Shown: positions 1 through 64,000 of the stretch, in pieces | How the letters are laid out: every line of letters begins with the position of its first letter | How positions within the stretch are numbered: the first letter of the stretch is position 1 | From: Spongiivirga citrea | GTDB lineage: Bacteria; Bacteroidota; Bacteroidia; Flavobacteriales; Flavobacteriaceae | DNA: 64,000 bases | Direction of reading: 5' to 3' | Assembly (NCBI RefSeq): GCF_010671565.1 | Contig: NZ_JAABOQ010000005.1 | Coordinates: 186,001 to 250,000 of the forward strand | Translations under genes and position numbers: made by a program | The notes under the pieces: generated by a model | What the model saw: only the letters and a program-made list of their open reading frames with translations | The model's database searches: none | What the model was told of the DNA's origin: nothing

Positions 1-1016
1 TCCAAAGAATTTTTCTTCCGAAGAAGAGCGTTAAACCATGATAGTTCGTCTACCGTAAATACAACTTTAGTAGTCTTCTTTTTCATACCATACAATCCAT
101 TCACCGTAATAGGTCTATCGGTTTCAATACTAACATTCGGCGACTCATTTTCCAAAAACGGAGAAACACCAATCAACTTTTCATTATTTAAAACACTAAT
201 CTTTCCTGTATTAATGCTCTTAATGTTTTTATATTCAATCCTAGTAAAGCCAAAAATACCATAAGGAATAAACAACTCCTTTTCTTTGACCTTAATAAGT
301 CGTCGAGGAATGGACTTAATAATGCCGATAAGAAAGATGGCAGAATAGATACTGACTCCGGTTGCAATCCATGCAGCTAAAGGGCTCCATTTATTTAAAA
401 TTAAATGCAGTGCTACTGTTTCTATAGCAACAACAAATAGCAGTGCGGCAAACACGGTTATTGATCCACTTTTTTTGTGATAAGTGAATTCGTTTTTTAC
501 TGGCGTATGTTTTTTCCATTTAAAAAATGCATAATAAAAAACTGAGATTTCGTTGGCTAAGAAGCTTGCGATGCTTTTTGGAAGAATCTCTTCACAACTG
601 TCTTGAATGGCGTTTGCAATATCTGGTTGGTCAAGAATATTTTTTTTGTAGTTTTTTCTTGTAAGGTAGATGCGACTTCCAACATAAGACAACACTCCTA
701 TTTCCAAAACAGGAATTGCCCAAGTTTTAACTGTATTTATGAATGATTGATGTTCTAAGGGAATTAAGAAAGAAGCTAAAATTGTACTGGCTATAAAAAA
801 GGGTATAACGGTGGTAGTTGGAATCTTAGTTTTTCGAACTAGGAGCCAATAGATAAAGGGCATTGTGATTAAAAAATCGATGCTAATAGCTAATGCCAAG
901 TCGTTTGAAAGGTTTGTAAACCAAGCGGATCTTACAAGAATGACTAAGGACAATTGTAAGGCAATAGGAATGCCAACTGCGAAAATTCCTCTTTGAGTAG
1001 CAGTAATTTCTTTCAT
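1..1016 (-). CDS. Multi-pass membrane protein of unknown function (3' end beyond the window)
   Basis: The reading frame opens with ATG at 1016 and stays open to the window edge, giving at least 338 residues (MKEITATQRGIFAVGIPIAL at the N-terminus). I count about six to eight hydrophobic segments: four in the first 120 residues, then two more around residues 185-235. The C-terminal part is soluble and beta-rich, and it resembles a PH-like cytoplasmic domain that often follows membrane segments in Bacteroidota membrane proteins (inference). No catalytic motif is visible. The next gene is on the same strand 81 bp upstream, so the two may be co-transcribed. I do not recognise the family. The stop codon lies outside the window. 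Confidence 0.75.
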   Translation of the reverse strand, partial: MKEITATQRGIFAVGIPIALQLSLVILVRSAWFTNLSNDLALAISIDFLITMPFIYWLLVRKTKIPTTTVIPFFIASTILASFLIPLEHQSFINTVKTWAIPVLEIGVLSYVGSRIYLTRKNYKKNILDQPDIANAIQDSCEEILPKSIASFLANEISVFYYAFFKWKKHTPVKNEFTYHKKSGSITVFAALLFVVAIETVALHLILNKWSPLAAWIATGVSIYSAIFLIGIIKSIPRRLIKVKEKELFIPYGIFGFTRIEYKNIKSINTGKISVLNNEKLIGVSPFLENESPNVSIETDRPITVNGLYGMKKKTTKVVFTVDELSWFNALLRKKNSL

Positions 1017-1097
1017 AAGGCACGAATTTTATGCATCTTACTAGTGTCGATAAAATACATTTTGTTACATATTTTTCTAACGGATTTTTGATAGCTT

Positions 1098-1688
1098 TTA
1101 ATGGTAGTCTATAAATCCAATATCAGGATATTCTTGTATAACAAATTCCCTTTTCTCTTTGACTAGATCACAATTTATCCCTTTGGTTGAGCATTGTTCG
1201 AGATACATCTTTAATAATTCTAAATGTGCATCTACTAATTGGTTATTCATTAGCAAGGCTTTTTTAAACTCCAACGAAGCCAAATGGTAGTCTTTTGATT
1301 GCCTGAAGTTTATTCCAGTTGTTAAAAATTGGATGTATGTGTCTTGAACAATCAATTTGTTTTGATCAACTGGAGTATTTAGTTGTAATGGTTTTACCGT
1401 TAGTGAAGCCATAAAATGAATAAGGAAAACGGCGCTTGCACAGGTAAGCGTTATCGCAAGAACAGTAAGAGTCATTTTTTGCCTATCACTTCTTTTAACC
1501 TTTAGCCGTTCATTTCGAATGGCAGCAACATCAACAATAAGATTAGGTATTAACTTTTTATTGTCTTTGTAGGCGGGTTGAATACCAAGAAAAGTCCGCT
1601 CTTTTTTGAACAAACGTTTTTTACGAAGCAATTTTTTATTGTCTCGTAATTTCGTTGTCACACCTATGCCAAAGCCGCCGATCATCAT
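1098..1688 (-). CDS. Single-pass membrane protein with a TPR-like C-terminus, unknown function
   Basis: The protein has 196 residues. A basic N-terminal stretch (about residues 1-70, rich in K and R) precedes one strongly hydrophobic segment at about residues 72-95. A helical C-terminal region follows, with the pattern FRQSKDYHLASLEFKKALLM, which looks like one TPR-type helical pair. The predicted topology is a cytosolic basic N-terminus with the helical domain outside the membrane (inference). Two adjacent ATG codons, at 1688 and 1685, could both serve as start. The gene diverges from the sigma factor gene across a 136-bp gap. I recognise it only as the kind of small conserved hypothetical protein seen in Flavobacteriia. 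Confidence 0.65.
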   Translation of the reverse strand: MMIGGFGIGVTTKLRDNKKLLRKKRLFKKERTFLGIQPAYKDNKKLIPNLIVDVAAIRNERLKVKRSDRQKMTLTVLAITLTCASAVFLIHFMASLTVKPLQLNTPVDQNKLIVQDTYIQFLTTGINFRQSKDYHLASLEFKKALLMNNQLVDAHLELLKMYLEQCSTKGINCDLVKEKREFVIQEYPDIGFIDYH

Positions 1689-1824
1689 ATGCTAACTAAT
1701 ACTACTTATTGGTAGCTAGCGTGTGTGGTATGTTACAGTTAGCTTTATAGTGCGACACCTAATTGTTTCTTATTTTAATTTTTTTTTAATCAAAGTGTGA
1801 TTTTTTTAAAATTGATGCGAATAA

Positions 1825-2352
1825 TTGAGTGTAACCAAAATAGAAGTTGAGTTGAATAAGCAGAAAGAATTTATTGATATTGTTAAAAAGCACAAAGGCA
1901 TATTATATAAAGTGATCACGATGTATTGTGCCGATTATAATGATAGAAAGGATTTAGAGCAGGATATTCTAATTCAAATTTGGAAGTCATTAGATACCTA
2001 TGACGATAATTATGCATTGACAACTTGGTTGTACAGAATTTCAATGAATGTTGCTATTTCAAATCATCGTAAGACATTCAAAAAGAAAAGCAATACAACA
2101 AGAATAAACGGCGATTTGCTTGAGTTTACTTCAAATTCAGACGTAAACGAAAGAAGCTATCAGCAAGACGTACTTTATCGATTATTAAATGAGCTTAATA
2201 AGTTCGACAAAGCCTTGATGTTTCTTTACTTAGAAGATAAGGATTACGAAGTTATAGCTGATGTTTTGGGAATTACAAAGACCAATGTAGCGACGAAAAT
2301 AAGTCGAATTAAAAACAAGTGGAAGCAACAACTTTCACAACAAAAACAATAG
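1825..2352 (+). CDS. ECF-type RNA polymerase sigma-70 factor
   Basis: This 175-residue protein has the two expected regions of an extracytoplasmic-function sigma factor. Region 2 (about residues 22-90) includes the core-binding and -10 recognition stretch with DRKDLEQDILIQIWKSL and TWLYRISMNVAI. Region 4 (about residues 115-170) has the helix-turn-helix DYEVIADVLGITKTNVATKI. The start is unusual. A TAA stop lies in frame directly before the TTG at 1825, and the next in-frame ATG would remove part of region 2, so TTG is the only sensible start. The membrane protein at 2357 follows after 4 bp and is probably its operon partner. No classical anti-sigma motif (HxxxCxxC zinc type) is seen nearby. 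Confidence 0.9.
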   Translation: MSVTKIEVELNKQKEFIDIVKKHKGILYKVITMYCADYNDRKDLEQDILIQIWKSLDTYDDNYALTTWLYRISMNVAISNHRKTFKKKSNTTRINGDLLEFTSNSDVNERSYQQDVLYRLLNELNKFDKALMFLYLEDKDYEVIADVLGITKTNVATKISRIKNKWKQQLSQQKQ

Positions 2353-2356
2353 TATT

Positions 2357-2965
2357 ATGAATATAGATGAAATAAAGAGTATTTGGAAAAAGGATATGGA
2401 AATCCTTGAGAAAAGAGTGAAGTTGAACGAAGAGAAAATTAAAACTCTAGAGTTTAATAAGGCAAAAACTGGTTTTGATGAGCTTTTAAAAATTTCAATT
2501 GCAGGTAAAAATATGGCTATCATGTATGCAATTATTTCATTAATAATGATATTTTTAGTAACAGATTCTTTGCCGTATATGTTGATGCTACTTGTCGCTT
2601 CCGGAGCAATGGTATTTTCGTATTTTCAACATCGCGTCTTAAAAAAAGTTGATTATGGGAAATTGAGTCTAATAGATTTACAAAAAGAAATAATCAAATT
2701 TAGAATGCATACTGCTAGAACAGGAATTTACGATTTATCGATTGTTGTAATTTGGCTTGTAGCCACCGGACTAGCGTTCGTAAAGTTTCTTATCGGTTTT
2801 GATGTCTTTCATTTACAAGAAAATACGACACAGCCATTTATTATATTCGGAATTGTTTTGCTAGTGCTTATAATTTTCACAAAAATGATTTATGGGTATT
2901 ACGATAAACGTCTTAAGAAATATGAAGATGATTTAGGTTTGATTAAGAATTTTGAAGGAGCTTAG
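2357..2965 (+). CDS. Four-helix membrane protein in the sigma-factor operon, possible anti-sigma factor
   Basis: The protein has 202 residues. The soluble N-terminus (about 1-50) is charged and likely coiled coil (KDMEILEKRVKLNEEKIKTL). Two adjacent hydrophobic segments lie near residues 55-95 and another two near 125-185. It starts 4 bp after the ECF sigma gene, which is the usual place for a membrane-bound anti-sigma factor or sensor. A cytosolic helical N-terminus ahead of membrane helices suits sigma-factor sequestration, but this is inferred from context. I see no RsiW or FecR similarity. It could equally be an unrelated membrane protein made together with the sigma factor. Confidence 0.7.
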   Translation: MNIDEIKSIWKKDMEILEKRVKLNEEKIKTLEFNKAKTGFDELLKISIAGKNMAIMYAIISLIMIFLVTDSLPYMLMLLVASGAMVFSYFQHRVLKKVDYGKLSLIDLQKEIIKFRMHTARTGIYDLSIVVIWLVATGLAFVKFLIGFDVFHLQENTTQPFIIFGIVLLVLIIFTKMIYGYYDKRLKKYEDDLGLIKNFEGA

Positions 2966-3076
2966 ATTTTCTGTGGTTTTCAGGTATGCAGTATGTCTTT
3001 TTTAGAAATTATATTTCCTTGATTAATATCAGTCAATATTTGCCGGTTTCATGCTTATATTACTCATAAAAAGTTG

Positions 3077-3084
3077 TATATTTG
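3077..3084 (+). promoter_or_regulatory. Promoter -7 element for rimP-nusA-infB
   Basis: TATATTTG matches the Bacteroidota -7 consensus TAnnTTTG exactly. It sits 61 bp before the rimP ATG and just upstream of the leader hairpin. No TTG is found at the usual -33 distance, so the upstream half is weak. Transcription would start near 3090, which rules out the longer rimP reading frame that begins inside this motif. Confidence 0.6.
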
Positions 3085-3110
3085 CACCGCTGTAAGAGAA
3101 AAACGAATAC

Positions 3111-3136
3111 GAGGGGACCTAAAGTCCCCTCTTTTT
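3111..3136 (+). terminator. Attenuator-like hairpin with T-run in the rimP leader
   Basis: GAGGGGAC, a 5-nt loop (CTAAA) and GTCCCCTC form a perfect 8-bp, GC-rich stem followed at once by TTTTT. This is the form of an intrinsic terminator, yet it lies between the promoter at 3077 and the rimP start at 3145. It is therefore more likely a conditional attenuator of the rimP-nusA-infB operon than an ordinary terminator. The position would fit feedback by NusA, which acts on its own leader in enterobacteria; this is inference here. Confidence 0.65.
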
Positions 3137-3144
3137 ATAAAATT

Positions 3145-3606
3145 ATGTTCGAGAAAGAGGTCAGACAATTACTACAAGATGCGCTAGATAAGCAGCCTAA
3201 GTTGTTTTTAATCGACTGCACAATTAGTAGTGATAACAAGATATTTGTCGTTATAGATGGTGATCGTGGAGTGACCTTACAAGATTGTATGAATGTAAGT
3301 CGAGGCATAGAACATAACTTGGATAGAGAGGAAATTGATTTTGGACTAGAAGTAACTAGTGCAGGTGCAACGACTCCCTTGAAAATACCAAGGCAGTACA
3401 AAAAAAATGTCGGTCGAAAATTAAATGTAAAGTTGGCTGACGATGAGGTCGAAGGTGAATTAGTATCTGCCGACGACCAGAAAATAGAACTTAAATGGAA
3501 AACCAGAGAGCCTAAACCAATTGGTAAAGGCAAGGTAACCGTTCAAAAACAACAGGAAATCCTGTATACAGATATTGTTGAAGCAAAAGTGATGATAACA
3601 TTTTAA
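3145..3606 (+). CDS. rimP: Ribosome maturation factor RimP
   Basis: RimP helps the small ribosomal subunit to mature. The 153-residue protein has the usual two-domain layout. The N-terminal alpha/beta domain contains the family pattern GVTLQDCMNVSRGIEHNLDRE and the motif LEVTSAGATTPLK, a variant of the conserved LEVSSPG. An Sm-like beta barrel (about residues 85-153) follows. I chose ATG 3145 because the longer frame starts inside the -7 promoter element and would translate the leader hairpin, and because this start gives the normal family length. The gene is followed by nusA 12 bp later, the order found across bacteria. Confidence 0.93.
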   Translation: MFEKEVRQLLQDALDKQPKLFLIDCTISSDNKIFVVIDGDRGVTLQDCMNVSRGIEHNLDREEIDFGLEVTSAGATTPLKIPRQYKKNVGRKLNVKLADDEVEGELVSADDQKIELKWKTREPKPIGKGKVTVQKQQEILYTDIVEAKVMITF

Positions 3607-3618
3607 TTAAACGTTGAC

Positions 3619-4851
3619 ATGGAAAATATTGCATTGATCGAATCATTTTCAGAGTTTAAAGACGATAAACTCATAGATCGTGTAACGCTAATGGCGATTT
3701 TAGAGGAGGTTTTTAGAAATGCACTTAAAAAGCGATTTGGTAGTGATGAAAATTTCGATATCATTATCAACCCAGATAAAGGTGATTTAGAGATATGGCG
3801 AAACCGTATTGTGGTAGCCGATGGTGAGGTGGAAGATGAGAACGAAGAAATCACATTAACGGAAGCACAAAAAATCGAACCTGATTTTGAGATAGGTGAA
3901 GATGTATCGGAAGAAGTGAAACTTATCGACTTAGGTCGTCGCTCTATTTTGGCATTACGTCAAAATTTGATCGCAAAAATTCACGAGCATGATAATACCA
4001 ATATATATAAGCAGTTTAAGGATCTTATTGGTGAGATTTATACTGCCGAGGTACACCATATTCGTCACCGTGCGGTCATTTTATTAGATGATGAGGGTAA
4101 CGAAATCATATTACCTAAGGACAAACAAATACCTTCTGACTTCTTTAGAAAAGGAGAAAACGTAAGAGGTATTATCGAGAATGTAGACCTTAAAGGAAAC
4201 AAGCCAAGCATTATCATGTCGCGTACGGCACCAGAATTCTTGGAAAAATTGTTCGAACAAGAAATTCCTGAAGTCTTTGACGGCTTAATCAACGTAAAGA
4301 AAGTAGTACGTGTTCCTGGTGAAAAAGCGAAGGTAGCCGTAGATTCTTACGATGATCGTATCGATCCAGTTGGAGCTTGTGTTGGTATGAAGGGATCTCG
4401 TATTCACGGAATTGTTCGTGAATTAGGAAATGAGAATATTGATGTAATTAATTATACTGATAATACACAGTTATTTATCACAAGGGCATTGAGTCCTGCG
4501 CGTATCACATCACTTAAAATTGATGATGAGCGCAAGCACGTAGAGGTGTTCTTAAAACCAGAAGAGGTTTCTAAAGCGATTGGTAAAGGCGGATTCAATA
4601 TCCGACTTGCAGGTCAGCTTACAGGATATGAAATTGATGTTTTCCGTGAAGGTGTTGAAGAAGATGTAGAATTAACTGAATTTGCTGATGAAATCGATGC
4701 TTGGGTAATCGAAGAATTTAGCAAGGCAGGACTTGATACTGCTAAGAGTGTGTTAGAGCAAGATGTTGATGATCTTGTTAAGCGTACAGACCTTGAAGAG
4801 GAGACAATTAATGAGGTAAGACGAATTCTTAAAGAAGAATTTGAACAATAA
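3619..4851 (+). CDS. nusA: Transcription termination/antitermination factor NusA
   Basis: NusA binds RNA polymerase and nascent RNA and modulates pausing, termination and antitermination. The 410-residue protein shows the N-terminal RNAP-binding domain (about 1-135), an S1 domain (about 136-200, with YTAEVHHIRHRAVILL), KH1 (about 235-300, with PVGACVGMKGSRIHGIVREL) and KH2 (about 305-370, with EVSKAIGKGGFNIRLAGQLT). The GxxG loops of both KH domains are present. A short C-terminal helical tail follows; the long acidic repeats of the E. coli protein are absent, as is usual for Bacteroidota. It is flanked by rimP and infB. Confidence 0.97.
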   Translation: MENIALIESFSEFKDDKLIDRVTLMAILEEVFRNALKKRFGSDENFDIIINPDKGDLEIWRNRIVVADGEVEDENEEITLTEAQKIEPDFEIGEDVSEEVKLIDLGRRSILALRQNLIAKIHEHDNTNIYKQFKDLIGEIYTAEVHHIRHRAVILLDDEGNEIILPKDKQIPSDFFRKGENVRGIIENVDLKGNKPSIIMSRTAPEFLEKLFEQEIPEVFDGLINVKKVVRVPGEKAKVAVDSYDDRIDPVGACVGMKGSRIHGIVRELGNENIDVINYTDNTQLFITRALSPARITSLKIDDERKHVEVFLKPEEVSKAIGKGGFNIRLAGQLTGYEIDVFREGVEEDVELTEFADEIDAWVIEEFSKAGLDTAKSVLEQDVDDLVKRTDLEEETINEVRRILKEEFEQ

Positions 4852-4938
4852 TTAGCTTAAAAGCGCAGCAATTGTATTTTTGTTGTAATTTGAAAACGGC
4901 AAGAGCTTTTTTCACAGCGTAAATTTTTTAAACAAAGT

Positions 4939-7698
4939 ATGGCTGAAAACAAAGTAATGAGACTTAACAAAGTACTCCGCGAACTAAACATTTCGTTAGA
5001 TCGTGCGGTAGAGCATCTTCAATCAAAAGGACATGAGATTGAAGCGCGCCCGACTGCAAAGATTTCTAGTGAGGTGTACGAGGTGCTTTTAGATGAGTTT
5101 CAGGTTGACAGAAAGAAGAAGGTAGCATCCAAAGAAGTTGGCGAAGAAAAGCGCAAAGAGAAGGAAGCACTACGTCTTCAAATGGAGCAGGAGCTTGAGG
5201 AAAAACGAATTGCTAGAGAAAAGAGAGAAGTTGTTAGAGCCAAAGCTAATTTAGAAGGCCCTAAGACAGTTGGTAAAATCGATCTTGACAGTGAGAAAAA
5301 AGAGGAGGAAGTAGCTCCTGTAAAAGAAGAGCCGAAGGTTGAAGAAAAAGCAAAGCCAAAAGCCAAAGAAGAGGTTAAGGCAGCGCCTAAAAAAGAACCA
5401 GTTGCAAAGAAAGAGCCTGTAGCTAAAAAGGAAGAGAAACCTGCTGTATCTAAAGAAGCTCCAGAAGAAGAAGTGAAAAGCGAAGAGGCTGCTGAAGAGC
5501 CAAAAGAAGAAACACTTACTACACAATATAAAAAGCTTTCCGGTCCTAAAATGGTCGGCAAGAAAATTGACCTTTCTAAATTCGAAAAACCGAAAAAGAA
5601 GAAAGAAGAAGCGAAAGCTAGTGATACAGCCGATCGCAAAAAGAAAAGAAAACGTATTAGCAAAGAAACACCTGGTGGTGGTAACAACCAACAAGGAGGT
5701 GGTCAAAGACGTTTTGATAATAGAGGTGGCGCCGGAGGACGAAACCAAAAAGGTGGAGGTCGACGTAATGCTCCAGTAGCAAAAGTAGAGCCTACAGAAG
5801 AAGAAGTACAAAAACAAGTACGCGAAACTCTTGAAAAGCTTCAAGGGAAATCCTCTAAAGGAAAGGGTGCTAAATACCGTCGTGAGAAACGAGATATTCA
5901 CCGTCAAAAAACGGCTGATGAACTTGCAGCACAAGAAGCGGAAAGCAAAATCCTAAAAGTAACCGAGTTTGTTACGGCAGGTGAAGTTGCAACCATGATG
6001 GATGTTGGTATTACCGAAATTATTTCGGCTTGTATGAGCTTAGGAATGATGGTAACTCAAAACCAACGTTTGGATGCTGAGACTTTAAGTATTGTTGCTG
6101 AAGAATTCGGTTATGAAGTCGAGTTTGTAACCGCCGATATTGAAGAGCAAGTTCAGGTTATAGAAGATAAAGAAGAAGATCTTGTAGCACGTGCACCAAT
6201 CGTTACGGTGATGGGTCACGTAGATCATGGTAAAACATCGCTACTAGATTATATTCGAGAAGAAAATGTAATTGCCGGTGAATCTGGTGGTATCACACAG
6301 CATATTGGTGCTTATGGGGTGCAGCTAGAAGGCGGGCAAAAAATAGCATTCTTAGATACTCCGGGTCACGAAGCCTTTACGGCAATGCGTGCTCGTGGTG
6401 CACAGGTAACCGATTTAGCAATTATTGTAATTGCGGCGGATGATGATATCATGCCTCAAACAAAAGAGGCGATTAGTCACGCACAAGCAGCATCAGTACC
6501 TATTGTATTTGCAATAAATAAGGTTGATAAGCCGACTGCAAATCCAGAGAAAATCAAGGAGAAACTTGCAGGTATGAACCTGTTGGTGGAAGATTGGGGT
6601 GGTAAAATTCAATCTCATGATATTTCTGCAAAAACAGGTCTAGGAGTTAAGGAATTATTAGAAAAAGTATTGCTTGAAGCTGAATTATTAGAGCTAAAGG
6701 CAAACCCAGATAGACTAGCAAACGGGACAATTGTCGAGGCTTTCCTTGATAAGGGTCGTGGTTATGTAGCTACTATTATGGTACAGGCAGGTACACTTCG
6801 CGTAGGTGATTACGTATTAGCTGGTAAGCATAGTGGTAAGGTAAAAGCAATGCATGACGAACGTGGTCAAGAAGTGGAAGAAGCAGGACCATCAACACCA
6901 GTATCTATATTAGGTTTAGATGGTGCGCCGCAAGCTGGTGATAAGTTTAATGTATTTGAGGATGAGCGTGAGGCGAAGCAAATTGCGGCCAAGCGTACTC
7001 AATTACAACGTGAGCAGTCAGTACGTACGCAACGTCATATTACACTTGACGAAATCGGACGTCGTATTGCATTAGGTGACTTTAAAGAATTGAACATTAT
7101 CCTTAAAGGTGATGTGGATGGTTCGGTAGAAGCCTTAGTCGATTCATTCCAGAAACTATCAACTGAAGAAATTCAGGTAAATATTATCCATAAAGGGGTT
7201 GGTGCGATTACTGAAAGTGATGTATTATTAGCTTCGGCTTCTGATGCCATCGTAATCGGATTTAACGTACGACCAATGGGTAATGCCAGACAGTTAGCTG
7301 ATAAGGAAGAAATCGATATCAGAAATTACTCGATTATCTACGATGCAATTAACGACCTGAAAGATGCAATGGAAGGTATGTTGTCACCGGAGATGAAAGA
7401 GGAGATTACAGGTAATGCTGAAATCCGCGAGACTTTCAAAATATCTAAAATCGGAACAATCGCTGGTTGTATGGTAACTGACGGTAAGATCTTCAGAAAT
7501 TCAAGTATTCGTTTAATTCGCGAAGGTGTAGTTATTTACACAGGTGAATTAACATCGCTTAAGCGTTTTAAAGATGACGTCAAAGAAGTTTCAAAAGGAT
7601 ACGATTGTGGACTTCAAATTAAAGGCTACAACGATATTAAAGAAGGTGATGTAGTAGAAGCTTACCAAGAAGTAGCTGTGAAGAAGAAACTGAAATAA
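4939..7698 (+). CDS. infB: Translation initiation factor IF-2
   Basis: IF-2 is the GTPase that places initiator tRNA on the 30S subunit and promotes subunit joining. In this 919-residue protein the first 60 residues form an IF2_N domain. Residues of about 65-245 are a K/E/A-rich low-complexity region that contains the short motif GPKxVGK-IDL twice (near 106 and 204). A glycine/arginine-rich RGG-like stretch lies near 246-280. A second IF2_N-like domain precedes the G domain, which has G1 GHVDHGKTS (about 425), G2 [11 protein letters not shown]3 DTPGHEAF, G4 NKVDK and G5 SAKTG. Domains II to IV follow. The unbiased part closely matches bacterial IF-2. A strong terminator follows at 7721. Confidence 0.97.
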
Positions 7699-7720
7699 TA
7701 GTTTATTCAATATAAGAATG

Positions 7721-7749
7721 AAAGCCTTGGAGAAATCCAAGGCTTTTTT
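7721..7749 (+). terminator. Intrinsic terminator of rimP-nusA-infB
   Basis: AAAGCCTTGGA, loop GAAA and TCCAAGGCTTT form an 11-bp stem ending in a run of six T. It begins 22 bp after the infB stop. Confidence 0.9.
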
Positions 7750-7771
7750 GTCTTATATATAGATTTTCTAA

Positions 7772-7807
7772 CTCCCTTCCCTCGAGGGAAGGGTTGGGGA
7801 TGGGTGT
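7772..7807 (+). repeat. REP-like palindromic repeat, single copy (family also at 31046 and 54099-54222)
   Basis: The unit begins with a perfect 20-bp palindrome (CCCTTCCCTCGAGGGAAGGG) followed by the tail TTGGGGATGGGTGT. The tail is identical in the copy at 54099, which differs by one base at the palindrome centre. The copies at 31046 and 54188 have other stem sequences that remain palindromic, with related tails. This pattern, conserved structure with changing sequence, is typical of REP elements. Confidence 0.75.
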
Positions 7808-8031
7808 AAAGCCCAAACTAAATTTTGCGGTTCTAACCAGCCAATCATTCCCATATCCCGCTACCCACATTTCACGGTTTCTGGGGATGAGATCATTACC
7901 ACGAGCGTCATACATTTGTGTAACAATAGATAACAAAGAATAAATTTGATAATCTTAATCAATTTATGTTCTTTTAGATCTCTATTTAGTTTCAAACAAA
8001 ACAGCACAAAGGTGCAACTAAAAACCAACGC
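7808..8031. other. Gap between infB and the next gene, nothing certain
   Basis: Apart from the terminator and REP-like unit just before it, this stretch shows no tRNA, strong promoter or convincing gene. A 77-codon frame on the minus strand (7703-7936) runs through the terminator and the repeat. Its N-terminal half reads like protein (PRNREMWVAGYGNDWLVRTA), so a gene remnant is possible, but I cannot identify it. Confidence 0.4.
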
Positions 8032-9189
8032 ATGAGGCAAGCTCTAAGTTTTGACAAAACCTTAATGTCTTCTTTAAACACTAAGGTAACCGTATCTAAA
8101 TGGTACGATGCGAAAGACAGGTATGACGAAAACAAGTACAAAGAGGCAATTTTAGAACTCTTTGATTATGTCAACCTCGATATTCGAAAAAAATATGCAA
8201 ACGATAATGAAACTTATTTTAAGGTGCCACATGGTAGTGTGGTCGTTGAGGTAGAATTTACTGACTCTCATTTCAAAGTAAAAGCACCCTTTTTAAAAGT
8301 AGGTACAGATAAACGTGTTCCATTATTTAGGAAGGTGACCGAGGTGAATTTTGCGCCTTTAAATTTGGCACAAATAAAGTTAGAAGATGAGCAACTCAAC
8401 TTTCATTACAGCTGTCCTTGGCATTTGTGCGAGCCTTATAAAATTTATTATGTGCTTCAGGAAATTTGCCATAATGCAGATAATTTTGATGATGAGTTCA
8501 TTAGTTTATTTGATGTAAGTCCGCTTCATGAACCTCAAATAACAAATTATGATGCTGCAACTTTAGATACTGCTTGGACTAAGTATAATGATATTATCAA
8601 AGAAGCGGAATCGTATATGCAGTATTTCGATCAAAACAGAATGGAATATTTCAATTGGGATATTCTAAATATCACCTTTAAAAAAATTGAATATTTGATC
8701 ATGCCAAATGGCAAGTTGCGTACTGACCTTGAAAAGCAGATTGGTGATTTGTATAGCAAAGATCATATGCAAGACCGAATTCAGCGTGGGAAATCCTTTT
8801 TAGCTAGGTTGAAAGCAAAATCTAAAGAAGAATACTTAGAAGATATTTATGAGGCAGAGTCTTTTATTTCTATTAAATCAAGGTTAGAACATGATGCCTT
8901 AAAACAAAATTGGAAGCGCCCTTACGAAAGTGCAGCTAAGGAAATTCAGGATAAGCAATACACAGGTGCAGTGCTTACATTGTTGGTTGGTTTTTACGAT
9001 ATGTATTACTATAACAATGTACCCGATGATATTAACGATAAGGTTGTTGCTGTTTTAGGTAATGCAAGCGGACAAGATTGGCATGTCGCAGCTACGACAT
9101 TGTACAACGGGATGACTGCTATTTTAGAAAACAGACCAGTAAGAGGGTCATCGGGTAAAAAAGGATTTTTCTCTAAACTATTTGGTTAA
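8032..9189 (+). CDS. Protein of unknown function paired with a trypsin-like protease
   Basis: The 385-residue protein is soluble, with no signal peptide or membrane segment. The first half is mixed alpha/beta (about 1-165) and contains the unusual patch HYSCPWHLCEPYKIYYVLQE, where two cysteines and two histidines could bind metal (inference). The middle (about 180-280) is helical and charged. The C-terminus (about 290-370) is helical and ends in a glycine/serine/lysine-rich tail. The protease gene follows 17 bp later on the same strand, so the two are probably one transcript and may work together. The N-terminal fold could be of the YbjN or secretion-chaperone type, but I do not recognise the family with confidence. 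Confidence 0.7.
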   Translation: MRQALSFDKTLMSSLNTKVTVSKWYDAKDRYDENKYKEAILELFDYVNLDIRKKYANDNETYFKVPHGSVVVEVEFTDSHFKVKAPFLKVGTDKRVPLFRKVTEVNFAPLNLAQIKLEDEQLNFHYSCPWHLCEPYKIYYVLQEICHNADNFDDEFISLFDVSPLHEPQITNYDAATLDTAWTKYNDIIKEAESYMQYFDQNRMEYFNWDILNITFKKIEYLIMPNGKLRTDLEKQIGDLYSKDHMQDRIQRGKSFLARLKAKSKEEYLEDIYEAESFISIKSRLEHDALKQNWKRPYESAAKEIQDKQYTGAVLTLLVGFYDMYYYNNVPDDINDKVVAVLGNASGQDWHVAATTLYNGMTAILENRPVRGSSGKKGFFSKLFG

Positions 9190-9206
9190 AATTTAAACGA
9201 AAAAAG

Positions 9207-10295
9207 ATGCAAACATTAGAAATATTAAAAGATGCAACCTTCAAAATTTTAACTGCTCGTGGAACGGGAAGTGGATTTTATTTAAAAGAGGAAAACTTAA
9301 TACTAACCAACCATCATGTTGTTGAAGGATTTCAGGAAGTTGCAGTTGAAGATGATGATAAAAATAGAATACTAGGCCGAGTAATATTAACCAATCCAGA
9401 TATGGATATAGCTATTCTGCGTTTGGCAAAAAAGCTAGAAGTTGAGCATGGTATAAGTATTGACGATACGCTAATACCTTCAAGACAACAAAAGGTTTTT
9501 GCTTTGGGATATCCTTTTGGAATGCCATTTACAATTACTGAAGGAATAGTTTCGAATCCCGAACAGCATATGAACGGAAAGCATTTTGTGCAGACCGATG
9601 CGGCAATCAATCCTGGAAATAGTGGTGGGCCATTGGTTACTCAAGATGGTAAGTTGGTTGGGATAAATTCTTCTAAGTTTAATAATGCCGATAATGTTGG
9701 TTTTGCAATACCAACAAAGGCGGTAAAAGAGGCGATAGACAGTGTAAAAAAGAATGAAGAAGATAAATTTTCGTTGCAATGTCCTTCATGCGGAAATTTA
9801 AGCTATGAGGTTAAGGAGTTTTGTGACAATTGCGGTGCTACTTTGCAAAAGGATGTGTTCGATGTTCTTGCCTTAACTGAATTTTCGCAGTTTATTGAAG
9901 ACTCATTAGCGGAATTAGACGTCAATCCAGTATTGACAAGAGCGGGCCATGAGTTTTGGGAATTTCATCAAGGGAGTTCATTAATTCGTGTTTTTGTAAT
10001 GGATAGAAACTATCTATATCTCACCTCACCGATTAATAATTTACCTAAGCAAAACTTAGAGGAGTTGTACAAATATTTGATCAGTAGTGATCAAGGTGAA
10101 TTTAATTTGGGAGTGTATAAGAACACCATTTTTGTGAGTTATCGCATTCATATGACCGACATTTTTAAAGATGATGATACGAAAGCCGATATCAAGAATA
10201 AGATCAAAGCACTTGCATTAAAAGCAGACGAGTTAGACGACTTTTTTGTAGACGAATACAATTGTACGATGAGTACCTATGCGCGGAATGTCTAG
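9207..10295 (+). CDS. Trypsin-like serine protease with zinc ribbon, probably cytosolic
   Basis: Residues 1-180 form a DegP/HtrA-type protease domain with a full catalytic triad: His37 in TNHHVV, Asp67 in NPDMDIAIL and Ser139 in NPGNSGGP. A zinc ribbon follows with Cys192, Cys195, Cys206 and Cys209 (CPSCG and CDNCG). The last 140 residues form an alpha/beta domain that may be of the YbjN/T3SS-chaperone type (inference). There is no PDZ domain, no signal peptide and no membrane segment, which sets it apart from periplasmic DegP and suggests a role in the cytosol. It follows the unknown gene at 8032 by 17 bp and is closed by a strong terminator. Confidence 0.88.
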   Translation: MQTLEILKDATFKILTARGTGSGFYLKEENLILTNHHVVEGFQEVAVEDDDKNRILGRVILTNPDMDIAILRLAKKLEVEHGISIDDTLIPSRQQKVFALGYPFGMPFTITEGIVSNPEQHMNGKHFVQTDAAINPGNSGGPLVTQDGKLVGINSSKFNNADNVGFAIPTKAVKEAIDSVKKNEEDKFSLQCPSCGNLSYEVKEFCDNCGATLQKDVFDVLALTEFSQFIEDSLAELDVNPVLTRAGHEFWEFHQGSSLIRVFVMDRNYLYLTSPINNLPKQNLEELYKYLISSDQGEFNLGVYKNTIFVSYRIHMTDIFKDDDTKADIKNKIKALALKADELDDFFVDEYNCTMSTYARNV

Positions 10296-10321
10296 GTCAT
10301 TTAGGACGACCCATTAAAAGC

Positions 10322-10366
10322 AAACACCCTTAACTAAATTTAGTTAAGGGTGTTTTTTATTTTTTA
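10322..10366 (+). terminator. Terminator after the protease gene, possibly bidirectional
   Basis: A perfect 34-bp palindrome (arms 10322-10338 and 10339-10355, beginning AAACACCCTTAACTAAA) is followed by a T-rich run. It lies between the protease gene and the oppositely directed SPOR gene. Confidence 0.85.
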
Positions 10367-10414
10367 AAGCAAGAACTTAATTATTACAGCCTACTGAATA
10401 CTGCAGACTAATAG

Positions 10415-10852
10415 CTAACCCTTCGGCTTAAACTTAAATGCAATTGGGTATTTCTTTCGTATCTCGATTAGCATTTTATCGGCTTGTATCGATGTTCGGA
10501 AACTGCCAACATATACTTTGTAATTTGGGTAATCCCAATCTGAAATATGAGAGATATTCGGAAAGTCTTTTCTAAAACTCTTAATGGCGTTTTGAGCTCC
10601 GTTTAAAGACCCACTATAAATCTGGATTCGGTATATGTTTCCAGAGCCTTGAGTACGGTTTATTTCCTTTTTAAGTTCGAGAACTTTAACCAGTTTTTCG
10701 TCTTGATTAATGTTTACTGTTCCTTTTTGATTAAAAGCGGTTTCCGTGTTTTGTTTTACACTTTCTGCTGTTTCTTGAGCAAAACTTAACGTGCTAATTA
10801 TCAGCGACAATGCTAAAGAAAGCTTTAGTTTATAGGTGCTATTCAAACTCAT
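10415..10852 (-). CDS. Secreted SPOR-domain protein
   Basis: The 145-residue product starts with a clear signal peptide (MSLNSTYKLKLSLALSLIIS, cleavage near TLSFAQ). A short charged linker leads to a C-terminal SPOR domain (about 75-145, with IYRIQIYSG and YKVYVGSFRTSIQADKML). SPOR domains bind peptidoglycan glycan strands that lack stem peptides, mostly at division sites, so the protein probably acts in the periplasm on the cell wall. The frame can be read from 10873, but that codon lies inside a promoter -7 motif. I therefore prefer ATG 10852; ATG 10861 is also possible. Confidence 0.85.
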   Translation of the reverse strand: MSLNSTYKLKLSLALSLIISTLSFAQETAESVKQNTETAFNQKGTVNINQDEKLVKVLELKKEINRTQGSGNIYRIQIYSGSLNGAQNAIKSFRKDFPNISHISDWDYPNYKVYVGSFRTSIQADKMLIEIRKKYPIAFKFKPKG

Positions 10853-10870
10853 TTTTCTCATATATACGTG

Positions 10871-10878
10871 CAAAAGTA
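10871..10878 (-). promoter_or_regulatory. Promoter -7 element for the SPOR gene
   Basis: On the minus strand TACTTTTG matches TAnnTTTG exactly and lies 19 bp before the ATG at 10852. It overlaps the first possible ATG (10873), which is why that start is rejected. Confidence 0.6.
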
Positions 10879-10976
10879 AATTATAATAACTTAAACAGTC
10901 GGATATTTATTATTTAGAATAATTATAAATTAGTTATTAACGCTTTTCTAACATTTCGCAAATCGTCTCTATGTCG

Positions 10977-10984
10977 TACTTTTG
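10977..10984 (+). promoter_or_regulatory. Promoter -7 element of the act-cox operon
   Basis: TACTTTTG matches TAnnTTTG exactly. A weak -33-like TTTC lies near 10954-10957, about 19 bp upstream. Transcription would begin near 10990, giving a leader of roughly 85 nt to the actA ATG at 11077. A longer actA frame starts inside this element and is therefore not used. Confidence 0.6.
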
Positions 10985-11076
10985 TGGTCGAATTTGCGGA
11001 GGCTAGATTTGAATGCGTGTGCATCAATATATTAGGAAAAATCGTGCCAAACAAAACCCAAAATTCTTATTTCATT

Positions 11077-12354
11077 ATGAAGAAGGTTTCTTACCAAAAT
11101 GCTAGTATGCGATTCTTCGGATTCGCTTTTTCTTTATTAGTTGCTTTTTCATCATTTTCCTTACAAGCCCAAGACGGTGATCCTGTGGCAGGTGAAAAAC
11201 TTTTCAAAGCAAATTGTGCTGCATGTCATGCGTTAAACAGAAAGATGACTGGTCCTGCCTTGGCTGGGGTTGGTGACAAGTATGAACGTGAGTGGTTGTA
11301 CAGCTGGATTAAGAATAGTTCGGCAATGGTGAAGTCTGGTGACGAGCAGGCAGTTGCTATTTACGCAGAGTACAATGAGTCAGTAATGACCTCATTCCCA
11401 TTATTGACAAATACAGATATTGACAATATTATCGCCTATACAATGGCGCCACCGCCTGCACCTGTTGTTGCAGATACTACTGCAGTAGCTGCCGCACCCG
11501 CAGATAGCGGAATTTCAAACAACATTATTCTAGGAATTTTAGGATTAGTACTTGCGGTATTAGTAATTATGCTAGTGCTTGTTAATTCGACCCTAAGAAA
11601 AATTGCTGCTGCAAATGGTGTTGTGGTTGAAGAAGAAAAAAGAACCCCGATTTGGAAAGCGTTTGCGCAAAATCAATTTTTGGTTTTAGTGACTGCTATC
11701 TTCTTATTGTTGGGTAGTGCGTACTTCGCTTATGGTTGGATGATGCAGGTTGGTATTGATCAAGGTTACGCTCCAAAGCAACCTATTCATTATTCACATA
11801 GAATTCACGCAGGAGCAAACGAAATAGAATGTAAATACTGTCACTCATCTGCACGTGTTAGTAAGCATTCGGGTATTCCATCACTTAACGTATGTATGAA
11901 CTGTCACAAGAGTATTTATGAAGTGGCAGCAGAAACATTGGCGGAGGGTAAAAGCGAATACGGTATAGACTACAATAAAGAAATCGAAAAATTATATACA
12001 GCTGTAGGTTGGGATTCTGAGAACCAGCGTTACACTGGTGAGACGGAGCCTGTTGATTGGGTTCGTATTCATAATTTACCTGATTTCGTATACTTTAATC
12101 ACTCACAGCACGTAGAGGTTGCTGGAGTGGAATGCCAAACTTGTCACGGTCCAGTTGAAGAAATGGAAATCATGGCGCAGCACTCACCGCTTACAATGGG
12201 ATGGTGTATTAATTGTCACCGCGAAACGAATGTGAAGACTGAAGGCAATGAGTATTACACAAAAATTCACGAAGAATTATCTAAAAAATATGGTGTTGAT
12301 AAACTAACTGCAGCTCAAATGGGGGGATTAGAATGCGGTAAATGTCACTACTAA
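11077..12354 (+). CDS. actA: Alternative complex III subunit ActA, six-haem cytochrome c
   Basis: ActA is the multihaem cytochrome c of alternative complex III, which oxidises menaquinol and passes electrons to the terminal oxidase side. The 425-residue protein has a signal peptide ending near SLQAQ, then a class-I monohaem domain (CAACH near residue 46). An alanine/proline-rich linker and two membrane helices (near 145-170 and 205-230) follow. The C-terminal part has five more haem sites: CKYCH, CMNCH, CQTCH, CINCH and CGKCH, the last two residues from the end. The N-terminal monohaem domain is an addition to the pentahaem core known for the family. The ATG at 11077 gives a proper signal peptide. 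actB follows. Confidence 0.93.
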   Translation: MKKVSYQNASMRFFGFAFSLLVAFSSFSLQAQDGDPVAGEKLFKANCAACHALNRKMTGPALAGVGDKYEREWLYSWIKNSSAMVKSGDEQAVAIYAEYNESVMTSFPLLTNTDIDNIIAYTMAPPPAPVVADTTAVAAAPADSGISNNIILGILGLVLAVLVIMLVLVNSTLRKIAAANGVVVEEEKRTPIWKAFAQNQFLVLVTAIFLLLGSAYFAYGWMMQVGIDQGYAPKQPIHYSHRIHAGANEIECKYCHSSARVSKHSGIPSLNVCMNCHKSIYEVAAETLAEGKSEYGIDYNKEIEKLYTAVGWDSENQRYTGETEPVDWVRIHNLPDFVYFNHSQHVEVAGVECQTCHGPVEEMEIMAQHSPLTMGWCINCHRETNVKTEGNEYYTKIHEELSKKYGVDKLTAAQMGGLECGKCHY

Positions 12355-12369
12355 GCGAAGCTTAATGTC

Positions 12370-12389
12370 TTTTCCGCGAATGCGGAAAA
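12370..12389 (+). other. Stem-loop in the actA-actB spacer
   Basis: TTTTCCGC, loop GAAT and GCGGAAAA form an 8-bp stem without a T-run. It is placed between actA and actB in a 151-bp spacer, so it could mark RNA processing or protect the actA message. Function is inferred. Confidence 0.4.
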
Positions 12390-12505
12390 CCCGAGAAAGT
12401 GCGGTAAGTGACTAGTGAAACATCAAATTGAATATTAATTAAAGAGTAAAAATTTTAGCAAGACAGGTGTAAAAGCCTAGAAATCTAAAATCGTAAATAA
12501 CAAAT

Positions 12506-15500
12506 ATGGCATCAAACAAAAAATACTGGAAAAGTGTTGAGGAGCTGGATACAAACAGCACCCTTGTTGAGGCTTTAAAACAAAATGAATTTATCGAAGA
12601 AATTCCTACGGATGAATTTCTTGGTGATAAAGAAGTTTTAGAATCGTCATCAACATCTCGTAGAGACTTTTTAAAGTATGTTGGTTTTAGTACTGCTGCA
12701 GCATCTCTTGCAGCATGTGAAGGTCCAGTTATAAAATCGATCCCTTATGTGGTGCAGCCAGATACAATTGTTCCTGGTGTAGCAAACCACTATGCGACTA
12801 CCATCGCAAACGGATTTGATTTTGCAAGCGTGTTAGTTAAAACGCGTGAGGGTCGACCAATTTTCGTGAAAAATCACGATAAAGCGGCAACAAATGCAAG
12901 TGCTAATGGTCGTGTTATTGCATCGGTTTTAGACTTGTATGATAGCGGTCGTTTACAAGGGCCAACCGTAGGTGGTGAGGCAGTAACTTGGAATGCTTTT
13001 GACAATGCAGTTGCTAAAAAGTTAGTAGAGATTAAAGCTTCAGGTAAAAAACTAGTGTTATTCACACAAACGTTTGCTAGTCCTTCTACTACAAAATTGA
13101 TCAATGAATTTAAAGAGAGCTTTGGTAACGTCGAGCATGTATCGTACGATGCTGTTTCTGAATCGGCTGCCTTAGATGCTTTTCAAAATAAATATGGAGT
13201 TCGTGCATTAGCTGATTACGATTTTTCGAAAGCTGATGTAATTATCTCTGTTGGTGCTGATATTCTTGGCGACTGGCAAGGTGGTGGTTTCGATGCAGGA
13301 TATGCAAAAGGTAGAGTACCTCATGCAGATCATGGTAAAGGTAAAATGTCCTACCACGTTCAGTTTGAATCGAACATGACACTTTCTGGCGCAAATGCCG
13401 ATAAACGTGTACCATTAAATCCTGTACAACAAAAAAGAGTATTAGCTAAATTATATGCTGCACTTGCTGGTGGACCTTCTATTTCTGGAGAGCTTCCTGC
13501 AGCGGCTGAAAGTGCAATTAAAACTGCGGTGGCAAGAGCTAAAAAAGCAGGAAAAAATAAAACGGTTGTTGTTAGTGGTATTCAAGATGCTACTGCACAA
13601 GCATTGGTGTTAGAGATTAACGAAATGTTAGGTAGCGTTGCTATAGATACTGATGCGCCTAAAATGGTTCGTTCATCATCTAACAAAGCTGTCGAAAGTC
13701 TTGTTGCTGAAATGCGCTCAGGACAAGTAGGTGGTGTGATTATGGCGGGAGTAAATCCTGTATACTCAATGCCGGCTAAACTTGGTTTTGAAGATGCACT
13801 TTCTAAAGTAGGTTTCAGAATGACCTATTCAATGAAAGCTGATGAGACTGCAAATGCATGTGAGTTTGTTGCGGCAGCTCCTCATTACTTAGAATCTTGG
13901 GGTGATGTTCAGATTAAGAAAGGACATTATAGTTTAACGCAACCAACGATTCGTCCGTTATTTGATACAAGACAATTTCAAGAAGGCTTATTGCAGTTAA
14001 TGCTTAGCAATAAGAATTACTACGATTATATAAAGGATAACTGGACTGAAAGTGTATTAGTTGATTCATCTTGGAATCAAGCTTTACACGATGGTGTATT
14101 TCAGGCTCCAGCAATCGCACAAGAAGAAGTTGTTGTTGCAGCTGCTGCAGATGAGTTAGAAGAAAGCACATCAGCATCTGCTTACAATATGGCAAGTAGT
14201 CTTGCGCGTAATGCAAAAGATGTTGCTGAAACGCAGGTTATTTTGTATACGAAAACCGGAATGGGGGATGGGCAACAAGCCAACAACCCTTGGTTGCAAG
14301 AATTCCCTGATCCAATAACACGTGCTGCATGGGATAACTACATTACCATGAATGCTTCTGATGCAGCGGCACTAGGAATCGAAAATGAAAATGTTGCAAA
14401 TGGAGCGTTAAATGGGCATTATTCAACTGTAAAAGTTGGAGATACTGAGCTTACATTACCTGTGATTATTCAACCGGGTCAGGCAAAAGGAACTGTTGGT
14501 TTGGCATTAGGGTACGGTCGTACAGCTGGTGTTAAAGATGAATTACAAACGGGTGTAAACGCATTTAGTTTGTATAACGATTTTGACAATGTTCAAACGG
14601 CAAAATCGGTGTCTGCTCCAGCAAATGGATGGCATGAGTTTGCATGTATTCAATTGCAAAATACATTAATGGGTCGTGGAGACATTATCCGGGAAACTAC
14701 ATTAGATATATTTGGTGCAGGCGATAAGCATGCATACAATGAAATACCAATGGTGTCTAAAGATCACCAAGAAATTCCAGTAACATCTCCGGATGCTGAT
14801 TTATGGGATTCTTTTGATCGTTCAGTAGGACATCATTTCAACCTATCTATCGACTTAAATGCATGTACCGGTTGTGGTGCATGTGTAGTGGCATGTCATG
14901 CTGAAAATAATGTGCCAGTTGTAGGTAAAGAAGAAGTACGTAAGAGTCGTAATATGCACTGGTTGCGTATTGACCGTTACTACTCATCTGAAGAAACTTT
15001 TGATGGTGATAACCAGAAGAAGGAAAATGCTAGCGGACTATTTGGTGACAATGGTGTGAAGGATGTCTTGATTTCAATGGAAGATCCATCTGAGAATCCT
15101 CAAGTAGCATTCCAGCCTGTAATGTGTCAGCACTGTAACCACGCACCGTGTGAAACGGTTTGCCCAGTTGCTGCAACAGCACACGGTCGTCAAGGTCAAA
15201 ACCATATGGCATATAACCGTTGTGTAGGTACACGTTACTGTGCAAACAACTGTCCGTATAAAGTACGTCGTTTTAACTGGTTCTTGTACAATGGTAATGA
15301 CGAGTTCGATTACCATATGAATGATGACTTAGGTCGTATGGTATTAAATCCAGATGTAGTAGTTCGTTCTCGTGGAGTAATGGAAAAATGTTCAATGTGT
15401 ATTCAAATGACACAAAAGAGTATTCTAGATGCTAAGAGAGATGGTCGTACGGTCAAAGACAGCGAATTCCAAACAGCATGTTCTGCTGCATGTAGTAGTA

Positions 15501-15652
15501 ATGCATTGGTATTTGGTGACATCAACGATAAAGAAAGTGAAGTAGCACATCTAAAAAAGAGTGATCGTATGTATCACTTATTAGAAAGTGTTGGTACTGA
15601 ACCGAATGTATTCTATCATGTAAAAGTGAGAAATACAGACAAAGAAGCATAA
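12506..15652 (+). CDS. actB: Alternative complex III subunit ActB, molybdopterin-like and iron-sulfur protein
   Basis: ActB is the peripheral periplasmic subunit of alternative complex III. In the 1048-residue protein a Tat motif (SRRDFLK, residues 51-57) is followed by LAAC, with Cys71 as a possible lipidation site. The first large part (about 75-740) is the fused molybdopterin-oxidoreductase-like region, which in known ActB carries no molybdenum cofactor. The C-terminal part (about 780-1040) is a four-cluster ferredoxin domain with the cysteine groups CTGCGACVVAC, CQHCNHAPCETVCP, CVGTRYCANNCP and CSMC plus CSAAC. These clusters conduct electrons from the quinol site. The gene lies 151 bp after actA and 37 bp before actC. 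Confidence 0.95.
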   Translation: MASNKKYWKSVEELDTNSTLVEALKQNEFIEEIPTDEFLGDKEVLESSSTSRRDFLKYVGFSTAAASLAACEGPVIKSIPYVVQPDTIVPGVANHYATTIANGFDFASVLVKTREGRPIFVKNHDKAATNASANGRVIASVLDLYDSGRLQGPTVGGEAVTWNAFDNAVAKKLVEIKASGKKLVLFTQTFASPSTTKLINEFKESFGNVEHVSYDAVSESAALDAFQNKYGVRALADYDFSKADVIISVGADILGDWQGGGFDAGYAKGRVPHADHGKGKMSYHVQFESNMTLSGANADKRVPLNPVQQKRVLAKLYAALAGGPSISGELPAAAESAIKTAVARAKKAGKNKTVVVSGIQDATAQALVLEINEMLGSVAIDTDAPKMVRSSSNKAVESLVAEMRSGQVGGVIMAGVNPVYSMPAKLGFEDALSKVGFRMTYSMKADETANACEFVAAAPHYLESWGDVQIKKGHYSLTQPTIRPLFDTRQFQEGLLQLMLSNKNYYDYIKDNWTESVLVDSSWNQALHDGVFQAPAIAQEEVVVAAAADELEESTSASAYNMASSLARNAKDVAETQVILYTKTGMGDGQQANNPWLQEFPDPITRAAWDNYITMNASDAAALGIENENVANGALNGHYSTVKVGDTELTLPVIIQPGQAKGTVGLALGYGRTAGVKDELQTGVNAFSLYNDFDNVQTAKSVSAPANGWHEFACIQLQNTLMGRGDIIRETTLDIFGAGDKHAYNEIPMVSKDHQEIPVTSPDADLWDSFDRSVGHHFNLSIDLNACTGCGACVVACHAENNVPVVGKEEVRKSRNMHWLRIDRYYSSEETFDGDNQKKENASGLFGDNGVKDVLISMEDPSENPQVAFQPVMCQHCNHAPCETVCPVAATAHGRQGQNHMAYNRCVGTRYCANNCPYKVRRFNWFLYNGNDEFDYHMNDDLGRMVLNPDVVVRSRGVMEKCSMCIQMTQKSILDAKRDGRTVKDSEFQTACSAACSSNALVFGDINDKESEVAHLKKSDRMYHLLESVGTEPNVFYHVKVRNTDKEA

Positions 15653-15689
15653 ACAAACAAACTGATTAAAAAAATCTAATTAACTATAT

Positions 15690-17459
15690 ATGGCGTCGCA
15701 TTACGAAGCTCCTATTAGAAGGCCATTAGTAACCGGTGGTAAGTCATATCATGACGTAACAGTCGATATCGCTGCTCCTGTTGAAGGCCGTGCTAACCGT
15801 CAATGGTGGATTGTGTTTTCAATCGCTTTTCTGGCATTTGCTTGGGGAATAGGGTGTATTGTTTACACAATTTCTACTGGTATAGGTGTTTGGGGATTAA
15901 ACCCAACCGTTAACTGGGCTTGGGATATTACCAATTTCGTTTGGTGGGTAGGTATCGGTCACGCGGGTACACTAATCTCAGCAGTACTATTATTATTCCG
16001 TCAAAAATGGCGTATGGCTATTAACCGTTCTGCGGAAGCAATGACCATTTTCTCGGTAGTACAAGCAGGTTTATTTCCAATTATTCACATGGGTCGACCA
16101 TGGTTAGCATATTGGGTATTACCAATTCCTAACCAATTTGGTTCGCTTTGGGTAAACTTTAATTCGCCACTACTTTGGGATGTATTTGCGATCTCTACGT
16201 ATTTATCGGTATCATTGGTTTTCTGGTGGACTGGTTTATTACCTGATTTTGCAATGATTCGTGATCGTGCGATTAAGCCGTTCCAAAAAAGAGTATACAG
16301 CATTTTATCATTCGGTTGGTCAGGTCGTGCTAAAGACTGGCAACGTTTTGAAGAAGTATCATTGGTACTTGCAGGTCTTGCGACGCCACTTGTACTTTCT
16401 GTGCATACTATTGTATCGTTTGACTTTGCTACCTCGGTAATTCCAGGATGGCATACAACGATCTTCCCTCCGTACTTCGTTGCGGGAGCTATCTTTTCAG
16501 GCTTCGCAATGGTAAATACCCTTCTTATTATAATGAGAAAGGTATGTCACTTAGAAGATTATATCACCGTACAACACATCGAATTAATGAACATTGTAAT
16601 TATGATTACGGGTTCTATTGTTGGTGTGGCTTATATTACTGAGTTATTCGTAGCCTGGTATTCAGGAGTGGAATATGAGCAATATGCATTCTTAAACAGA
16701 GCTACCGGACCTTACTGGTGGGCATATTGGGCAATGATGACCTGTAACGTATTCTCTCCGCAGTTTATGTGGTTCAAGAAATTACGTACAAGTATCATGT
16801 TCTCATTTGCAATTTCGATTGTAGTAAATATCGGGATGTGGTTTGAGCGTTTCGTAATTATCGTGACTTCATTGCACCGTGATTACCTCCCATCTTCTTG
16901 GACGATGTTCCAACCTACATTTGTAGATATCGGTATTTTCATCGGAACGATTGGTTTCTTCTTTGTACTATTCTTATTGTACTCAAGAACATTCCCAGTA
17001 ATTGCACAAGCAGAGGTGAAAACGATTTTAAAATCGTCAGGAGATAAATACAAGTCACTTCGTGATTCTGGACAAAGCTTAGTGGGTACTGGTGCTGATG
17101 ATCGTACTTCAGCGGGTAGTGCACATGTAGCAGCTCCAGTTGCAGAATTGAAAGAACCAGAACCTGAAGTAGAAGCAGATTCGGGAGATACTGATGCAAA
17201 AACCAATAGTCTTTTAGAAAGCCTTGGGACATTTGATGCTGCTACACAAACAGCCGATGATCTTAAAAAGGTAAAAGGTATTGGCCCTCAAATGGAGAAA
17301 ACATTGAATCAAATCGGGATTTTTACATTTGCTCAGGTGAGTAAAATGACCGAGAAAGAATATGATTTGTTAGACTCAATTACTGGATCATTCCCAGGAA
17401 GAGCACAACGTGACGATTGGGCTGGTCAAGCAAAACAATTAAATCAAAATAACGGATAA
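15690..17459 (+). CDS. actC: Alternative complex III subunit ActC (NrfD family) with helix-hairpin-helix extension
   Basis: ActC is a quinol-binding integral membrane subunit of alternative complex III. The first 450 or so residues contain about ten membrane helices of the NrfD/PsrC type (for example WWIVFSIAFLAFAWGIGC and WWVGIGHAGTLISAVLLLF). The unusual part is the C-terminal tail. An acidic linker (about 470-510) leads to a small domain with DDLKKVKGIGPQMEKTLNQI, a helix-hairpin-helix pattern normally seen in DNA- or RNA-related proteins and reported fused to ribosomal protein L21 in Bacteroidota. The tail should face the cytosol if helix counting is right. actD starts 2 bp after the stop. 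Confidence 0.95.
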   Translation: MASHYEAPIRRPLVTGGKSYHDVTVDIAAPVEGRANRQWWIVFSIAFLAFAWGIGCIVYTISTGIGVWGLNPTVNWAWDITNFVWWVGIGHAGTLISAVLLLFRQKWRMAINRSAEAMTIFSVVQAGLFPIIHMGRPWLAYWVLPIPNQFGSLWVNFNSPLLWDVFAISTYLSVSLVFWWTGLLPDFAMIRDRAIKPFQKRVYSILSFGWSGRAKDWQRFEEVSLVLAGLATPLVLSVHTIVSFDFATSVIPGWHTTIFPPYFVAGAIFSGFAMVNTLLIIMRKVCHLEDYITVQHIELMNIVIMITGSIVGVAYITELFVAWYSGVEYEQYAFLNRATGPYWWAYWAMMTCNVFSPQFMWFKKLRTSIMFSFAISIVVNIGMWFERFVIIVTSLHRDYLPSSWTMFQPTFVDIGIFIGTIGFFFVLFLLYSRTFPVIAQAEVKTILKSSGDKYKSLRDSGQSLVGTGADDRTSAGSAHVAAPVAELKEPEPEVEADSGDTDAKTNSLLESLGTFDAATQTADDLKKVKGIGPQMEKTLNQIGIFTFAQVSKMTEKEYDLLDSITGSFPGRAQRDDWAGQAKQLNQNNG

Positions 17460-17461
17460 TT

Positions 17462-17989
17462 ATGAGTGATAAAGTAGTTCAAGCATTATACAATGATGAC
17501 GACGTACTTATGAACGCCGTTAAAAAGGTAAAAGCTGAAAAGCACCATATAGAAGAGATATACTGCCCATTTCCAGTGCACGGTCTAGACAAGGCAATGG
17601 GATTAGAAGGGACACGTATCGCTATTACATCATTCATGTATGGTTGTGTTGGTTTGACAGTGGCTATTGTAATGATGAATTATATCATGATAGAAGACTG
17701 GCCACAAGATATCGGGGGTAAGCCAAGCTTTAGTTATATAGAAAACATGCCAGCTTTCGTACCAATTATGTTCGAGCTTACTGTATTTTTTGCAGCGCAT
17801 TTAATGGTTATTACTTTTTATATGAGAAGTAAACTATGGCCATTTAAAAAAGCTGAAAATCCAGATGTTCGCACGACAGATGATCACTTTTTAATGGAAG
17901 TGCCTACACATGGTAATGAAGCAGAGGTTGTTGCATTATTGCAATCAACAGGAGCAGTTGAAGTAAATATTGTTGATTCAGATCATTAA
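17462..17989 (+). CDS. actD: Alternative complex III subunit ActD (DUF3341)
   Basis: The 175-residue protein has a soluble cytosolic N-terminus (about 1-50) and two membrane helices (about 58-80 and 98-122), the standard ActD layout, followed by a short soluble C-terminus. ActD supports the membrane part of the complex and holds no cofactor. It starts 2 bp after actC and ends 6 bp before actE, so translation is probably coupled. Confidence 0.93.
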   Translation: MSDKVVQALYNDDDVLMNAVKKVKAEKHHIEEIYCPFPVHGLDKAMGLEGTRIAITSFMYGCVGLTVAIVMMNYIMIEDWPQDIGGKPSFSYIENMPAFVPIMFELTVFFAAHLMVITFYMRSKLWPFKKAENPDVRTTDDHFLMEVPTHGNEAEVVALLQSTGAVEVNIVDSDH

Positions 17990-17995
17990 TACACT

Positions 17996-18559
17996 ATGAA
18001 GAAAGTATTTAATATATCATTAATTATAAGTGCACTATTAGTAATGGTTTCTTGCCAAGATAATGCAAAGCCAAACTACCAATATATGCCTAATATGTAT
18101 GAGCCAGTAGGCTATGAAGCTTATGGTGAGTACGATGTTTTTCCAGGTGGACAAGAAGCTATGATTCCTGCAAAAGGATCAATTAAAAGAGGATATGTGC
18201 CTTATGAGTACGCAAACTCTAACGAAGGTTATGCTTTGGCGAAAGCTGAATTATTGAATCCTATGGCAGCTGATACGTTGGCAATAGAAGATAATTTGAA
18301 GACTGGCAAAGAGCTTTACAATATATATTGTGCGGTATGTCACGGTACAAAAGGTGATGGTCAAGGAATCTTGATGAAGCGCGAAAAAATATTAGGTGTG
18401 CCTAGTTATGCTGCAAGAGAAATTACTGAAGGTAGTATTTACCACGTAATGGAACACGGTATTAACTCAATGGGATCATACGCATCACAATTGAACCAAA
18501 CAGAGCGTTGGCAAGTAACAATGCATGTGCAAGCGCTTAGAGCTGAATTAACCAAATAA
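17996..18559 (+). CDS. actE: Alternative complex III subunit ActE, monohaem cytochrome c lipoprotein
   Basis: The 187-residue protein starts with a lipoprotein signal ending in MVSC, so Cys20 is probably lipidated and anchors it outside the cytoplasmic membrane. The single haem site is CAVCH (near residue 112), in a class-I cytochrome c domain at the C-terminal half, with a possible distal methionine in HGINSMGSYASQL. ActE carries electrons within alternative complex III. It sits between actD and actF with gaps of 6 and 21 bp. Confidence 0.93.
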   Translation: MKKVFNISLIISALLVMVSCQDNAKPNYQYMPNMYEPVGYEAYGEYDVFPGGQEAMIPAKGSIKRGYVPYEYANSNEGYALAKAELLNPMAADTLAIEDNLKTGKELYNIYCAVCHGTKGDGQGILMKREKILGVPSYAAREITEGSIYHVMEHGINSMGSYASQLNQTERWQVTMHVQALRAELTK

Positions 18560-18580
18560 GATTAAAGAGAGACAGTAAAT

Positions 18581-19960
18581 ATGTATACGTTTTCTAATAG
18601 ACTTAAAATGTTTGCCATCATAACCTCTGTTATCGGAGCGTTGTTATGGGGATGGGGATTTGCATCAGCTCCCAGTGATGTCGACGAGGTTAAAACAATG
18701 CTTGCTGAAGAAGCATCGCATCACGGTGGTGGTCATGGTGAAGATGCAAACCACGGTGAAGGTGGCGGTAGCTATGATATGACACAAGAGCATGGAGAAA
18801 CTGCTGGACATGGTGAAGAAGCTGGACATGGCGATCCTGATGAGCATGCTGAACATGTGTTTAGTCAACTATCAAATAAACCTTGGTCTGCATTATATGT
18901 AGCTGCATTCTTTTTTATGATGATTGCTTTAGGTACGTTGGCATTTTATGCAATACAACGTGCTGCGCAAGCGGGATGGTCTCCATTATTATTTAGAGTA
19001 ATGGAAGGAATTACTGGGTATTTATTACCTGGTACATTAATAATGCTAGTACTGTTATTATTATCTGTTTTTCACGTAAATGGTATTTTCCATTGGATGC
19101 ATGATGGCTTAACTGATCCTGCAAGTGATAATTATGATAAATTGATTGCGGGTAAGTCAGGTTTCTTAAATTCAACCGGATTTATTATTCGTGCAGTTGT
19201 GTTTATAGCAGCTTGGAATATCTTCAGATATTTCATGCGTAAATTCTCATTAGCACAAGACACAGCAGAAGATAACAGATACTTCAAAAAGAACTTTAGA
19301 ATATCAGCTGGATTTTTAGTGGTATTCATTTATACAGAATCAATGATGTCTTGGGACTGGATTATGTCATTCGATCCACACTGGTTTAGTACATTATTCG
19401 GTTGGTATGTGTTTGCAAGTATGTTTGTATCTGCAATTACTGTAATTGCTTTGGTAACAATCTACTTAAAGTCTAAAGGGTTATTACAGGAAGTAAACGA
19501 TAGCCATATTCACGACCTTGCTAAGTTCATGTTTGGTATTAGTATTTTCTGGACCTATTTATGGTTCTCTCAATTCATGTTGATTTGGTATTCAAATATT
19601 CCAGAAGAAGTAACCTATTTCATTACAAGAATTGAAGATTATAAATTACCATTCTTTGGTATGTTAGCAATGAACTTCATCTTCCCATTATTAATATTAA
19701 TGAATAGTGATTACAAACGTATGAACTGGTTCGTTATCATGGCAGGTGTAGTAATATTAGCAGGACATTATATTGATATTTTTAATATGGTAATGCCAGC
19801 AACCGTAGGTGACCGTTGGTTTATTGGCGCAGCTGAGATCGGTGCGGTATTATTGTTCTTAGGAATATTCATATTGGTGGTCTTTAGCTCAATAGCTAAA
19901 CATCCGCTTATAGCAAAACGAAACCCATTAATTGAAGAAAGTAGACACTTTCACTATTAA
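18581..19960 (+). CDS. actF: Alternative complex III subunit ActF with histidine-rich loop
   Basis: ActF is the second large membrane subunit, related to ActC. The 459-residue protein has about ten membrane helices. The first (residues 10-30) is separated from the rest by a loop at about 40-95 rich in His, Gly and Glu: nine histidines between residues 47 and 92, in repeats such as GHGEEAGHGD. The loop could bind metal or simply be a flexible insertion; its side of the membrane is not proven. The family core (such as WDWIMSFDPHWFSTLFGWY) is intact. The gene is followed by a 124-bp spacer with three stem-loops and then coxB. Confidence 0.93.
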   Translation: MYTFSNRLKMFAIITSVIGALLWGWGFASAPSDVDEVKTMLAEEASHHGGGHGEDANHGEGGGSYDMTQEHGETAGHGEEAGHGDPDEHAEHVFSQLSNKPWSALYVAAFFFMMIALGTLAFYAIQRAAQAGWSPLLFRVMEGITGYLLPGTLIMLVLLLLSVFHVNGIFHWMHDGLTDPASDNYDKLIAGKSGFLNSTGFIIRAVVFIAAWNIFRYFMRKFSLAQDTAEDNRYFKKNFRISAGFLVVFIYTESMMSWDWIMSFDPHWFSTLFGWYVFASMFVSAITVIALVTIYLKSKGLLQEVNDSHIHDLAKFMFGISIFWTYLWFSQFMLIWYSNIPEEVTYFITRIEDYKLPFFGMLAMNFIFPLLILMNSDYKRMNWFVIMAGVVILAGHYIDIFNMVMPATVGDRWFIGAAEIGAVLLFLGIFILVVFSSIAKHPLIAKRNPLIEESRHFHY

Positions 19961-19974
19961 TTAGAAAGTAAATT

Positions 19975-20063
19975 ACCTTGGGGTTAGTCCTCAAGGTGTA
20001 AATTGGAAAAAACATTTTGATTTCGAGGCAAACCTCGGACTATTTAAATCTCGATTATCGAGA
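19975..20063 (+). other. Three stem-loops between actF and coxB
   Basis: The first stem pairs ACCTTGGGG (19975-19983) with CCTCAAGGT (19989-19997). The second pairs CGAGG (20024-20028) with CCTCG (20033-20037). The third pairs TCTCGA with TCGAGA (20049-20063) around a 3-nt centre. None has a T-run, so they are not simple terminators. They may set mRNA stability or separate the act and cox messages (inference). Confidence 0.45.
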
Positions 20064-20084
20064 AAAGAAACAGGAGAAAACAGG

Positions 20085-21152
20085 ATGAGTAACTTCTTAA
20101 TTTTTATGGTATTGGTTTTAGTGTTTATTGCCGTATGGCAAATCACTAAAATATTTGAATTATCTCAAGTAGGCGCTGATAACTCTCAGATTGCAAACGA
20201 CAAGGATAACAAGATTAATGGCTATTTAATGTTTGGCTTTTTGGTATTCATTTATGTAATTACCATAGTTTGTTTTGCTAAATATGGACATATGCCATTA
20301 ATTGGTAATGCGGCTTCAGAACACGGTACTGGACTCGATGTATTGATGCAAATTTCAATGGCTTTGATATTTGTGGTTCAAATTATCACACAGGCATTAC
20401 TGTATTATTTCGCTTTTAAATACAGAGGAGAAAAAGGTAAAAAAGCCTTATTCTATGCAGACAATGATCGTTTAGAGTTTATTTGGACGATTATTCCTGT
20501 GATCACACTTGCTGGATTAATTCTTTACGGATTATTCACTTGGACGGAGATCATGGATGTTGATTCAGAAGATGGTGACCCTATTGTAATTGAATTATAT
20601 GCACAGCAGTTTAACTGGAAAGTGCGCTATGCTGGTGCAGATAATACCTTAGGAGACGCCAACGTACGTTTCTTAAATGACTATGAAGGAAAGAACGTAA
20701 CTGGTATAGACGATTCAGACCCAAGTGGAATGGATGATGTGGTTTCGACTACTGAGCTTCGTTTGCCAAAGGGGAGAAAAGTATTATTTAAAATGCGTTC
20801 TCAGGATGTATTGCACTCAGCTTATATGCCTCACTTTAGAGCGCAAATGAACTGTGTTCCTGGCATGATCACTCAGTTTTCGTTTACACCAAGTAAAACG
20901 ACAGAAGAGATGAGAGAAACTGATAAGATCTCTAAAAAAGTTGATGTTATCAACGAGATCAGACGTGAGAAAAATAAAACACTAGCAGCGGATGAGCAGC
21001 TAGAGCCTTATACTTTTGATTACTTGTTATTATGTAATAAAATTTGTGGAACGTCTCATTACAATATGCAACTTAAAATAGTTGTAGAGGAGGAAGAGGA
21101 TTTCAACAAATGGCTGACAGAACAGCAAACATTTGCACAGGTAATTCAATAA
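20085..21152 (+). CDS. coxB: Cytochrome c oxidase subunit II
   Basis: Subunit II receives electrons through its CuA centre and passes them to subunit I. The 355-residue protein has a short N-terminal hydrophobic segment (about 3-20), further membrane helices (about 45-65, 85-110 and 130-155) and a periplasmic cupredoxin domain. CuA ligands are visible: a histidine in QDVLHSAYMPHF, and the cysteines, histidine and methionine in CNKICGTSHYNM. No C-terminal cytochrome c domain is fused, so it is not a caa3-type subunit. An insertion (about 195-225, with DDSDPSGMDD) enlarges the cupredoxin domain. coxA follows 42 bp later. Subunits III and IV are not in the window. Confidence 0.95.
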   Translation: MSNFLIFMVLVLVFIAVWQITKIFELSQVGADNSQIANDKDNKINGYLMFGFLVFIYVITIVCFAKYGHMPLIGNAASEHGTGLDVLMQISMALIFVVQIITQALLYYFAFKYRGEKGKKALFYADNDRLEFIWTIIPVITLAGLILYGLFTWTEIMDVDSEDGDPIVIELYAQQFNWKVRYAGADNTLGDANVRFLNDYEGKNVTGIDDSDPSGMDDVVSTTELRLPKGRKVLFKMRSQDVLHSAYMPHFRAQMNCVPGMITQFSFTPSKTTEEMRETDKISKKVDVINEIRREKNKTLAADEQLEPYTFDYLLLCNKICGTSHYNMQLKIVVEEEEDFNKWLTEQQTFAQVIQ

Positions 21153-21194
21153 TTGCAAAAGAAAGAAAAAAGAATTTAAAGACCTTATAAGATT

Positions 21195-22994
21195 ATGTCA
21201 GAACACGCAAACAATATGCACGATCATGATCATGATGATCACGGACATCATCACAAAGAAACGTTTATAACTAAATACATTTTTAGTCAAGACCATAAGA
21301 TGATTGCTAAGCAATATCTTATTACTGGTATTATCATGGGTATTATCGGTATTGGTATGTCGCTATTAATGCGTTTACAAATAGCATATCCGGGAGAACC
21401 AAGTGCTATCATGGAGTTTTTCTTGGGCCGATGGGCTGAGGATGGAATAATGGATCCTAATATCTATTTGGCTTTGGTTACCATACATGGTACTATCATG
21501 GTATTCTTTGTTTTAACTGCTGGGCTTAGTGGTACGTTTAGTAACCTGCTTATTCCGTTGCAAATTGGTGCACGTGATATGGCTTCTGGTTTCTTAAACA
21601 TGATATCGTACTGGTTATTCTTTACGTCATCGGTGATTATGGTTGCTTCATTCTTCGTGGCTAAAGGACCCGCTGCTGCAGGTTGGACGGTCTACCCGCC
21701 ACTCTCGGCTTTAGAAGAAGCGCAAGGAGGTTCTGGATTAGGTATGACACTATGGTTGGTATCAATGGCAATATTCATTGCATCATCACTACTAGGATCA
21801 CTTAACTACATTGTTACCGTATTAAACTTACGTACTAAAGGAATGTCAATGACTCGTCTGCCATTGACTATTTGGGCATTCTTTGTAACTGCAATAATCG
21901 GTGTGGTTTCCTTCCCAGTATTATTATCAGCAGCATTGTTGTTGATCATGGATAGAAGCTTCGGTACTTCATTCTTCCTTTCAGATATATTCTTAAAAGG
22001 TGAAGTATTGCATTATCAAGGAGGTTCACCTGTATTATTCGAGCACCTTTTTTGGTTCTTAGGACACCCAGAAGTATACATTGTATTATTACCAGCATTG
22101 GGTATCACATCAGAAATTATTTCTACCAATTCACGTAAACCTATTTTTGGATATCGCGCGATGGTAGCATCTATATTGGCAATTGCATTCTTATCAACGA
22201 TTGTATGGGGTCACCATATGTTTATTTCAGGTATGAATCCGTTCTTAGGATCTGTATTTACATTTACAACCCTATTAATTGCAATTCCATCTGCAGTTAA
22301 AGCATTTAACTATATCACGACACTCTGGAAAGGTAACTTACAGATGAATCCTGGTATGTTGTTTTCTATCGGATTGGTATCAACATTTATCACAGGTGGT
22401 TTAACAGGTATTATTCTAGGAGATTCTGCATTAGATATTAACGTTCACGATACGTATTTCGTAGTTGCTCACTTCCATTTGGTAATGGGTATATCTGCTT
22501 TATATGGTTTATTTGCTGGTGTGTATCATTGGTTTCCAAAAATGTTCGGTCGTATGATGAACAAGAATATGGGATATGTGCATTTCTGGACGACAGCTAT
22601 AGCTGCATACGGGGTTTTCTTCCCAATGCACTTTATTGGTATGGCTGGTCTACCAAGACGTTATTACGAAAATACAGCATTCCCATTGTTTGATGATTTA
22701 CAGGATGTGAACGTCATTATTACCATGTTCGCAATCTTTGGTGGTCTTTTCCAATTAGTATTCTTATTCAATTTCGTTCACAGTATTTTCTACGGAAAGA
22801 GAACTGTACAAAATCCTTGGAGATCGAATACTTTAGAATGGACGGCCCCAATAGAGCATATGCATGGGAACTGGCCTGGAGCAATCCCTCATGTTTATCG
22901 TTGGGCGTATGATTATAGTAAGCCAGGGCATGACCAAGATTTTGTTCCTCAAAATATTCCGCTTAAAGACGGAGAAGAAGAGTTACAACATTAG
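21195..22994 (+). CDS. coxA: Cytochrome c oxidase subunit I
   Basis: Subunit I holds the low-spin haem and the haem-CuB site where oxygen is reduced and protons are pumped. The 599-residue protein has the usual twelve membrane helices. The motif FLGHPEVYI contains the CuB histidine and the tyrosine of the His-Tyr pair, WGHHMF gives the next two CuB histidines, and HDTYFVVAHFHLVMG gives the haem ligands. The N-terminus is histidine-rich (HDHDHDDHGHHH, residues 9-20), which could bind copper or zinc. It closes the act-cox transcript and is followed by a strong terminator. Confidence 0.96.
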   Translation: MSEHANNMHDHDHDDHGHHHKETFITKYIFSQDHKMIAKQYLITGIIMGIIGIGMSLLMRLQIAYPGEPSAIMEFFLGRWAEDGIMDPNIYLALVTIHGTIMVFFVLTAGLSGTFSNLLIPLQIGARDMASGFLNMISYWLFFTSSVIMVASFFVAKGPAAAGWTVYPPLSALEEAQGGSGLGMTLWLVSMAIFIASSLLGSLNYIVTVLNLRTKGMSMTRLPLTIWAFFVTAIIGVVSFPVLLSAALLLIMDRSFGTSFFLSDIFLKGEVLHYQGGSPVLFEHLFWFLGHPEVYIVLLPALGITSEIISTNSRKPIFGYRAMVASILAIAFLSTIVWGHHMFISGMNPFLGSVFTFTTLLIAIPSAVKAFNYITTLWKGNLQMNPGMLFSIGLVSTFITGGLTGIILGDSALDINVHDTYFVVAHFHLVMGISALYGLFAGVYHWFPKMFGRMMNKNMGYVHFWTTAIAAYGVFFPMHFIGMAGLPRRYYENTAFPLFDDLQDVNVIITMFAIFGGLFQLVFLFNFVHSIFYGKRTVQNPWRSNTLEWTAPIEHMHGNWPGAIPHVYRWAYDYSKPGHDQDFVPQNIPLKDGEEELQH

Positions 22995-23021
22995 CATATT
23001 CCAAAACCTAATTATAGAAAG

Positions 23022-23052
23022 AGGTCTGTTGAATTTTCAGCAGACCTTTTTT
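23022..23052 (+). terminator. Terminator after coxA
   Basis: AGGTCTGTTGAA pairs with TTCAGCAGACCT around a 2-nt centre (one G-T pair) and is followed by a run of six T. It lies 27 bp after coxA and ends the act-cox operon. Confidence 0.88.
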
Positions 23053-23101
23053 GCTTTTACTTTGGGAGTTTAACCAAGGAGGTTTCCATTGCCTTTTGCC
23101 T

Positions 23102-23109
23102 TATATTTG
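23102..23109 (+). promoter_or_regulatory. Promoter -7 element for ruvB
   Basis: TATATTTG matches TAnnTTTG exactly and ends 9 bp before the ruvB ATG, so the leader would be only a few nucleotides long. No clear TTG at the -33 distance. Confidence 0.5.
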
Positions 23110-23118
23110 TGAAAGAAG

Positions 23119-24141
23119 ATGAACGAAAACTTAGATCCAACAAGCGAACATTTTTCTCCTGAAGAAATGGATGTCGAGCGCAAATTGCGCCCCCTATCCT
23201 TTGATGATTTTGCAGGACAGGAAAACGTATTAGAAAACCTTCAAATATTTGTAAAAGCAGCTAATTTACGCGGCGAAGCACTGGACCATACCTTACTACA
23301 TGGCCCACCAGGTTTAGGGAAAACAACCTTGGCTCATATTCTAGCCAATGAGCTAGATGTTGATGTAAAAGTTACTTCTGGTCCCGTATTAGATAAGCCT
23401 GGAGATTTAGCTGGTTTGTTGACCAACTTAAGCGAACGTGATGTTTTGTTTATTGATGAAATACATCGATTAAGTCCTATTGTGGAAGAGTACTTGTATT
23501 CCGCAATGGAGGATTATAAGATCGATATCATGATCGAAACGGGACCCAATGCTCGAACGGTACAGATTAATTTGAATCCATTTACATTGGTTGGTGCCAC
23601 GACTAGATCTGGTTTACTAACCTCACCCATGCGTGCTCGTTTTGGGATTAGTAGTAGACTACAGTACTATAATACAGAATTACTCACGACCATTGTGCAA
23701 CGTAGTTCGGGCATTTTGGATGTGCCGATTAGTATGGAGGCGGCAATAGAAATTGCTGGACGAAGTAGAGGTACCCCGCGTATTGCTAACGCATTACTGC
23801 GTAGAGTGCGTGATTTTGCCCAAATAAAGGGCGATGGTAATATTGATATCAAGATTGCAAAATTCGCCTTAGAAGCCCTTAATGTCGATGCACATGGCTT
23901 GGATGAAATGGATAACAGAATATTAGCTACCCTTATTGATAAATTTAAAGGCGGCCCCGTCGGGATTACGACTTTAGCTACTGCTGTTTCTGAAAGCAGC
24001 GAAACTATCGAAGAAGTATATGAACCATTCTTAATTCAACAAGGGTTTATTATTCGAACACCAAGAGGCCGAGAAGTAACCGAAGCCGCATACAAACACC
24101 TGGGTAGAATAAAAGGCGGCACCCAAGGAGGGTTGTTTTAG
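23119..24141 (+). CDS. ruvB: Holliday junction branch migration ATPase RuvB
   Basis: RuvB is the hexameric AAA+ motor that moves Holliday junctions together with RuvA during recombination repair. The 340-residue protein contains Walker [10 protein letters not shown] (about residues 62-70), Walker [10 protein letters not shown] (about 110-118), sensor 1 GATTRSG (about 155-161), the arginine-finger region MRARFG, and a C-terminal winged-helix domain (about 255-330). ruvA is also in this window at 42004, in a separate operon, and ruvC is not seen. Confidence 0.97.
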
Positions 24142-24156
24142 AGTATCTCGCCGATG

Positions 24157-24204
24157 TGTCAGTTCGAGTGATCCCGATAGCTATCGGGATTGTATCGAGA
24201 ACCC
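24157..24204. repeat. Palindromic intergenic repeat after ruvB
   Basis: A perfect 20-bp palindrome, ATCCCGATAGCTATCGGGAT (24171-24190), is framed by TGTCAGTTCGAGTG on the left and TGTATCGAGAACCC on the right. From general knowledge of flavobacterial genomes I believe parts of this unit recur between genes, but this window holds only one copy. There is no T-run, so it is not a classical terminator, although it could fold strongly in RNA. Confidence 0.5.
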
Positions 24205-24247
24205 TTCAATTGAAACAAAAATCAAACAGTTTTCTTCTATTAGTGCG

Positions 24248-24255
24248 TATCTTTG
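24248..24255 (+). promoter_or_regulatory. Promoter -7 element for the P450 gene
   Basis: TATCTTTG matches TAnnTTTG and lies 33 bp before the P450 ATG. The -33 half is not evident. Confidence 0.5.
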
Positions 24256-24288
24256 TAGGACTGAAACCCACCGTTCAAATCCACATAA

Positions 24289-25620
24289 ATGGATAACAAA
24301 AAACTCCCAAAAGTCCCATTCTACAAGGTTGTTCTCAAAACCAATCAAATACTAAGTAACCCACTACCATTTCATAGGGAAAATTTCGCAAAGTTTGGCG
24401 ATTCATTTATGGTTGACCTTCCTCGAAAAGGAGATGTCATCTTTACAAGAGACGCTGCTTTTGTGCAATATATGCTGCAGAAAAACCATCGTAATTATGG
24501 CAAATCTCGTCTTCAAACAGAGGAGCTTGCCAAGTATTTGGGAAAAGGCCTGCTTACAATCAATAAAGAACATTGGCTTAGACAACGCCGGTTGATTCAA
24601 CCAGCTTTTCACAAAAAGAAGATAGAGGGCTTACTCGATATTATTAATAAAACCATTGAAGAACAACTAACTAACATTGCTGTTGAGCAAGAAATAGAAG
24701 CATGGCCTTTAATGGGTGATTTGGCATTTAATGTTGTCGCTAGGTCATTGTTTAGTTACTATGATAAAGATGGTAAAATTGCCTCGATAAAGCGTATTAC
24801 AGACTCCAATCAAGAAATGTTGGTAAAGGAGCTTAGACAACCTTTTAAAAAGTGGTGGTTTCACCTAAAAGGTGACTTCAAAAGAGCCAATAAAAATACC
24901 AACGAAGTACGATCTATTTTAGAGCAAATGATCGAGACTAGAAGAGCTTCGGAAACTGAGTATGACGACCTCTTAGATATGCTCATAAAAGCGGAGTACG
25001 AAGATGGTGGCCATATGAGCAACGACCAGCTAACAGATGAGATTTTAGTATTGTTTACAGCAGGCCATGAAACGACTGCAAATGCTTTAAGTTTTGCATT
25101 ATTATTGCTGGCAAAACATCCCGATATTCAAGAACGGGTTTTAGCTGAAATCAATGCGCTTGAATCTGGACTCGACCACATGGAAAAAATAAAGCAATTG
25201 CCATTTATCAAGCAATGCTTAGAAGAGACAATGCGATTGTATCCACCAGCGTATTTTACCGATCGTATTAATTTTGAGGCCGATGAGTTTAATGACCTTA
25301 AGATCAGGAAAGAGTCGGAAATTCTAATTTCATTTTACGAAATACATCGTGCTCCAGAGTTTTGGGACGAGCCAGAAGAATTCAATCCTGATCGTTTTCA
25401 TCCAGAAAACAAAAAGAATAATAGTGGTCACTATTTCCCATTTGGCGCAGGTCCGCGATTGTGTATTGGTAATGGCTTTGCTATCTACGAAATGGTATTA
25501 GTTCTAAAAGCTATAATCGAAAAATATGAAATAAGCACATCACTTCAATCCATTGAGATTAAACCAATGATTACTTTAAAGCCCGAACAATCTACTTTGC
25601 TATTTAAAAAACGCGATTAA
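24289..25620 (+). CDS. Cytochrome P450
   Basis: This 443-residue haem monooxygenase has the full set of P450 marks: the I-helix oxygen-binding motif AGHETTA (near residue 258), the K-helix ExxR motif in ETMRLYPPAYF, the meander FNPDRF, and the haem-binding loop FPFGAGPRLCIG with the cysteine ligand (near residue 390). No membrane anchor is present, so it is soluble. The sequence style is near the bacterial CYP102/CYP4-like long-chain hydroxylases, so a fatty-acid or terpenoid substrate is possible, but this is inference. No ferredoxin or reductase gene lies beside it. A small unknown gene follows on the same strand. Confidence 0.93.
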   Translation: MDNKKLPKVPFYKVVLKTNQILSNPLPFHRENFAKFGDSFMVDLPRKGDVIFTRDAAFVQYMLQKNHRNYGKSRLQTEELAKYLGKGLLTINKEHWLRQRRLIQPAFHKKKIEGLLDIINKTIEEQLTNIAVEQEIEAWPLMGDLAFNVVARSLFSYYDKDGKIASIKRITDSNQEMLVKELRQPFKKWWFHLKGDFKRANKNTNEVRSILEQMIETRRASETEYDDLLDMLIKAEYEDGGHMSNDQLTDEILVLFTAGHETTANALSFALLLLAKHPDIQERVLAEINALESGLDHMEKIKQLPFIKQCLEETMRLYPPAYFTDRINFEADEFNDLKIRKESEILISFYEIHRAPEFWDEPEEFNPDRFHPENKKNNSGHYFPFGAGPRLCIGNGFAIYEMVLVLKAIIEKYEISTSLQSIEIKPMITLKPEQSTLLFKKRD

Positions 25621-25711
25621 TCCACTTTTTTGAGTAATTGGGCGATAAGTGATTAATTCAGTTAGGGTAAATCGAACTCTTATTGTTTTCTTGATACACG
25701 AAATTGGAAAG

Positions 25712-26143
25712 ATGCAACTTTTTAGAGATACTATATATTATAAAGAAGCTATACAAGTGCTAAATTATCCTTTTGGTACTTTTTACCTATGTGATGGGTT
25801 TATCGTAGGCGAAGTAAAGGAGGACACTGTTTTTAGTTGGGATATGCACGCAAAACAGGTCGTTGCCGAATTGAGCGATTTATATGGATGCAATGGCAAG
25901 AATCTAACTTACATTTCTAATCGTGTTGAGTCGTATTCTATTAAACCAGCCGATTGGTTAAAGTTTTATAACAGCGGCTTTAGCTTAAAAGGGTATGCAG
26001 TAGTAAATGCACGTAGAAAGGGAGTTAAAAAAGTGATTTTTGAAAAGTTATTCGTGAATAGCCGATTAAAAACCTTTAATTGTTTAGAAGGAGCTATTGA
26101 ATGGGCTAAGGAAAACCAGGAAAGTACTGTTAGCGTAGCTTAA
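25712..26143 (+). CDS. Small soluble protein of unknown function (STAS-like fold possible)
   Basis: The 143-residue product (starting MQLFRDTIYYKEAIQVLNYP) has alternating strands and helices and no export signal. Its layout, with a strand-rich N-terminus and the phrase KGYAVVNARRKGVKKVIFEK in the middle, recalls the SpoIIAA/STAS-like proteins common in Bacteroidota, but there is no decisive motif. An in-frame ATG at 25649 exists; I prefer 25712 because the 21 extra residues (MINSVRVNRTLIVFLIHEIG and one more) look like translated leader. It lies between the P450 gene and a shared terminator. Confidence 0.6.
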   Translation: MQLFRDTIYYKEAIQVLNYPFGTFYLCDGFIVGEVKEDTVFSWDMHAKQVVAELSDLYGCNGKNLTYISNRVESYSIKPADWLKFYNSGFSLKGYAVVNARRKGVKKVIFEKLFVNSRLKTFNCLEGAIEWAKENQESTVSVA

Positions 26144-26160
26144 TTGAATAAATCAAAATA

Positions 26161-26197
26161 TATAAAAGAGTCATATTGAAAATATGACCCTTTTATA
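26161..26197. terminator. Bidirectional terminator between convergent genes
   Basis: TATAAAAGAGTCATATT and AATATGACCCTTTTATA form a 17-bp stem with one mismatch and a GAA loop. A/T runs at both ends suit termination from both sides, between the gene ending at 26143 and the TlpA-like gene ending at 26217. Confidence 0.8.
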
Positions 26198-26216
26198 TTT
26201 GTCATTTTTGAAGTAT

Positions 26217-27584
26217 TTAAATTTTTAACTCGTCAAACAAAGTAGTCAATGATGGACTCGATGGTCTAGGCGCATCAGCATTAACGATTTTACCTTCCGG
26301 ATCTATCAATATAAAACGAGGAATTGCATCAATACTATACCCAGTTATAAATTCAGATTGAAAAGCATTATCAGCATATAATTGTATGCCACCAAGATCT
26401 TTGTCAATGACCATTTGTTTCCATTTGTCATAAGCGTTCTTGCGATCAACAGAAATACTGACAAACTCAATATTCTTGTTGTGATATTGAGCCTCTAATT
26501 TTTTTAATGAAGGAATTTCTGCTATGCAGGGGGCACACCAAGTAGCCCAAACATCGATATAAACATATTTTCCTTTAAGATCGGTTAAAGCTGTTTTTCC
26601 ACCTTTATGGTTTTCATAATCAAAAGTTGGTGAAGGCCTTCCTGAAGACAATGCTGTTAGTTTTTCATACTTTGTCTTGTATTCATCTTTATAGGTTTGA
26701 TTGGAAGTATTCTCCATGAACATCTTGTACATTTCGTCTAACTCAGAAGAAGGGCTTAGCATAGCAAATGCCAAAAGATTCAAATATTCATCTTTGACAT
26801 ATCCTTTAGGTATATCATTAGCTACTTGCATGAAAGCGGCATTGTAGTTTCCGCCATTGGTTTCGGCTATTTCGCCCATTTTATTAGATAAACTAAGAGC
26901 GACTATATTTCTATAACTTGAAAAGTTTCTATAATTATCATCATTGTAAAGATCTAGGGCATTAACATCTGCTAAAAAATTTTCAGGAATAGCTGCTCCC
27001 TCGCCCTTTGTGAAATAGTTGTGGGCGGGTCCATACTCAACCAATGAAGAAAGGCCTGAAAATCGTATGTTCTCTTTCTCTAAGGCTTTAAAATCAGGAC
27101 TTACTTTTTTGGTGTTTAATAGTGCAAGAATATCATCATTAATTTTTCCTATTTTCGACTTATAAGCTTCAGGTTGAAGTGAAAAAAGAGAAGCTTCATC
27201 TCCCTTTGATCTTTCATTTAACATATATTTTTCTGCTAAAAAATTATTTCTTTCCGATCCCTCACCACTGTATTTTATTGATTCGTCGAATTCGTTAAGG
27301 TCAATGGTAAGTCTAATGTCATCCCCTTTGTCAAAATATATTTCAGATCGTTCTTGTCCTATGTAATATTCATAATATCCTTTGGAATCAATCTTTAAAG
27401 TGTCGGCAAAAGTGCCGTCACTATTTAGAGGGATGCTCTTTTCAAAATGGGGTCCTTTTACGACCACTTCTTTTACCCCATCGCCAGTTACATTACCAGA
27501 AAATAAAGCGTAATCAACTGACTTATTTTCTGAGCAGCCAATTAATAAAATTGAAGACAATATAAATAGACATAGGTTTTTCAT
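26217..27584 (-). CDS. TlpA-like thioredoxin-fold lipoprotein
   Basis: The 455-residue protein begins with a lipoprotein signal (MKNLCLFILSSILLIGC), so it is tethered in the envelope. The N-terminal beta-rich part (about 25-120) resembles the DUF4369 domain found in Bacteroidota TlpA proteins. A helical middle part follows. The C-terminal thioredoxin domain (about 325-455) carries the redox motif WCAPC in WATWCAPCIAEIPSL. It probably reduces or isomerises disulfides, or acts in stress or haem-protein maturation in the periplasm. The frame can be read from 27656, but that start lies inside the terminator palindrome at 27627-27664, so ATG 27584 is correct. Confidence 0.88.
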   Translation of the reverse strand: MKNLCLFILSSILLIGCSENKSVDYALFSGNVTGDGVKEVVVKGPHFEKSIPLNSDGTFADTLKIDSKGYYEYYIGQERSEIYFDKGDDIRLTIDLNEFDESIKYSGEGSERNNFLAEKYMLNERSKGDEASLFSLQPEAYKSKIGKINDDILALLNTKKVSPDFKALEKENIRFSGLSSLVEYGPAHNYFTKGEGAAIPENFLADVNALDLYNDDNYRNFSSYRNIVALSLSNKMGEIAETNGGNYNAAFMQVANDIPKGYVKDEYLNLLAFAMLSPSSELDEMYKMFMENTSNQTYKDEYKTKYEKLTALSSGRPSPTFDYENHKGGKTALTDLKGKYVYIDVWATWCAPCIAEIPSLKKLEAQYHNKNIEFVSISVDRKNAYDKWKQMVIDKDLGGIQLYADNAFQSEFITGYSIDAIPRFILIDPEGKIVNADAPRPSSPSLTTLFDELKI

Positions 27585-27626
27585 AGAGCGATTTATTTTT
27601 TGGACTAGAAAGGTACTTATAAAATT

Positions 27627-27664
27627 GAAAAGCGACCTACTTTTTAAAAAGTACATCGCTTTTC
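27627..27664 (-). terminator. Terminator after the ABC exporter operon
   Basis: A 38-bp palindrome made of AAAAGCGA...TCGCTTTT outside and TACTTTTT...AAAAAGTA inside, with two unpaired bases per arm. On the minus strand it follows the permease stop by about 40 bp and ends in a T-rich stretch. Confidence 0.75.
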
Positions 27665-27705
27665 GTGACCAACTAACAAAATTGTGTCTTAACTATAGTA
27701 AGTCG

Positions 27706-28881
27706 CTATTTTAAAATAGCATTTTCATCTGAGAATTTACGGTAACTTAAGTATATCGCACCTACTGAGAATAATAATAATGAGATTAGGATAACTACAT
27801 ATTGCAGCATGTCCATGGTACCAGCAGTAATTTCTTTTACTGCTAGACCTATATTCAAAACAGGAACAAAAACAGTTGCCCATGTCAATTCTATTCCTGG
27901 TAACAATGCCATTACTAAAGGAAGTATTATAAACATGATAACTGGTGTCGCTTTACTTTGTGCTTCTTTAAATGTAGTTGCACCAGCAATAATAGCAATA
28001 AGCAATCCTGATAAAAATATCGAGAAAGGAACTAGTAGTAACAGAATTAAACTAAGCGATTCAAATGTGACTAGTTCGCTTATAAAACTATCAAAAGCGG
28101 GGGGTAAATCGATAAATTGTAAACCTACTACCAAACCAATGATGTTAAAAACTGCTGGCAGTAAGCCCAATATCGCCGCAACAATTGCCTTACCTATCAA
28201 TACATTGAATTTTGATAATGGCAACGATAAGGTGGTTTCCACTGTTTTTCTTTCTTTCTCACCAGTCACCAAATCGATAGCGGCAAGTAAACATCCTCCC
28301 CACATTCCTAAAATAAAAATGTACGGTATAAAGCCACCAATTGCTTTTCCTATTGCTTCTTTCTTTTCGCCTACTTCAACATAACTCCTTTTAACAGGTG
28401 TTAGTTTTTCCATTGGTATTTGTAGTGAAGCAATTCTAGCATTCTTAATACCTTCGGTATAATTTGTTACTATTCTACCAACACGAGTGTTCACATTTCG
28501 CTTCGCTTCGTTGCGATAAATTTGAATTTCACCAGTACGCAAACTGTCCATATCGGTTTTCCAGTTTTCTGGAAAAACTAATACTGTTTGCACGGTGCCA
28601 TCATTAATCAATGTTTTAAAATCAGCGGCTTCTGTAAACGTAGTCACCTTGTTTAATGTATCATTTGCCACTAGCTGATTAAAATCAGCTGGCGCATTCA
28701 TTAAACCAATCTTAATGGTTTTGGCAGCGTCCTTTTTATTGACAAACTCCATAACTTTAGATACTACAACTATTAAAATTGGAGTAATTAGTACGGGTAG
28801 TATGATAGAATTTATAATCGTTTTCTTATCACGAAATAACTCAGTCAGTTCTTTTTTGATTATTAAGATAATTTCTTTCAT
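27706..28881 (-). CDS. natB: ABC exporter permease, NatB-like
   Basis: The 391-residue ABC-2-type permease has an N-terminal membrane helix (about 20-42), a large extracytoplasmic domain (about 45-175) and a C-terminal block of five or six helices (about 178-380). This is the layout of NatB and related sodium or drug exporters. The motif LVTGEKERKTVETTLSLPLS after the second helix is the typical coupling region that contacts the ATPase. The start codon lies 2 bp after the ATPase gene stop, so the two are translated together. Substrate is not shown by sequence; Na+ is the family precedent. Confidence 0.88.
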   Translation of the reverse strand: MKEIILIIKKELTELFRDKKTIINSIILPVLITPILIVVVSKVMEFVNKKDAAKTIKIGLMNAPADFNQLVANDTLNKVTTFTEAADFKTLINDGTVQTVLVFPENWKTDMDSLRTGEIQIYRNEAKRNVNTRVGRIVTNYTEGIKNARIASLQIPMEKLTPVKRSYVEVGEKKEAIGKAIGGFIPYIFILGMWGGCLLAAIDLVTGEKERKTVETTLSLPLSKFNVLIGKAIVAAILGLLPAVFNIIGLVVGLQFIDLPPAFDSFISELVTFESLSLILLLLVPFSIFLSGLLIAIIAGATTFKEAQSKATPVIMFIILPLVMALLPGIELTWATVFVPVLNIGLAVKEITAGTMDMLQYVVILISLLLFSVGAIYLSYRKFSDENAILK

Positions 28882-28883
28882 GA

Positions 28884-29639
28884 TTACGAGTTTTTAACGC
28901 GATTAATAAATTCTTGTGTTAAGGTATCCGCCTTCATTTCTTTTTTGAACGTGTCAAACGAATCGTTGAAAATAATGGAGCCTTTGTCGATGATAGCAAG
29001 ATCATCGCAAAGTAAATCTACCTCACTCATAATATGTGATGAAAATATCACGGTTTTATTGTTTTGTTTTGATTCCCGAATTAAGTCGATAATACTATCC
29101 GCGGTAATTACATCAAGCCCGCTAGTAGGCTCATCAAAAATCAGGACCTCAGGATCATGAAGCAATGTTCTTGCAATAGACACTTTTTGCTTCATACCAG
29201 TACTCATTTGGCCAATGCGTTTTTTTCGAAACTCATTAATACCTAGTTTTTCAAATAGATATTCCTTTCGCTCTTGAGCGGCGCCACTTTCTAGTTTGTA
29301 GACTTTTCCGAAAAAATCAAGGGTTTCATCGGCATTTAATCGTTCGTACAGTCCTGTCGAACCTGTTAAAAATCCGATGCGGCTTTTTACAGCATCTCCA
29401 CTTTTTCCTAGATCGACACCATCGACCACCGCGGTGCCAGAAGTTGGATTGATAATCCCTGCGATCATTCGAAGTGTAGTAGTTTTTCCTGCACCGTTTG
29501 GACCTAATAATGAGAAAATTCGACCCGGTTTGCATTCAAATGAAACATCATTTACTGCGTTGACAGTAGTGGTTTCGGTTTTCATACCCTTCTTTATTTT
29601 ACTAGTAAAGGACTTTGTTAAGTTTTGAACTTGTATCAT
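28884..29639 (-). CDS. natA: ABC exporter ATPase, NatA-like
   Basis: This 251-residue ATP-binding subunit shows Walker A GPNGAGKTT (about residues 44-52), the Q-loop region GFLTGSTGLYERL, the signature MSTGMKQKVSIAR, Walker B VLIFDEPTSGLD and the H-loop SSHIMSE. It powers the membrane permease encoded directly downstream. A TATTTTTG element (29671-29678 on the minus strand) is well placed as promoter. Confidence 0.93.
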   Translation of the reverse strand: MIQVQNLTKSFTSKIKKGMKTETTTVNAVNDVSFECKPGRIFSLLGPNGAGKTTTLRMIAGIINPTSGTAVVDGVDLGKSGDAVKSRIGFLTGSTGLYERLNADETLDFFGKVYKLESGAAQERKEYLFEKLGINEFRKKRIGQMSTGMKQKVSIARTLLHDPEVLIFDEPTSGLDVITADSIIDLIRESKQNNKTVIFSSHIMSEVDLLCDDLAIIDKGSIIFNDSFDTFKKEMKADTLTQEFINRVKNS

Positions 29640-29670
29640 GTAGTTTAGTTTGTTCAGGGTGTTAGTGTAG

Positions 29671-29678
29671 CAAAAATA
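29671..29678 (-). promoter_or_regulatory. Promoter -7 element for natA-natB
   Basis: TATTTTTG on the minus strand matches TAnnTTTG and lies 31 bp before the natA start. No clear -33 TTG. Confidence 0.5.
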
Positions 29679-29737
29679 GAATTTGTTACATTAGAGTTTG
29701 ATTTTTTATAAATTCAACTGTTTGCTTAGTTAAGTGG

Positions 29738-29762
29738 AATGTCAGACTGAGCGCAGTCGAAG
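29738..29762 (+). repeat. Left 25-bp inverted repeat around the GIY-YIG gene
   Basis: This copy contains ACTGAGCGCAGT, itself an imperfect palindrome, and ends in CGAAG. It matches the reverse complement of 30100-30124 at 24 of 25 positions. It lies 16 bp before the first ATG of the GIY-YIG gene. Confidence 0.85.
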
Positions 29763-29778
29763 TCGTTAAAACAAACCG

Positions 29779-30095
29779 ATGTATCAATTTACGTCTACAT
29801 CTTAAAATGCTCAGATAACTCTTTTTATGCGGGAATTACCAATAATTTGTCATTGCGGTTTAAACAACATAATGCTGGATATAAAAAAGATTCTTATACA
29901 TTTTCAAGAAGACCTGTATCTTTAGTTTTTCATCAAGAGTTCAGTGATGTATTGCAAGCAATATATTTTGAAAAGAAAATTAAAGGCTGGACACGTGCTA
30001 AGAAACGGGCATTAATAGAAGGAGATTTTGATATGCTACAAATTTTGGCGGAATGTAGGAATGCAACCCACCATATTTATAAGCCTAACGAGTAA
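29779..30095 (+). pseudogene. GIY-YIG endonuclease gene with a one-base frameshift near the start
   Basis: The conserved protein is readable from 29790 onward: YVYILKCSDNSFYAGI carries the GIY-YIG core, followed by RRPVSLVFHQEFSDVLQAIY and FEKKIKGWTRAKKRALIEGD, the C-terminal pattern of the small UvrC-like nucleases. The natural start, ATG at 29779 (reads MYQF), is in another frame. One more T in the TTT at 29788-29790 would join MYQF to YVYIL and restore a protein of about 105 residues. In the intact frame there is no ATG, GTG or TTG before the conserved core, and the only later start (TTG at 29847) removes the catalytic N-terminus. So the gene is either broken, miscalled by one base, or expressed by frameshifting. 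Confidence 0.75.
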
Positions 30096-30099
30096 AGCG

Positions 30100-30124
30100 C
30101 TTCGACTGCGCTCAGTGTGACATT
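30100..30124 (-). repeat. Right 25-bp inverted repeat around the GIY-YIG gene
   Basis: On the plus strand it begins CTTCGACTGCGCTCAG and ends with TGACATT. It starts 4 bp after the GIY-YIG stop, and its last base is the first T of the queG TTG start codon. Confidence 0.85.
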
Positions 30125-31044
30125 TGAGTATTAAAGCGAAACATACCGCCCTAATAAAACAAGAAGCAAAACGCCTCGGTTTTTTGTCATGCGGCATTAG
30201 CAAAGCTGGGTTTTTAGAAGAAGAAGCGCCCCGACTAGAAAAATGGCTCAATAACAATATGCATGGCGAAATGAGTTATATGGAAAACCATTTCGATAAA
30301 CGACTAGACCCGACCAAGCTGGTCGATGATGCTAAAAGTGTTGTGTCTTTACTATTGAATTATTATCCAGAGGAAACACAAAATGAAGAAGCTTACAAAA
30401 TAAGTAAGTATGCATACGGTCAGGATTATCATCATGTCATTAAATCAAAATTGCGGCAACTTTATGAATTTATTCAAGATGAAATAGGTGAGGTGAGTGG
30501 TCGCGCTTTTGTTGATTCTGCTCCGGTGCTTGACAAAGCATGGGCAGTTAAAAGTGGACTTGGTTGGATGGGAAAACACAGTAATGTGCTTACCCAAAAA
30601 GTAGGTTCTTTTTATTTTATTGCTGAGCTAATTATCGATTTAGATTTGGAATATGATCATGCAGTAACCGATCATTGCGGTACTTGCACAGCATGTATCG
30701 ATGCATGCCCAACTCAAGCGATTGTAGAACCGTATGTTGTTGATGGAAGTAAATGCATTTCCTACTTCACGATCGAATTAAAAAATGAGATTCCAACCTC
30801 AGTAAAAGGGCAATTTGATGACTGGATGTTTGGTTGTGATGTATGCCAAGATGTATGCCCCTGGAATCGATTTTCAAAATCACATAACGAACCATTGTTT
30901 AATCCTAATCCTGAATTGTTGTCTATGTCTAAAAAGGATTGGGAAGAAATCACTGAAGATGTTTTTAGAAAAGTCTTTAAAAAGTCGGCTGTAAAGCGAA
31001 CTAAGTTTGATGGTTTGACCAGAAATATCAAGTTCTTGAAATAG
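30124..31044 (+). CDS. queG: Epoxyqueuosine reductase QueG
   Basis: QueG catalyses the last step of queuosine formation in tRNA, reducing epoxyqueuosine with cobalamin and two [4Fe-4S] clusters in the cytosol. The 306-residue protein shows the N-terminal corrinoid-reductase-like domain (with [13 protein letters not shown]), then the cluster ligands [12 protein letters not shown] and [11 protein letters not shown] (about residues 185-255). The start is TTG: an in-frame TGA lies 4 bp upstream, inside the right inverted repeat, and the first residues ([20 protein letters not shown]) line up well with family N-termini. The element upstream may have replaced the native start region. It converges on the LacI-type gene across a REP-like unit. 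Confidence 0.93.
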
Positions 31045-31045
31045 G

Positions 31046-31082
31046 AATCTCCTCTTGAGGAGAGATTTAGAGGGGTATAACC
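31046..31082 (+). repeat. REP-like palindromic repeat between convergent queG and LacI-type gene
   Basis: The stem TCTCCTCT-TG-AGGAGAGA is followed by the tail TTTAGAGGGGTATAA. The same architecture occurs at 7772 and twice at 54099-54222, with different stem bases. It may double as a transcript barrier between the two genes. Confidence 0.7.
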
Positions 31083-31103
31083 TTTAAATCTTTTGAAGTT
31101 AAA

Positions 31104-32129
31104 CTAACTTTTCTTCGAAGAATTCCGAGCAATTAGCTTGGTAGGCAGTTGAATCAAATGATACTCAATAGGCTCTTTCTTCTTTTTAGCATTAATTTCT
31201 TCAACTAAAATTCCAAGTGCTTCTTTACCCATTCGTGTGCCAGGCTGATCAACTGTAGACAGCGAAGGAGTTAGTAATGATGAAATTGGCCAGTTGCTAA
31301 AGCCTATTATTGAAATTTGATCAGGCACAAAAATTCCATTTTTATTAAAGTATGACATAGCACCTGCAGCCACCAAATCGGTAATACAAAAAATACCATC
31401 TACATCAGGGTGGTCTTTTAGAACTTGTTGTGCATAATCAAAACCTTCCTGTGATGAGATGCGATTACATATATATACCAAGGAAGGGTCATAGGTTATT
31501 TTATGGTCTTCTAAGGCACGTTTGTACCCTAAAAATCGATCGATTGATCCTTGTGGATTTAAAGGTCCTCTAAAATGCGCTATTTTCTTGCAACCAGATT
31601 TAATAAGGTGCTCTGTTGCTTCGTAGGCTGCTTTTTGGTCATCGATAATAACCTTACTGCAATTCACCATTTTCGAGATCTTATCAAAAAGAACCAATGG
31701 AGTACCGTTGCTAATGATTTTTCTAATAGCATCAAGAGAATCGGTCTCGTTGGACAATGACATTAAAATACCATCAACCCTCTTGTTTAGTAAAAGGTCG
31801 ATTTGTTTTGTTTCGAGATCAAAAGATTCGTTCGATTGAAGAATTATGACTAAATAGCCATGCTTTTCAGCCTCTAAAATTATTCCATTGATAATATTGG
31901 CAAAAAAGTGATGTGCTATTTCTGGAATTATAAGTCCGATAGTTCGCGATTCTTGATTTCGCAAACTCAAAGCCATGGCATTTGGTTGGTAATCAAGTTC
32001 CTTTGCAAGCTCACGAACCTTTTTCTTGGTTTCTTCGCTTACATCTTTATAGTCTTTTAAAGCTTTGGAAACTGTCGTCACCGAAATCCCTAAAATGTCT
32101 GCTATTTCTTTTAACGTTACTTGTGCCAT
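31104..32129 (-). CDS. LacI-family transcriptional regulator of the sugar cluster
   Basis: The 341-residue regulator has an N-terminal LacI-type helix-turn-helix (VTLKEIADILGISVTTVSKA) with hinge helix (NAMALSLR). A two-lobe periplasmic-binding-like effector domain follows (about 60-335, with RTIGLIIPEIAHHFFANIIN). The frame opens at 32279, but the added 50 residues are not LacI-like, and ATG 32129 places the DNA-binding domain at the N-terminus as in the whole family. It is divergent to the symporter gene at 32440, and the 310-bp gap holds a candidate operator, so it probably controls that cluster. The ligand is unknown; a disaccharide or its breakdown product is likely. Confidence 0.92.
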   Translation of the reverse strand: MAQVTLKEIADILGISVTTVSKALKDYKDVSEETKKKVRELAKELDYQPNAMALSLRNQESRTIGLIIPEIAHHFFANIINGIILEAEKHGYLVIILQSNESFDLETKQIDLLLNKRVDGILMSLSNETDSLDAIRKIISNGTPLVLFDKISKMVNCSKVIIDDQKAAYEATEHLIKSGCKKIAHFRGPLNPQGSIDRFLGYKRALEDHKITYDPSLVYICNRISSQEGFDYAQQVLKDHPDVDGIFCITDLVAAGAMSYFNKNGIFVPDQISIIGFSNWPISSLLTPSLSTVDQPGTRMGKEALGILVEEINAKKKKEPIEYHLIQLPTKLIARNSSKKS

Positions 32130-32439
32130 TCCGAGGTCTAAATACGGGTATTTATATAGAAATAACAAATACTTCACATAAAAATATGATGGGTTGTGAT
32201 TAAGGAGATCCAACTTCCCAAAACGTTTTCGTTCTGAATATGTCGAGTATTTAAAAAAGGATATTACATTTAAAGACATAAAAATGTATATTCGGCAAAT
32301 TCAAACCTAATTATTTACATTTTTCTTAAAAATGATGTATTTGGCATGCGTTTTTAAAGCCAACAAGGTCATTTTTTTAAATAGTTGTTTATGAGGTTTT
32401 TACCTTATAATCGGCTGTAACCAAAAACTAAACTAGCAA
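32130..32439. other. Divergent control region of the LacI gene and sugar cluster
   Basis: These 310 bp are AT-rich and carry no gene. They contain the CG-centred palindrome at 32220 described separately. I see no exact TAnnTTTG element on either strand near the starts, so the promoters are weak or activator-dependent. Confidence 0.5.
32220..32229. promoter_or_regulatory. Candidate LacI-family operator
   Basis: AAAACGTTTT is a perfect CG-centred palindrome, the typical core of LacI-family operators. It lies 91 bp from the regulator start and 211 bp from the symporter start. It is a short match and could be chance. Confidence 0.4.
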
Positions 32440-34158
32440 ATGGGAGGATTATCTACGATCGATTTAGTGGTAATTGCATTTTACCTAATCGGTATCGTTA
32501 TTTACGGTATTTCAAAATCAAAAAGAGGCAGCTCTGAGGATTATTTTTTAGGCGGTCGAACCATGACATGGCCCATTGTGGGAATTGCATTGTTCTCAGC
32601 AAATATTTCGAGTTCAACACTGGTCGGACTGGCTTCTGACGGATTTCAAACCAACGTAAACGTATTTAACTATGAGTGGTTTGCCGTAGTTGTACTCATT
32701 TTCTTTTCTATTTTCTTTTTACCATTTTATTTAAAATCGAAGGTATATACTATGCCTGAGTTTTTAGAGCGCCGTTATGACCGCAGATCACGTTACTATT
32801 TCTCATTTGTAACCATCATTGGTAATGTAATGGTAGATACTGCAGCAAGTTTATATGTGGGTAGTATTGTTTTGAAATTGTTATTTCCTGAAACAAGCTC
32901 TACAGTTATTATTATAGGTCTTGCCATTGCCGCAGCTGCATATACTATTCCTGGGGGATTAAACTCAGTAATTCAAACAGAGGTAATACAGGCAGTGCTG
33001 CTTATTATAGGATCTTGTTTGTTAACCTATTTCGCATTTCAGGAGCTTGGAGGCGGCTGGGAAGCGATGATGGATAAATTGAATGTAATGCTCGATAATG
33101 GCGATGTCAATTTTAAAGATCGAGCTGCTAATGGTAAATACATTCCAGCAAATTCTGATGAGGTTTTCAGTCTAGTGCGACCTATAAATGATGAATTCAT
33201 GCCTTGGTGGGGACTGCTAACAGGCGTTCCTTTACTAGGTTTTTATTTCTGGGCAAATAACCAATTTATGGTGCAACGTGTGTTAGGAGCAAAAGACCTA
33301 AATCATGGTCGGTGGGGTGCGTTATTCGCTGGATTATTAAAATTACCTGTAATTTTCATTATGATCGTACCAGGGGTTTTAGCATTAATATTGTTCAATA
33401 CATTAGATATATCTGGATTAAATTATCCACTTCCTAATGGTGAGATGTGCCAAAATTTATCAGACTGTCCAAACTTAACATATCCCGTCTTACTATTCCA
33501 ATTATTACCAACAGGAGTATTGGGCCTAGTTGTTGCTGGTTTACTGGCAGCGATGATGTCATCGGTATCGGCAACCTTTAATTCAGCATCGACTTTAATT
33601 ACAATGGATTTTGTAAAACAATTACGACCAGAAATGACAAGTAAGCAGCTGGTAAGAGCGGGTCAAATTGCTACTTTAGTTCTTGTAGTATTAGCTTCTT
33701 TATGGGTGCCTTTTATTGAAAAGGTAAGTGATTCTCTATGGGGTTACTTGCAGGCAGTAATTGCATTTACATGTCCACCAGTAGTGTCGGCATTTTTGCT
33801 TGGTATGTTCTGGAAAAGAGCAACCTCTTCAGGAGCATTTATTAGCTTGTTAGTAGGTGGGGCGGTTGCCTTGTTTATGGTGCTTTCCATGGTGTTTGAA
33901 ATTTCACCAGAATTAAATGAAATGCACTTCTTAATGAAGGCAAATATCTTATTTGTTATAAGTGTTGTGTTGCATGTTGTTGTAAGCTTGGTTACTCCAG
34001 CGCCTTCACCAGAAAGTATTCAGGACTATACATACAGAAAAGAATTGTTTACAGAGGAGTCTGAAGAACTCAAGGCCTTGCCTTGGTATAAGAACTATCG
34101 AATACTATCAATTTTACTATTAATACTGACTGCATTATTAGTCGGATGGTTCTGGTAG
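32440..34158 (+). CDS. Sodium/solute symporter (SSS family), probable sugar importer
   Basis: The 572-residue protein has about fourteen membrane helices. It shows the family pattern EDYFLGGRTMTWPIVGIALF near the N-terminus and ANISSSTLVGLASDGF in helix 1, where sodium-binding residues lie in the related vSGLT. The domain from about residue 270 (WWGLLTGVPLLGFYFWANNQ) is typical of the sugar branch. It is the first gene of the cluster behind the LacI-type regulator, so import of a sugar such as trehalose, sucrose or glucose is inferred from context. A hairpin terminator separates it from the MFS gene. Confidence 0.9.
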   Translation: MGGLSTIDLVVIAFYLIGIVIYGISKSKRGSSEDYFLGGRTMTWPIVGIALFSANISSSTLVGLASDGFQTNVNVFNYEWFAVVVLIFFSIFFLPFYLKSKVYTMPEFLERRYDRRSRYYFSFVTIIGNVMVDTAASLYVGSIVLKLLFPETSSTVIIIGLAIAAAAYTIPGGLNSVIQTEVIQAVLLIIGSCLLTYFAFQELGGGWEAMMDKLNVMLDNGDVNFKDRAANGKYIPANSDEVFSLVRPINDEFMPWWGLLTGVPLLGFYFWANNQFMVQRVLGAKDLNHGRWGALFAGLLKLPVIFIMIVPGVLALILFNTLDISGLNYPLPNGEMCQNLSDCPNLTYPVLLFQLLPTGVLGLVVAGLLAAMMSSVSATFNSASTLITMDFVKQLRPEMTSKQLVRAGQIATLVLVVLASLWVPFIEKVSDSLWGYLQAVIAFTCPPVVSAFLLGMFWKRATSSGAFISLLVGGAVALFMVLSMVFEISPELNEMHFLMKANILFVISVVLHVVVSLVTPAPSPESIQDYTYRKELFTEESEELKALPWYKNYRILSILLLILTALLVGWFW

Positions 34159-34176
34159 CAAACTAAAATATTTAGC

Positions 34177-34223
34177 AAAAAGCGAATTGATATATCTTTA
34201 ATGTTGTAGCAATTCGCTTTTTT
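34177..34223 (+). terminator. Terminator between symporter and MFS gene
   Basis: AAAAAGCGAATTG pairs with CAATTCGCTTTTT (13 bp) around a 20-nt loop, and the T-run is part of the right arm. The trehalase operon downstream may thus have its own promoter or depend on read-through. Confidence 0.75.
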
Positions 34224-34241
34224 GTTTTAAAACTGTCTTCT

Positions 34242-35474
34242 ATGAAAAACTCAGGAATAAAGATCTCACTTTTTCTAATCTACTTTGTTTTCGCAGCCTT
34301 ATTAAATAGTGTTGGGATTTTGGTGGAACGAGCACAAGAGGTTTATGGCATTGCTAAACCAGATGCAGCAATTTTGGAGCCATTCAAAGATATTTCCATT
34401 GCAATAATGGCGTTTGTTGTTGGTTCTTTTTTGCCAAGACTTGGTTTTAAAAAAGGAATGCTTATAAGTTTAGCAGTCGTATTTTTTGGTTGTATCGGAA
34501 TGTTTTTTGGCAATTCATTTTTGGCGGTAAAGCTCTTATTTTTATGTGTAGGATTATCCTTTGCCGTAGTTAAAGTTGCTGTTTATGCGCTAATTGGATA
34601 TATAACCGATGGGAAGAAAGAACATAGTTCTCTTATGAATTTGATTGAAACTGTCTTCATGATAGGAATCATTTTCATGTATGTTATTTTCCCTTTATTT
34701 TATGATGACAACGATCCGAATGCATGGCTTAATGGATATTTATTGATGGCGGGTTTAATTGCTGTTGCATTCTTTATCATTATGTTTTCCAAATTTGATG
34801 TTGAACCAGAAAAATCTAATGGAGTCAAGGATGATTTTTCTAAAATGTTCGCCCTTTTCAAAAAGCCACTTATATGGATATTTGCTGCATTTGCCTTCTT
34901 ATATGTAATGACGGAACAAGGTATTATGACATGGTTGCCAACTTTTAATAAAGATACGCTTAAACTATCTCCGAAGCTAGGATCGCAAATGGCTGTTCTT
35001 TTAATGGTTTCAATAGCTTTAGGCCGATTCATAGCCGGTATTCTTTCTAAGAAAATAAAATGGATTTATATTTCGGCAATTTCAGCTGTTTTGGCAATCG
35101 TGCTAGTATTGTTGGTTTTACCACTTGCAGAAAATATTGAAGCTAAAGAGATAAAGTCGATTACTGACCTTCCCGTAGTATCCTATCTATTTCCACTGAT
35201 AGGGCTATTTTTAGCGCCACTATATCCATTGATAAATTCGACTGTTTTAAGTAGTGTTGATAAAGGAATCCACAGCTCACTTGCTGGTATTCTTACATTT
35301 TTTTCTGCGGTTGGCGGAACAGCAGGCTCATTACTAATTGGAAATTTATTTGATTCTTTAGGTGGAGATAAGGTGTTTTATCTTTCTATTATCCCATTTG
35401 GGTTGATGTTTATAATCTTTTTTGTCATTAATAAGATGACCAGTAATTCAGATTCGGAAGCGATAGCAAAATGA
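34242..35474 (+). CDS. MFS transporter in the trehalase operon
   Basis: The 410-residue major-facilitator protein has about twelve membrane helices split by a cytosolic loop near residues 185-205. The second half has the helix start WIFAAFAFLYVMTEQGIMTW, reminiscent of the fucose/glucose permease (FucP/GlcP-like) branch, so a hexose or disaccharide is a likely substrate. The stop codon overlaps the trehalase start by 4 bp (ATGA), which shows translational coupling and links the transporter to trehalose or glucose. Direction of transport is not certain. Confidence 0.87.
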   Translation: MKNSGIKISLFLIYFVFAALLNSVGILVERAQEVYGIAKPDAAILEPFKDISIAIMAFVVGSFLPRLGFKKGMLISLAVVFFGCIGMFFGNSFLAVKLLFLCVGLSFAVVKVAVYALIGYITDGKKEHSSLMNLIETVFMIGIIFMYVIFPLFYDDNDPNAWLNGYLLMAGLIAVAFFIIMFSKFDVEPEKSNGVKDDFSKMFALFKKPLIWIFAAFAFLYVMTEQGIMTWLPTFNKDTLKLSPKLGSQMAVLLMVSIALGRFIAGILSKKIKWIYISAISAVLAIVLVLLVLPLAENIEAKEIKSITDLPVVSYLFPLIGLFLAPLYPLINSTVLSSVDKGIHSSLAGILTFFSAVGGTAGSLLIGNLFDSLGGDKVFYLSIIPFGLMFIIFFVINKMTSNSDSEAIAK

Positions 35475-37312
35475 GATTTAAGCTTAGCATAAAGGAAACA
35501 CTTTCCAAACTTCTCGCTCAAGAAGATACAGACGGTGATAAAAAAATCACTAAGGAGGATAAAGGGCCAAAGTCATTTTCTATTCAAGATGAAAATGGGA
35601 AAAGCTATGATGTAAAAGGAACTTATTTTCTTTCTAATTTAATGCAAGAATTGGTCATTCAACAACGGGAAGGGAAAGAAGAAGCTAACATTTTAATATC
35701 TCATATCGAAGAGCCGCCTTCTCAAAGAATCTCACGAATGATTAAAGATTACTTTTGGGATGATCTGACCAGAAAAATTGATAAAAATGGGCTCGCAAAG
35801 ATCGTTGGTGATGAAAAGTCAGAAGATCAAACACAACGTATATACGTTCCATCAACTGATGAGGCCGCTATAACATATTATAACAAGCTTCAATTAGAAA
35901 ATAAACAGTTAGAAGTAGTCACTTTACCAAGTCCAATCACACCCGAATATGTTCGATCAATCAATACAAAACCTGGAATTCTTTCACTTAAATTAGAAAA
36001 TGGGAAAGGAGTTCCGTTTGTAGTTCCTGGTGGCCGCTTTAATGAAATGTATGGCTGGGATTCTTATTTTGAAGGAGTCGGTCTATTACTGGATAATCGC
36101 ATCGATCTTGCAAAAGCCATGGTCGATAATTTCTGTTATCAAATAACTCATTACGGTAAAATATTAAATGCCAACCGCACCTATTATTTAACACGAACAC
36201 AGCCACCTTTTTTAAGCTCATTCATACGTGAAGTATATGAAGCTGATCAATCCGTTGGATTAGATTGGTTAAAAGAAACGTTGTTGGTTGCTATTAAGGA
36301 GTATGAAACCGTCTGGATGGAGGATGGCAAGCGTTTATGTGATAACGGACTCAATCGATATCTAGCAGAGGGAATTGGAATTCCGCCTGAAACAGAAGCT
36401 GGTCATTTTGATGAGGTTTTAAGTGAATATGCTAAAAAGCATGGTCTTTCGCTAAAAGAATTCGAATCAAAATATGCAAATCGAGAGTTAGTAAATGAAA
36501 AGCTTGATGAATATTTTGTTCATGACCGTAGCGTTCGCGAGAATGGTCATGATACTACATGGCGCCTTGATAATGTGTGTGCCGATCTTAATACGGTCGA
36601 CCTAAACTCATTACTATATAAATACGAAAAGGACTTCGAATATCTTATAAAAACCTATTTCAATGATCGTTTGGGCGAATACAATTCGGCATATTGGAAT
36701 GAAAAAGCAAATCGAAGAAAATTCTTAGTGATTAAGCTCTTGTGGAATGAAGATGATGGTGTTTTCTACGATTATAATTTCAAAACTAAGCGACAAACGC
36801 AATTCGAATCCGCATCCAATTATTTTCCCTTGTGGGCTGGGTTATGTGATGGGCAGCAAGCCACAGTCCTGGTTCGTAGTTTGATGAATAACCTAAAAGA
36901 AAAAGGAGGTGTAGCAGGAACTTCAAAAAAAATGGATGAGACAATTGCGGCAGGAAAACATCAGCGACAATGGGATTATCCTAATGGCTGGGCTCCGCAC
37001 CAAATGCTGATTTGGCGAGGACTAAAACAGCATGGTTACACAAAAGAATTACAAGAATTAGTTTATCGTTGGTTGTGGATGATTACTAGAAATGCGGTGG
37101 ATTATAATGGCACCATTCCAGAAAAATACGATGTGGTTAACTGCACACACAAAGTGTATGCGGAGTATGGAAACGTTGGGACCGAATTTGAGTATATAAC
37201 AACCAGCGGTTTTGGTTGGATGAATGCATCCTATCAATACGGATTATCACTTTTATCGAATGGATTAAGAGATGAATTAGATCGTTTAAAAGATCCTGAT
37301 AAACTGTTTTGA
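35471..37312 (+). CDS. treF: Cytosolic alpha,alpha-trehalase (GH37) with N-terminal EF-hand-like loop
   Basis: Trehalase splits trehalose into two glucose molecules. Both GH37 signatures are present: PGGRFNEMYGWDSY (about residue 186) and QWDYPNGWAP (about 500). There is no signal peptide, so it acts in the cytosol. The 613-residue length includes an N-terminal region of about 110 residues that E. coli TreF does not have in this form. Residues 19-30 (DTDGDKKITKED) match the EF-hand Ca2+ loop, and the stretch LLAQEDTDGDKKITKEDKGP strongly recalls the regulatory segment of fungal neutral trehalases such as yeast Nth1. It overlaps the MFS gene by 4 bp. Confidence 0.94.
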   Translation: MRFKLSIKETLSKLLAQEDTDGDKKITKEDKGPKSFSIQDENGKSYDVKGTYFLSNLMQELVIQQREGKEEANILISHIEEPPSQRISRMIKDYFWDDLTRKIDKNGLAKIVGDEKSEDQTQRIYVPSTDEAAITYYNKLQLENKQLEVVTLPSPITPEYVRSINTKPGILSLKLENGKGVPFVVPGGRFNEMYGWDSYFEGVGLLLDNRIDLAKAMVDNFCYQITHYGKILNANRTYYLTRTQPPFLSSFIREVYEADQSVGLDWLKETLLVAIKEYETVWMEDGKRLCDNGLNRYLAEGIGIPPETEAGHFDEVLSEYAKKHGLSLKEFESKYANRELVNEKLDEYFVHDRSVRENGHDTTWRLDNVCADLNTVDLNSLLYKYEKDFEYLIKTYFNDRLGEYNSAYWNEKANRRKFLVIKLLWNEDDGVFYDYNFKTKRQTQFESASNYFPLWAGLCDGQQATVLVRSLMNNLKEKGGVAGTSKKMDETIAAGKHQRQWDYPNGWAPHQMLIWRGLKQHGYTKELQELVYRWLWMITRNAVDYNGTIPEKYDVVNCTHKVYAEYGNVGTEFEYITTSGFGWMNASYQYGLSLLSNGLRDELDRLKDPDKLF

Positions 37313-37392
37313 TTTTATAAAAACAGCATATAATTATGACTTATCTTTACTTATATAGTTGAGTAAAAATTGCTAACCAAGCTTGATTTTTA

Positions 37393-38562
37393 ATGAATTC
37401 CTACCAGCGTGCCATACAATTACTGCATACCGTATCTACTGATAAAGGTTTTCTTGCCAGTGCAAACGACATTAGTAATTACCGCAGAATTTGGGCTCGC
37501 GATGGAGTGATTTGCGGACTTGCGGCTTTGTTGGATGGCAACGAAAAATTAGTGTCAGCTTTTAAAGCAACCCTTCAAACACTAGCCGATCATCAGCATT
37601 ATTTAGGTAATATACCATCAAACGTATTTTATGACGAGCCTAAAACTTTGTTGAGTTTTGGAGGATTGGCAGGCCGAGTTGATACGATTCCTTGGTTTGT
37701 AATTGGGATGTGTAATTATGCACACATTACTGGTGATATCGATTTTGCAAAAGCGCATTTAGAGCACATTAATCGCGGGCTAAAACTTATGGAAGCATGG
37801 GAGTTTAATCACAACCACCTAATGTATGTGCCGCGATCCGGAAATTGGGCTGATGAGTATATTACCGAAGGCTATATTTTATATGATCAACTGTTACGCC
37901 TGTGGGCGTTACGTTGTTTCGACAGCTTGTTTCCTAATGAAGTGGTAAGCAGAAAAGCCAATCGCATTCAACAAAAAATTGTTGAGAATTATCGTAAGCA
38001 TAAAATTAAAAACGATCCTTATCATCCAAAAGCATTCAAAAGCTTGAGAGCAAAGAATTATTGGGTGGCGTCATTTAATCCGTCCGGCTATCAAAAACAA
38101 TATGATGCATTTGCCAATGCATTGGCACTTTTTTTGAATATCGATTCCGAAGGTTTCGAAAATGAATTGATTACCTATTCAGAAGAGTTGCGCAATTCGC
38201 TGCCATTAAAACTACTTCCAGCTTTTTGGCCACCAATTAAAGAAGGCGATCCCGAATGGAGTATGTTAGAGAATAATCGAAAGTATGAATTTAGAAACGA
38301 GCCTTATGAGTTTCATAACGCAGGTACTTGGCAAATGGTAAATGGTTTTTACGGCCTTGGTCTTGTAGCTAATAACCGGATGGATGAAGCAAAACAAATT
38401 CTTAAACATATTGATCAACTAAACGAAAAAGAAGATTGGGGGTTTTATGAAAACTTCAATACAGAGACTTGCAGTCCAACTGGAGTGCCCAAATGTTCTT
38501 GGAGCGCCGCAGGATCAATAATATTGAGTCAGGTGATTCAAGGTAAAAAATTACTATCCTAA
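37393..38562 (+). CDS. (alpha/alpha)6-barrel glycosidase, invertase- or amyloglucosidase-like
   Basis: The 389-residue soluble protein has no signal peptide. NYRRIWARDGVICGLAAL near residue 28 resembles the RD-containing substrate site of GH100 neutral invertases and of debranching-type glucosidases. GRVDTIPWFVIGM (about 96) and SGNWADEYITEGYILYDQLL (about 148) fit the same helical barrel. If it is an invertase, it would split sucrose into glucose and fructose, and the PfkB kinase encoded 14 bp downstream would take the fructose. This is inference from neighbours; the alternative is an oligosaccharide glucosidase. It follows trehalase by 80 bp. Confidence 0.65.
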   Translation: MNSYQRAIQLLHTVSTDKGFLASANDISNYRRIWARDGVICGLAALLDGNEKLVSAFKATLQTLADHQHYLGNIPSNVFYDEPKTLLSFGGLAGRVDTIPWFVIGMCNYAHITGDIDFAKAHLEHINRGLKLMEAWEFNHNHLMYVPRSGNWADEYITEGYILYDQLLRLWALRCFDSLFPNEVVSRKANRIQQKIVENYRKHKIKNDPYHPKAFKSLRAKNYWVASFNPSGYQKQYDAFANALALFLNIDSEGFENELITYSEELRNSLPLKLLPAFWPPIKEGDPEWSMLENNRKYEFRNEPYEFHNAGTWQMVNGFYGLGLVANNRMDEAKQILKHIDQLNEKEDWGFYENFNTETCSPTGVPKCSWSAAGSIILSQVIQGKKLLS

Positions 38563-38576
38563 CCTTATAAAGATTA

Positions 38577-39515
38577 ATGAATAAATCAATCGACATACTG
38601 TGCGTTGGCGAGGCGCTTATTGATTATATCGGGCATCAAACAGCACCGAGCCTTTCAGAAACAAAAGATTACCATCGCTATTTAGGAGGGTCGCCTACCA
38701 ATGTTGCAATGAATATGGCTCGACTAGGCGTTAGCACATCCCTAGTTGCTAGTATAGGTGATGATGGTTTTGGTAATTATGTATTAGATAAATTGAATAC
38801 GGCAGGTATTGATACGTCAAATATCCAGTCATTAAATGATATCCCAACCACCGTTATTTTTGTTTCTAGAACGACTGATACTCCCGACTTCATCCCGTAC
38901 CGCCAGGCGGACGTAATGATATCAAAAGAGCAACTACCAGACTCACTTTTACAGGAAAGTAAAATCTTTCACACAACTTGTTTTGCATTGAGCAAGGAGC
39001 CGGCACGGCAAACTATTCTAGAGGCCGCAAAACGTGCGCATAGCTGCGGTGTTAAATTGAGTATAGACATTAATTACTCGGAAAAAATATGGCCTGAACG
39101 GGCTGAAGCCATTCAATGTATAAAACAATATTGCAGCTTAAATCCATTGATCAAGATTAGTGAAGACGACATGGAGCGCCTTTTCAAAAAACAACTTAGC
39201 CATGAGGAGATCTTTTCATTTTTTCATGATTTAGGTGTCGAGGTTATATGCCTTACTTTAGGTAGTAAAGGAGTAAAAGCTTCTCATAAAAAAGAAGGGA
39301 CAATCACTTTGCCTGCTATCAAGATTGAAAAAATAATGGATGCGACTGGAGCGGGTGATGCATTTTGGTCCGGATTTCTCTTCGCCTATTTGAAGGAAAA
39401 TTCACTTGAGCATTGTCTAAAAACCGCCTTAAAGTTAGCTGCTTTAAAGCTTCAAAACGTTGGTCGGCTTCCAGAAAATGTTGATGTTTTGTCAGAATTA
39501 TTAAGCATTGAATAG
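38577..39515 (+). CDS. PfkB-family sugar kinase, probable fructokinase
   Basis: The 312-residue ribokinase-fold enzyme has the N-terminal signature around GGSPTNVAMNMARLG and the C-terminal catalytic signature DATGAGDAFWSGF, with the base aspartate in GAGD. The fructokinase branch fits the length and the context with trehalase and a possible invertase. It phosphorylates a free hexose (fructose is the best guess) with ATP in the cytosol. It is the last gene of the cluster, and no terminator is evident before maeB, which begins 73 bp further. Confidence 0.88.
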   Translation: MNKSIDILCVGEALIDYIGHQTAPSLSETKDYHRYLGGSPTNVAMNMARLGVSTSLVASIGDDGFGNYVLDKLNTAGIDTSNIQSLNDIPTTVIFVSRTTDTPDFIPYRQADVMISKEQLPDSLLQESKIFHTTCFALSKEPARQTILEAAKRAHSCGVKLSIDINYSEKIWPERAEAIQCIKQYCSLNPLIKISEDDMERLFKKQLSHEEIFSFFHDLGVEVICLTLGSKGVKASHKKEGTITLPAIKIEKIMDATGAGDAFWSGFLFAYLKENSLEHCLKTALKLAALKLQNVGRLPENVDVLSELLSIE

Positions 39516-39588
39516 GCCTTGACGATAGTAATTATAGTACCTTTAATTTTAACAAAAAGCAGAGTAGTTAACTAAATGTAACTCTTCT

Positions 39589-41880
39589 ATGAGCGAAAAG
39601 ACCAAAAAGCAAGAAGCACTCGATTATCACGAATTTCCTAAGCCGGGAAAAATAAAAACTGTTCCTACAAAAAGTTACTCTAGTCAGCGTGATTTAAGTT
39701 TGGCATATTCACCTGGAGTGGCAGAGCCATGCCTTGAGATTGAAAAGCGAAAATCGGATGTATATCGTTATACGAATAAAGGTAATTTGGTCGCAGTAAT
39801 TTCTAACGGAACAGCTGTTTTGGGCCTTGGTGATATTGGCCCTGAAGCCTCAAAACCTGTAATGGAAGGGAAAGGTCTACTATTCAAAATTTTTGCTGAC
39901 ATCGATGTTTTTGATATTGAAGTTGATGCAAAAAATGTTGATGCTTTTATTGAAACGGTTAAGAATATTGCGCCCACTTTTGGCGGGATCAATTTAGAAG
40001 ATATTAAGGCTCCTGAAGCGTTTGAAATTGAACAACGTTTAAAGGAAGAACTGGATATTCCGGTAATGCACGATGACCAGCATGGTACGGCAATTATATC
40101 GGCTGCGGCTTTGTTGAATGCAACGGAGATCGCTGGCAAAAAAATGGGAGATGTGAAAATCGTGGTCAGTGGAGCTGGTGCTGCTGCAGTTTCATGTACT
40201 AGGTTGTATAAAGCATTTGGAGCAAAATCAGAAAATATAGTAATGACTGATAGTAAAGGAGTCATTCGCAAGGACCGAGAAAATCTTACTTCCCAAAAAG
40301 CAGAATTCGCTACGGGAAGAGATATAAATACATTAGAAGATGCATTTGTTGATGCTGATGTTTTTATCGGATTGTCGATGGGTAATATCGTAAATCCGGA
40401 TATGCTTAAGAGTATGGCTCCAAATCCGATTGTGTTTGCAATGGCAAATCCAGACCCGGAAATTCCATATGACCTTGCTTGTAAAACACGAGATGATATT
40501 ATTATGGCTACTGGTCGTTCCGATCATCCTAATCAGGTTAACAATGTATTGGGATTCCCTTTTATTTTTAGAGGCGCATTAGATGTTCGCGCTACTAAGA
40601 TTAATGAAGCCATGAAAATGGCTGCGGTAAAAGCTTTAGCTGATCTTGCTAAAGATCCAGTGCCAGAACAAGTAAATATTGCCTACGGAGAAACCCGGCT
40701 TACATTTGGAAAAGATTATATCATCCCAAAACCATTCGATCCTCGTTTAATTACAAAAATACCCCCTGCAGTTGCAAAAGCGGCAATTGAGTCAGGTGTA
40801 GCGACTGAAAAAATAACGAATTGGACAGCCTATGAAGATGAATTATACGAACGCTTAGGTTCTGACAATAAAATTTTGCGATTATTATTAGATCGAGCAA
40901 GACGCAATCCTAAACGTGTTGTCTTCTCCGAGGCTGATCATCTTGATGTATTGAAAGCTGCACAAATCGTTTACGAAGAGGGTGTAGCAATTCCTATTTT
41001 ATTAGGGCGAAAAGATGTCATTGAAGAATTAAAAAAAGAAATTGATTTTGAGGCCGACCTAGAAATAATTGATCCTAAAAGTGACGAATATTGCGGTCAG
41101 AAAAATAAGTATGCTCAAACCTATTACGAAGAACGCAAGCGTCGAGGAGTAACTATTTATGATGCGGAAAAGAAGCTGCGAGAGCGAAACTACTTTGCCG
41201 CAATGATGGTTAACGAAGGTGATGCGGATGCCTTAATTACCGGTTATTCTAGAAGCTACCCATCAACCTTGAAACCTATGTTGGAGCTTATAGGTACGTA
41301 TCCTGGAACCGATAGGATTGCGACGTGTAACCTCATGCTAACAGAGCGTGGCCCGATGTTTTTATCCGATACTTCGATTAATATAGATCCAACTAGTCGT
41401 GATTTAGTGAAAATTGCTCGTATGACAGCTCATATGGTAAAAATGTTTGGAGTAGAAGCAAATATGGCAATGTTGTCATATTCTAATTTCGGTTCTTCAA
41501 GTAACGAAAAGGCAGAAAAAGTTAGGCAAGCTGTTCAGATTTTGCATAAGGAATTCGATTATATTGCGGTCGACGGAGCACTACAAGCGGACTTTGCTTT
41601 AGATCCTGAACTGCGTAATAGTAAGTTTCCATTTTCTAAGTTAAACGGCAAGAAAGTAAACACCCTTATTTTTCCAAATTTAGATGCGGCCAATATTACT
41701 TATAAATTGATGAAGGAATTGAACAATACGCAGTCTGTAGGACCAATTATGCTGGGTATGCGAAAACCTGTTCATATATTACAGCTAGGAGCAAGCGTCG
41801 AGGAGATGGTTAATATGACAGCTGTTGCTGTTGTAGATGCACAGGAGAAGGAAAAAAGAGAAAAACAGCAGGCTAAATAA
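39589..41880 (+). CDS. maeB: NADP-type malic enzyme with phosphotransacetylase-like domain (MaeB)
   Basis: The enzyme decarboxylates malate to pyruvate and yields reduced nicotinamide. The 763-residue protein is two-part. Residues 1-420 are the malic enzyme, with YSPGVAEPC, the metal and substrate segment VMHDDQHGTAI, and the nucleotide fold VVSGAGAAAVSC. Residues of about 430-755 are a phosphotransacetylase-like domain (with ITGYSRSYPSTLKPMLELIG) that is regulatory in E. coli MaeB. The gene precedes ruvA and sprA, a common order in Flavobacteriaceae. Confidence 0.95.
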   Translation: MSEKTKKQEALDYHEFPKPGKIKTVPTKSYSSQRDLSLAYSPGVAEPCLEIEKRKSDVYRYTNKGNLVAVISNGTAVLGLGDIGPEASKPVMEGKGLLFKIFADIDVFDIEVDAKNVDAFIETVKNIAPTFGGINLEDIKAPEAFEIEQRLKEELDIPVMHDDQHGTAIISAAALLNATEIAGKKMGDVKIVVSGAGAAAVSCTRLYKAFGAKSENIVMTDSKGVIRKDRENLTSQKAEFATGRDINTLEDAFVDADVFIGLSMGNIVNPDMLKSMAPNPIVFAMANPDPEIPYDLACKTRDDIIMATGRSDHPNQVNNVLGFPFIFRGALDVRATKINEAMKMAAVKALADLAKDPVPEQVNIAYGETRLTFGKDYIIPKPFDPRLITKIPPAVAKAAIESGVATEKITNWTAYEDELYERLGSDNKILRLLLDRARRNPKRVVFSEADHLDVLKAAQIVYEEGVAIPILLGRKDVIEELKKEIDFEADLEIIDPKSDEYCGQKNKYAQTYYEERKRRGVTIYDAEKKLRERNYFAAMMVNEGDADALITGYSRSYPSTLKPMLELIGTYPGTDRIATCNLMLTERGPMFLSDTSINIDPTSRDLVKIARMTAHMVKMFGVEANMAMLSYSNFGSSSNEKAEKVRQAVQILHKEFDYIAVDGALQADFALDPELRNSKFPFSKLNGKKVNTLIFPNLDAANITYKLMKELNNTQSVGPIMLGMRKPVHILQLGASVEEMVNMTAVAVVDAQEKEKREKQQAK

Positions 41881-42003
41881 TGGGAGATTTTGAATTGAAA
41901 GAAACTCGAAAAAGCTTTCTAGATATTTAGGATAATGCGCTCGATAATATTAACACCCAACGTCCAATAATTTCATTACATTTACCGCCTAACCGGTATT
42001 TAA

Positions 42004-42585
42004 ATGATCACCCAACTACAAGGAAAACTTGTCGAAAAAAACCCTACGCATGTTGTGATCGATTGCAATGGCGTTGGGTACGAAGTTAATATCTCACTTT
42101 TTACTTATTCTAACCTCCCAAATTCTGAGGCTATAAAGCTATTGACGCATCTTCAAGTTAAAGAAGATAGTCATACATTGTTCGGATTTATCTCTTCGGT
42201 AGAGCGCGAAATTTTTCGGCTGTTAATCTCCGTTTCGGGTATCGGAGCGAGTACTGCGAGAACGATGCTGTCTTCCTTAGATCCGACGCAAGTTCGGGAT
42301 GCAATTGCATCGGGTGATGTGCCGACTATTCAATCCGTAAAAGGAATCGGTGCTAAAACCGCTCAGCGCGTTATTCTTGATTTAAAAGATAAAGTACTAA
42401 AAGTGTACGATATTGATGAAGTTTCCCTTGTTCAAAGCAATACTGTTAAAGATGAAGCGTTATCAGCTTTAGAAGTTTTAGGTTTTACCAGAAGAGCGTC
42501 TGAAAAAGTAGTTGACGGGCTATTAAAAAGGACACCAGATTTAAATGTTGAGCAGCTGATAAAACTTGCGCTAAAAAATCTATGA
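42004..42585 (+). CDS. ruvA: Holliday junction binding protein RuvA
   Basis: RuvA tetramers hold the four-way junction and load RuvB. The 193-residue protein has the N-terminal OB fold (about 1-62), tandem helix-hairpin-helix motifs (LISVSGIGASTARTML and IQSVKGIGAKTAQRVI) and the C-terminal RuvB-binding domain (about 145-193, with EALSALEVLGFTRRASEK). Its stop codon overlaps the sprA start by 4 bp, so the repair gene and the secretion gene are translationally coupled. Confidence 0.97.
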   Translation: MITQLQGKLVEKNPTHVVIDCNGVGYEVNISLFTYSNLPNSEAIKLLTHLQVKEDSHTLFGFISSVEREIFRLLISVSGIGASTARTMLSSLDPTQVRDAIASGDVPTIQSVKGIGAKTAQRVILDLKDKVLKVYDIDEVSLVQSNTVKDEALSALEVLGFTRRASEKVVDGLLKRTPDLNVEQLIKLALKNL

Positions 42586-45500
42586 TTGAGTTGAAATTTT
42601 ACGCTCCCAAAAATGTCGTAATTGCCATCTTTACTTTTTTTGTATTGGTGGTTTCTTCAGTAAAAATACAGGCACAAGACTCTACTGCCGTCGGTTATAG
42701 TGCAGGAACTTTATTACTAAAAAATCCGCAAAGTATTATCTCAAAATATAAGTACGATCCTAAAACCGATCGATATATTTATACTGAGAGTGTGGGCGAT
42801 TTTAATATTTCATATCCAAAAATATTAACGCCAAAGCAATATCAAGATCTTATTTTAAAAGAAAGTATGAAGGCATACTTTAAAGAAAAACTAGATGCCG
42901 TATCAGGAAAGAAGGAAGGAAGTGAGGATGCACAGAAAAATTTACTTCCCGATTTTTATGTAAAATCGGACCTCTTTCAATCCATTTTTGGTGGTGATGT
43001 AATTAGCGTTGTGCCCCAGGGTTCCGTTGGGATGGATCTCGGTATTCGATTTCAAAAAAATGACAATCCATCATTATCACCACGAAATAGACGAAATCTA
43101 AGCTTCGACTTTCAACAGCGTATAGAATTGAGTTTACTCGGTAAAGTAGGAGAGCGACTTCAAATTGCGGCTAACTATAATACCCAAACTACTTTCGATT
43201 TTCAAAATCTCATAAAATTAGAATACACACCTACGGAAGATGACATTATTAGAAAGATTGAGGTCGGTAATGTGGCAATGCCATTAAATAGCTCACTTAT
43301 TACCGGTGCCCAAAGCTTATTTGGTGTCAAGACCGAGCTTCAATTTGGTAAAACCACAGTAACAGCGGTTTTTTCTGAACAGCGTTCACAAACCAAGACG
43401 GTTATCGCTCAGGGAAATGGAACATTGGAAGATGTTAAGCTTTTTGCGTTAGATTATGAGGAAGATCGTCACTTCTTTTTATCTCAATACTTTAGAGATA
43501 CCTATGACGAAGCAGCAAAGACCTATCCATACCCGAATACTCAGGTTCAAGTAACCAGAATTGAAGTATGGGTAACAAACCGAGGACAACGAACACAAAA
43601 TGTAAGAAACTTAATTGCATTACAGGATATTGCTGAATCTGATCTTACAAAAATTGGGATTGATAATCAGGCTAATTTCCTAAATGCAGGAGTTTTACCC
43701 GGCGCTTTTCCTGATAATAGTAACAACAAATTTGACCCATCTGAAATAGGAAATCCTGCAAATTCCGATTTAACAGAAGCTATAAGAGACATCGCTACAG
43801 TACAGTCGGGCTTTGGAGGTAGAAACGCGAATGAAGGCTTCGATTATGCCATTTTGGAAAATGCGAGAAAATTACAACCTAATGAATATCGCTTAAACGC
43901 ACAATTGGGATATATCTCATTAAATCAACGTTTGAGTAATGATGAGGTATTGGCTGTAGCTTACCAATATACTGTTGGTGGTCAGGTTTTTCAAGTAGGT
44001 GAGTTCGCAAATGACGGAGTTGATGCGACAACAATTGGGACACTGCCAAACTCAAATATAGAAGTCATTAATAACAACAACCTCGTTGTTAAAATGCTTA
44101 AAAGTAGTTTAACAAGTGTTGATGAGCCTGTTTGGGACTTGATGATGAAAAACATTTATTCAACAGGCGCTTTTCAATTAAGTCCAGAAGATTTTAGATT
44201 GAATATTTTATATTCCAATCCTTCGCCAATCAACTTTATCGAAGTAAGTGAGGGTAACGCTGGTAGTTTTCCGAATACCGAGGAAAAAGCCGAGCTGGAA
44301 GAAACTATCTTGATTAATTTGTTTGGACTGGATAGACTTAACATTTATAATGATCCACAAAATGGCGGAGATGGCTTTTTTGATTTTGTAGATGGCTATA
44401 CTGTCGACACTCGAAATGGTAGTATTATATTCCCATCAGTAGAACCATTTGGAGAGGCCTTATTTAATAAATTATCTGAATCGAGGACGGCAAATCCTTT
44501 AGAGGATTATGAAGTTGAGGCTACTTATAACCCGAACCAATCTCGTTATGTATATCGAGAAATGTATGAAAGTACAAAGGCCGATGCATTAGATGCAGCT
44601 GCAAAGAATGTCTTTCAAATAAAAATACGGTACAAATCTACTGGGGGAGATGGAATAGCTGTGGGATTTGGCTTATCACCGGGTTCGGTGAAAGTTACTG
44701 CTGGTGGTCGTGTGCTTCAAGAAGGAATTGATTATACTGTGAACTATCAGGCAGGGCGTGTCCAAATTTTAGATGAATCGTTAAAAGCATCAAACACACC
44801 TATTGAAGTTTCAACAGAAAATAACGCATTATTTAGACAACAAAATAAGCGATTTGCTGGAGTTGATGTGGAGCATAAGTTCAATGATAACTTTTTAGTT
44901 GGGGGTACTTTTTTAAATTTAAATGAACGACCACTAACCCAAAAAGCAAATTACGGTGTAGAGCCAGTTAGTAATACAATCTTAGGTGCTCGTCTGAATT
45001 TTTCAACAGAAGCTCCTTTCTTAACGAGGCTAGCAAACAAACTACCAAATATTGATACTGATGCAAAGTCTAATTTTTCAATAAGAGCTGAAGCTGCATA
45101 TTTGTTTCCCAATGCGCCTAAAACTGCAGATTTTAATGGAGAGGCAACTGTATATGTCGACGATTTTGAAGGTGCGCAGTCAACAATCGATATAAAATCG
45201 CCTTTAGCATGGAGTTTATCAAGTACTCCGCTAGGTGTTGAAGGTGGTGATATCCAGACCGGAGATCCTAATATTTTAGAGAATGGTTATAACCGTGCTA
45301 AATTGGCTTGGTATACCATCGACCCTATTTTTTACAATAATCAAAGGCCAGGGGATATTAGTGATGATGATGTTTCCACTAATGAAACGCGTCGAGTTTT
45401 TGTGAACGAGATATTTCCGAGAACAGATTTGGCGCAAGGGCAAACTACGGTGCAGTTTACCCTAGATTTAGCATACTATCCTGACGAACGTGGTCCTTAT

Positions 45501-48500
45501 AACAACAATCCAGCTTTTGACGCGGAACCTAATCCTGATAAATGGGCTGGAATTACAAGATCTATTACTGCTACTAACTTCGAGCAATCAAATGTGGAAT
45601 ATATTCAGTTTTGGGTGCTAGATCCGTTCAATCAACCGGGAAACACAAATCAAGGAGGGGAGCTGGTATTTAACCTTGGCAACATTTCTGAAGATGTTTT
45701 AAAAGATGGTAGAAAACAATATGAAAACGGATTACCTGAGGCAGGAGCTACAGGAAATAACCTAGAGGTGCGACCAACGCCCTGGGGACAAGTGCCAGCA
45801 AATCAGTCGTTGGTATATGCTTTTGATGCTGTAGACGCGAATAGAAATGTTCAAGATATTGGTTTAGATGGTTTGAATGATGCCGAGGAAGCTGCTTCAC
45901 CTTTTTATACCAATGGACCAGCAGATGATCCGGCTTCGGATAATTATCAATACTTTTTAGATGCTACTGGTGACGTCTTAGAACGTTATAAAAAGTTTAA
46001 TGGACTAGACGGTAACTCTCCGATAGAGGTAGGAGATACGAATCGTGGCGCAATTACACTTCCGGATGTAGAAGATGTGAATCGTGACTTGACTATGAAT
46101 ACAATCAATAGTTATTTTGAATATACTATTCCGATTGTGCCTAATATGAGTGTGAACACGTCGCGTTTTATTACTGACGAAAAGGAGCGCGAAATCACAC
46201 TTCCAAACGGTAGAACTTTAACGGCTAGATGGCTTCAATTTAAAATACCGATCAATCCACAAAATTACGATGAGACTGATCCAAACACGATATTAAGTCG
46301 GGTAGGTGGTATTAATGATCTTCGTTCCATTCGATTTATTCGTATGTATATGAAAGGATTTGAAGATCCAACTGTACTGCGTTTTGGTACGCTTGATCTT
46401 ATACGTGGTGATTGGCGTCGTTATACCGAAAGTTTAGAAGCTGATCTCGATCCTGAAGATGGCGATGGTACAGAGGTTGATGTACTTTCAGTAAATATCG
46501 AAGAAAACTCTGATCGTGTTCCTATACCTTATGTATTACCTCCAGGAGTTCAGCGGGAACGATTGAATAATACGAATAACATTATTCGTCAAAATGAGCA
46601 ATCATTAGCCCTTACGGTTTGTGGTGATAATGGGTTGAATAGTGGCGATTCGCGCGCAGTATTTAAAAATATTGATATCGATATGCGGCAGTACGAACGA
46701 TTACGTATGTTCTTGCATGCTGAAGCTATTCAAGGAGGACCAGTGCCATCTGATAATACATTAGTTGCGTTTATTCGTTTTGGGACCGATTTTACAAATA
46801 ACTATTATCAAGTTGAAATTCCATTACAGCTTACCCAATTTGGAGCAAGCACTGAATCTGAAATCTGGCCAGCGGATAATGAAATATTATTACCACTAGA
46901 CCTTCTATCTCAGATTAAGTCTCAAGGAATTTCAGATGGAACTCTAGGGAATCCGAATGCGGTATTTTATAATGCAAATGGTGAGGTTGTAAATGAGCTG
47001 GACCCTAGGCAAGCAGCTGAACTTAGAGTAGCAATTAAAGGAAATCCAACTGTAGGAAGTGTTCGAGCATTAATGGTTGGTGTAAAAAATACTGATGTTA
47101 AGGGTGTTTGTGCTGAAGTATGGTTTAATGAATTGCGTTTATCAGGATTGGATAGCGAAGGTGGTTGGGCTGCAATTGGACAAATAGACACCAACTTAGC
47201 CGATTTTGCTTCAATTTCGGCAACCGGTAGAATGAGTACCATCGGTTTTGGAACGATTGAACAAGGACCTCGTGAGCGTAATCTAGAAGATTCAAGACAG
47301 TATGATATAACGACGAACTTAAATGTCGGGCAACTGTTGCCAAAAAAATGGGATGTACAAATTCCATTTAGTTATAATATTTCAGAGGAAATCATCACTC
47401 CCCAGTATGATCCTTTTTACGAAGATTTAAAGCTTAAAGATCGGTTGGACACAGCTGATTCGCAAGAGGAAGAAGATGCCATTTTAAATCGTGCTGAAGA
47501 TTATACAAAGCGAACGAGTCTTAATTTTATTGGAGTACGAAAAAATAGAACGCCCGAGCAAAAAGAACGCATTTACGATATCGAGAATTTCGATTTTTCT
47601 TATTCATATAATGAGACGAATCATAGAGACTATGAGATAGAGAATCGTACTGATCAAAATGTTCGTTTGGGAGTTAATTATGGATACGCTTTTAAGCCAT
47701 TAAATATTGAGCCATTTAAAAAGCTAGATTCTCTTAAAAGTAAGTATTGGGATTGGTTGAAGGAGATTAACTTCAATCCACTGCCCACTAGTATCGCGGT
47801 AACTTCTAATTTAACTAGAGCATTTAGCGATCAGCGTTTTCGCGAGGTGGATTTTTCTGGAGATGTAAATCCAAATAACATCCCATTACCATCCATTCAA
47901 CAACGCAACTTTTTATTTGATTGGGCATATAGCGTCAACTATAATTTAAGCCGGTCATTGCAGGTTAATTTTACTGCGAGTAATAACAATATTATTCGTA
48001 ACTATTTTGATGAAGACGGTGATGTGCTGCGTGAGAATAATATATGGAGTGGTTTTTGGGATATTGGCGAACCTAATAGGCACACCTCTCGTTTAGAGGC
48101 GAACTATGAGTTGCCAATTAATAAGATTCCGCTATTTAGTTTTATTGATTCTAATTATGCTTATACAGGTGATTTTGACTGGCAACGAGAAGGTTTAGCG
48201 GTCGAGGAAGTCGTGGGAGAACGAATTAATACAATTCAAAATGCCAATACACATCGATTGAATACAACCTTTAATATGGATAAGTTGTATCAATATCTTG
48301 GGTTGGTTAAGAAAACATCAAATAGTACAACTGGTAGTCGAACAGGTGCAACTCGAGGGACTAGGAATCCTAAGAATAATCCTTTAGCAGGGAATCAGTC
48401 AGCAGCACAAGACAAACCAAAAAAGGGTCTAAGTGCTGGGAATAAAGTTGCCAATACTTTAATTGGCTTAGTTACTGCAGTAAAACGTTTTGGGGTTGAT

Positions 48501-49802
48501 TATTCGGAAACAAATAGTAAAACCTTGCCAGGTTATACGCAGTCAATCGGCTTTATCGGAACGCTACGTCCTTCAGTTGGTTTTGTATTCGGATCTCAGT
48601 CTGATGTTCGTTTCGAAGCTGCAAAACAAGGTTGGTTAACGACCTTTCCAGAATTCAATCAGCAGTTTTTAGAGACCAGACGTAAAACACTTGCAGTTAC
48701 CGCAAACATTGAATTATTGCCTGATCTTGTAATTGATCTAACGGCTAATAGATTGTTCAATGAAAATATCGCCGAGAATTTTAGAGTTGACACCAATGCA
48801 GATAATGAGTTGTTCTATAATCAACTACTAAGTAATCGTTTTGGGAACTTCGAGATCTCAAATTTCATGCTTAAAACAGCTTTTAAAACAAGCGATCAAG
48901 GATTTTCGGAAGTGTTTCAAACCTTTAGGGATAACCGCTTAGAGATAGCACAACGTCTTGCTGCTGAACGTGGCTTGAATCCGAATGATGTTGATGGAGA
49001 TGGTTTTCCTGTTGGACTTGGTAAGACCAACCAATCGGTGCTTATTCCAGCTTTTGTGTCAGCTTACACAGGACAAGATGCTAGTAAGGTGGAGTTAGGA
49101 GCGTTTAGAGATATTCCGATTCCTAACTGGCAGTTGAAATACACTGGCTTAATGAAAATTCCCTGGTTTAAAAAGAAGTTTAGACGTTTCTCGATTCAGC
49201 ATGGATATCGCTCGTCTTATACAATAAATAACTTTACCACGAACCTTGAGTTTGATGCGGCAAATGTTGGAGCTTTAGATCAGGCGGGTAATTTCTTAAA
49301 TGATCAATTGTTTTCAAATATCAATTTGGTAGAACAATTTAATCCGTTGGTAAAAGTTGATTTTGAATTAAAGAGTTCACTGAAGGTGCTGGCTGAAGTA
49401 AGAAGAGATCGTGCCTTATCACTGAGTTTAGATAACCAATTATTAACTGAGGCAACTGGTCAAGAATATGTTTTTGGTCTTGGTTATCGTGTGGCCAATG
49501 TGCCTTTCACGATGACATTAGGAGGAAGAAGACAGACCTTTAAAGGTGATCTAAACTTTAAGGCTGATGTTTCATTGCGTGATAATATTACGGTAATTAG
49601 AAGCTTAGATGTTGAGAATAATCAAGTGACAGCTGGTCAGAAACAATGGTCTTTAAAGTTCACTGCTGATTATGCATTGACGAAAAACTTGACCACCGTG
49701 TTTTTCTATGATCATGCATTTTCTGAATTCGCAATTTCAACTGCTTTCCCGCAGACCACTATTCGAAGCGGATTTACCTTGCGATATAATTTCGGAAATT
49801 AA
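42582..49802 (+). CDS. sprA: T9SS outer-membrane translocon SprA
   Basis: SprA (Sov in Porphyromonas) is the giant 36-strand barrel through which type IX secretion substrates, including gliding adhesins, leave the cell. The 2406-residue protein starts with a signal peptide (ending near SVKIQAQ). It shows family features such as DFQQRIELSLLGKVGERLQI near residue 180, many aromatic-alternating barrel strands, large periplasmic or plug domains, and a final strand ending in FTLRYNFGN. The length is normal for the family. It overlaps ruvA by 4 bp. The gcvH gene that often follows sprA in related bacteria is not here. Confidence 0.96.
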   Translation: MIELKFYAPKNVVIAIFTFFVLVVSSVKIQAQDSTAVGYSAGTLLLKNPQSIISKYKYDPKTDRYIYTESVGDFNISYPKILTPKQYQDLILKESMKAYFKEKLDAVSGKKEGSEDAQKNLLPDFYVKSDLFQSIFGGDVISVVPQGSVGMDLGIRFQKNDNPSLSPRNRRNLSFDFQQRIELSLLGKVGERLQIAANYNTQTTFDFQNLIKLEYTPTEDDIIRKIEVGNVAMPLNSSLITGAQSLFGVKTELQFGKTTVTAVFSEQRSQTKTVIAQGNGTLEDVKLFALDYEEDRHFFLSQYFRDTYDEAAKTYPYPNTQVQVTRIEVWVTNRGQRTQNVRNLIALQDIAESDLTKIGIDNQANFLNAGVLPGAFPDNSNNKFDPSEIGNPANSDLTEAIRDIATVQSGFGGRNANEGFDYAILENARKLQPNEYRLNAQLGYISLNQRLSNDEVLAVAYQYTVGGQVFQVGEFANDGVDATTIGTLPNSNIEVINNNNLVVKMLKSSLTSVDEPVWDLMMKNIYSTGAFQLSPEDFRLNILYSNPSPINFIEVSEGNAGSFPNTEEKAELEETILINLFGLDRLNIYNDPQNGGDGFFDFVDGYTVDTRNGSIIFPSVEPFGEALFNKLSESRTANPLEDYEVEATYNPNQSRYVYREMYESTKADALDAAAKNVFQIKIRYKSTGGDGIAVGFGLSPGSVKVTAGGRVLQEGIDYTVNYQAGRVQILDESLKASNTPIEVSTENNALFRQQNKRFAGVDVEHKFNDNFLVGGTFLNLNERPLTQKANYGVEPVSNTILGARLNFSTEAPFLTRLANKLPNIDTDAKSNFSIRAEAAYLFPNAPKTADFNGEATVYVDDFEGAQSTIDIKSPLAWSLSSTPLGVEGGDIQTGDPNILENGYNRAKLAWYTIDPIFYNNQRPGDISDDDVSTNETRRVFVNEIFPRTDLAQGQTTVQFTLDLAYYPDERGPYNNNPAFDAEPNPDKWAGITRSITATNFEQSNVEYIQFWVLDPFNQPGNTNQGGELVFNLGNISEDVLKDGRKQYENGLPEAGATGNNLEVRPTPWGQVPANQSLVYAFDAVDANRNVQDIGLDGLNDAEEAASPFYTNGPADDPASDNYQYFLDATGDVLERYKKFNGLDGNSPIEVGDTNRGAITLPDVEDVNRDLTMNTINSYFEYTIPIVPNMSVNTSRFITDEKEREITLPNGRTLTARWLQFKIPINPQNYDETDPNTILSRVGGINDLRSIRFIRMYMKGFEDPTVLRFGTLDLIRGDWRRYTESLEADLDPEDGDGTEVDVLSVNIEENSDRVPIPYVLPPGVQRERLNNTNNIIRQNEQSLALTVCGDNGLNSGDSRAVFKNIDIDMRQYERLRMFLHAEAIQGGPVPSDNTLVAFIRFGTDFTNNYYQVEIPLQLTQFGASTESEIWPADNEILLPLDLLSQIKSQGISDGTLGNPNAVFYNANGEVVNELDPRQAAELRVAIKGNPTVGSVRALMVGVKNTDVKGVCAEVWFNELRLSGLDSEGGWAAIGQIDTNLADFASISATGRMSTIGFGTIEQGPRERNLEDSRQYDITTNLNVGQLLPKKWDVQIPFSYNISEEIITPQYDPFYEDLKLKDRLDTADSQEEEDAILNRAEDYTKRTSLNFIGVRKNRTPEQKERIYDIENFDFSYSYNETNHRDYEIENRTDQNVRLGVNYGYAFKPLNIEPFKKLDSLKSKYWDWLKEINFNPLPTSIAVTSNLTRAFSDQRFREVDFSGDVNPNNIPLPSIQQRNFLFDWAYSVNYNLSRSLQVNFTASNNNIIRNYFDEDGDVLRENNIWSGFWDIGEPNRHTSRLEANYELPINKIPLFSFIDSNYAYTGDFDWQREGLAVEEVVGERINTIQNANTHRLNTTFNMDKLYQYLGLVKKTSNSTTGSRTGATRGTRNPKNNPLAGNQSAAQDKPKKGLSAGNKVANTLIGLVTAVKRFGVDYSETNSKTLPGYTQSIGFIGTLRPSVGFVFGSQSDVRFEAAKQGWLTTFPEFNQQFLETRRKTLAVTANIELLPDLVIDLTANRLFNENIAENFRVDTNADNELFYNQLLSNRFGNFEISNFMLKTAFKTSDQGFSEVFQTFRDNRLEIAQRLAAERGLNPNDVDGDGFPVGLGKTNQSVLIPAFVSAYTGQDASKVELGAFRDIPIPNWQLKYTGLMKIPWFKKKFRRFSIQHGYRSSYTINNFTTNLEFDAANVGALDQAGNFLNDQLFSNINLVEQFNPLVKVDFELKSSLKVLAEVRRDRALSLSLDNQLLTEATGQEYVFGLGYRVANVPFTMTLGGRRQTFKGDLNFKADVSLRDNITVIRSLDVENNQVTAGQKQWSLKFTADYALTKNLTTVFFYDHAFSEFAISTAFPQTTIRSGFTLRYNFGN

Positions 49803-49980
49803 ATACGATTCTAGATTGATTGTAATAGCCGATTAGGCCCGTTACAATTATTATTTTGACCGTTTACTAAGCCTTTTAAACGAAGAATCCCGCACCTTGT
49901 CAGGATTTAAGAGGAATAAGGACAGTATTGTTCTATATTTAATCTGTTAAGGTGTTTTACAAACTAAATTAAAACCAATA

Positions 49981-50017
49981 AAAGCCACTTTATTGCTAAG
50001 GAAGTGGCTTTTTTTTG
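49981..50017 (+). terminator. Terminator after sprA
   Basis: AAAGCCACTT pairs with AAGTGGCTTT around an 11-nt loop, followed by further T. It lies about 180 bp after the sprA stop, back to back with the clpX terminator. Confidence 0.78.
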
Positions 50018-50029
50018 TGCCCTATTTTG

Positions 50030-50068
50030 AAAAAGAAAAAGCCTTTGAACTACTATTCCAAAGGCTTT
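50030..50068 (-). terminator. Terminator after clpX
   Basis: Read on the minus strand, AAAGCCTTTG pairs with CAAAGGCTTT around an 11-nt loop, followed by a T-rich stretch. It lies 26 bp after the clpX stop. Confidence 0.82.
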
Positions 50069-50093
50069 GCATTTTAAATATTATTCTTTCTGA

Positions 50094-51326
50094 TTAAGAG
50101 ACCGCTTTCAATTTCTTAATTGCGTCTTTAGTCAATTTCTCCTCAGCATATGCTTTGGTGACCTTTAAGTCTTTCTCGTCAGAACCTGGCATGTCGAACA
50201 TGGCATCAGTTAAAACGGCTTCGCATAAAGAGCGTAAACCACGAGCTCCTAGTTTGTATTCTATCGCTTGTTCCACAATATACTCCAAAGCACCTTCAGT
50301 AATCGAGAACTTGATTTCATCCATTTCAAACAGCTTTTTGTATTGTTTGATGATGGCATTTCGAGGTTCCGTTAAAATGGCACGTAAGGTTCCAGCGTCA
50401 AGCGGATTCATATACGTAAGTACTGGCAATCGACCTATGATTTCAGGGATTAGTCCAAAATCTTTTAAGTCCCTCGGTATGATATATTGCAACATATTAT
50501 CATCGTCATAGCGACTTTCTTTTTTAGAAGCACTATAGCCAATGGCTTGCATATTTAATCGCTTGGTAATGTGTCTTTCAATACCGTCAAAAGCACCGCC
50601 AGCGATAAACAATATATTTTCTGTATTTACCTCAATAAATTTTTGATCCGGATGCTTACGGCCACCTTTTGGTGGAACGTTTACAGTAGTACCTTCTAAA
50701 AGCTTTAAAAGGGCTTGTTGCACCCCTTCACCTGAAACATCTCTTGTGATTGATGGATTATCACTCTTTCGAGCTATTTTATCAATCTCATCAATAAATA
50801 CGATACCGCGTTCTGCTTTCTCAAGATTATAGTCGGCTGCTTGCAACAAACGAGTTAAAATACTCTCTACATCCTCTCCAACATATCCAGCTTCAGTAAG
50901 TACAGTAGCATCTACAATGGCAAGTGGTACATTCAACATTTTGGCAACTGTTTTTGCCATTAATGTTTTGCCAGTTCCGGTTTGCCCAACCATGATGATG
51001 TTACTTTTCTGTATCTCGATATCATCTTTGGTAGCGGGCTGTAACAATCTTTTATAGTGATTGTAAACTGCTACTGACATGACGCGCTTAGTAAACTCCT
51101 GACCAATAATAAACTGATCTAGAAAACTTTTAATTTCTTTCGGCTTCTTTAAAATAAGTTCAGCCGAAAGCTCATCAGTTTCCGTTTGTTTAGATTCTTC
51201 TACAACAATACCGTGTGCCTGCTCAATACATCGATCGCAAATATGCGCATCAAGGCCAGCTATTAGCAAATTGGTCTCAGGCTTTTTACGCCCACAAAAC
51301 GAACATTCTAATTCTTCTTTAGCCAT
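50094..51326 (-). CDS. clpX: ClpX ATPase subunit of ClpXP
   Basis: ClpX is the AAA+ unfoldase that recognises tagged proteins and feeds them to ClpP. The 410-residue protein has the N-terminal zinc-binding domain (CSFCGRK and CDRC, residues 9-36), Walker A GQTGTGKT (about 113-120), the pore loop GYVGEDVE, Walker [12 protein letters not shown], and the RKH-like pore segment near GIERHITKR. The C-terminal sensor 2 is in GARGLRSL. It lies downstream of clpP with a 65-bp gap, the classical tig-clpP-clpX order. Confidence 0.97.
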
Positions 51327-51391
51327 TACTATCTTCTTCCTCTATTAGTTTGTAGTTTAGTTTTAGTAGGGAAAACTGGGTTAAAATTACA

Positions 51392-52066
51392 TTAACTTTT
51401 CGTAAGTAATTCATCGATCATACCATACTCCTTCGCCTGTGGTGCTTTCATCCAGTAATCACGATCACTGTCTTCATAAACTTTGTCATAAGTTTGACCA
51501 GAATGTTTTGCGATTATATGATATAATTCTTCCTTAATATCAAGTACCTCTTTAGCTGCAATCTCAATATCACTCGCTTGCCCACGAGCGCCACTCATTG
51601 GTTGGTGAATCATTACACGCGCATGCGGTAAAGCCGAGCGTTTTCCTTTTTCACCTGCACATAATAAAACGGCACCCATCGAAGCTGCCATTCCTGTACA
51701 AATAGTAGCAACGTCGGGATTAATAAATTGCATAGTGTCATAAATACCTAATCCGGCATATACACTACCACCTGGTGAATTGATATAAATCTGAATATCT
51801 TTTGAATCATCGACACTTGCTAAAAATAACAATTGTGCTTGTATAATGTTTGCAATTTGATCATTAATGCCCGTTCCTAAAAAGATGATGCGATCCATCA
51901 TTAATCTTGAAAATACGTCCATCGCTACTGCGTTCATTTGGCGTTCTTCAATAATATTAGGGGTCATACCAACTGGGTACATGCTACTAATAACTTGGTC
52001 ATATACCATGCTATTAATGCCTTGATCTTTTATTGCGAAATTTTGAAATTCTTTTCCGTAGTTCAT
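51392..52066 (-). CDS. clpP: ClpP protease subunit
   Basis: ClpP is the double-ring serine protease partner of ClpX. The 224-residue protein has the catalytic Ser in [11 protein letters not shown], the His in HARVMIHQP and the Asp in the later DRDYWM segment. The hydrophobic N-terminal region and handle region are normal. The first 20-25 residues could be a propeptide. It is located between tig and clpX on the same strand. Confidence 0.97.
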
Positions 52067-52120
52067 CTAATAACGAATCTAAATAGTTTATTCAAAAATA
52101 ACGATTCTTGTGTAAACAAT

Positions 52121-52153
52121 TAAGGCGTGACTCATTTTTGAACCACGCCTCAA
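52121..52153 (-). other. Stem-loop between tig and clpP
   Basis: On the minus strand AGGCGTG and CACGCCT form a 7-bp core with partial pairing beyond it, in the 113-bp gap. No strong T-run follows in the direction of transcription, so it may weaken but not stop transcription from tig into clpP. Confidence 0.5.
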
Positions 52154-52179
52154 GCTTCTTTTATCTTTTATTTAAGGGT

Positions 52180-53502
52180 TTAGCTATAAACTTCTTTAAT
52201 GAAGTCGTCATAACTAATTTTCTTAACCTTTAAATTGGCGTTTTCTTTATAAAATTCAATCAACTTTTTGCTAAGCATTTGTTCGTTGATTCTTTTAATC
52301 TCATCTTGATTACCTAATACACGTGCTGCGATATTATCAAGCTCTTCTTCTGATGGGTTTAATTGACCAAATTGTGCCATTTGACCTTTTACCATTTCTT
52401 TAGTTCCTTCTTTGATCTCATCGAAAGTAACTTGAAGATTATTATCAGTGATTATTTTACCTTCAATAAGTTGGTAACGTAATCCTTTTTCAGACTTTTC
52501 ATATTCTTCTGATGCTTCATCTTCAGATAATGGATTCTCCCCTGATGTTTGGATCCATTTTTTAAGAAAATCTGCAGGAAGTTCGAATTTGGTGTTCTCG
52601 ATCAAGTTCTCAGTTACATCATTTAGTAATTTTTGATCCGATTGTTGTGCGAACTGCTTTTCAGCATCTTCCTTAAGTTTTGCTTTTAATTCGGTAACCG
52701 ATTTAACAACATCTTTCCCGAACAATTTGTCGAACAAATCTTGATCAAGATCAGCACCTTCACGTTGGTTAATTTCTGTAATAGTGAAAGTAACTTCAAC
52801 ATTCAATTTATCAGCTTCTTCGGCATTAACACCAACATAAGAAACTAGGCTATGTGTTTCATCAAACAAGCCTTTTGTTTTTAAAGTCAACACATCATCC
52901 ACCTTAGCACCTAAAAATGCATCAGTATTTTTCTTGCCTTTGATTTTGTCTAAGCTGAAAGTGGTGCTTTTGTCAATCTCATTTTCTTCACTAAAGAAAC
53001 GTCCTGTAACTTCATCACCTTTTTCAACAGTATCCTTTGCGATTAATTTTCCGTATTGATTTGCGATATTTTCAATTTGATCGTCGATCATTTTGTCAGT
53101 CGCCTCGATGTTATAATGTGTAATCGCTTTTTTGCTTTTTACCTTTACATCAAATTCAGGAGCAAGGCCTAACTCAAATTCAAAAGAAAACTCATCAGCA
53201 TCCCAATTTAAATCATCTTGTGGTTTTGGTAGTGGATTACCAAGTACATCTAACTTTTCTTCAGTTAGGTATTTGTTCAAAGCATCTTGAAGTAATTTGT
53301 TTACCTCATCAACCAAAACAGCTTTCCCATATTGCTTTTTAACTAAGCCCATAGGTACATGTCCTTTTCTAAAGCCGGGAATGTTAGCATTTTTGCGGTA
53401 GTCGCTAAGTACAGTGTTTACTTTGTCAGCATAATCGTCTTTAGCAATATCAACCTTTACAACAGCGTTTAAAGCATCGATGTTTTCTCTTGTAATATTC
53501 AT
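52180..53502 (-). CDS. tig: Trigger factor chaperone
   Basis: Trigger factor binds the ribosome exit and shields nascent chains. The 440-residue protein begins with the ribosome-binding domain, including the signature GFRKGHVPMGLVKKQYGK (about residues 43-60, a version of GFRxGKxP). A peptidyl-prolyl isomerase-like middle domain (about 150-240) and a long helical C-terminal domain with chaperone arms follow. As in other Bacteroidota the isomerase region is divergent. It has its own well-formed promoter and lies upstream of clpP and clpX, matching its role in protein quality control. Confidence 0.95.
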   Translation of the reverse strand: MNITRENIDALNAVVKVDIAKDDYADKVNTVLSDYRKNANIPGFRKGHVPMGLVKKQYGKAVLVDEVNKLLQDALNKYLTEEKLDVLGNPLPKPQDDLNWDADEFSFEFELGLAPEFDVKVKSKKAITHYNIEATDKMIDDQIENIANQYGKLIAKDTVEKGDEVTGRFFSEENEIDKSTTFSLDKIKGKKNTDAFLGAKVDDVLTLKTKGLFDETHSLVSYVGVNAEEADKLNVEVTFTITEINQREGADLDQDLFDKLFGKDVVKSVTELKAKLKEDAEKQFAQQSDQKLLNDVTENLIENTKFELPADFLKKWIQTSGENPLSEDEASEEYEKSEKGLRYQLIEGKIITDNNLQVTFDEIKEGTKEMVKGQMAQFGQLNPSEEELDNIAARVLGNQDEIKRINEQMLSKKLIEFYKENANLKVKKISYDDFIKEVYS

Positions 53503-53530
53503 TGTCTGTTTCTTTCTTTAAAACGGGCTG

Positions 53531-53561
53531 CAAAAGTACTTTTTTTTTGCTATTTCGCCAA
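53531..53561 (-). promoter_or_regulatory. Promoter for tig (Bacteroidota type)
   Basis: On the minus strand TTG (53561-53559) is followed after 20 bp by TACTTTTG (53538-53531), matching the -33 and -7 elements of Bacteroidota promoters. The leader would be about 20 nt to the ATG at 53502. Confidence 0.7.
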
Positions 53562-53650
53562 GTTTTAACAGCTTGGAAATTAAGCGGGAAACTTAGATAG
53601 GAAGACTCTTAATAGGTTTATTGTATTCCATCCTTTAAGTAGAAGGAATT

Positions 53651-53998
53651 TTAAGACTTGTCCTTCTTCAACATCGAATGTAAAATAGATTGTAATATAG
53701 ATAGAAGAAAGCTAAAAATAAGCGCATATAAAAGTCCTGAAACCGCAAAACCATCGATTAGTTTGTCGGCTAATAAGATGATGAGTCCATTAATGATGAT
53801 CAAGAATAACCCTAAAGTGAGAATGGTAATAGGAAGGGTTAAAATGACTAAAATAGGCTTGACAATTAGGTTGAGTAAACCTAGAACTACAGCCACTATC
53901 AAAGCGGTGACGTAACCATCTACCGAAATACCCGGTAGTACATATGATAAAATAAATACAGCGACACCTGTCAATAATAGTTTAAGAAGCAAATTCAT
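53651..53998 (-). CDS. Small four-helix membrane protein of the phage-holin-like family IV
   Basis: The 115-residue protein is almost entirely hydrophobic, with four membrane helices. It has the family pattern SVDGYVTALIVAVVLGLLNL and IVKPILVILTLPITILTLGL, typical of the conserved bacterial family called phage holin family IV (PF04020). It is a chromosomal housekeeping protein of unknown role; nothing phage-like is near it. Confidence 0.88.
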   Translation of the reverse strand: MNLLLKLLLTGVAVFILSYVLPGISVDGYVTALIVAVVLGLLNLIVKPILVILTLPITILTLGLFLIIINGLIILLADKLIDGFAVSGLLYALIFSFLLSILQSILHSMLKKDKS

Positions 53999-54098
53999 TG
54001 GTTTAGGTTTTAAATGGAATATGAAGATAGCGTTTTTCGCTTATATTCTTACCTCTGTCTCTTTTTCTCGGAGGCAATTCTTGGAATATTGGAATTGG

Positions 54099-54222
54099 CT
54101 CCCTTCCCTTGAGGGAAGGGTTGGGGATGGGTGTTGTGATAATTCCCAAAACTTCAATATCAATATAATTTGGAGTTCATCAGGGTGAACACCCCTCTAA
54201 ATCTCCCCTCAAGGGGAGACTT
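54099..54222. repeat. REPIN-like pair of inverted REP units
   Basis: The left unit (54099-54134) is the same as that at 7772 but for one base. The right unit (54188-54222) is in opposite orientation and reads, on the minus strand, TCTCCCCTTGAGGGGAGA followed by TTTAGAGGGGTGTT. Tails ending in GGGTGTT or GGGGTGTT point at each other across 53 bp. This arrangement, two REP units head to head, defines a REPIN. Confidence 0.75.
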
Positions 54223-54277
54223 TTGTCTGGTTTATCTCTTTCAGAGAACGGGATTGTGCGTAAGATTCGGAAGTAGC

Positions 54278-55834
54278 TTATTCAATATAAACCGTAGGAA
54301 ACGATCCAGGATTTACCTTAGGGATAGTCGAATTATACTGCGCATTAATGGCATCAATAATCCCATTGGTGACTATGGCGTAGCCTCTTGCCGTTGGGTG
54401 TACGCCATCTAAGGAGAAGGCACCGCCTGTTGCAAAGGTTGAGGTTACAAGTCCAGCATCGGTCATTATTCCGCCATTTGCAGATTGTGCTAATGTGGTT
54501 TTTACATCAAAAAATGCAAGATTATTAGCTGTAGCGAGATTTTGAATGGTGCTGTTGTATGCACTTTGTGCTGTACTTATAGCGCCTAATTCATCTGAGT
54601 CTAGTACATCTTTGTCATCAATTCCGCTTACAGCAGCTAATAAGGTTTGTATTTGTTCTGCATTTGGTGTGCCACCTTGTTGCAACAGGCCTAATACTTG
54701 TAATACCGAGTCACTTAAAACAATCGATCCATAGCCTTGTGCTAGCGCAGCTTGGTCGATTGTTAGTAAAAGTAATTCGTTCTCACTCATTTGGCGAATA
54801 CCTAATGGATTGGTCTGGGTAACTGGAACATCAATTAAAAATCGGTTTGGTCCTGGTTTAAACGTAAACGCATATTGAGATGCAACTGCCTGGGCTTGAG
54901 AAGGAGGAACACCTTGTTGAATGAGTACTTGCGTGAAAACTCCGCTAACCGCTTGAAAAGCTCCGGTTAAACTTGCAGCATTTTCTGCAGAGAGCACTAG
55001 TGCATTATTCGGTACGGTTGTGAAAAATGGGATTGATGTAACATCTGGTAAATTCAGTACCACTCCTTTTGCATCATTTTGAGTAAGGCCACCAATTAAG
55101 GTTTGGAACACACCAGCAAACAAATTCGGATCGGTGATATCATTAGGTCCATACATGGTGGCGTCCAAATTTCCTGTTTGATCAACTCCAACTCCGCCTG
55201 AAGTGGCATAGGATAAGACATCATTATTTCCAATCCATAAGGTGAAAAAAGTCGGGTTTTGAGCGACGGCATCTTCTAATATAGAGGCATTAGGTGTTGA
55301 AGCAAATCGTGCGAAATATGGATTAGCCGCTCCTGTCGCTACGCCAGCAATATTGCCATAACCATTCGCCACTAAATGATAGCTTTTTGCCCCTGGGACA
55401 CCCATATTATTATATGGGCCTTCGAGTACAGTAGATACTTCGGTTGAAGGTATTCCTTCGATAAATTTTACTGCACCTAAATTACCAGTAACATCTTGAG
55501 TTAATACCCTGCGTTTGTCTGCTATTTGGGTTCCGTTCAAGGTTAGCCCTCCAATATTATCGGCGGCTAGCGGTTGCGTAAATGTATTACTGCTAACAAA
55601 TGATAGTTGTTTTGCCAGTATATTTGGAAATGAGTTTTCCTGACCTAATTGATATAAGGCGCCATCTGCAAAACCGGCGGTAAGTGAGTTTCCTACAGCA
55701 ATGGTGGCGCTAAAATTGGCTTCGCCGGCATCAAAAAATCCGGGATCCTCGATTGCACGTTCAAATTCAGGATCGCAAGAACTGGCAAAAATAAGAAGGA
55801 GGCTGACGGCTATATATTGAATGTGTTTTTTCAT
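54278..55834 (-). CDS. SGNH/GDSL-type hydrolase lipoprotein
   Basis: The 518-residue protein starts with a lipoprotein signal (ASSC, lipid Cys20). Block I is AVGNSLTAG with the presumed nucleophile Ser50; the usual GDSL is GNSL here. Block III is GNND in LWIGNNDVLSY, and block V is DGVHPTARGYA with the catalytic Asp and His. A long insertion (about 270-440) sits between blocks III and V. It probably removes acyl groups from lipids or glycans at the cell surface or in the periplasm. The FadL-type porin gene ends 11 bp upstream on the same strand, which suggests joint use of a lipid-like substrate. Confidence 0.87.
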   Translation of the reverse strand: MKKHIQYIAVSLLLIFASSCDPEFERAIEDPGFFDAGEANFSATIAVGNSLTAGFADGALYQLGQENSFPNILAKQLSFVSSNTFTQPLAADNIGGLTLNGTQIADKRRVLTQDVTGNLGAVKFIEGIPSTEVSTVLEGPYNNMGVPGAKSYHLVANGYGNIAGVATGAANPYFARFASTPNASILEDAVAQNPTFFTLWIGNNDVLSYATSGGVGVDQTGNLDATMYGPNDITDPNLFAGVFQTLIGGLTQNDAKGVVLNLPDVTSIPFFTTVPNNALVLSAENAASLTGAFQAVSGVFTQVLIQQGVPPSQAQAVASQYAFTFKPGPNRFLIDVPVTQTNPLGIRQMSENELLLLTIDQAALAQGYGSIVLSDSVLQVLGLLQQGGTPNAEQIQTLLAAVSGIDDKDVLDSDELGAISTAQSAYNSTIQNLATANNLAFFDVKTTLAQSANGGIMTDAGLVTSTFATGGAFSLDGVHPTARGYAIVTNGIIDAINAQYNSTIPKVNPGSFPTVYIE

Positions 55835-55845
55835 GATTTAATCGT

Positions 55846-57087
55846 TTATAGTTTGTAGGAAAGTCCGATTCCGGGGATAAAAGCGTTCGATTTATAGGTG
55901 CCTCCAAAAGAGGAACCATCAGAGAAAAAATCATATGAATTATCAACTTCCGCGAAACGTAGATATAAAAATGAAGCATCTACGGCCAATCTTGAATTGA
56001 TATTAATAGTAAAACCGCCCGTGAAACCTACGGAGTCATTTCTAGGGGTTTCGGGCGCGTAAAACCCATCTTGAATAGGAGATTCATCAAAATAGAATCC
56101 GCCACGGAGCACAAAACGCTGGTTGGCGGTATATTGTAATCCAAAGCGATAGGTTGAGGCATTTTCGTAATTACGCGGATTTTGAGATAATCCAGCACTA
56201 TTGTTAAATTGAACATCCAATGCTTCATATACATTCCAATAAGCCCGGTTAAAATCGATTGCTAACAAGACCTTATTTGTTACCTGATAGGAAAGCCCCA
56301 CCGTTAGTTCAGCAGGAAGTGGGAGTGTAGCATCAAAAGTGGTATCAGAAAAATCTCCTGGTAAAGCTGAAGGAACATTTTCAAAATCAGCTTCACCACC
56401 ATCGGCTTCTACCAGAATTTCTGATCGATAGTTTAATCCGATATTTAATTTAGTGCTTGGTCTGAATAGTAAACCAACATTATAGCCCCAAGCGGTAATG
56501 CCGGAAGCGTCTATAGTTACATTGGTTCGTTCTCCTTCTGTATTTGCCAACGTTCTACTTAGGTTCCTATTAAAATTAACGGAGCCAATTGCATAAATAG
56601 GTCCGCCGCCAATACTTAAATGTTGACTTAGTTTTATAGATACAGTAGGTTGAATAAAGATTGACTGTAATTCAATATTGTTCACTAAATGAGATCCTGC
56701 CCAATCGGTTGGCCAAGCAACTTTACTTCCATAAGGAGTGTAAATGGCGAGACCTACAGAAAGCCAATCATTAATCTTATAAGACCCATAGCCATATAAA
56801 GGCGTGCCGATACTACCGTCAGTTGTAGTGCTAATTCCTAAATCAGCATTTTGAAACGCTACATTAGAAAAAACACCACTTACTCCTAAAGAAACATTCA
56901 AGTTTCCGTCAAGAAAAGACATTGCCGCAGGATTGAAAAATAGGCTTTCGGCACTTGATATGACAGCGACACCTGCATGACCCATGGCTAATTGTTTGTT
57001 TCCTTGTACGCTTACTCGATAACCCCCGGCATAAGCGGCGCTGGCAAAGAGTAGGCAAACAAGAAAATAGATTTTTTTTGTTTTCAT
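55846..57087 (-). CDS. OmpP1/FadL-type outer-membrane channel
   Basis: The 413-residue protein has a signal peptide (ending ASAAYAGG) and the conserved N-terminal hatch with GYRVSVQGNKQLAMGHAGVA. A barrel of about fourteen strands follows, ending in PGIGLSYKL. FadL-type channels let hydrophobic molecules such as long-chain fatty acids or hydrocarbons cross the outer membrane. The frame could start at 57123, but ATG 57087 gives a proper signal peptide. The adjacent SGNH lipoprotein may act on the same compounds. Confidence 0.92.
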   Translation of the reverse strand: MKTKKIYFLVCLLFASAAYAGGYRVSVQGNKQLAMGHAGVAVISSAESLFFNPAAMSFLDGNLNVSLGVSGVFSNVAFQNADLGISTTTDGSIGTPLYGYGSYKINDWLSVGLAIYTPYGSKVAWPTDWAGSHLVNNIELQSIFIQPTVSIKLSQHLSIGGGPIYAIGSVNFNRNLSRTLANTEGERTNVTIDASGITAWGYNVGLLFRPSTKLNIGLNYRSEILVEADGGEADFENVPSALPGDFSDTTFDATLPLPAELTVGLSYQVTNKVLLAIDFNRAYWNVYEALDVQFNNSAGLSQNPRNYENASTYRFGLQYTANQRFVLRGGFYFDESPIQDGFYAPETPRNDSVGFTGGFTININSRLAVDASFLYLRFAEVDNSYDFFSDGSSFGGTYKSNAFIPGIGLSYKL

Positions 57088-57145
57088 AGTGTTGAATAGT
57101 AGGTTACTGTGCGTATAGCACACTAATTAATGGTTGCTGAAAGGC

Positions 57146-57913
57146 TTAGGCTTTTAAAAAAGTAAAAGCCTTGTCATAAAACTCAGGCGGATTCTCGGCA
57201 TGCAACCAATGTCCCGCATTACTAACGGTGTCAATAGAAGCATCCGGAAAATGTAATTTGATTAGTGTAGTGTCGGTGGGGGCAATGTACCCGGATTTAT
57301 CTCCTCTTAAAAATAAGGTTTTTCCTTGAAAAATGGAACTATTTGGCAGGGCTTCTCCAATATCTTCGGCAGATTCGCTTAAAACTTCTAAGTTTATTCT
57401 AAGTCCAAGATTGTTTTTGTCAGTGCGATAAATATTTTTTAACAGAAACATTCTAGTGCCTTGATCCTCAATATATTTCGAAAGTGACAGGTCGGCTTCT
57501 TTTCTTGAAGTAATAGCATCAAAATCTAAAGCAGCCAGCCCATTTAAGATTTCTTGATGGTGTGCAGGGTACTGTTTTGGTCCAATATCGGCTACCAATA
57601 ACTTTTCAATTTTAGTCTCATTATTAGTGGCGAAAAGCATAGCCGTTTTACCACCCATAGAGTGACCGATGAGATGAATATTTTCTAACTGATAATGATT
57701 GGAATAATACAAAAGATCATCGGCCATATGTTGGTATGAAAAATCATCGCTATGAAAACTTCTCCCATGGTTTCTTTGATCTACTAAATGTACTTGAAAA
57801 CCGTTTTCGGCAAATTTATTACCCAGGGTTTTCCAGTTATCCGACATGCCTAAAAATCCATGCAGAATTACTAAGGGTGTGCCTTCGCCTAATATTTTTG
57901 AATGTAGCAGCAT
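57146..57913 (-). CDS. Alpha/beta hydrolase, YbfF-like esterase
   Basis: The 255-residue enzyme has the alpha/beta hydrolase fold with the nucleophile elbow GHSMGG (about residues 82-87), the oxyanion region LHGFLG near residue 18, and a C-terminal histidine in NAGHWLHAENP. Length and sequence resemble the YbfF group of acyl-ester hydrolases. It overlaps the pdxJ stop by one base, so the two are coupled, although no shared pathway is evident. Confidence 0.9.
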   Translation of the reverse strand: MLLHSKILGEGTPLVILHGFLGMSDNWKTLGNKFAENGFQVHLVDQRNHGRSFHSDDFSYQHMADDLLYYSNHYQLENIHLIGHSMGGKTAMLFATNNETKIEKLLVADIGPKQYPAHHQEILNGLAALDFDAITSRKEADLSLSKYIEDQGTRMFLLKNIYRTDKNNLGLRINLEVLSESAEDIGEALPNSSIFQGKTLFLRGDKSGYIAPTDTTLIKLHFPDASIDTVSNAGHWLHAENPPEFYDKAFTFLKA

Positions 57914-58626
57914 TAACTCAATTTCTCTAAATAGGATTTTATGACCGTTTCAATTCCCATATATAATGACTCAGTAATTAAAGCGTGGCCAATAGAAACT
58001 TCCAATAGGTTTGGAACTTCTTCTTTAAAAAACCGAATATTCTTGAGGCTTAAGTCATGTCCAGCATTAATACCTATATCGAGATCACTTGCCAATACAG
58101 CTGCATAAGTATAGGATTTTACGGCGGCCATATTTCCCTTGTCGTACTCAGTAGCAAACTCTTCAGTATACAATTCAATACGGTCAGTTCCAGTCTCTTT
58201 TGCGCCTTCGATCATCTTAAGAACAGGGTCTACAAAAATCGAAGTCCTTATATTATTTCGTTTAAATTCCGTAATAACCTCTTTTAAAAAGTCTTTATTC
58301 TTTATCGTGTCCCAACCGGCATTGCTAGTAATGGCATCGATTGCATCGGGTACTAAGGTTACCTGTTCTGGTTTTACTTCAAGAACCAGGTCAACGAATT
58401 TTTTAATGGGATTTCCCTCGATATTCAACTCTGTTGTAACAACTCGTTTAAGGTCGTGTGCATCTTGATATCGAATATGGCGTTCGTCAGGACGAGGGTG
58501 GATTGTAATGCCTTGTGCACCAAATTTTTCGATGTCTTTCGACATTTTCATCAAATTGGGTACATCGCCACCTCTAGCATTTCTAAGTGTAGCAATTTTA
58601 TTTACATTAACGCTAAGTTTTGTCAT
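57913..58626 (-). CDS. pdxJ: Pyridoxine 5'-phosphate synthase PdxJ
   Basis: PdxJ condenses 1-deoxyxylulose-5-phosphate with 3-amino-2-oxopropyl phosphate to make pyridoxine 5'-phosphate (vitamin B6). The 237-residue TIM barrel shows the N-terminal motif LSVNVNKIATLRNARGG, ITIHPRPDERHIRYQD and the late motif GINAGHDLSLKN with phosphate-binding residues. It lies in the orientation opposite to the CBS-nadK genes and has a TATTTTTG promoter element 23 bp upstream of its start. Confidence 0.96.
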   Translation of the reverse strand: MTKLSVNVNKIATLRNARGGDVPNLMKMSKDIEKFGAQGITIHPRPDERHIRYQDAHDLKRVVTTELNIEGNPIKKFVDLVLEVKPEQVTLVPDAIDAITSNAGWDTIKNKDFLKEVITEFKRNNIRTSIFVDPVLKMIEGAKETGTDRIELYTEEFATEYDKGNMAAVKSYTYAAVLASDLDIGINAGHDLSLKNIRFFKEEVPNLLEVSIGHALITESLYMGIETVIKSYLEKLS

Positions 58627-58649
58627 TTGATAAGAAAATTATAGCACCA

Positions 58650-58657
58650 CAAAAATA
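58650..58657 (-). promoter_or_regulatory. Promoter -7 element for pdxJ
   Basis: TATTTTTG on the minus strand matches TAnnTTTG and lies 23 bp before the pdxJ start. The -33 element is not clear. Confidence 0.5.
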
Positions 58658-58707
58658 CGAAGTGATGCAAAGGCGGTTATCATTAATTTTAATTAATTTG
58701 CAATCAG

Positions 58708-59364
58708 ATGGAGATCAATCAACTTATATCAAAAAGGATTCATCCTTTAAATTTACAAACACCTATTAGTCAGGTGCATCAGTTGTTTAATCAACTTACA
58801 TATTCTCATATACCAGTAACCGATAATGCTGTTTTATTGGGAGCAGTTTTCGAAGATGATGCTAAGAATTACGATAAGGGTAAGGAGTTAGGTGATTATC
58901 AATATGAATTGGATTTATTTTATGTAAACGAGCATACTAATTGGTTAGATGTAATTGAAGCATTTGCAAAAAATGAAAGCAATATTATGCCTGTTTTAGA
59001 CAGAGAAAATAGGTATGTAGGTTATTATGAGTTAACTGAAATACTTGACTTGTTTAACAATACTCCTTTTTTAAGTGAGCCAGGTGGAATATTGGTGGTT
59101 GAAAAGGGACTAAAAGATTATTCGTTTAGTGAGATTGCGCAAATTGTAGAGTCGAATAATGGTAAATTACTTGGTGCATTTATATCGGAAACAAAAGATG
59201 ATATGGTGCAAATAACCATCAAATTAAATAACAGTAACCTTAACGAAGTGTTGCAAACCTTTAGACGTTACAGTTATAATGTCATTTTCGGAAACGATGA
59301 TGATGTATTTATAGATACACTAAAAGACCGATCAGATTATCTTGATCGATATTTAAATATTTGA
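58708..59364 (+). CDS. CBS-domain protein with ACT-like C-terminus
   Basis: The 218-residue soluble protein has two CBS motifs (about 15-60, with HIPVTDNAVLLGAV, and 80-120, with IMPVLDRENRYVGY). A C-terminal ACT-like region (about 125-215, with QITIKLNNSNLNEVLQTFRR) follows. Such proteins usually sense adenine nucleotides. It sits directly before nadK, a common neighbour in Flavobacteriia, and ends 25 bp before it. Its role is not known. Confidence 0.85.
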   Translation: MEINQLISKRIHPLNLQTPISQVHQLFNQLTYSHIPVTDNAVLLGAVFEDDAKNYDKGKELGDYQYELDLFYVNEHTNWLDVIEAFAKNESNIMPVLDRENRYVGYYELTEILDLFNNTPFLSEPGGILVVEKGLKDYSFSEIAQIVESNNGKLLGAFISETKDDMVQITIKLNNSNLNEVLQTFRRYSYNVIFGNDDDVFIDTLKDRSDYLDRYLNI

Positions 59365-59389
59365 TCTAAATATCAAACCAATCAATTAC

Positions 59390-60274
59390 ATGAAAGTTGC
59401 TATCTACGGGCAATCATATCGCAACAACTCTGGTAAGTACGTAAAGCTACTGATCAACACTCTTCTGGAAAATGGGGTTGAACTGATTATTGAACAGGAT
59501 TTTTATACCATTATAAAAGAAGAGGTAGGCTTGCCAGAAGAACTTGCTACTTTTTCGGCTAGCGATAAGGTTGATCCTTCATTCGATTTGTTATTTAGTG
59601 TTGGTGGGGATGGTACATTGTTAAGAACCATAACCTATGTTCGCAATAGTGGATTACCAATTATTGGTATTAATACGGGTAGATTAGGTTTTTTAGCAAC
59701 TATTCAAAAGGATAAGATCGAGGAATCTATTACTGATCTTGTAAATGGAAATTATAAAATTGTTGAACGTAGTTTGCTTAAGTTAAGCGCGTCTCCCGCA
59801 ATTGATGATTTTGATGTTTTAGATTTTGCATTGAATGAAATTGTTGTTAGTAGAAAGAATACAACAAGTATGATTACTGTTGAAACCTACTTAAACGATG
59901 AGTACTTGACCAATTATTGGGCGGATGGTCTTATTGTTGCAACACCGACAGGTTCGACAGGTTACAGCTTAAGTTGTGCGGGTCCGGTTATTGCTCCTAA
60001 TGCAAAGAGTTTTGTGCTTACACCAATCGCACCTCATAATTTAAATGCCCGGCCACTGGTAATTCCTGATAATACTGAAATAAGATTGAGAGTTTCGGGT
60101 AGAGAAGATACCTATCTAGTATCGCTAGATTCTCGTATTGCAACTGTGCCAAATAATACTGACCTTATTATAAGTAGAGCTCCATTTAATATTAATTTGA
60201 TCGAACTTGCAGATCAGAGTTTTCTAAAAACTCTAAGGAATAAACTTCTGTGGGGAGAAGACAAGCGCAACTAA
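59390..60274 (+). CDS. nadK: NAD kinase
   Basis: NAD kinase makes NADP from NAD and ATP in the cytosol. The 294-residue protein contains the catalytic motif GGDGTLLR (about residue 71), the NE/D region FALNEIVVSR and the nucleotide-binding loop PTGSTGYSLSCAGP (about 186-199). The length is normal. The gene follows the CBS gene and precedes porG, a conserved order in the family. Confidence 0.96.
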   Translation: MKVAIYGQSYRNNSGKYVKLLINTLLENGVELIIEQDFYTIIKEEVGLPEELATFSASDKVDPSFDLLFSVGGDGTLLRTITYVRNSGLPIIGINTGRLGFLATIQKDKIEESITDLVNGNYKIVERSLLKLSASPAIDDFDVLDFALNEIVVSRKNTTSMITVETYLNDEYLTNYWADGLIVATPTGSTGYSLSCAGPVIAPNAKSFVLTPIAPHNLNARPLVIPDNTEIRLRVSGREDTYLVSLDSRIATVPNNTDLIISRAPFNINLIELADQSFLKTLRNKLLWGEDKRN

Positions 60275-60428
60275 TTGCAGTATAACACACTTTCTTTTAT
60301 TTAGCATGTTTAGTACAATAAAAGCTGCTAATTATAGTTTAAAAATAGTGCCTAAAAAGCACCTTGTTGTCAATTTCTTAATTCGCTATAACAAAGTCCT
60401 TAACGGTTGCGTGAATAGTATGGGCTAA

Positions 60429-60460
60429 TTGTTCATGTGAAGTCAGAATTGTTATATTTG
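60429..60460 (+). promoter_or_regulatory. Promoter for porG-uppS-bamA
   Basis: TTG (60429-60431) and TATATTTG (60453-60460) with a 21-bp spacer match the Bacteroidota -33 and -7 elements. The ATG of porG follows 15 bp later. Confidence 0.72.
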
Positions 60461-60475
60461 CAAACTTTATAAAGT

Positions 60476-61135
60476 ATGAAAAAAGCGTTTGTTGTTCTTT
60501 TTGTAGTCTTAACTACGCATGTAGTAAGCGCACAAATACACGAGCTTGGACTTTTTGTAGGGGGAAGTAATTTTATAGGAGACGTCGGTGGTACATCTTA
60601 TATAAAACCGGACCAACTGGCATTAGGAGTGCTTTATAAATGGAATCGGAGTCCGCGTTACGCCTGGAGAGCATCATATACGTATGCTGATATTCAGGGC
60701 ATTGATCGTAACTCTGATGACCGAAGACGACAAGCAAGAGGATTCTCATTTTCAAATAGGATATCAGAATTTTCGCTTGGGATGGAATTTAACTTTTTAG
60801 AGTTTAACTTACATAACGAACGAAGGGTGGTTAGTCCTTATATATATAGTGGCGTTTCATATTTCTCGTATAGGGTTGTTAATAACAGCTTGACTACTGA
60901 GACTGCGTGGGATTTTTCAATTCCTATGACCTTAGGTGTAAAAGCAAGTATTGCGAAGCATCTGGTACTAGGAGCTGAAATTGGTGCGCGCTATACATTA
61001 ACGGATAATCTTGAGGGTAATAACACGGGTATCGTTACCTTTGGAAATACCAACAGTGATGATTGGTACGTATTTACTGGCGCCACACTTACCTACACCT
61101 TCGGAAGAAGGCCATGCTATTGCAGGGATTATTGA
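60476..61135 (+). CDS. porG: T9SS component PorG (DUF6089 outer-membrane barrel)
   Basis: PorG is an outer-membrane beta barrel tied to the type IX secretion system. The 219-residue protein has a signal peptide (ending VVSAQ) and the conserved start HELGLFVGGSNFIGDVGGTS. An eight-strand barrel follows, with alternating aromatic residues, ending near FTGATLTYTFGRRPC. Its place immediately before uppS and bamA is typical of Flavobacteriia. sprA, the T9SS translocon, is also in this window. Confidence 0.9.
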   Translation: MKKAFVVLFVVLTTHVVSAQIHELGLFVGGSNFIGDVGGTSYIKPDQLALGVLYKWNRSPRYAWRASYTYADIQGIDRNSDDRRRQARGFSFSNRISEFSLGMEFNFLEFNLHNERRVVSPYIYSGVSYFSYRVVNNSLTTETAWDFSIPMTLGVKASIAKHLVLGAEIGARYTLTDNLEGNNTGIVTFGNTNSDDWYVFTGATLTYTFGRRPCYCRDY

Positions 61136-61142
61136 AGATGAA

Positions 61143-61883
61143 ATGGACATAGCAGATCAAATAGACAAAGCTAACATACCGAAACATATTGCCATTATAA
61201 TGGATGGTAATGGTCGTTGGGCTAAAAAGCAGGGCAAGTTGCGTGTTTTTGGCCATGAAAATGGCACCAAGGCCGTTCGTACGACTGTGGAGGCTTGTGC
61301 TGAGCTTGGCGTTAAAAATTTAACGTTATATGCCTTTAGTACAGAAAACTGGAATAGACCTAAACTAGAGGTCGATACCTTAATGAAGCTACTAGTTACT
61401 TCATTAAAAAAAGAACTAAAAACACTTACCAACAACAATATCAAACTCAATGCAATTGGCAACCTTAATGCGTTACCAGCTAGGGCAAAGCGCGAGCTGC
61501 TAGAAGTTATTGACAAAACAAAACATCATGATCACATGACACTTTCATTGGCATTAAGCTATGGGTCACGTGAGGAGTTAAGTAATGCTGTTAAAGAAAT
61601 TAGTATTAAAGTTAAAAATAATATAATTTCGCCCGACGCCATTGACGATGCGGTCATAAATAGTCATCTTTACACGCAAAATTTACCTGATGTTGATTTG
61701 TTAATTCGTACTAGTGGTGAATGCAGGATAAGTAACTTTTTGTTATGGCAAATTGCATATGCGGAGTTGTATTTTACCGAGGTACTTTGGCCAGATTTTA
61801 AGAAAAAACATTTAGTTGAGGCCATTATCAATTATCAAAAAAGAGAGCGTAGATTTGGAAAAACGAGTGAACAACTTAACTAG
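61143..61883 (+). CDS. uppS: Undecaprenyl diphosphate synthase (isoprenyl transferase)
   Basis: UppS builds the C55 carrier lipid for peptidoglycan and glycan synthesis. The 246-residue enzyme shows the catalytic HIAIIMDGNGRWAKKQG near residue 14, FSTENWNRP and the C-terminal RTSGECRISNFLLWQIAYAE. The frame is open further upstream inside porG, but ATG 61143 gives the family N-terminus and lies 7 bp after the porG stop, so the genes are coupled. bamA follows. Confidence 0.95.
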   Translation: MDIADQIDKANIPKHIAIIMDGNGRWAKKQGKLRVFGHENGTKAVRTTVEACAELGVKNLTLYAFSTENWNRPKLEVDTLMKLLVTSLKKELKTLTNNNIKLNAIGNLNALPARAKRELLEVIDKTKHHDHMTLSLALSYGSREELSNAVKEISIKVKNNIISPDAIDDAVINSHLYTQNLPDVDLLIRTSGECRISNFLLWQIAYAELYFTEVLWPDFKKKHLVEAIINYQKRERRFGKTSEQLN

Positions 61884-61890
61884 CACCTTG

Positions 61891-64000
61891 ATGCAAAAAA
61901 ATTACATTACCCTATTCCTATTACTTCTTTTTTGTGTTGGTTCTGCTGCACTTAATGCGCAAGAGGCAACCTTTGATAACGGAAAAAAGTATATCATTGG
62001 TGGTATAGAAGTTAAAGGTGTAAAAAGCTACAATACACAAACTGTTCTTACCTACACCGGGCTTCGTAAAGGAGAGGTGATAACTATTCCAGGAGAACGT
62101 ATTACTGAAGTGATTAATAAGCTTTGGAAACTGGAGTTGTTTAGTGATATCGAATTTTACTTGACCGATGTACAGGGGGAAACGGCATTTCTTGAGTTGG
62201 TTATTGAGGAGTTACCCACCTTGTCTGAAGTAAAATTCCAAGGCATTAAAAAACAAGGTAAGATCGATGATATCGTAAAAGAAACCGATCTTAAAAAAGG
62301 AAAAAAACTAACAGAGAGTTTCCTGACAAACACCAAAAACTTTATCGATAACAAATATCGTAAAGTGGGTTATCTCAATGTAAAAACCTCATTATTCACA
62401 TCAATTGATACCACAGCTACCAATGCTGTGAACATGATTGTTAATGTCGATCTTGGTGAAAAAGTAAAAATTGGGAATATCAATTTTGAAGGAAACGATG
62501 TGCTGTCTGATGGTAAGTTGCGCAAGCAAATGAAAAATACCAAGAAGAAGTTTTTTGGACGTTTCTGGAAAAAATCAAAGTTTATTGAAGACGATTATAA
62601 AGAGGATCTTGTAAGCGTGGTCGATAAGTATAAAGAAAAAGGATATCGCGACGCACGTATTATTACTGATACTGTAGCCTTCAATAAAGATGAAAACACC
62701 TTAGATGTTACTATTAAAGTGCAGGAAGGTGATCAATATTATTTTGGAGACATTACTTACTTAGGAAACTCCTCTTACACTAATGCACAATTAAATCAGG
62801 TGTTAGGTATAAAAAAGGGAGACGTTTATAATGGTGTACTCCTTAAAAAGCAGATTGCCGATGACTCGAAGCCTGATGCTAATGACCTTACCAATCTATA
62901 TCAAAATAGCGGATATTTATTTTCAAGTATAAATCCTGTTGAGGTGAGTGCGGAAAATGACACTATTAACTTTGAGGTTAGAATTATTGAAGGTAAACGT
63001 GCAAAGTTTAATAAGATTACAGTTGTAGGAAATGATAAAACCAATGACCATGTAATCTACCGTGAGATTCGCACGAAACCAGGAGCCTTATATCGTAAGG
63101 ATGATGTAGTACGCTCTGTACGTGAGCTTGGACAACTAGGGTTTTTCGACCCAGAACAAGTGTCTCCAAACTTCAAGAATCCCAATCCTAATGATGGTAC
63201 AATCGATATTGAATACGGATTAGTAGAACGTGGCTCAAGCCAGATAGAACTGCAAGGTGGTTTTGGTGGCGGTGGCTTCATCGGTACGTTAGGACTATCC
63301 TTTAATAACTTCGCCGTTAAAGATCTATTTAAAAAGGAGGCATACAAACCTTTACCAATGGGCGATGGGCAAACCTTATCGCTTAGATTGCAGGCAAGTC
63401 AATTTTTTCAAACCTATAGTTTCTCATTTTCAGAACCATGGTTAGGAGGTAAGCAACCAGTATCCTTCTCGACTTCTTTGTCAAGAACAACACAATTCTT
63501 ATTCAACCAACGAACACGTCGTGCTGATAAAGATAGAAAGTTTATTATTTCTGGGATTACTGTTGGTTTAGCAAAAGTATTACAAGTGCCTGATGATAAC
63601 TTTATCTTGTCTCAATCGCTTTCATTTCAAAGTTATGAGTTCGAGAATTATCAAACAGGACTTTTCAATATCGGTGCTAATGGTACTGCAAATAACTTAG
63701 CGTATACGGTCGACCTTACAAGACAAGCATTGTCGGGTAACCTTATTTTTCCATTGTATGGCTCTAAGTTCTCTATAAACGCAAAGTTTACATTACCATA
63801 TTCATTGTGGAATGGAGTTGATTATGCAAACCTTGCTGATCAAGAAGAATTTCAACTTAAAGATGCCAATGGAAATGTTCTAACAGATAATGCGGGTATT
63901 CCGTTGCCAGACTCTGAAAAAATAGAGCAAGAAAAAGTGAATTGGCTCGAATTTTATAAAATTAAATTTAAGGGTGACTGGTATACGAGGCTAGTTGATA
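61891..64000 (+). CDS. bamA: Outer-membrane assembly protein BamA (C-terminus beyond the window)
   Basis: BamA inserts barrel proteins into the outer membrane. The visible 703 residues start with a signal peptide (ending SAALNAQ). Five POTRA domains follow (about 25-400), with patterns such as IGGIEVKGVKSYNTQTVLTY and FNKITVVGNDKTNDHVIYRE, and then the first barrel strands from about residue 440 (GSSQIELQGGFGGGGFIGTL). It starts 7 bp after the uppS stop. The barrel end, including the substrate-facing C-terminal strand, is cut by the window. Confidence 0.95.
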   Translation, partial: MQKNYITLFLLLLFCVGSAALNAQEATFDNGKKYIIGGIEVKGVKSYNTQTVLTYTGLRKGEVITIPGERITEVINKLWKLELFSDIEFYLTDVQGETAFLELVIEELPTLSEVKFQGIKKQGKIDDIVKETDLKKGKKLTESFLTNTKNFIDNKYRKVGYLNVKTSLFTSIDTTATNAVNMIVNVDLGEKVKIGNINFEGNDVLSDGKLRKQMKNTKKKFFGRFWKKSKFIEDDYKEDLVSVVDKYKEKGYRDARIITDTVAFNKDENTLDVTIKVQEGDQYYFGDITYLGNSSYTNAQLNQVLGIKKGDVYNGVLLKKQIADDSKPDANDLTNLYQNSGYLFSSINPVEVSAENDTINFEVRIIEGKRAKFNKITVVGNDKTNDHVIYREIRTKPGALYRKDDVVRSVRELGQLGFFDPEQVSPNFKNPNPNDGTIDIEYGLVERGSSQIELQGGFGGGGFIGTLGLSFNNFAVKDLFKKEAYKPLPMGDGQTLSLRLQASQFFQTYSFSFSEPWLGGKQPVSFSTSLSRTTQFLFNQRTRRADKDRKFIISGITVGLAKVLQVPDDNFILSQSLSFQSYEFENYQTGLFNIGANGTANNLAYTVDLTRQALSGNLIFPLYGSKFSINAKFTLPYSLWNGVDYANLADQEEFQLKDANGNVLTDNAGIPLPDSEKIEQEKVNWLEFYKIKFKGDWYTRLVD

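Follow-up and report, generated by a model that had tools for sequence, protein, structure and literature searches.

A small nuclease gene lying between two copies of one repeat in opposite orientation, at positions 29738-30124 of the 64,000-nucleotide stretch of Spongiivirga citrea DNA analyzed here (the window), raises the question of whether gene and repeats belong together, and as what kind of element. REPs are very common bacterial repeats, and one of their two large superfamilies is reported to have no transposase of its own (PMC3733652). With a nuclease that matches the repeats by type and dose, the origin of REPs becomes open to direct test. It is fairly probable that the unit is a copy of a widespread minimal element, whose nuclease partners its own dispersed REP class as RAYTs do GTAG REPs. 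This would apparently be an undescribed kind of minimal selfish DNA, with a nuclease in place of a transposase.

Anatomy of the unit and repeat copies in the host genome

The unit and its neighbors comprise the following features, the REP positions being counted by hand:

29738-30124, no strand assigned: whole unit REP-nuclease-REP, 387 bp, flanked by divergent abcA and queG
29738-29764, plus strand: left REP, TGTC tag at 29740-29743 pointing outward; recognized by the inverted repeat and by consensus and stem co-variation
29778-30095, plus strand: GIY-YIG (UPF0213-like) nuclease frame, stop at 30093-30095
30098-30124, minus strand: right REP, with its outward-pointing TGTC tag at 30119-30122 on the minus strand
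28884-29639, minus strand: neighboring gene abcA, presumably an ABC ATPase
30124-31044, plus strand: neighboring gene queG, presumably an epoxyqueuosine reductase, divergent from abcA

A first-pass annotation had described two opposite repeats matching at 24 of 25 bases, with nothing but the nuclease gene inside, and both statements hold. The 25-nt arms (29738-29762 and 30100-30124), spaced 337 nt apart, are complementary at 24 of 25 positions, and the single frame between them encodes a GIY-YIG domain (PF01541, 65.6 bits, E 5e-18) as its sole Pfam match. A 23-mer core, at up to three mismatches, has two copies in the window and none in 100 dinucleotide shuffles. The left REP has the stem GACT (29745-29748)/AGTC (29761-29764), a GA bulge and the loop GCGCAG; the stem of the right REP (CACT/AGCG) pairs only partially. 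The same annotation had placed the repeats within 20 bp of the start and stop of the gene. The stop lies 4 nt ahead of the right arm, but no in-frame ATG, GTG or TTG was found upstream of the catalytic motif, and the ATG at 29779 belongs to a different frame. The left arm ends ~27 nt ahead of the first conserved residues. Because a standard in-frame start codon is missing, the window copy may be dead or decaying, or may use an unusual start; ATG and full length are found in 101 of 114 nuclease relatives, the window copy counted. On the other side of the unit, the queG frame has a TTG start at 30124, abutting the right REP, where the orthologue at locus L142 has ATG at the matching place; the unit thus reaches up to the very beginning of queG.

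The AlphaFold model of the nuclease (pLDDT 89.6) is nearest to the UPF0213 structures 1zg2 and 1ywl, then to Slx1-Slx4, a nuclease of branched DNA. Its GIY-YIG domain carries conserved Tyr, Arg and Glu residues, which we take to be catalytic, and it resembles the UPF0213 GIY-YIG proteins in both sequence and fold; no paper on the function of these proteins was found in the open literature searched, and they are not known to be associated with repeats. The nuclease is under purifying selection, with a dN/dS of 0.03-0.25 in 12 of 14 gene pairs; of the remaining two, a pair of near-identical genes has a value of 0 and the other an undefined one.

The host genome (4.15 Mb) contains the 16-bp core at 12 places (six exact copies, one with one mismatch and five with two), and the reversed core gave no match there. 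The repeat extends beyond the window unit. Nowhere else in this genome do two core copies lie close together as they do in the window, the next closest two being 6.8 kb apart.

Linkage of nuclease and repeats in the Flavobacteriaceae

The nuclease has close relatives (E<=1e-15) in 159 of 397 genomes of the family, a patchy distribution. Part of all places found was sampled, 111 loci with 114 genes in all: two loci of the host genome (the window gene and one more), a further 29 best loci, and 80 stretches fetched in addition. Of the places outside the sample, some lie at contig ends and some are unlisted. With a minimum score of 13 and a distance limit of 200 bp, inverted REP-like repeats bound 75 of the 110 genes with full flanks and are absent from the other 35; among control windows displaced by 900 bp, 2 of 223 are bounded in this way. 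UvrC-type GIY-YIG genes were unfit as a control, their match covering the gene start only. Nuclease genes are thus repeatedly bounded by repeats at differing loci, as the first-pass annotation had anticipated for a mobile unit, and its interpretation is supported overall. A chance origin of the inverted repeat is excluded by this test and by the shuffles of the window. Type A, B and b cores (defined below) are concentrated in the 100 bp next to either gene end, at 87 and 93 per bin versus at most 26 in any other bin. When copies from differing loci are aligned, their homology often stops 35-70 bp beyond the gene, close to the outer boundaries of the REPs; alignments of syntenic copy pairs reach further.

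Tandem nuclease genes ~750-1040 bp apart, some of them identical, were seen at L080, L127 and L130 and at two places in G013:C15; such pairs suggest recent local duplication of units. Other flavobacterial GIY-YIG genes with further flanking palindromes, of the kinds TCATTCCTGC...GCAGGAATCT and CCTGAAC...TTCAGG, were noted at L175, L178, L180, L184 and L168, and phage matches to the nuclease exist.

Units recur in a few conserved neighborhoods, which from their protein sequences we take to be the kynurenine operon, trmH-M48, ruvB-P450-queG and metG. Because many units sit in few such neighborhoods, with slots changing locally, they look largely vertically inherited, and movement would be rare at best. 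A very mobile element, considered as an alternative, is made less plausible by the many copies common to few neighborhoods. The nuclease lies just upstream of queG in nine loci, the window locus among them. Across genera, the unit occupies one of three slots of the kynurenine operon (L046-L103): KMO|RidA, RidA|ALDH or ALDH|SDR.

Clean empty sites in close relatives had also been expected of a mobile unit. Sites without the unit, or without a solo repeat, do exist, but they are found between species and genera, not between strains, and gain and loss are indistinguishable at them. The locus is not fixed in all relatives: L142, one of 29 queG loci from other genomes, has the divergent abcA-queG pair with neither unit nor repeat, its intergenic DNA being too diverged for the unit junction to be placed. 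In the kynurenine operon, the RidA|ALDH gap of L046 measures 13 bp and is repeat-free, and the same gap is filled in L047, L056, L058, L061 and L066. A solo A repeat of genome G364 corresponds to an 18-27-nt gap without repeat in all five aligned relatives; a sixth locus, of the same genus, is unaligned there.

Purifying selection, the conserved neighborhoods and a fold related to Slx1 are all compatible with a house-keeping role, in which a host repair nuclease resolves REP hairpins or cruciforms and the flanking REPs are kept as terminator or for autoregulation. Such a role would sit poorly with the patchy presence of the gene, with single genomes that carry several clades and differing REP types, and with slots that differ within one operon, and we regard it as distinctly improbable.

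Repeat type, repeat dose and hairpin structure

The proposed partnership of nuclease and REP class can be followed through five core types defined from the arms: A, to which the window unit belongs, and B, b, C and D. Both sides could be typed within 150 bp in 84 genes, 80 of which carry a single type, the other four being B/b mixtures; 7 of 114 genes have no typed core on either side. The tag points outward (head-out) in 64 of 84 nearest-arm pairs, the other 20 being otherwise oriented. When the left-side types of 93 genes are placed on the nuclease tree (FastTree, 99 columns, 8 of 109 inner branches strong), they require 14 changes; 200 shuffles needed 46.8 on average and never fewer than 39. 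REP type corresponds to nuclease clade. Of the 17 genomes from which at least two genes were fetched, 13 have more than one of types A, B/b and C (G207, for example, has A, B and C together), two have B and b, one has only B and one is untyped. The window's own genome holds eight exact type-B REP words, and none of its three small nuclease relatives is of type B; these are orphan repeats.

The exact type-A 16-mer is present in 137 of 397 genomes and the type-B 16-mer in 159, the reversed controls in none. Cognate REP abundance follows nuclease presence, as seen in four groups of genomes; a further 91, whose nuclease belongs to a different clade or was not fetched, stand outside these groups. 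The REP counts include the flanking copies. Genomes with clade A only (21) average 10.8 A-REPs and 4.5 B-REPs; those with clade B only (41), 2.0 and 10.7; those with both clades (6), 19.7 and 20.8; and those without a close nuclease (238), 0.62 and 1.29. A-REPs are present in all 27 clade-A genomes, at a mean of 12.8, and exceed two in 25 of the 27. In genome statistics that ignore kinship, A-only and B-only genomes differ in A-REPs at p 1e-7 and in B-REPs at p 0.04, the latter contrast being weak because clade-A-only genomes still average 4.5 B-REPs. Exceptions to the dose relation include G199 and G338, with 31 A-REPs each, in which a clade-A gene was not found.

Dose also bears on the idea that a RAYT or IS200-type transposase spreads the REPs and that the nuclease gene landed between two of them by accident. 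A Y1 transposase match is present in 157 of 397 genomes, and Y1-positive genomes overall average 3.23 A-REPs versus 1.35 in Y1-negative ones. Within clade-A genomes, however, the mean is 12.81 with Y1 (n=16) and 12.73 without (n=11). None of the 31 Y1 loci inspected (the best 30, probably mostly IS200-like, and L053, the one weaker, RAYT-like match in the sample; some loci end at contig ends) contains a REP core of the five types, even out to 1.5 kb. A Y1 transposase, whether RAYT or IS200, as driver of A-REPs is therefore unsupported. The matching of nuclease clade and REP type would also lack an explanation, and CGTC repeats are reported without transposase gene association (Di Nocera 2013, PMC3733652). 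An accidental landing is thus very improbable.

The 240 distinct REPs with an exact core share the consensus TGTC-A-NNYY-GA-GCGSAG-TC-GA-RRNN, with an exact TGTC tag in 210. Co-variation defines the hairpin: the four outer stem pairs are 94-96% Watson-Crick, with several pair types each, versus 32-50% when partners are shuffled, and the position next to them is unpaired (31% versus 40% shuffled). Single-strand folding of five REPs was predicted to be weak (z -1.18 to 0.45); given such low stabilities, REP pairing may need a protein or negative supercoiling.

REPs also occur as doublets. Twenty dispersed head-out B doublets, hand-picked among the matches listed and not a census of all copies, were found with a search word that fixes part of the stem (NNTC/GANN). 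They measure 58-81 bp, and all 20 combine one GGTC/GACC arm with a differing second arm, which is exactly CCTC/GAGG in 15. Among the ends of units, too, CCTC with GGTC is the most frequent combination, at 17 of 56 in either order; the asymmetry is not general, since GGTC stands at both ends in 14 of the 56. Thus, the doublet looks like the unit minus its gene, by analogy with what REPINs are to RAYTs.

These common end types can also be read in terms of homing, in which the nuclease cuts gene-less REPs or doublets and repair from an intact unit copies the gene in, so that the unit is a filled doublet. GIY-YIG is a known homing family according to PMC3943268, and between L034 and L035, loci of two species, the nuclease and a few hundred bases downstream (~1400-2000) are 96-100% identical versus ~85-95% for the flanking genes, like a conversion tract. 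This tract is clear in one of seven syntenic pairs only, none as clear being seen in the other six; the unit-free sites L142 (abcA-queG) and L046 (RidA-ALDH) are without a REP of the scanned types, and the arrival of solo REPs at REP-free places would be left unexplained. Free-standing homing endonucleases of the I-TevI type (PMC3943268) likewise consist of a small nuclease gene possibly favoring its own copying, but possess an elongated DNA-binding region for which the window nuclease (105 aa) is too short, and the inverted-repeat ends set the present unit apart. Homing is, on balance, an unlikely account, though a less improbable one than accidental landing or a house-keeping role.

Proposed mechanism and relation to known REP systems

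For the favored reading, a nuclease that partners its own REPs, type matching points to recognition of the REP by the enzyme, and we infer that nicking or cutting and mobilization are also its work. The nuclease would bind the TGTC-tagged, bulged hairpin of one REP strand and nick near the tag; once released or copied, a REP, a REP doublet or the entire unit might then be fixed elsewhere through host replication and repair. GIY-YIG enzymes activate water for hydrolysis, as stated in PMC3943268, and because they act by hydrolysis, rejoining would have to come from the host.

RAYT/TnpA-REP pairs and REPINs (Nunvar 2010, PMC2817692; Bertels and Rainey 2011, PMC3116915) are alike in having a gene between inverted REPs, a correspondence of enzyme and REP types, cognate REP abundance that tracks the gene, inverted doublets as non-autonomous forms and a 4-base tag beside the hairpin. 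They differ in their enzyme, an HUH (Y1) tyrosine transposase in place of the GIY-YIG nuclease, and in the tag, which is GTAG according to PMC3733652 and predominantly TGTC here. The first-pass annotation had called the unit unlike RAYT-REPIN pairs; this characterization is overturned, as most of their organizational features are reproduced with an unrelated enzyme, and the unit can be read, by analogy, as a RAYT/REPIN-like system built on that enzyme. No link between GIY-YIG nucleases and REPs was found in print in the open-access literature, searched by titles and the starts of abstracts, most subscription papers lying outside it.

Another known system that comes close is the CGTC REP superfamily, which includes the Neisseria dRS3 repeats. 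PMC3733652 describes these REPs as having an 8-9 bp stem, a 4-5 nt loop and a CCA tail, with dimers prevailing and CGTC changed to TGTC in many repeats. An unpaired CGTC or TGTC tag at one end and a palindromic stem are common to both groups, whereas the flavobacterial REPs have a bulged 4+2 bp stem and a loop of 6, without the CCA tail. UPF0213-like nucleases could be the missing enzymes of the CGTC/TGTC superfamily in Bacteroidota and Proteobacteria, a proposal we hold to be evenly balanced between right and wrong: a second, independently evolved REP/REPIN system in which a hairpin-specific hydrolytic nuclease and host repair operate with no transposase. If so, REP systems would be possible without a transposase, by convergence with RAYTs, and a function would be suggested for the UPF0213 family.

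Proteobacterial loci bear on this proposal. Among ten plasmid genes, taken from 45 matches, four of the five from alphaproteobacteria lie between inverted repeats, which in Sphingobium (L228) form a perfect 31-bp pair of CGTC type; none of the five betaproteobacterial copies is flanked. A search with a Sphingomonas nuclease found 42 named, mostly proteobacterial loci, 39 of them with full flanks. When the gene end is capped at 258 bp, a limit introduced after seeing the data, 23 of 39 are flanked versus 3 of 75 control windows, and 16 of 39 are unflanked; the initial count of 13 of 39 versus 3 of 75 had overlooked arms inside the matched stretch of some Sphingomonadales. In ten of these genomes, chosen by the authors, 20 of 29 places with GIY-YIG genes are flanked versus 1 of 58, counting 230-bp flanks from the domain match, several places repeating loci of the 39-locus test. 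By eye, the arms of L228, L285, L293 and L299 resemble canonical CGTC REPs.

In Sphingomonas loci including L239 and L279, the nuclease frame, as annotated or matched, takes in the right REP at its 3' end, so that some of the tail of the protein seems to be encoded by the repeat.
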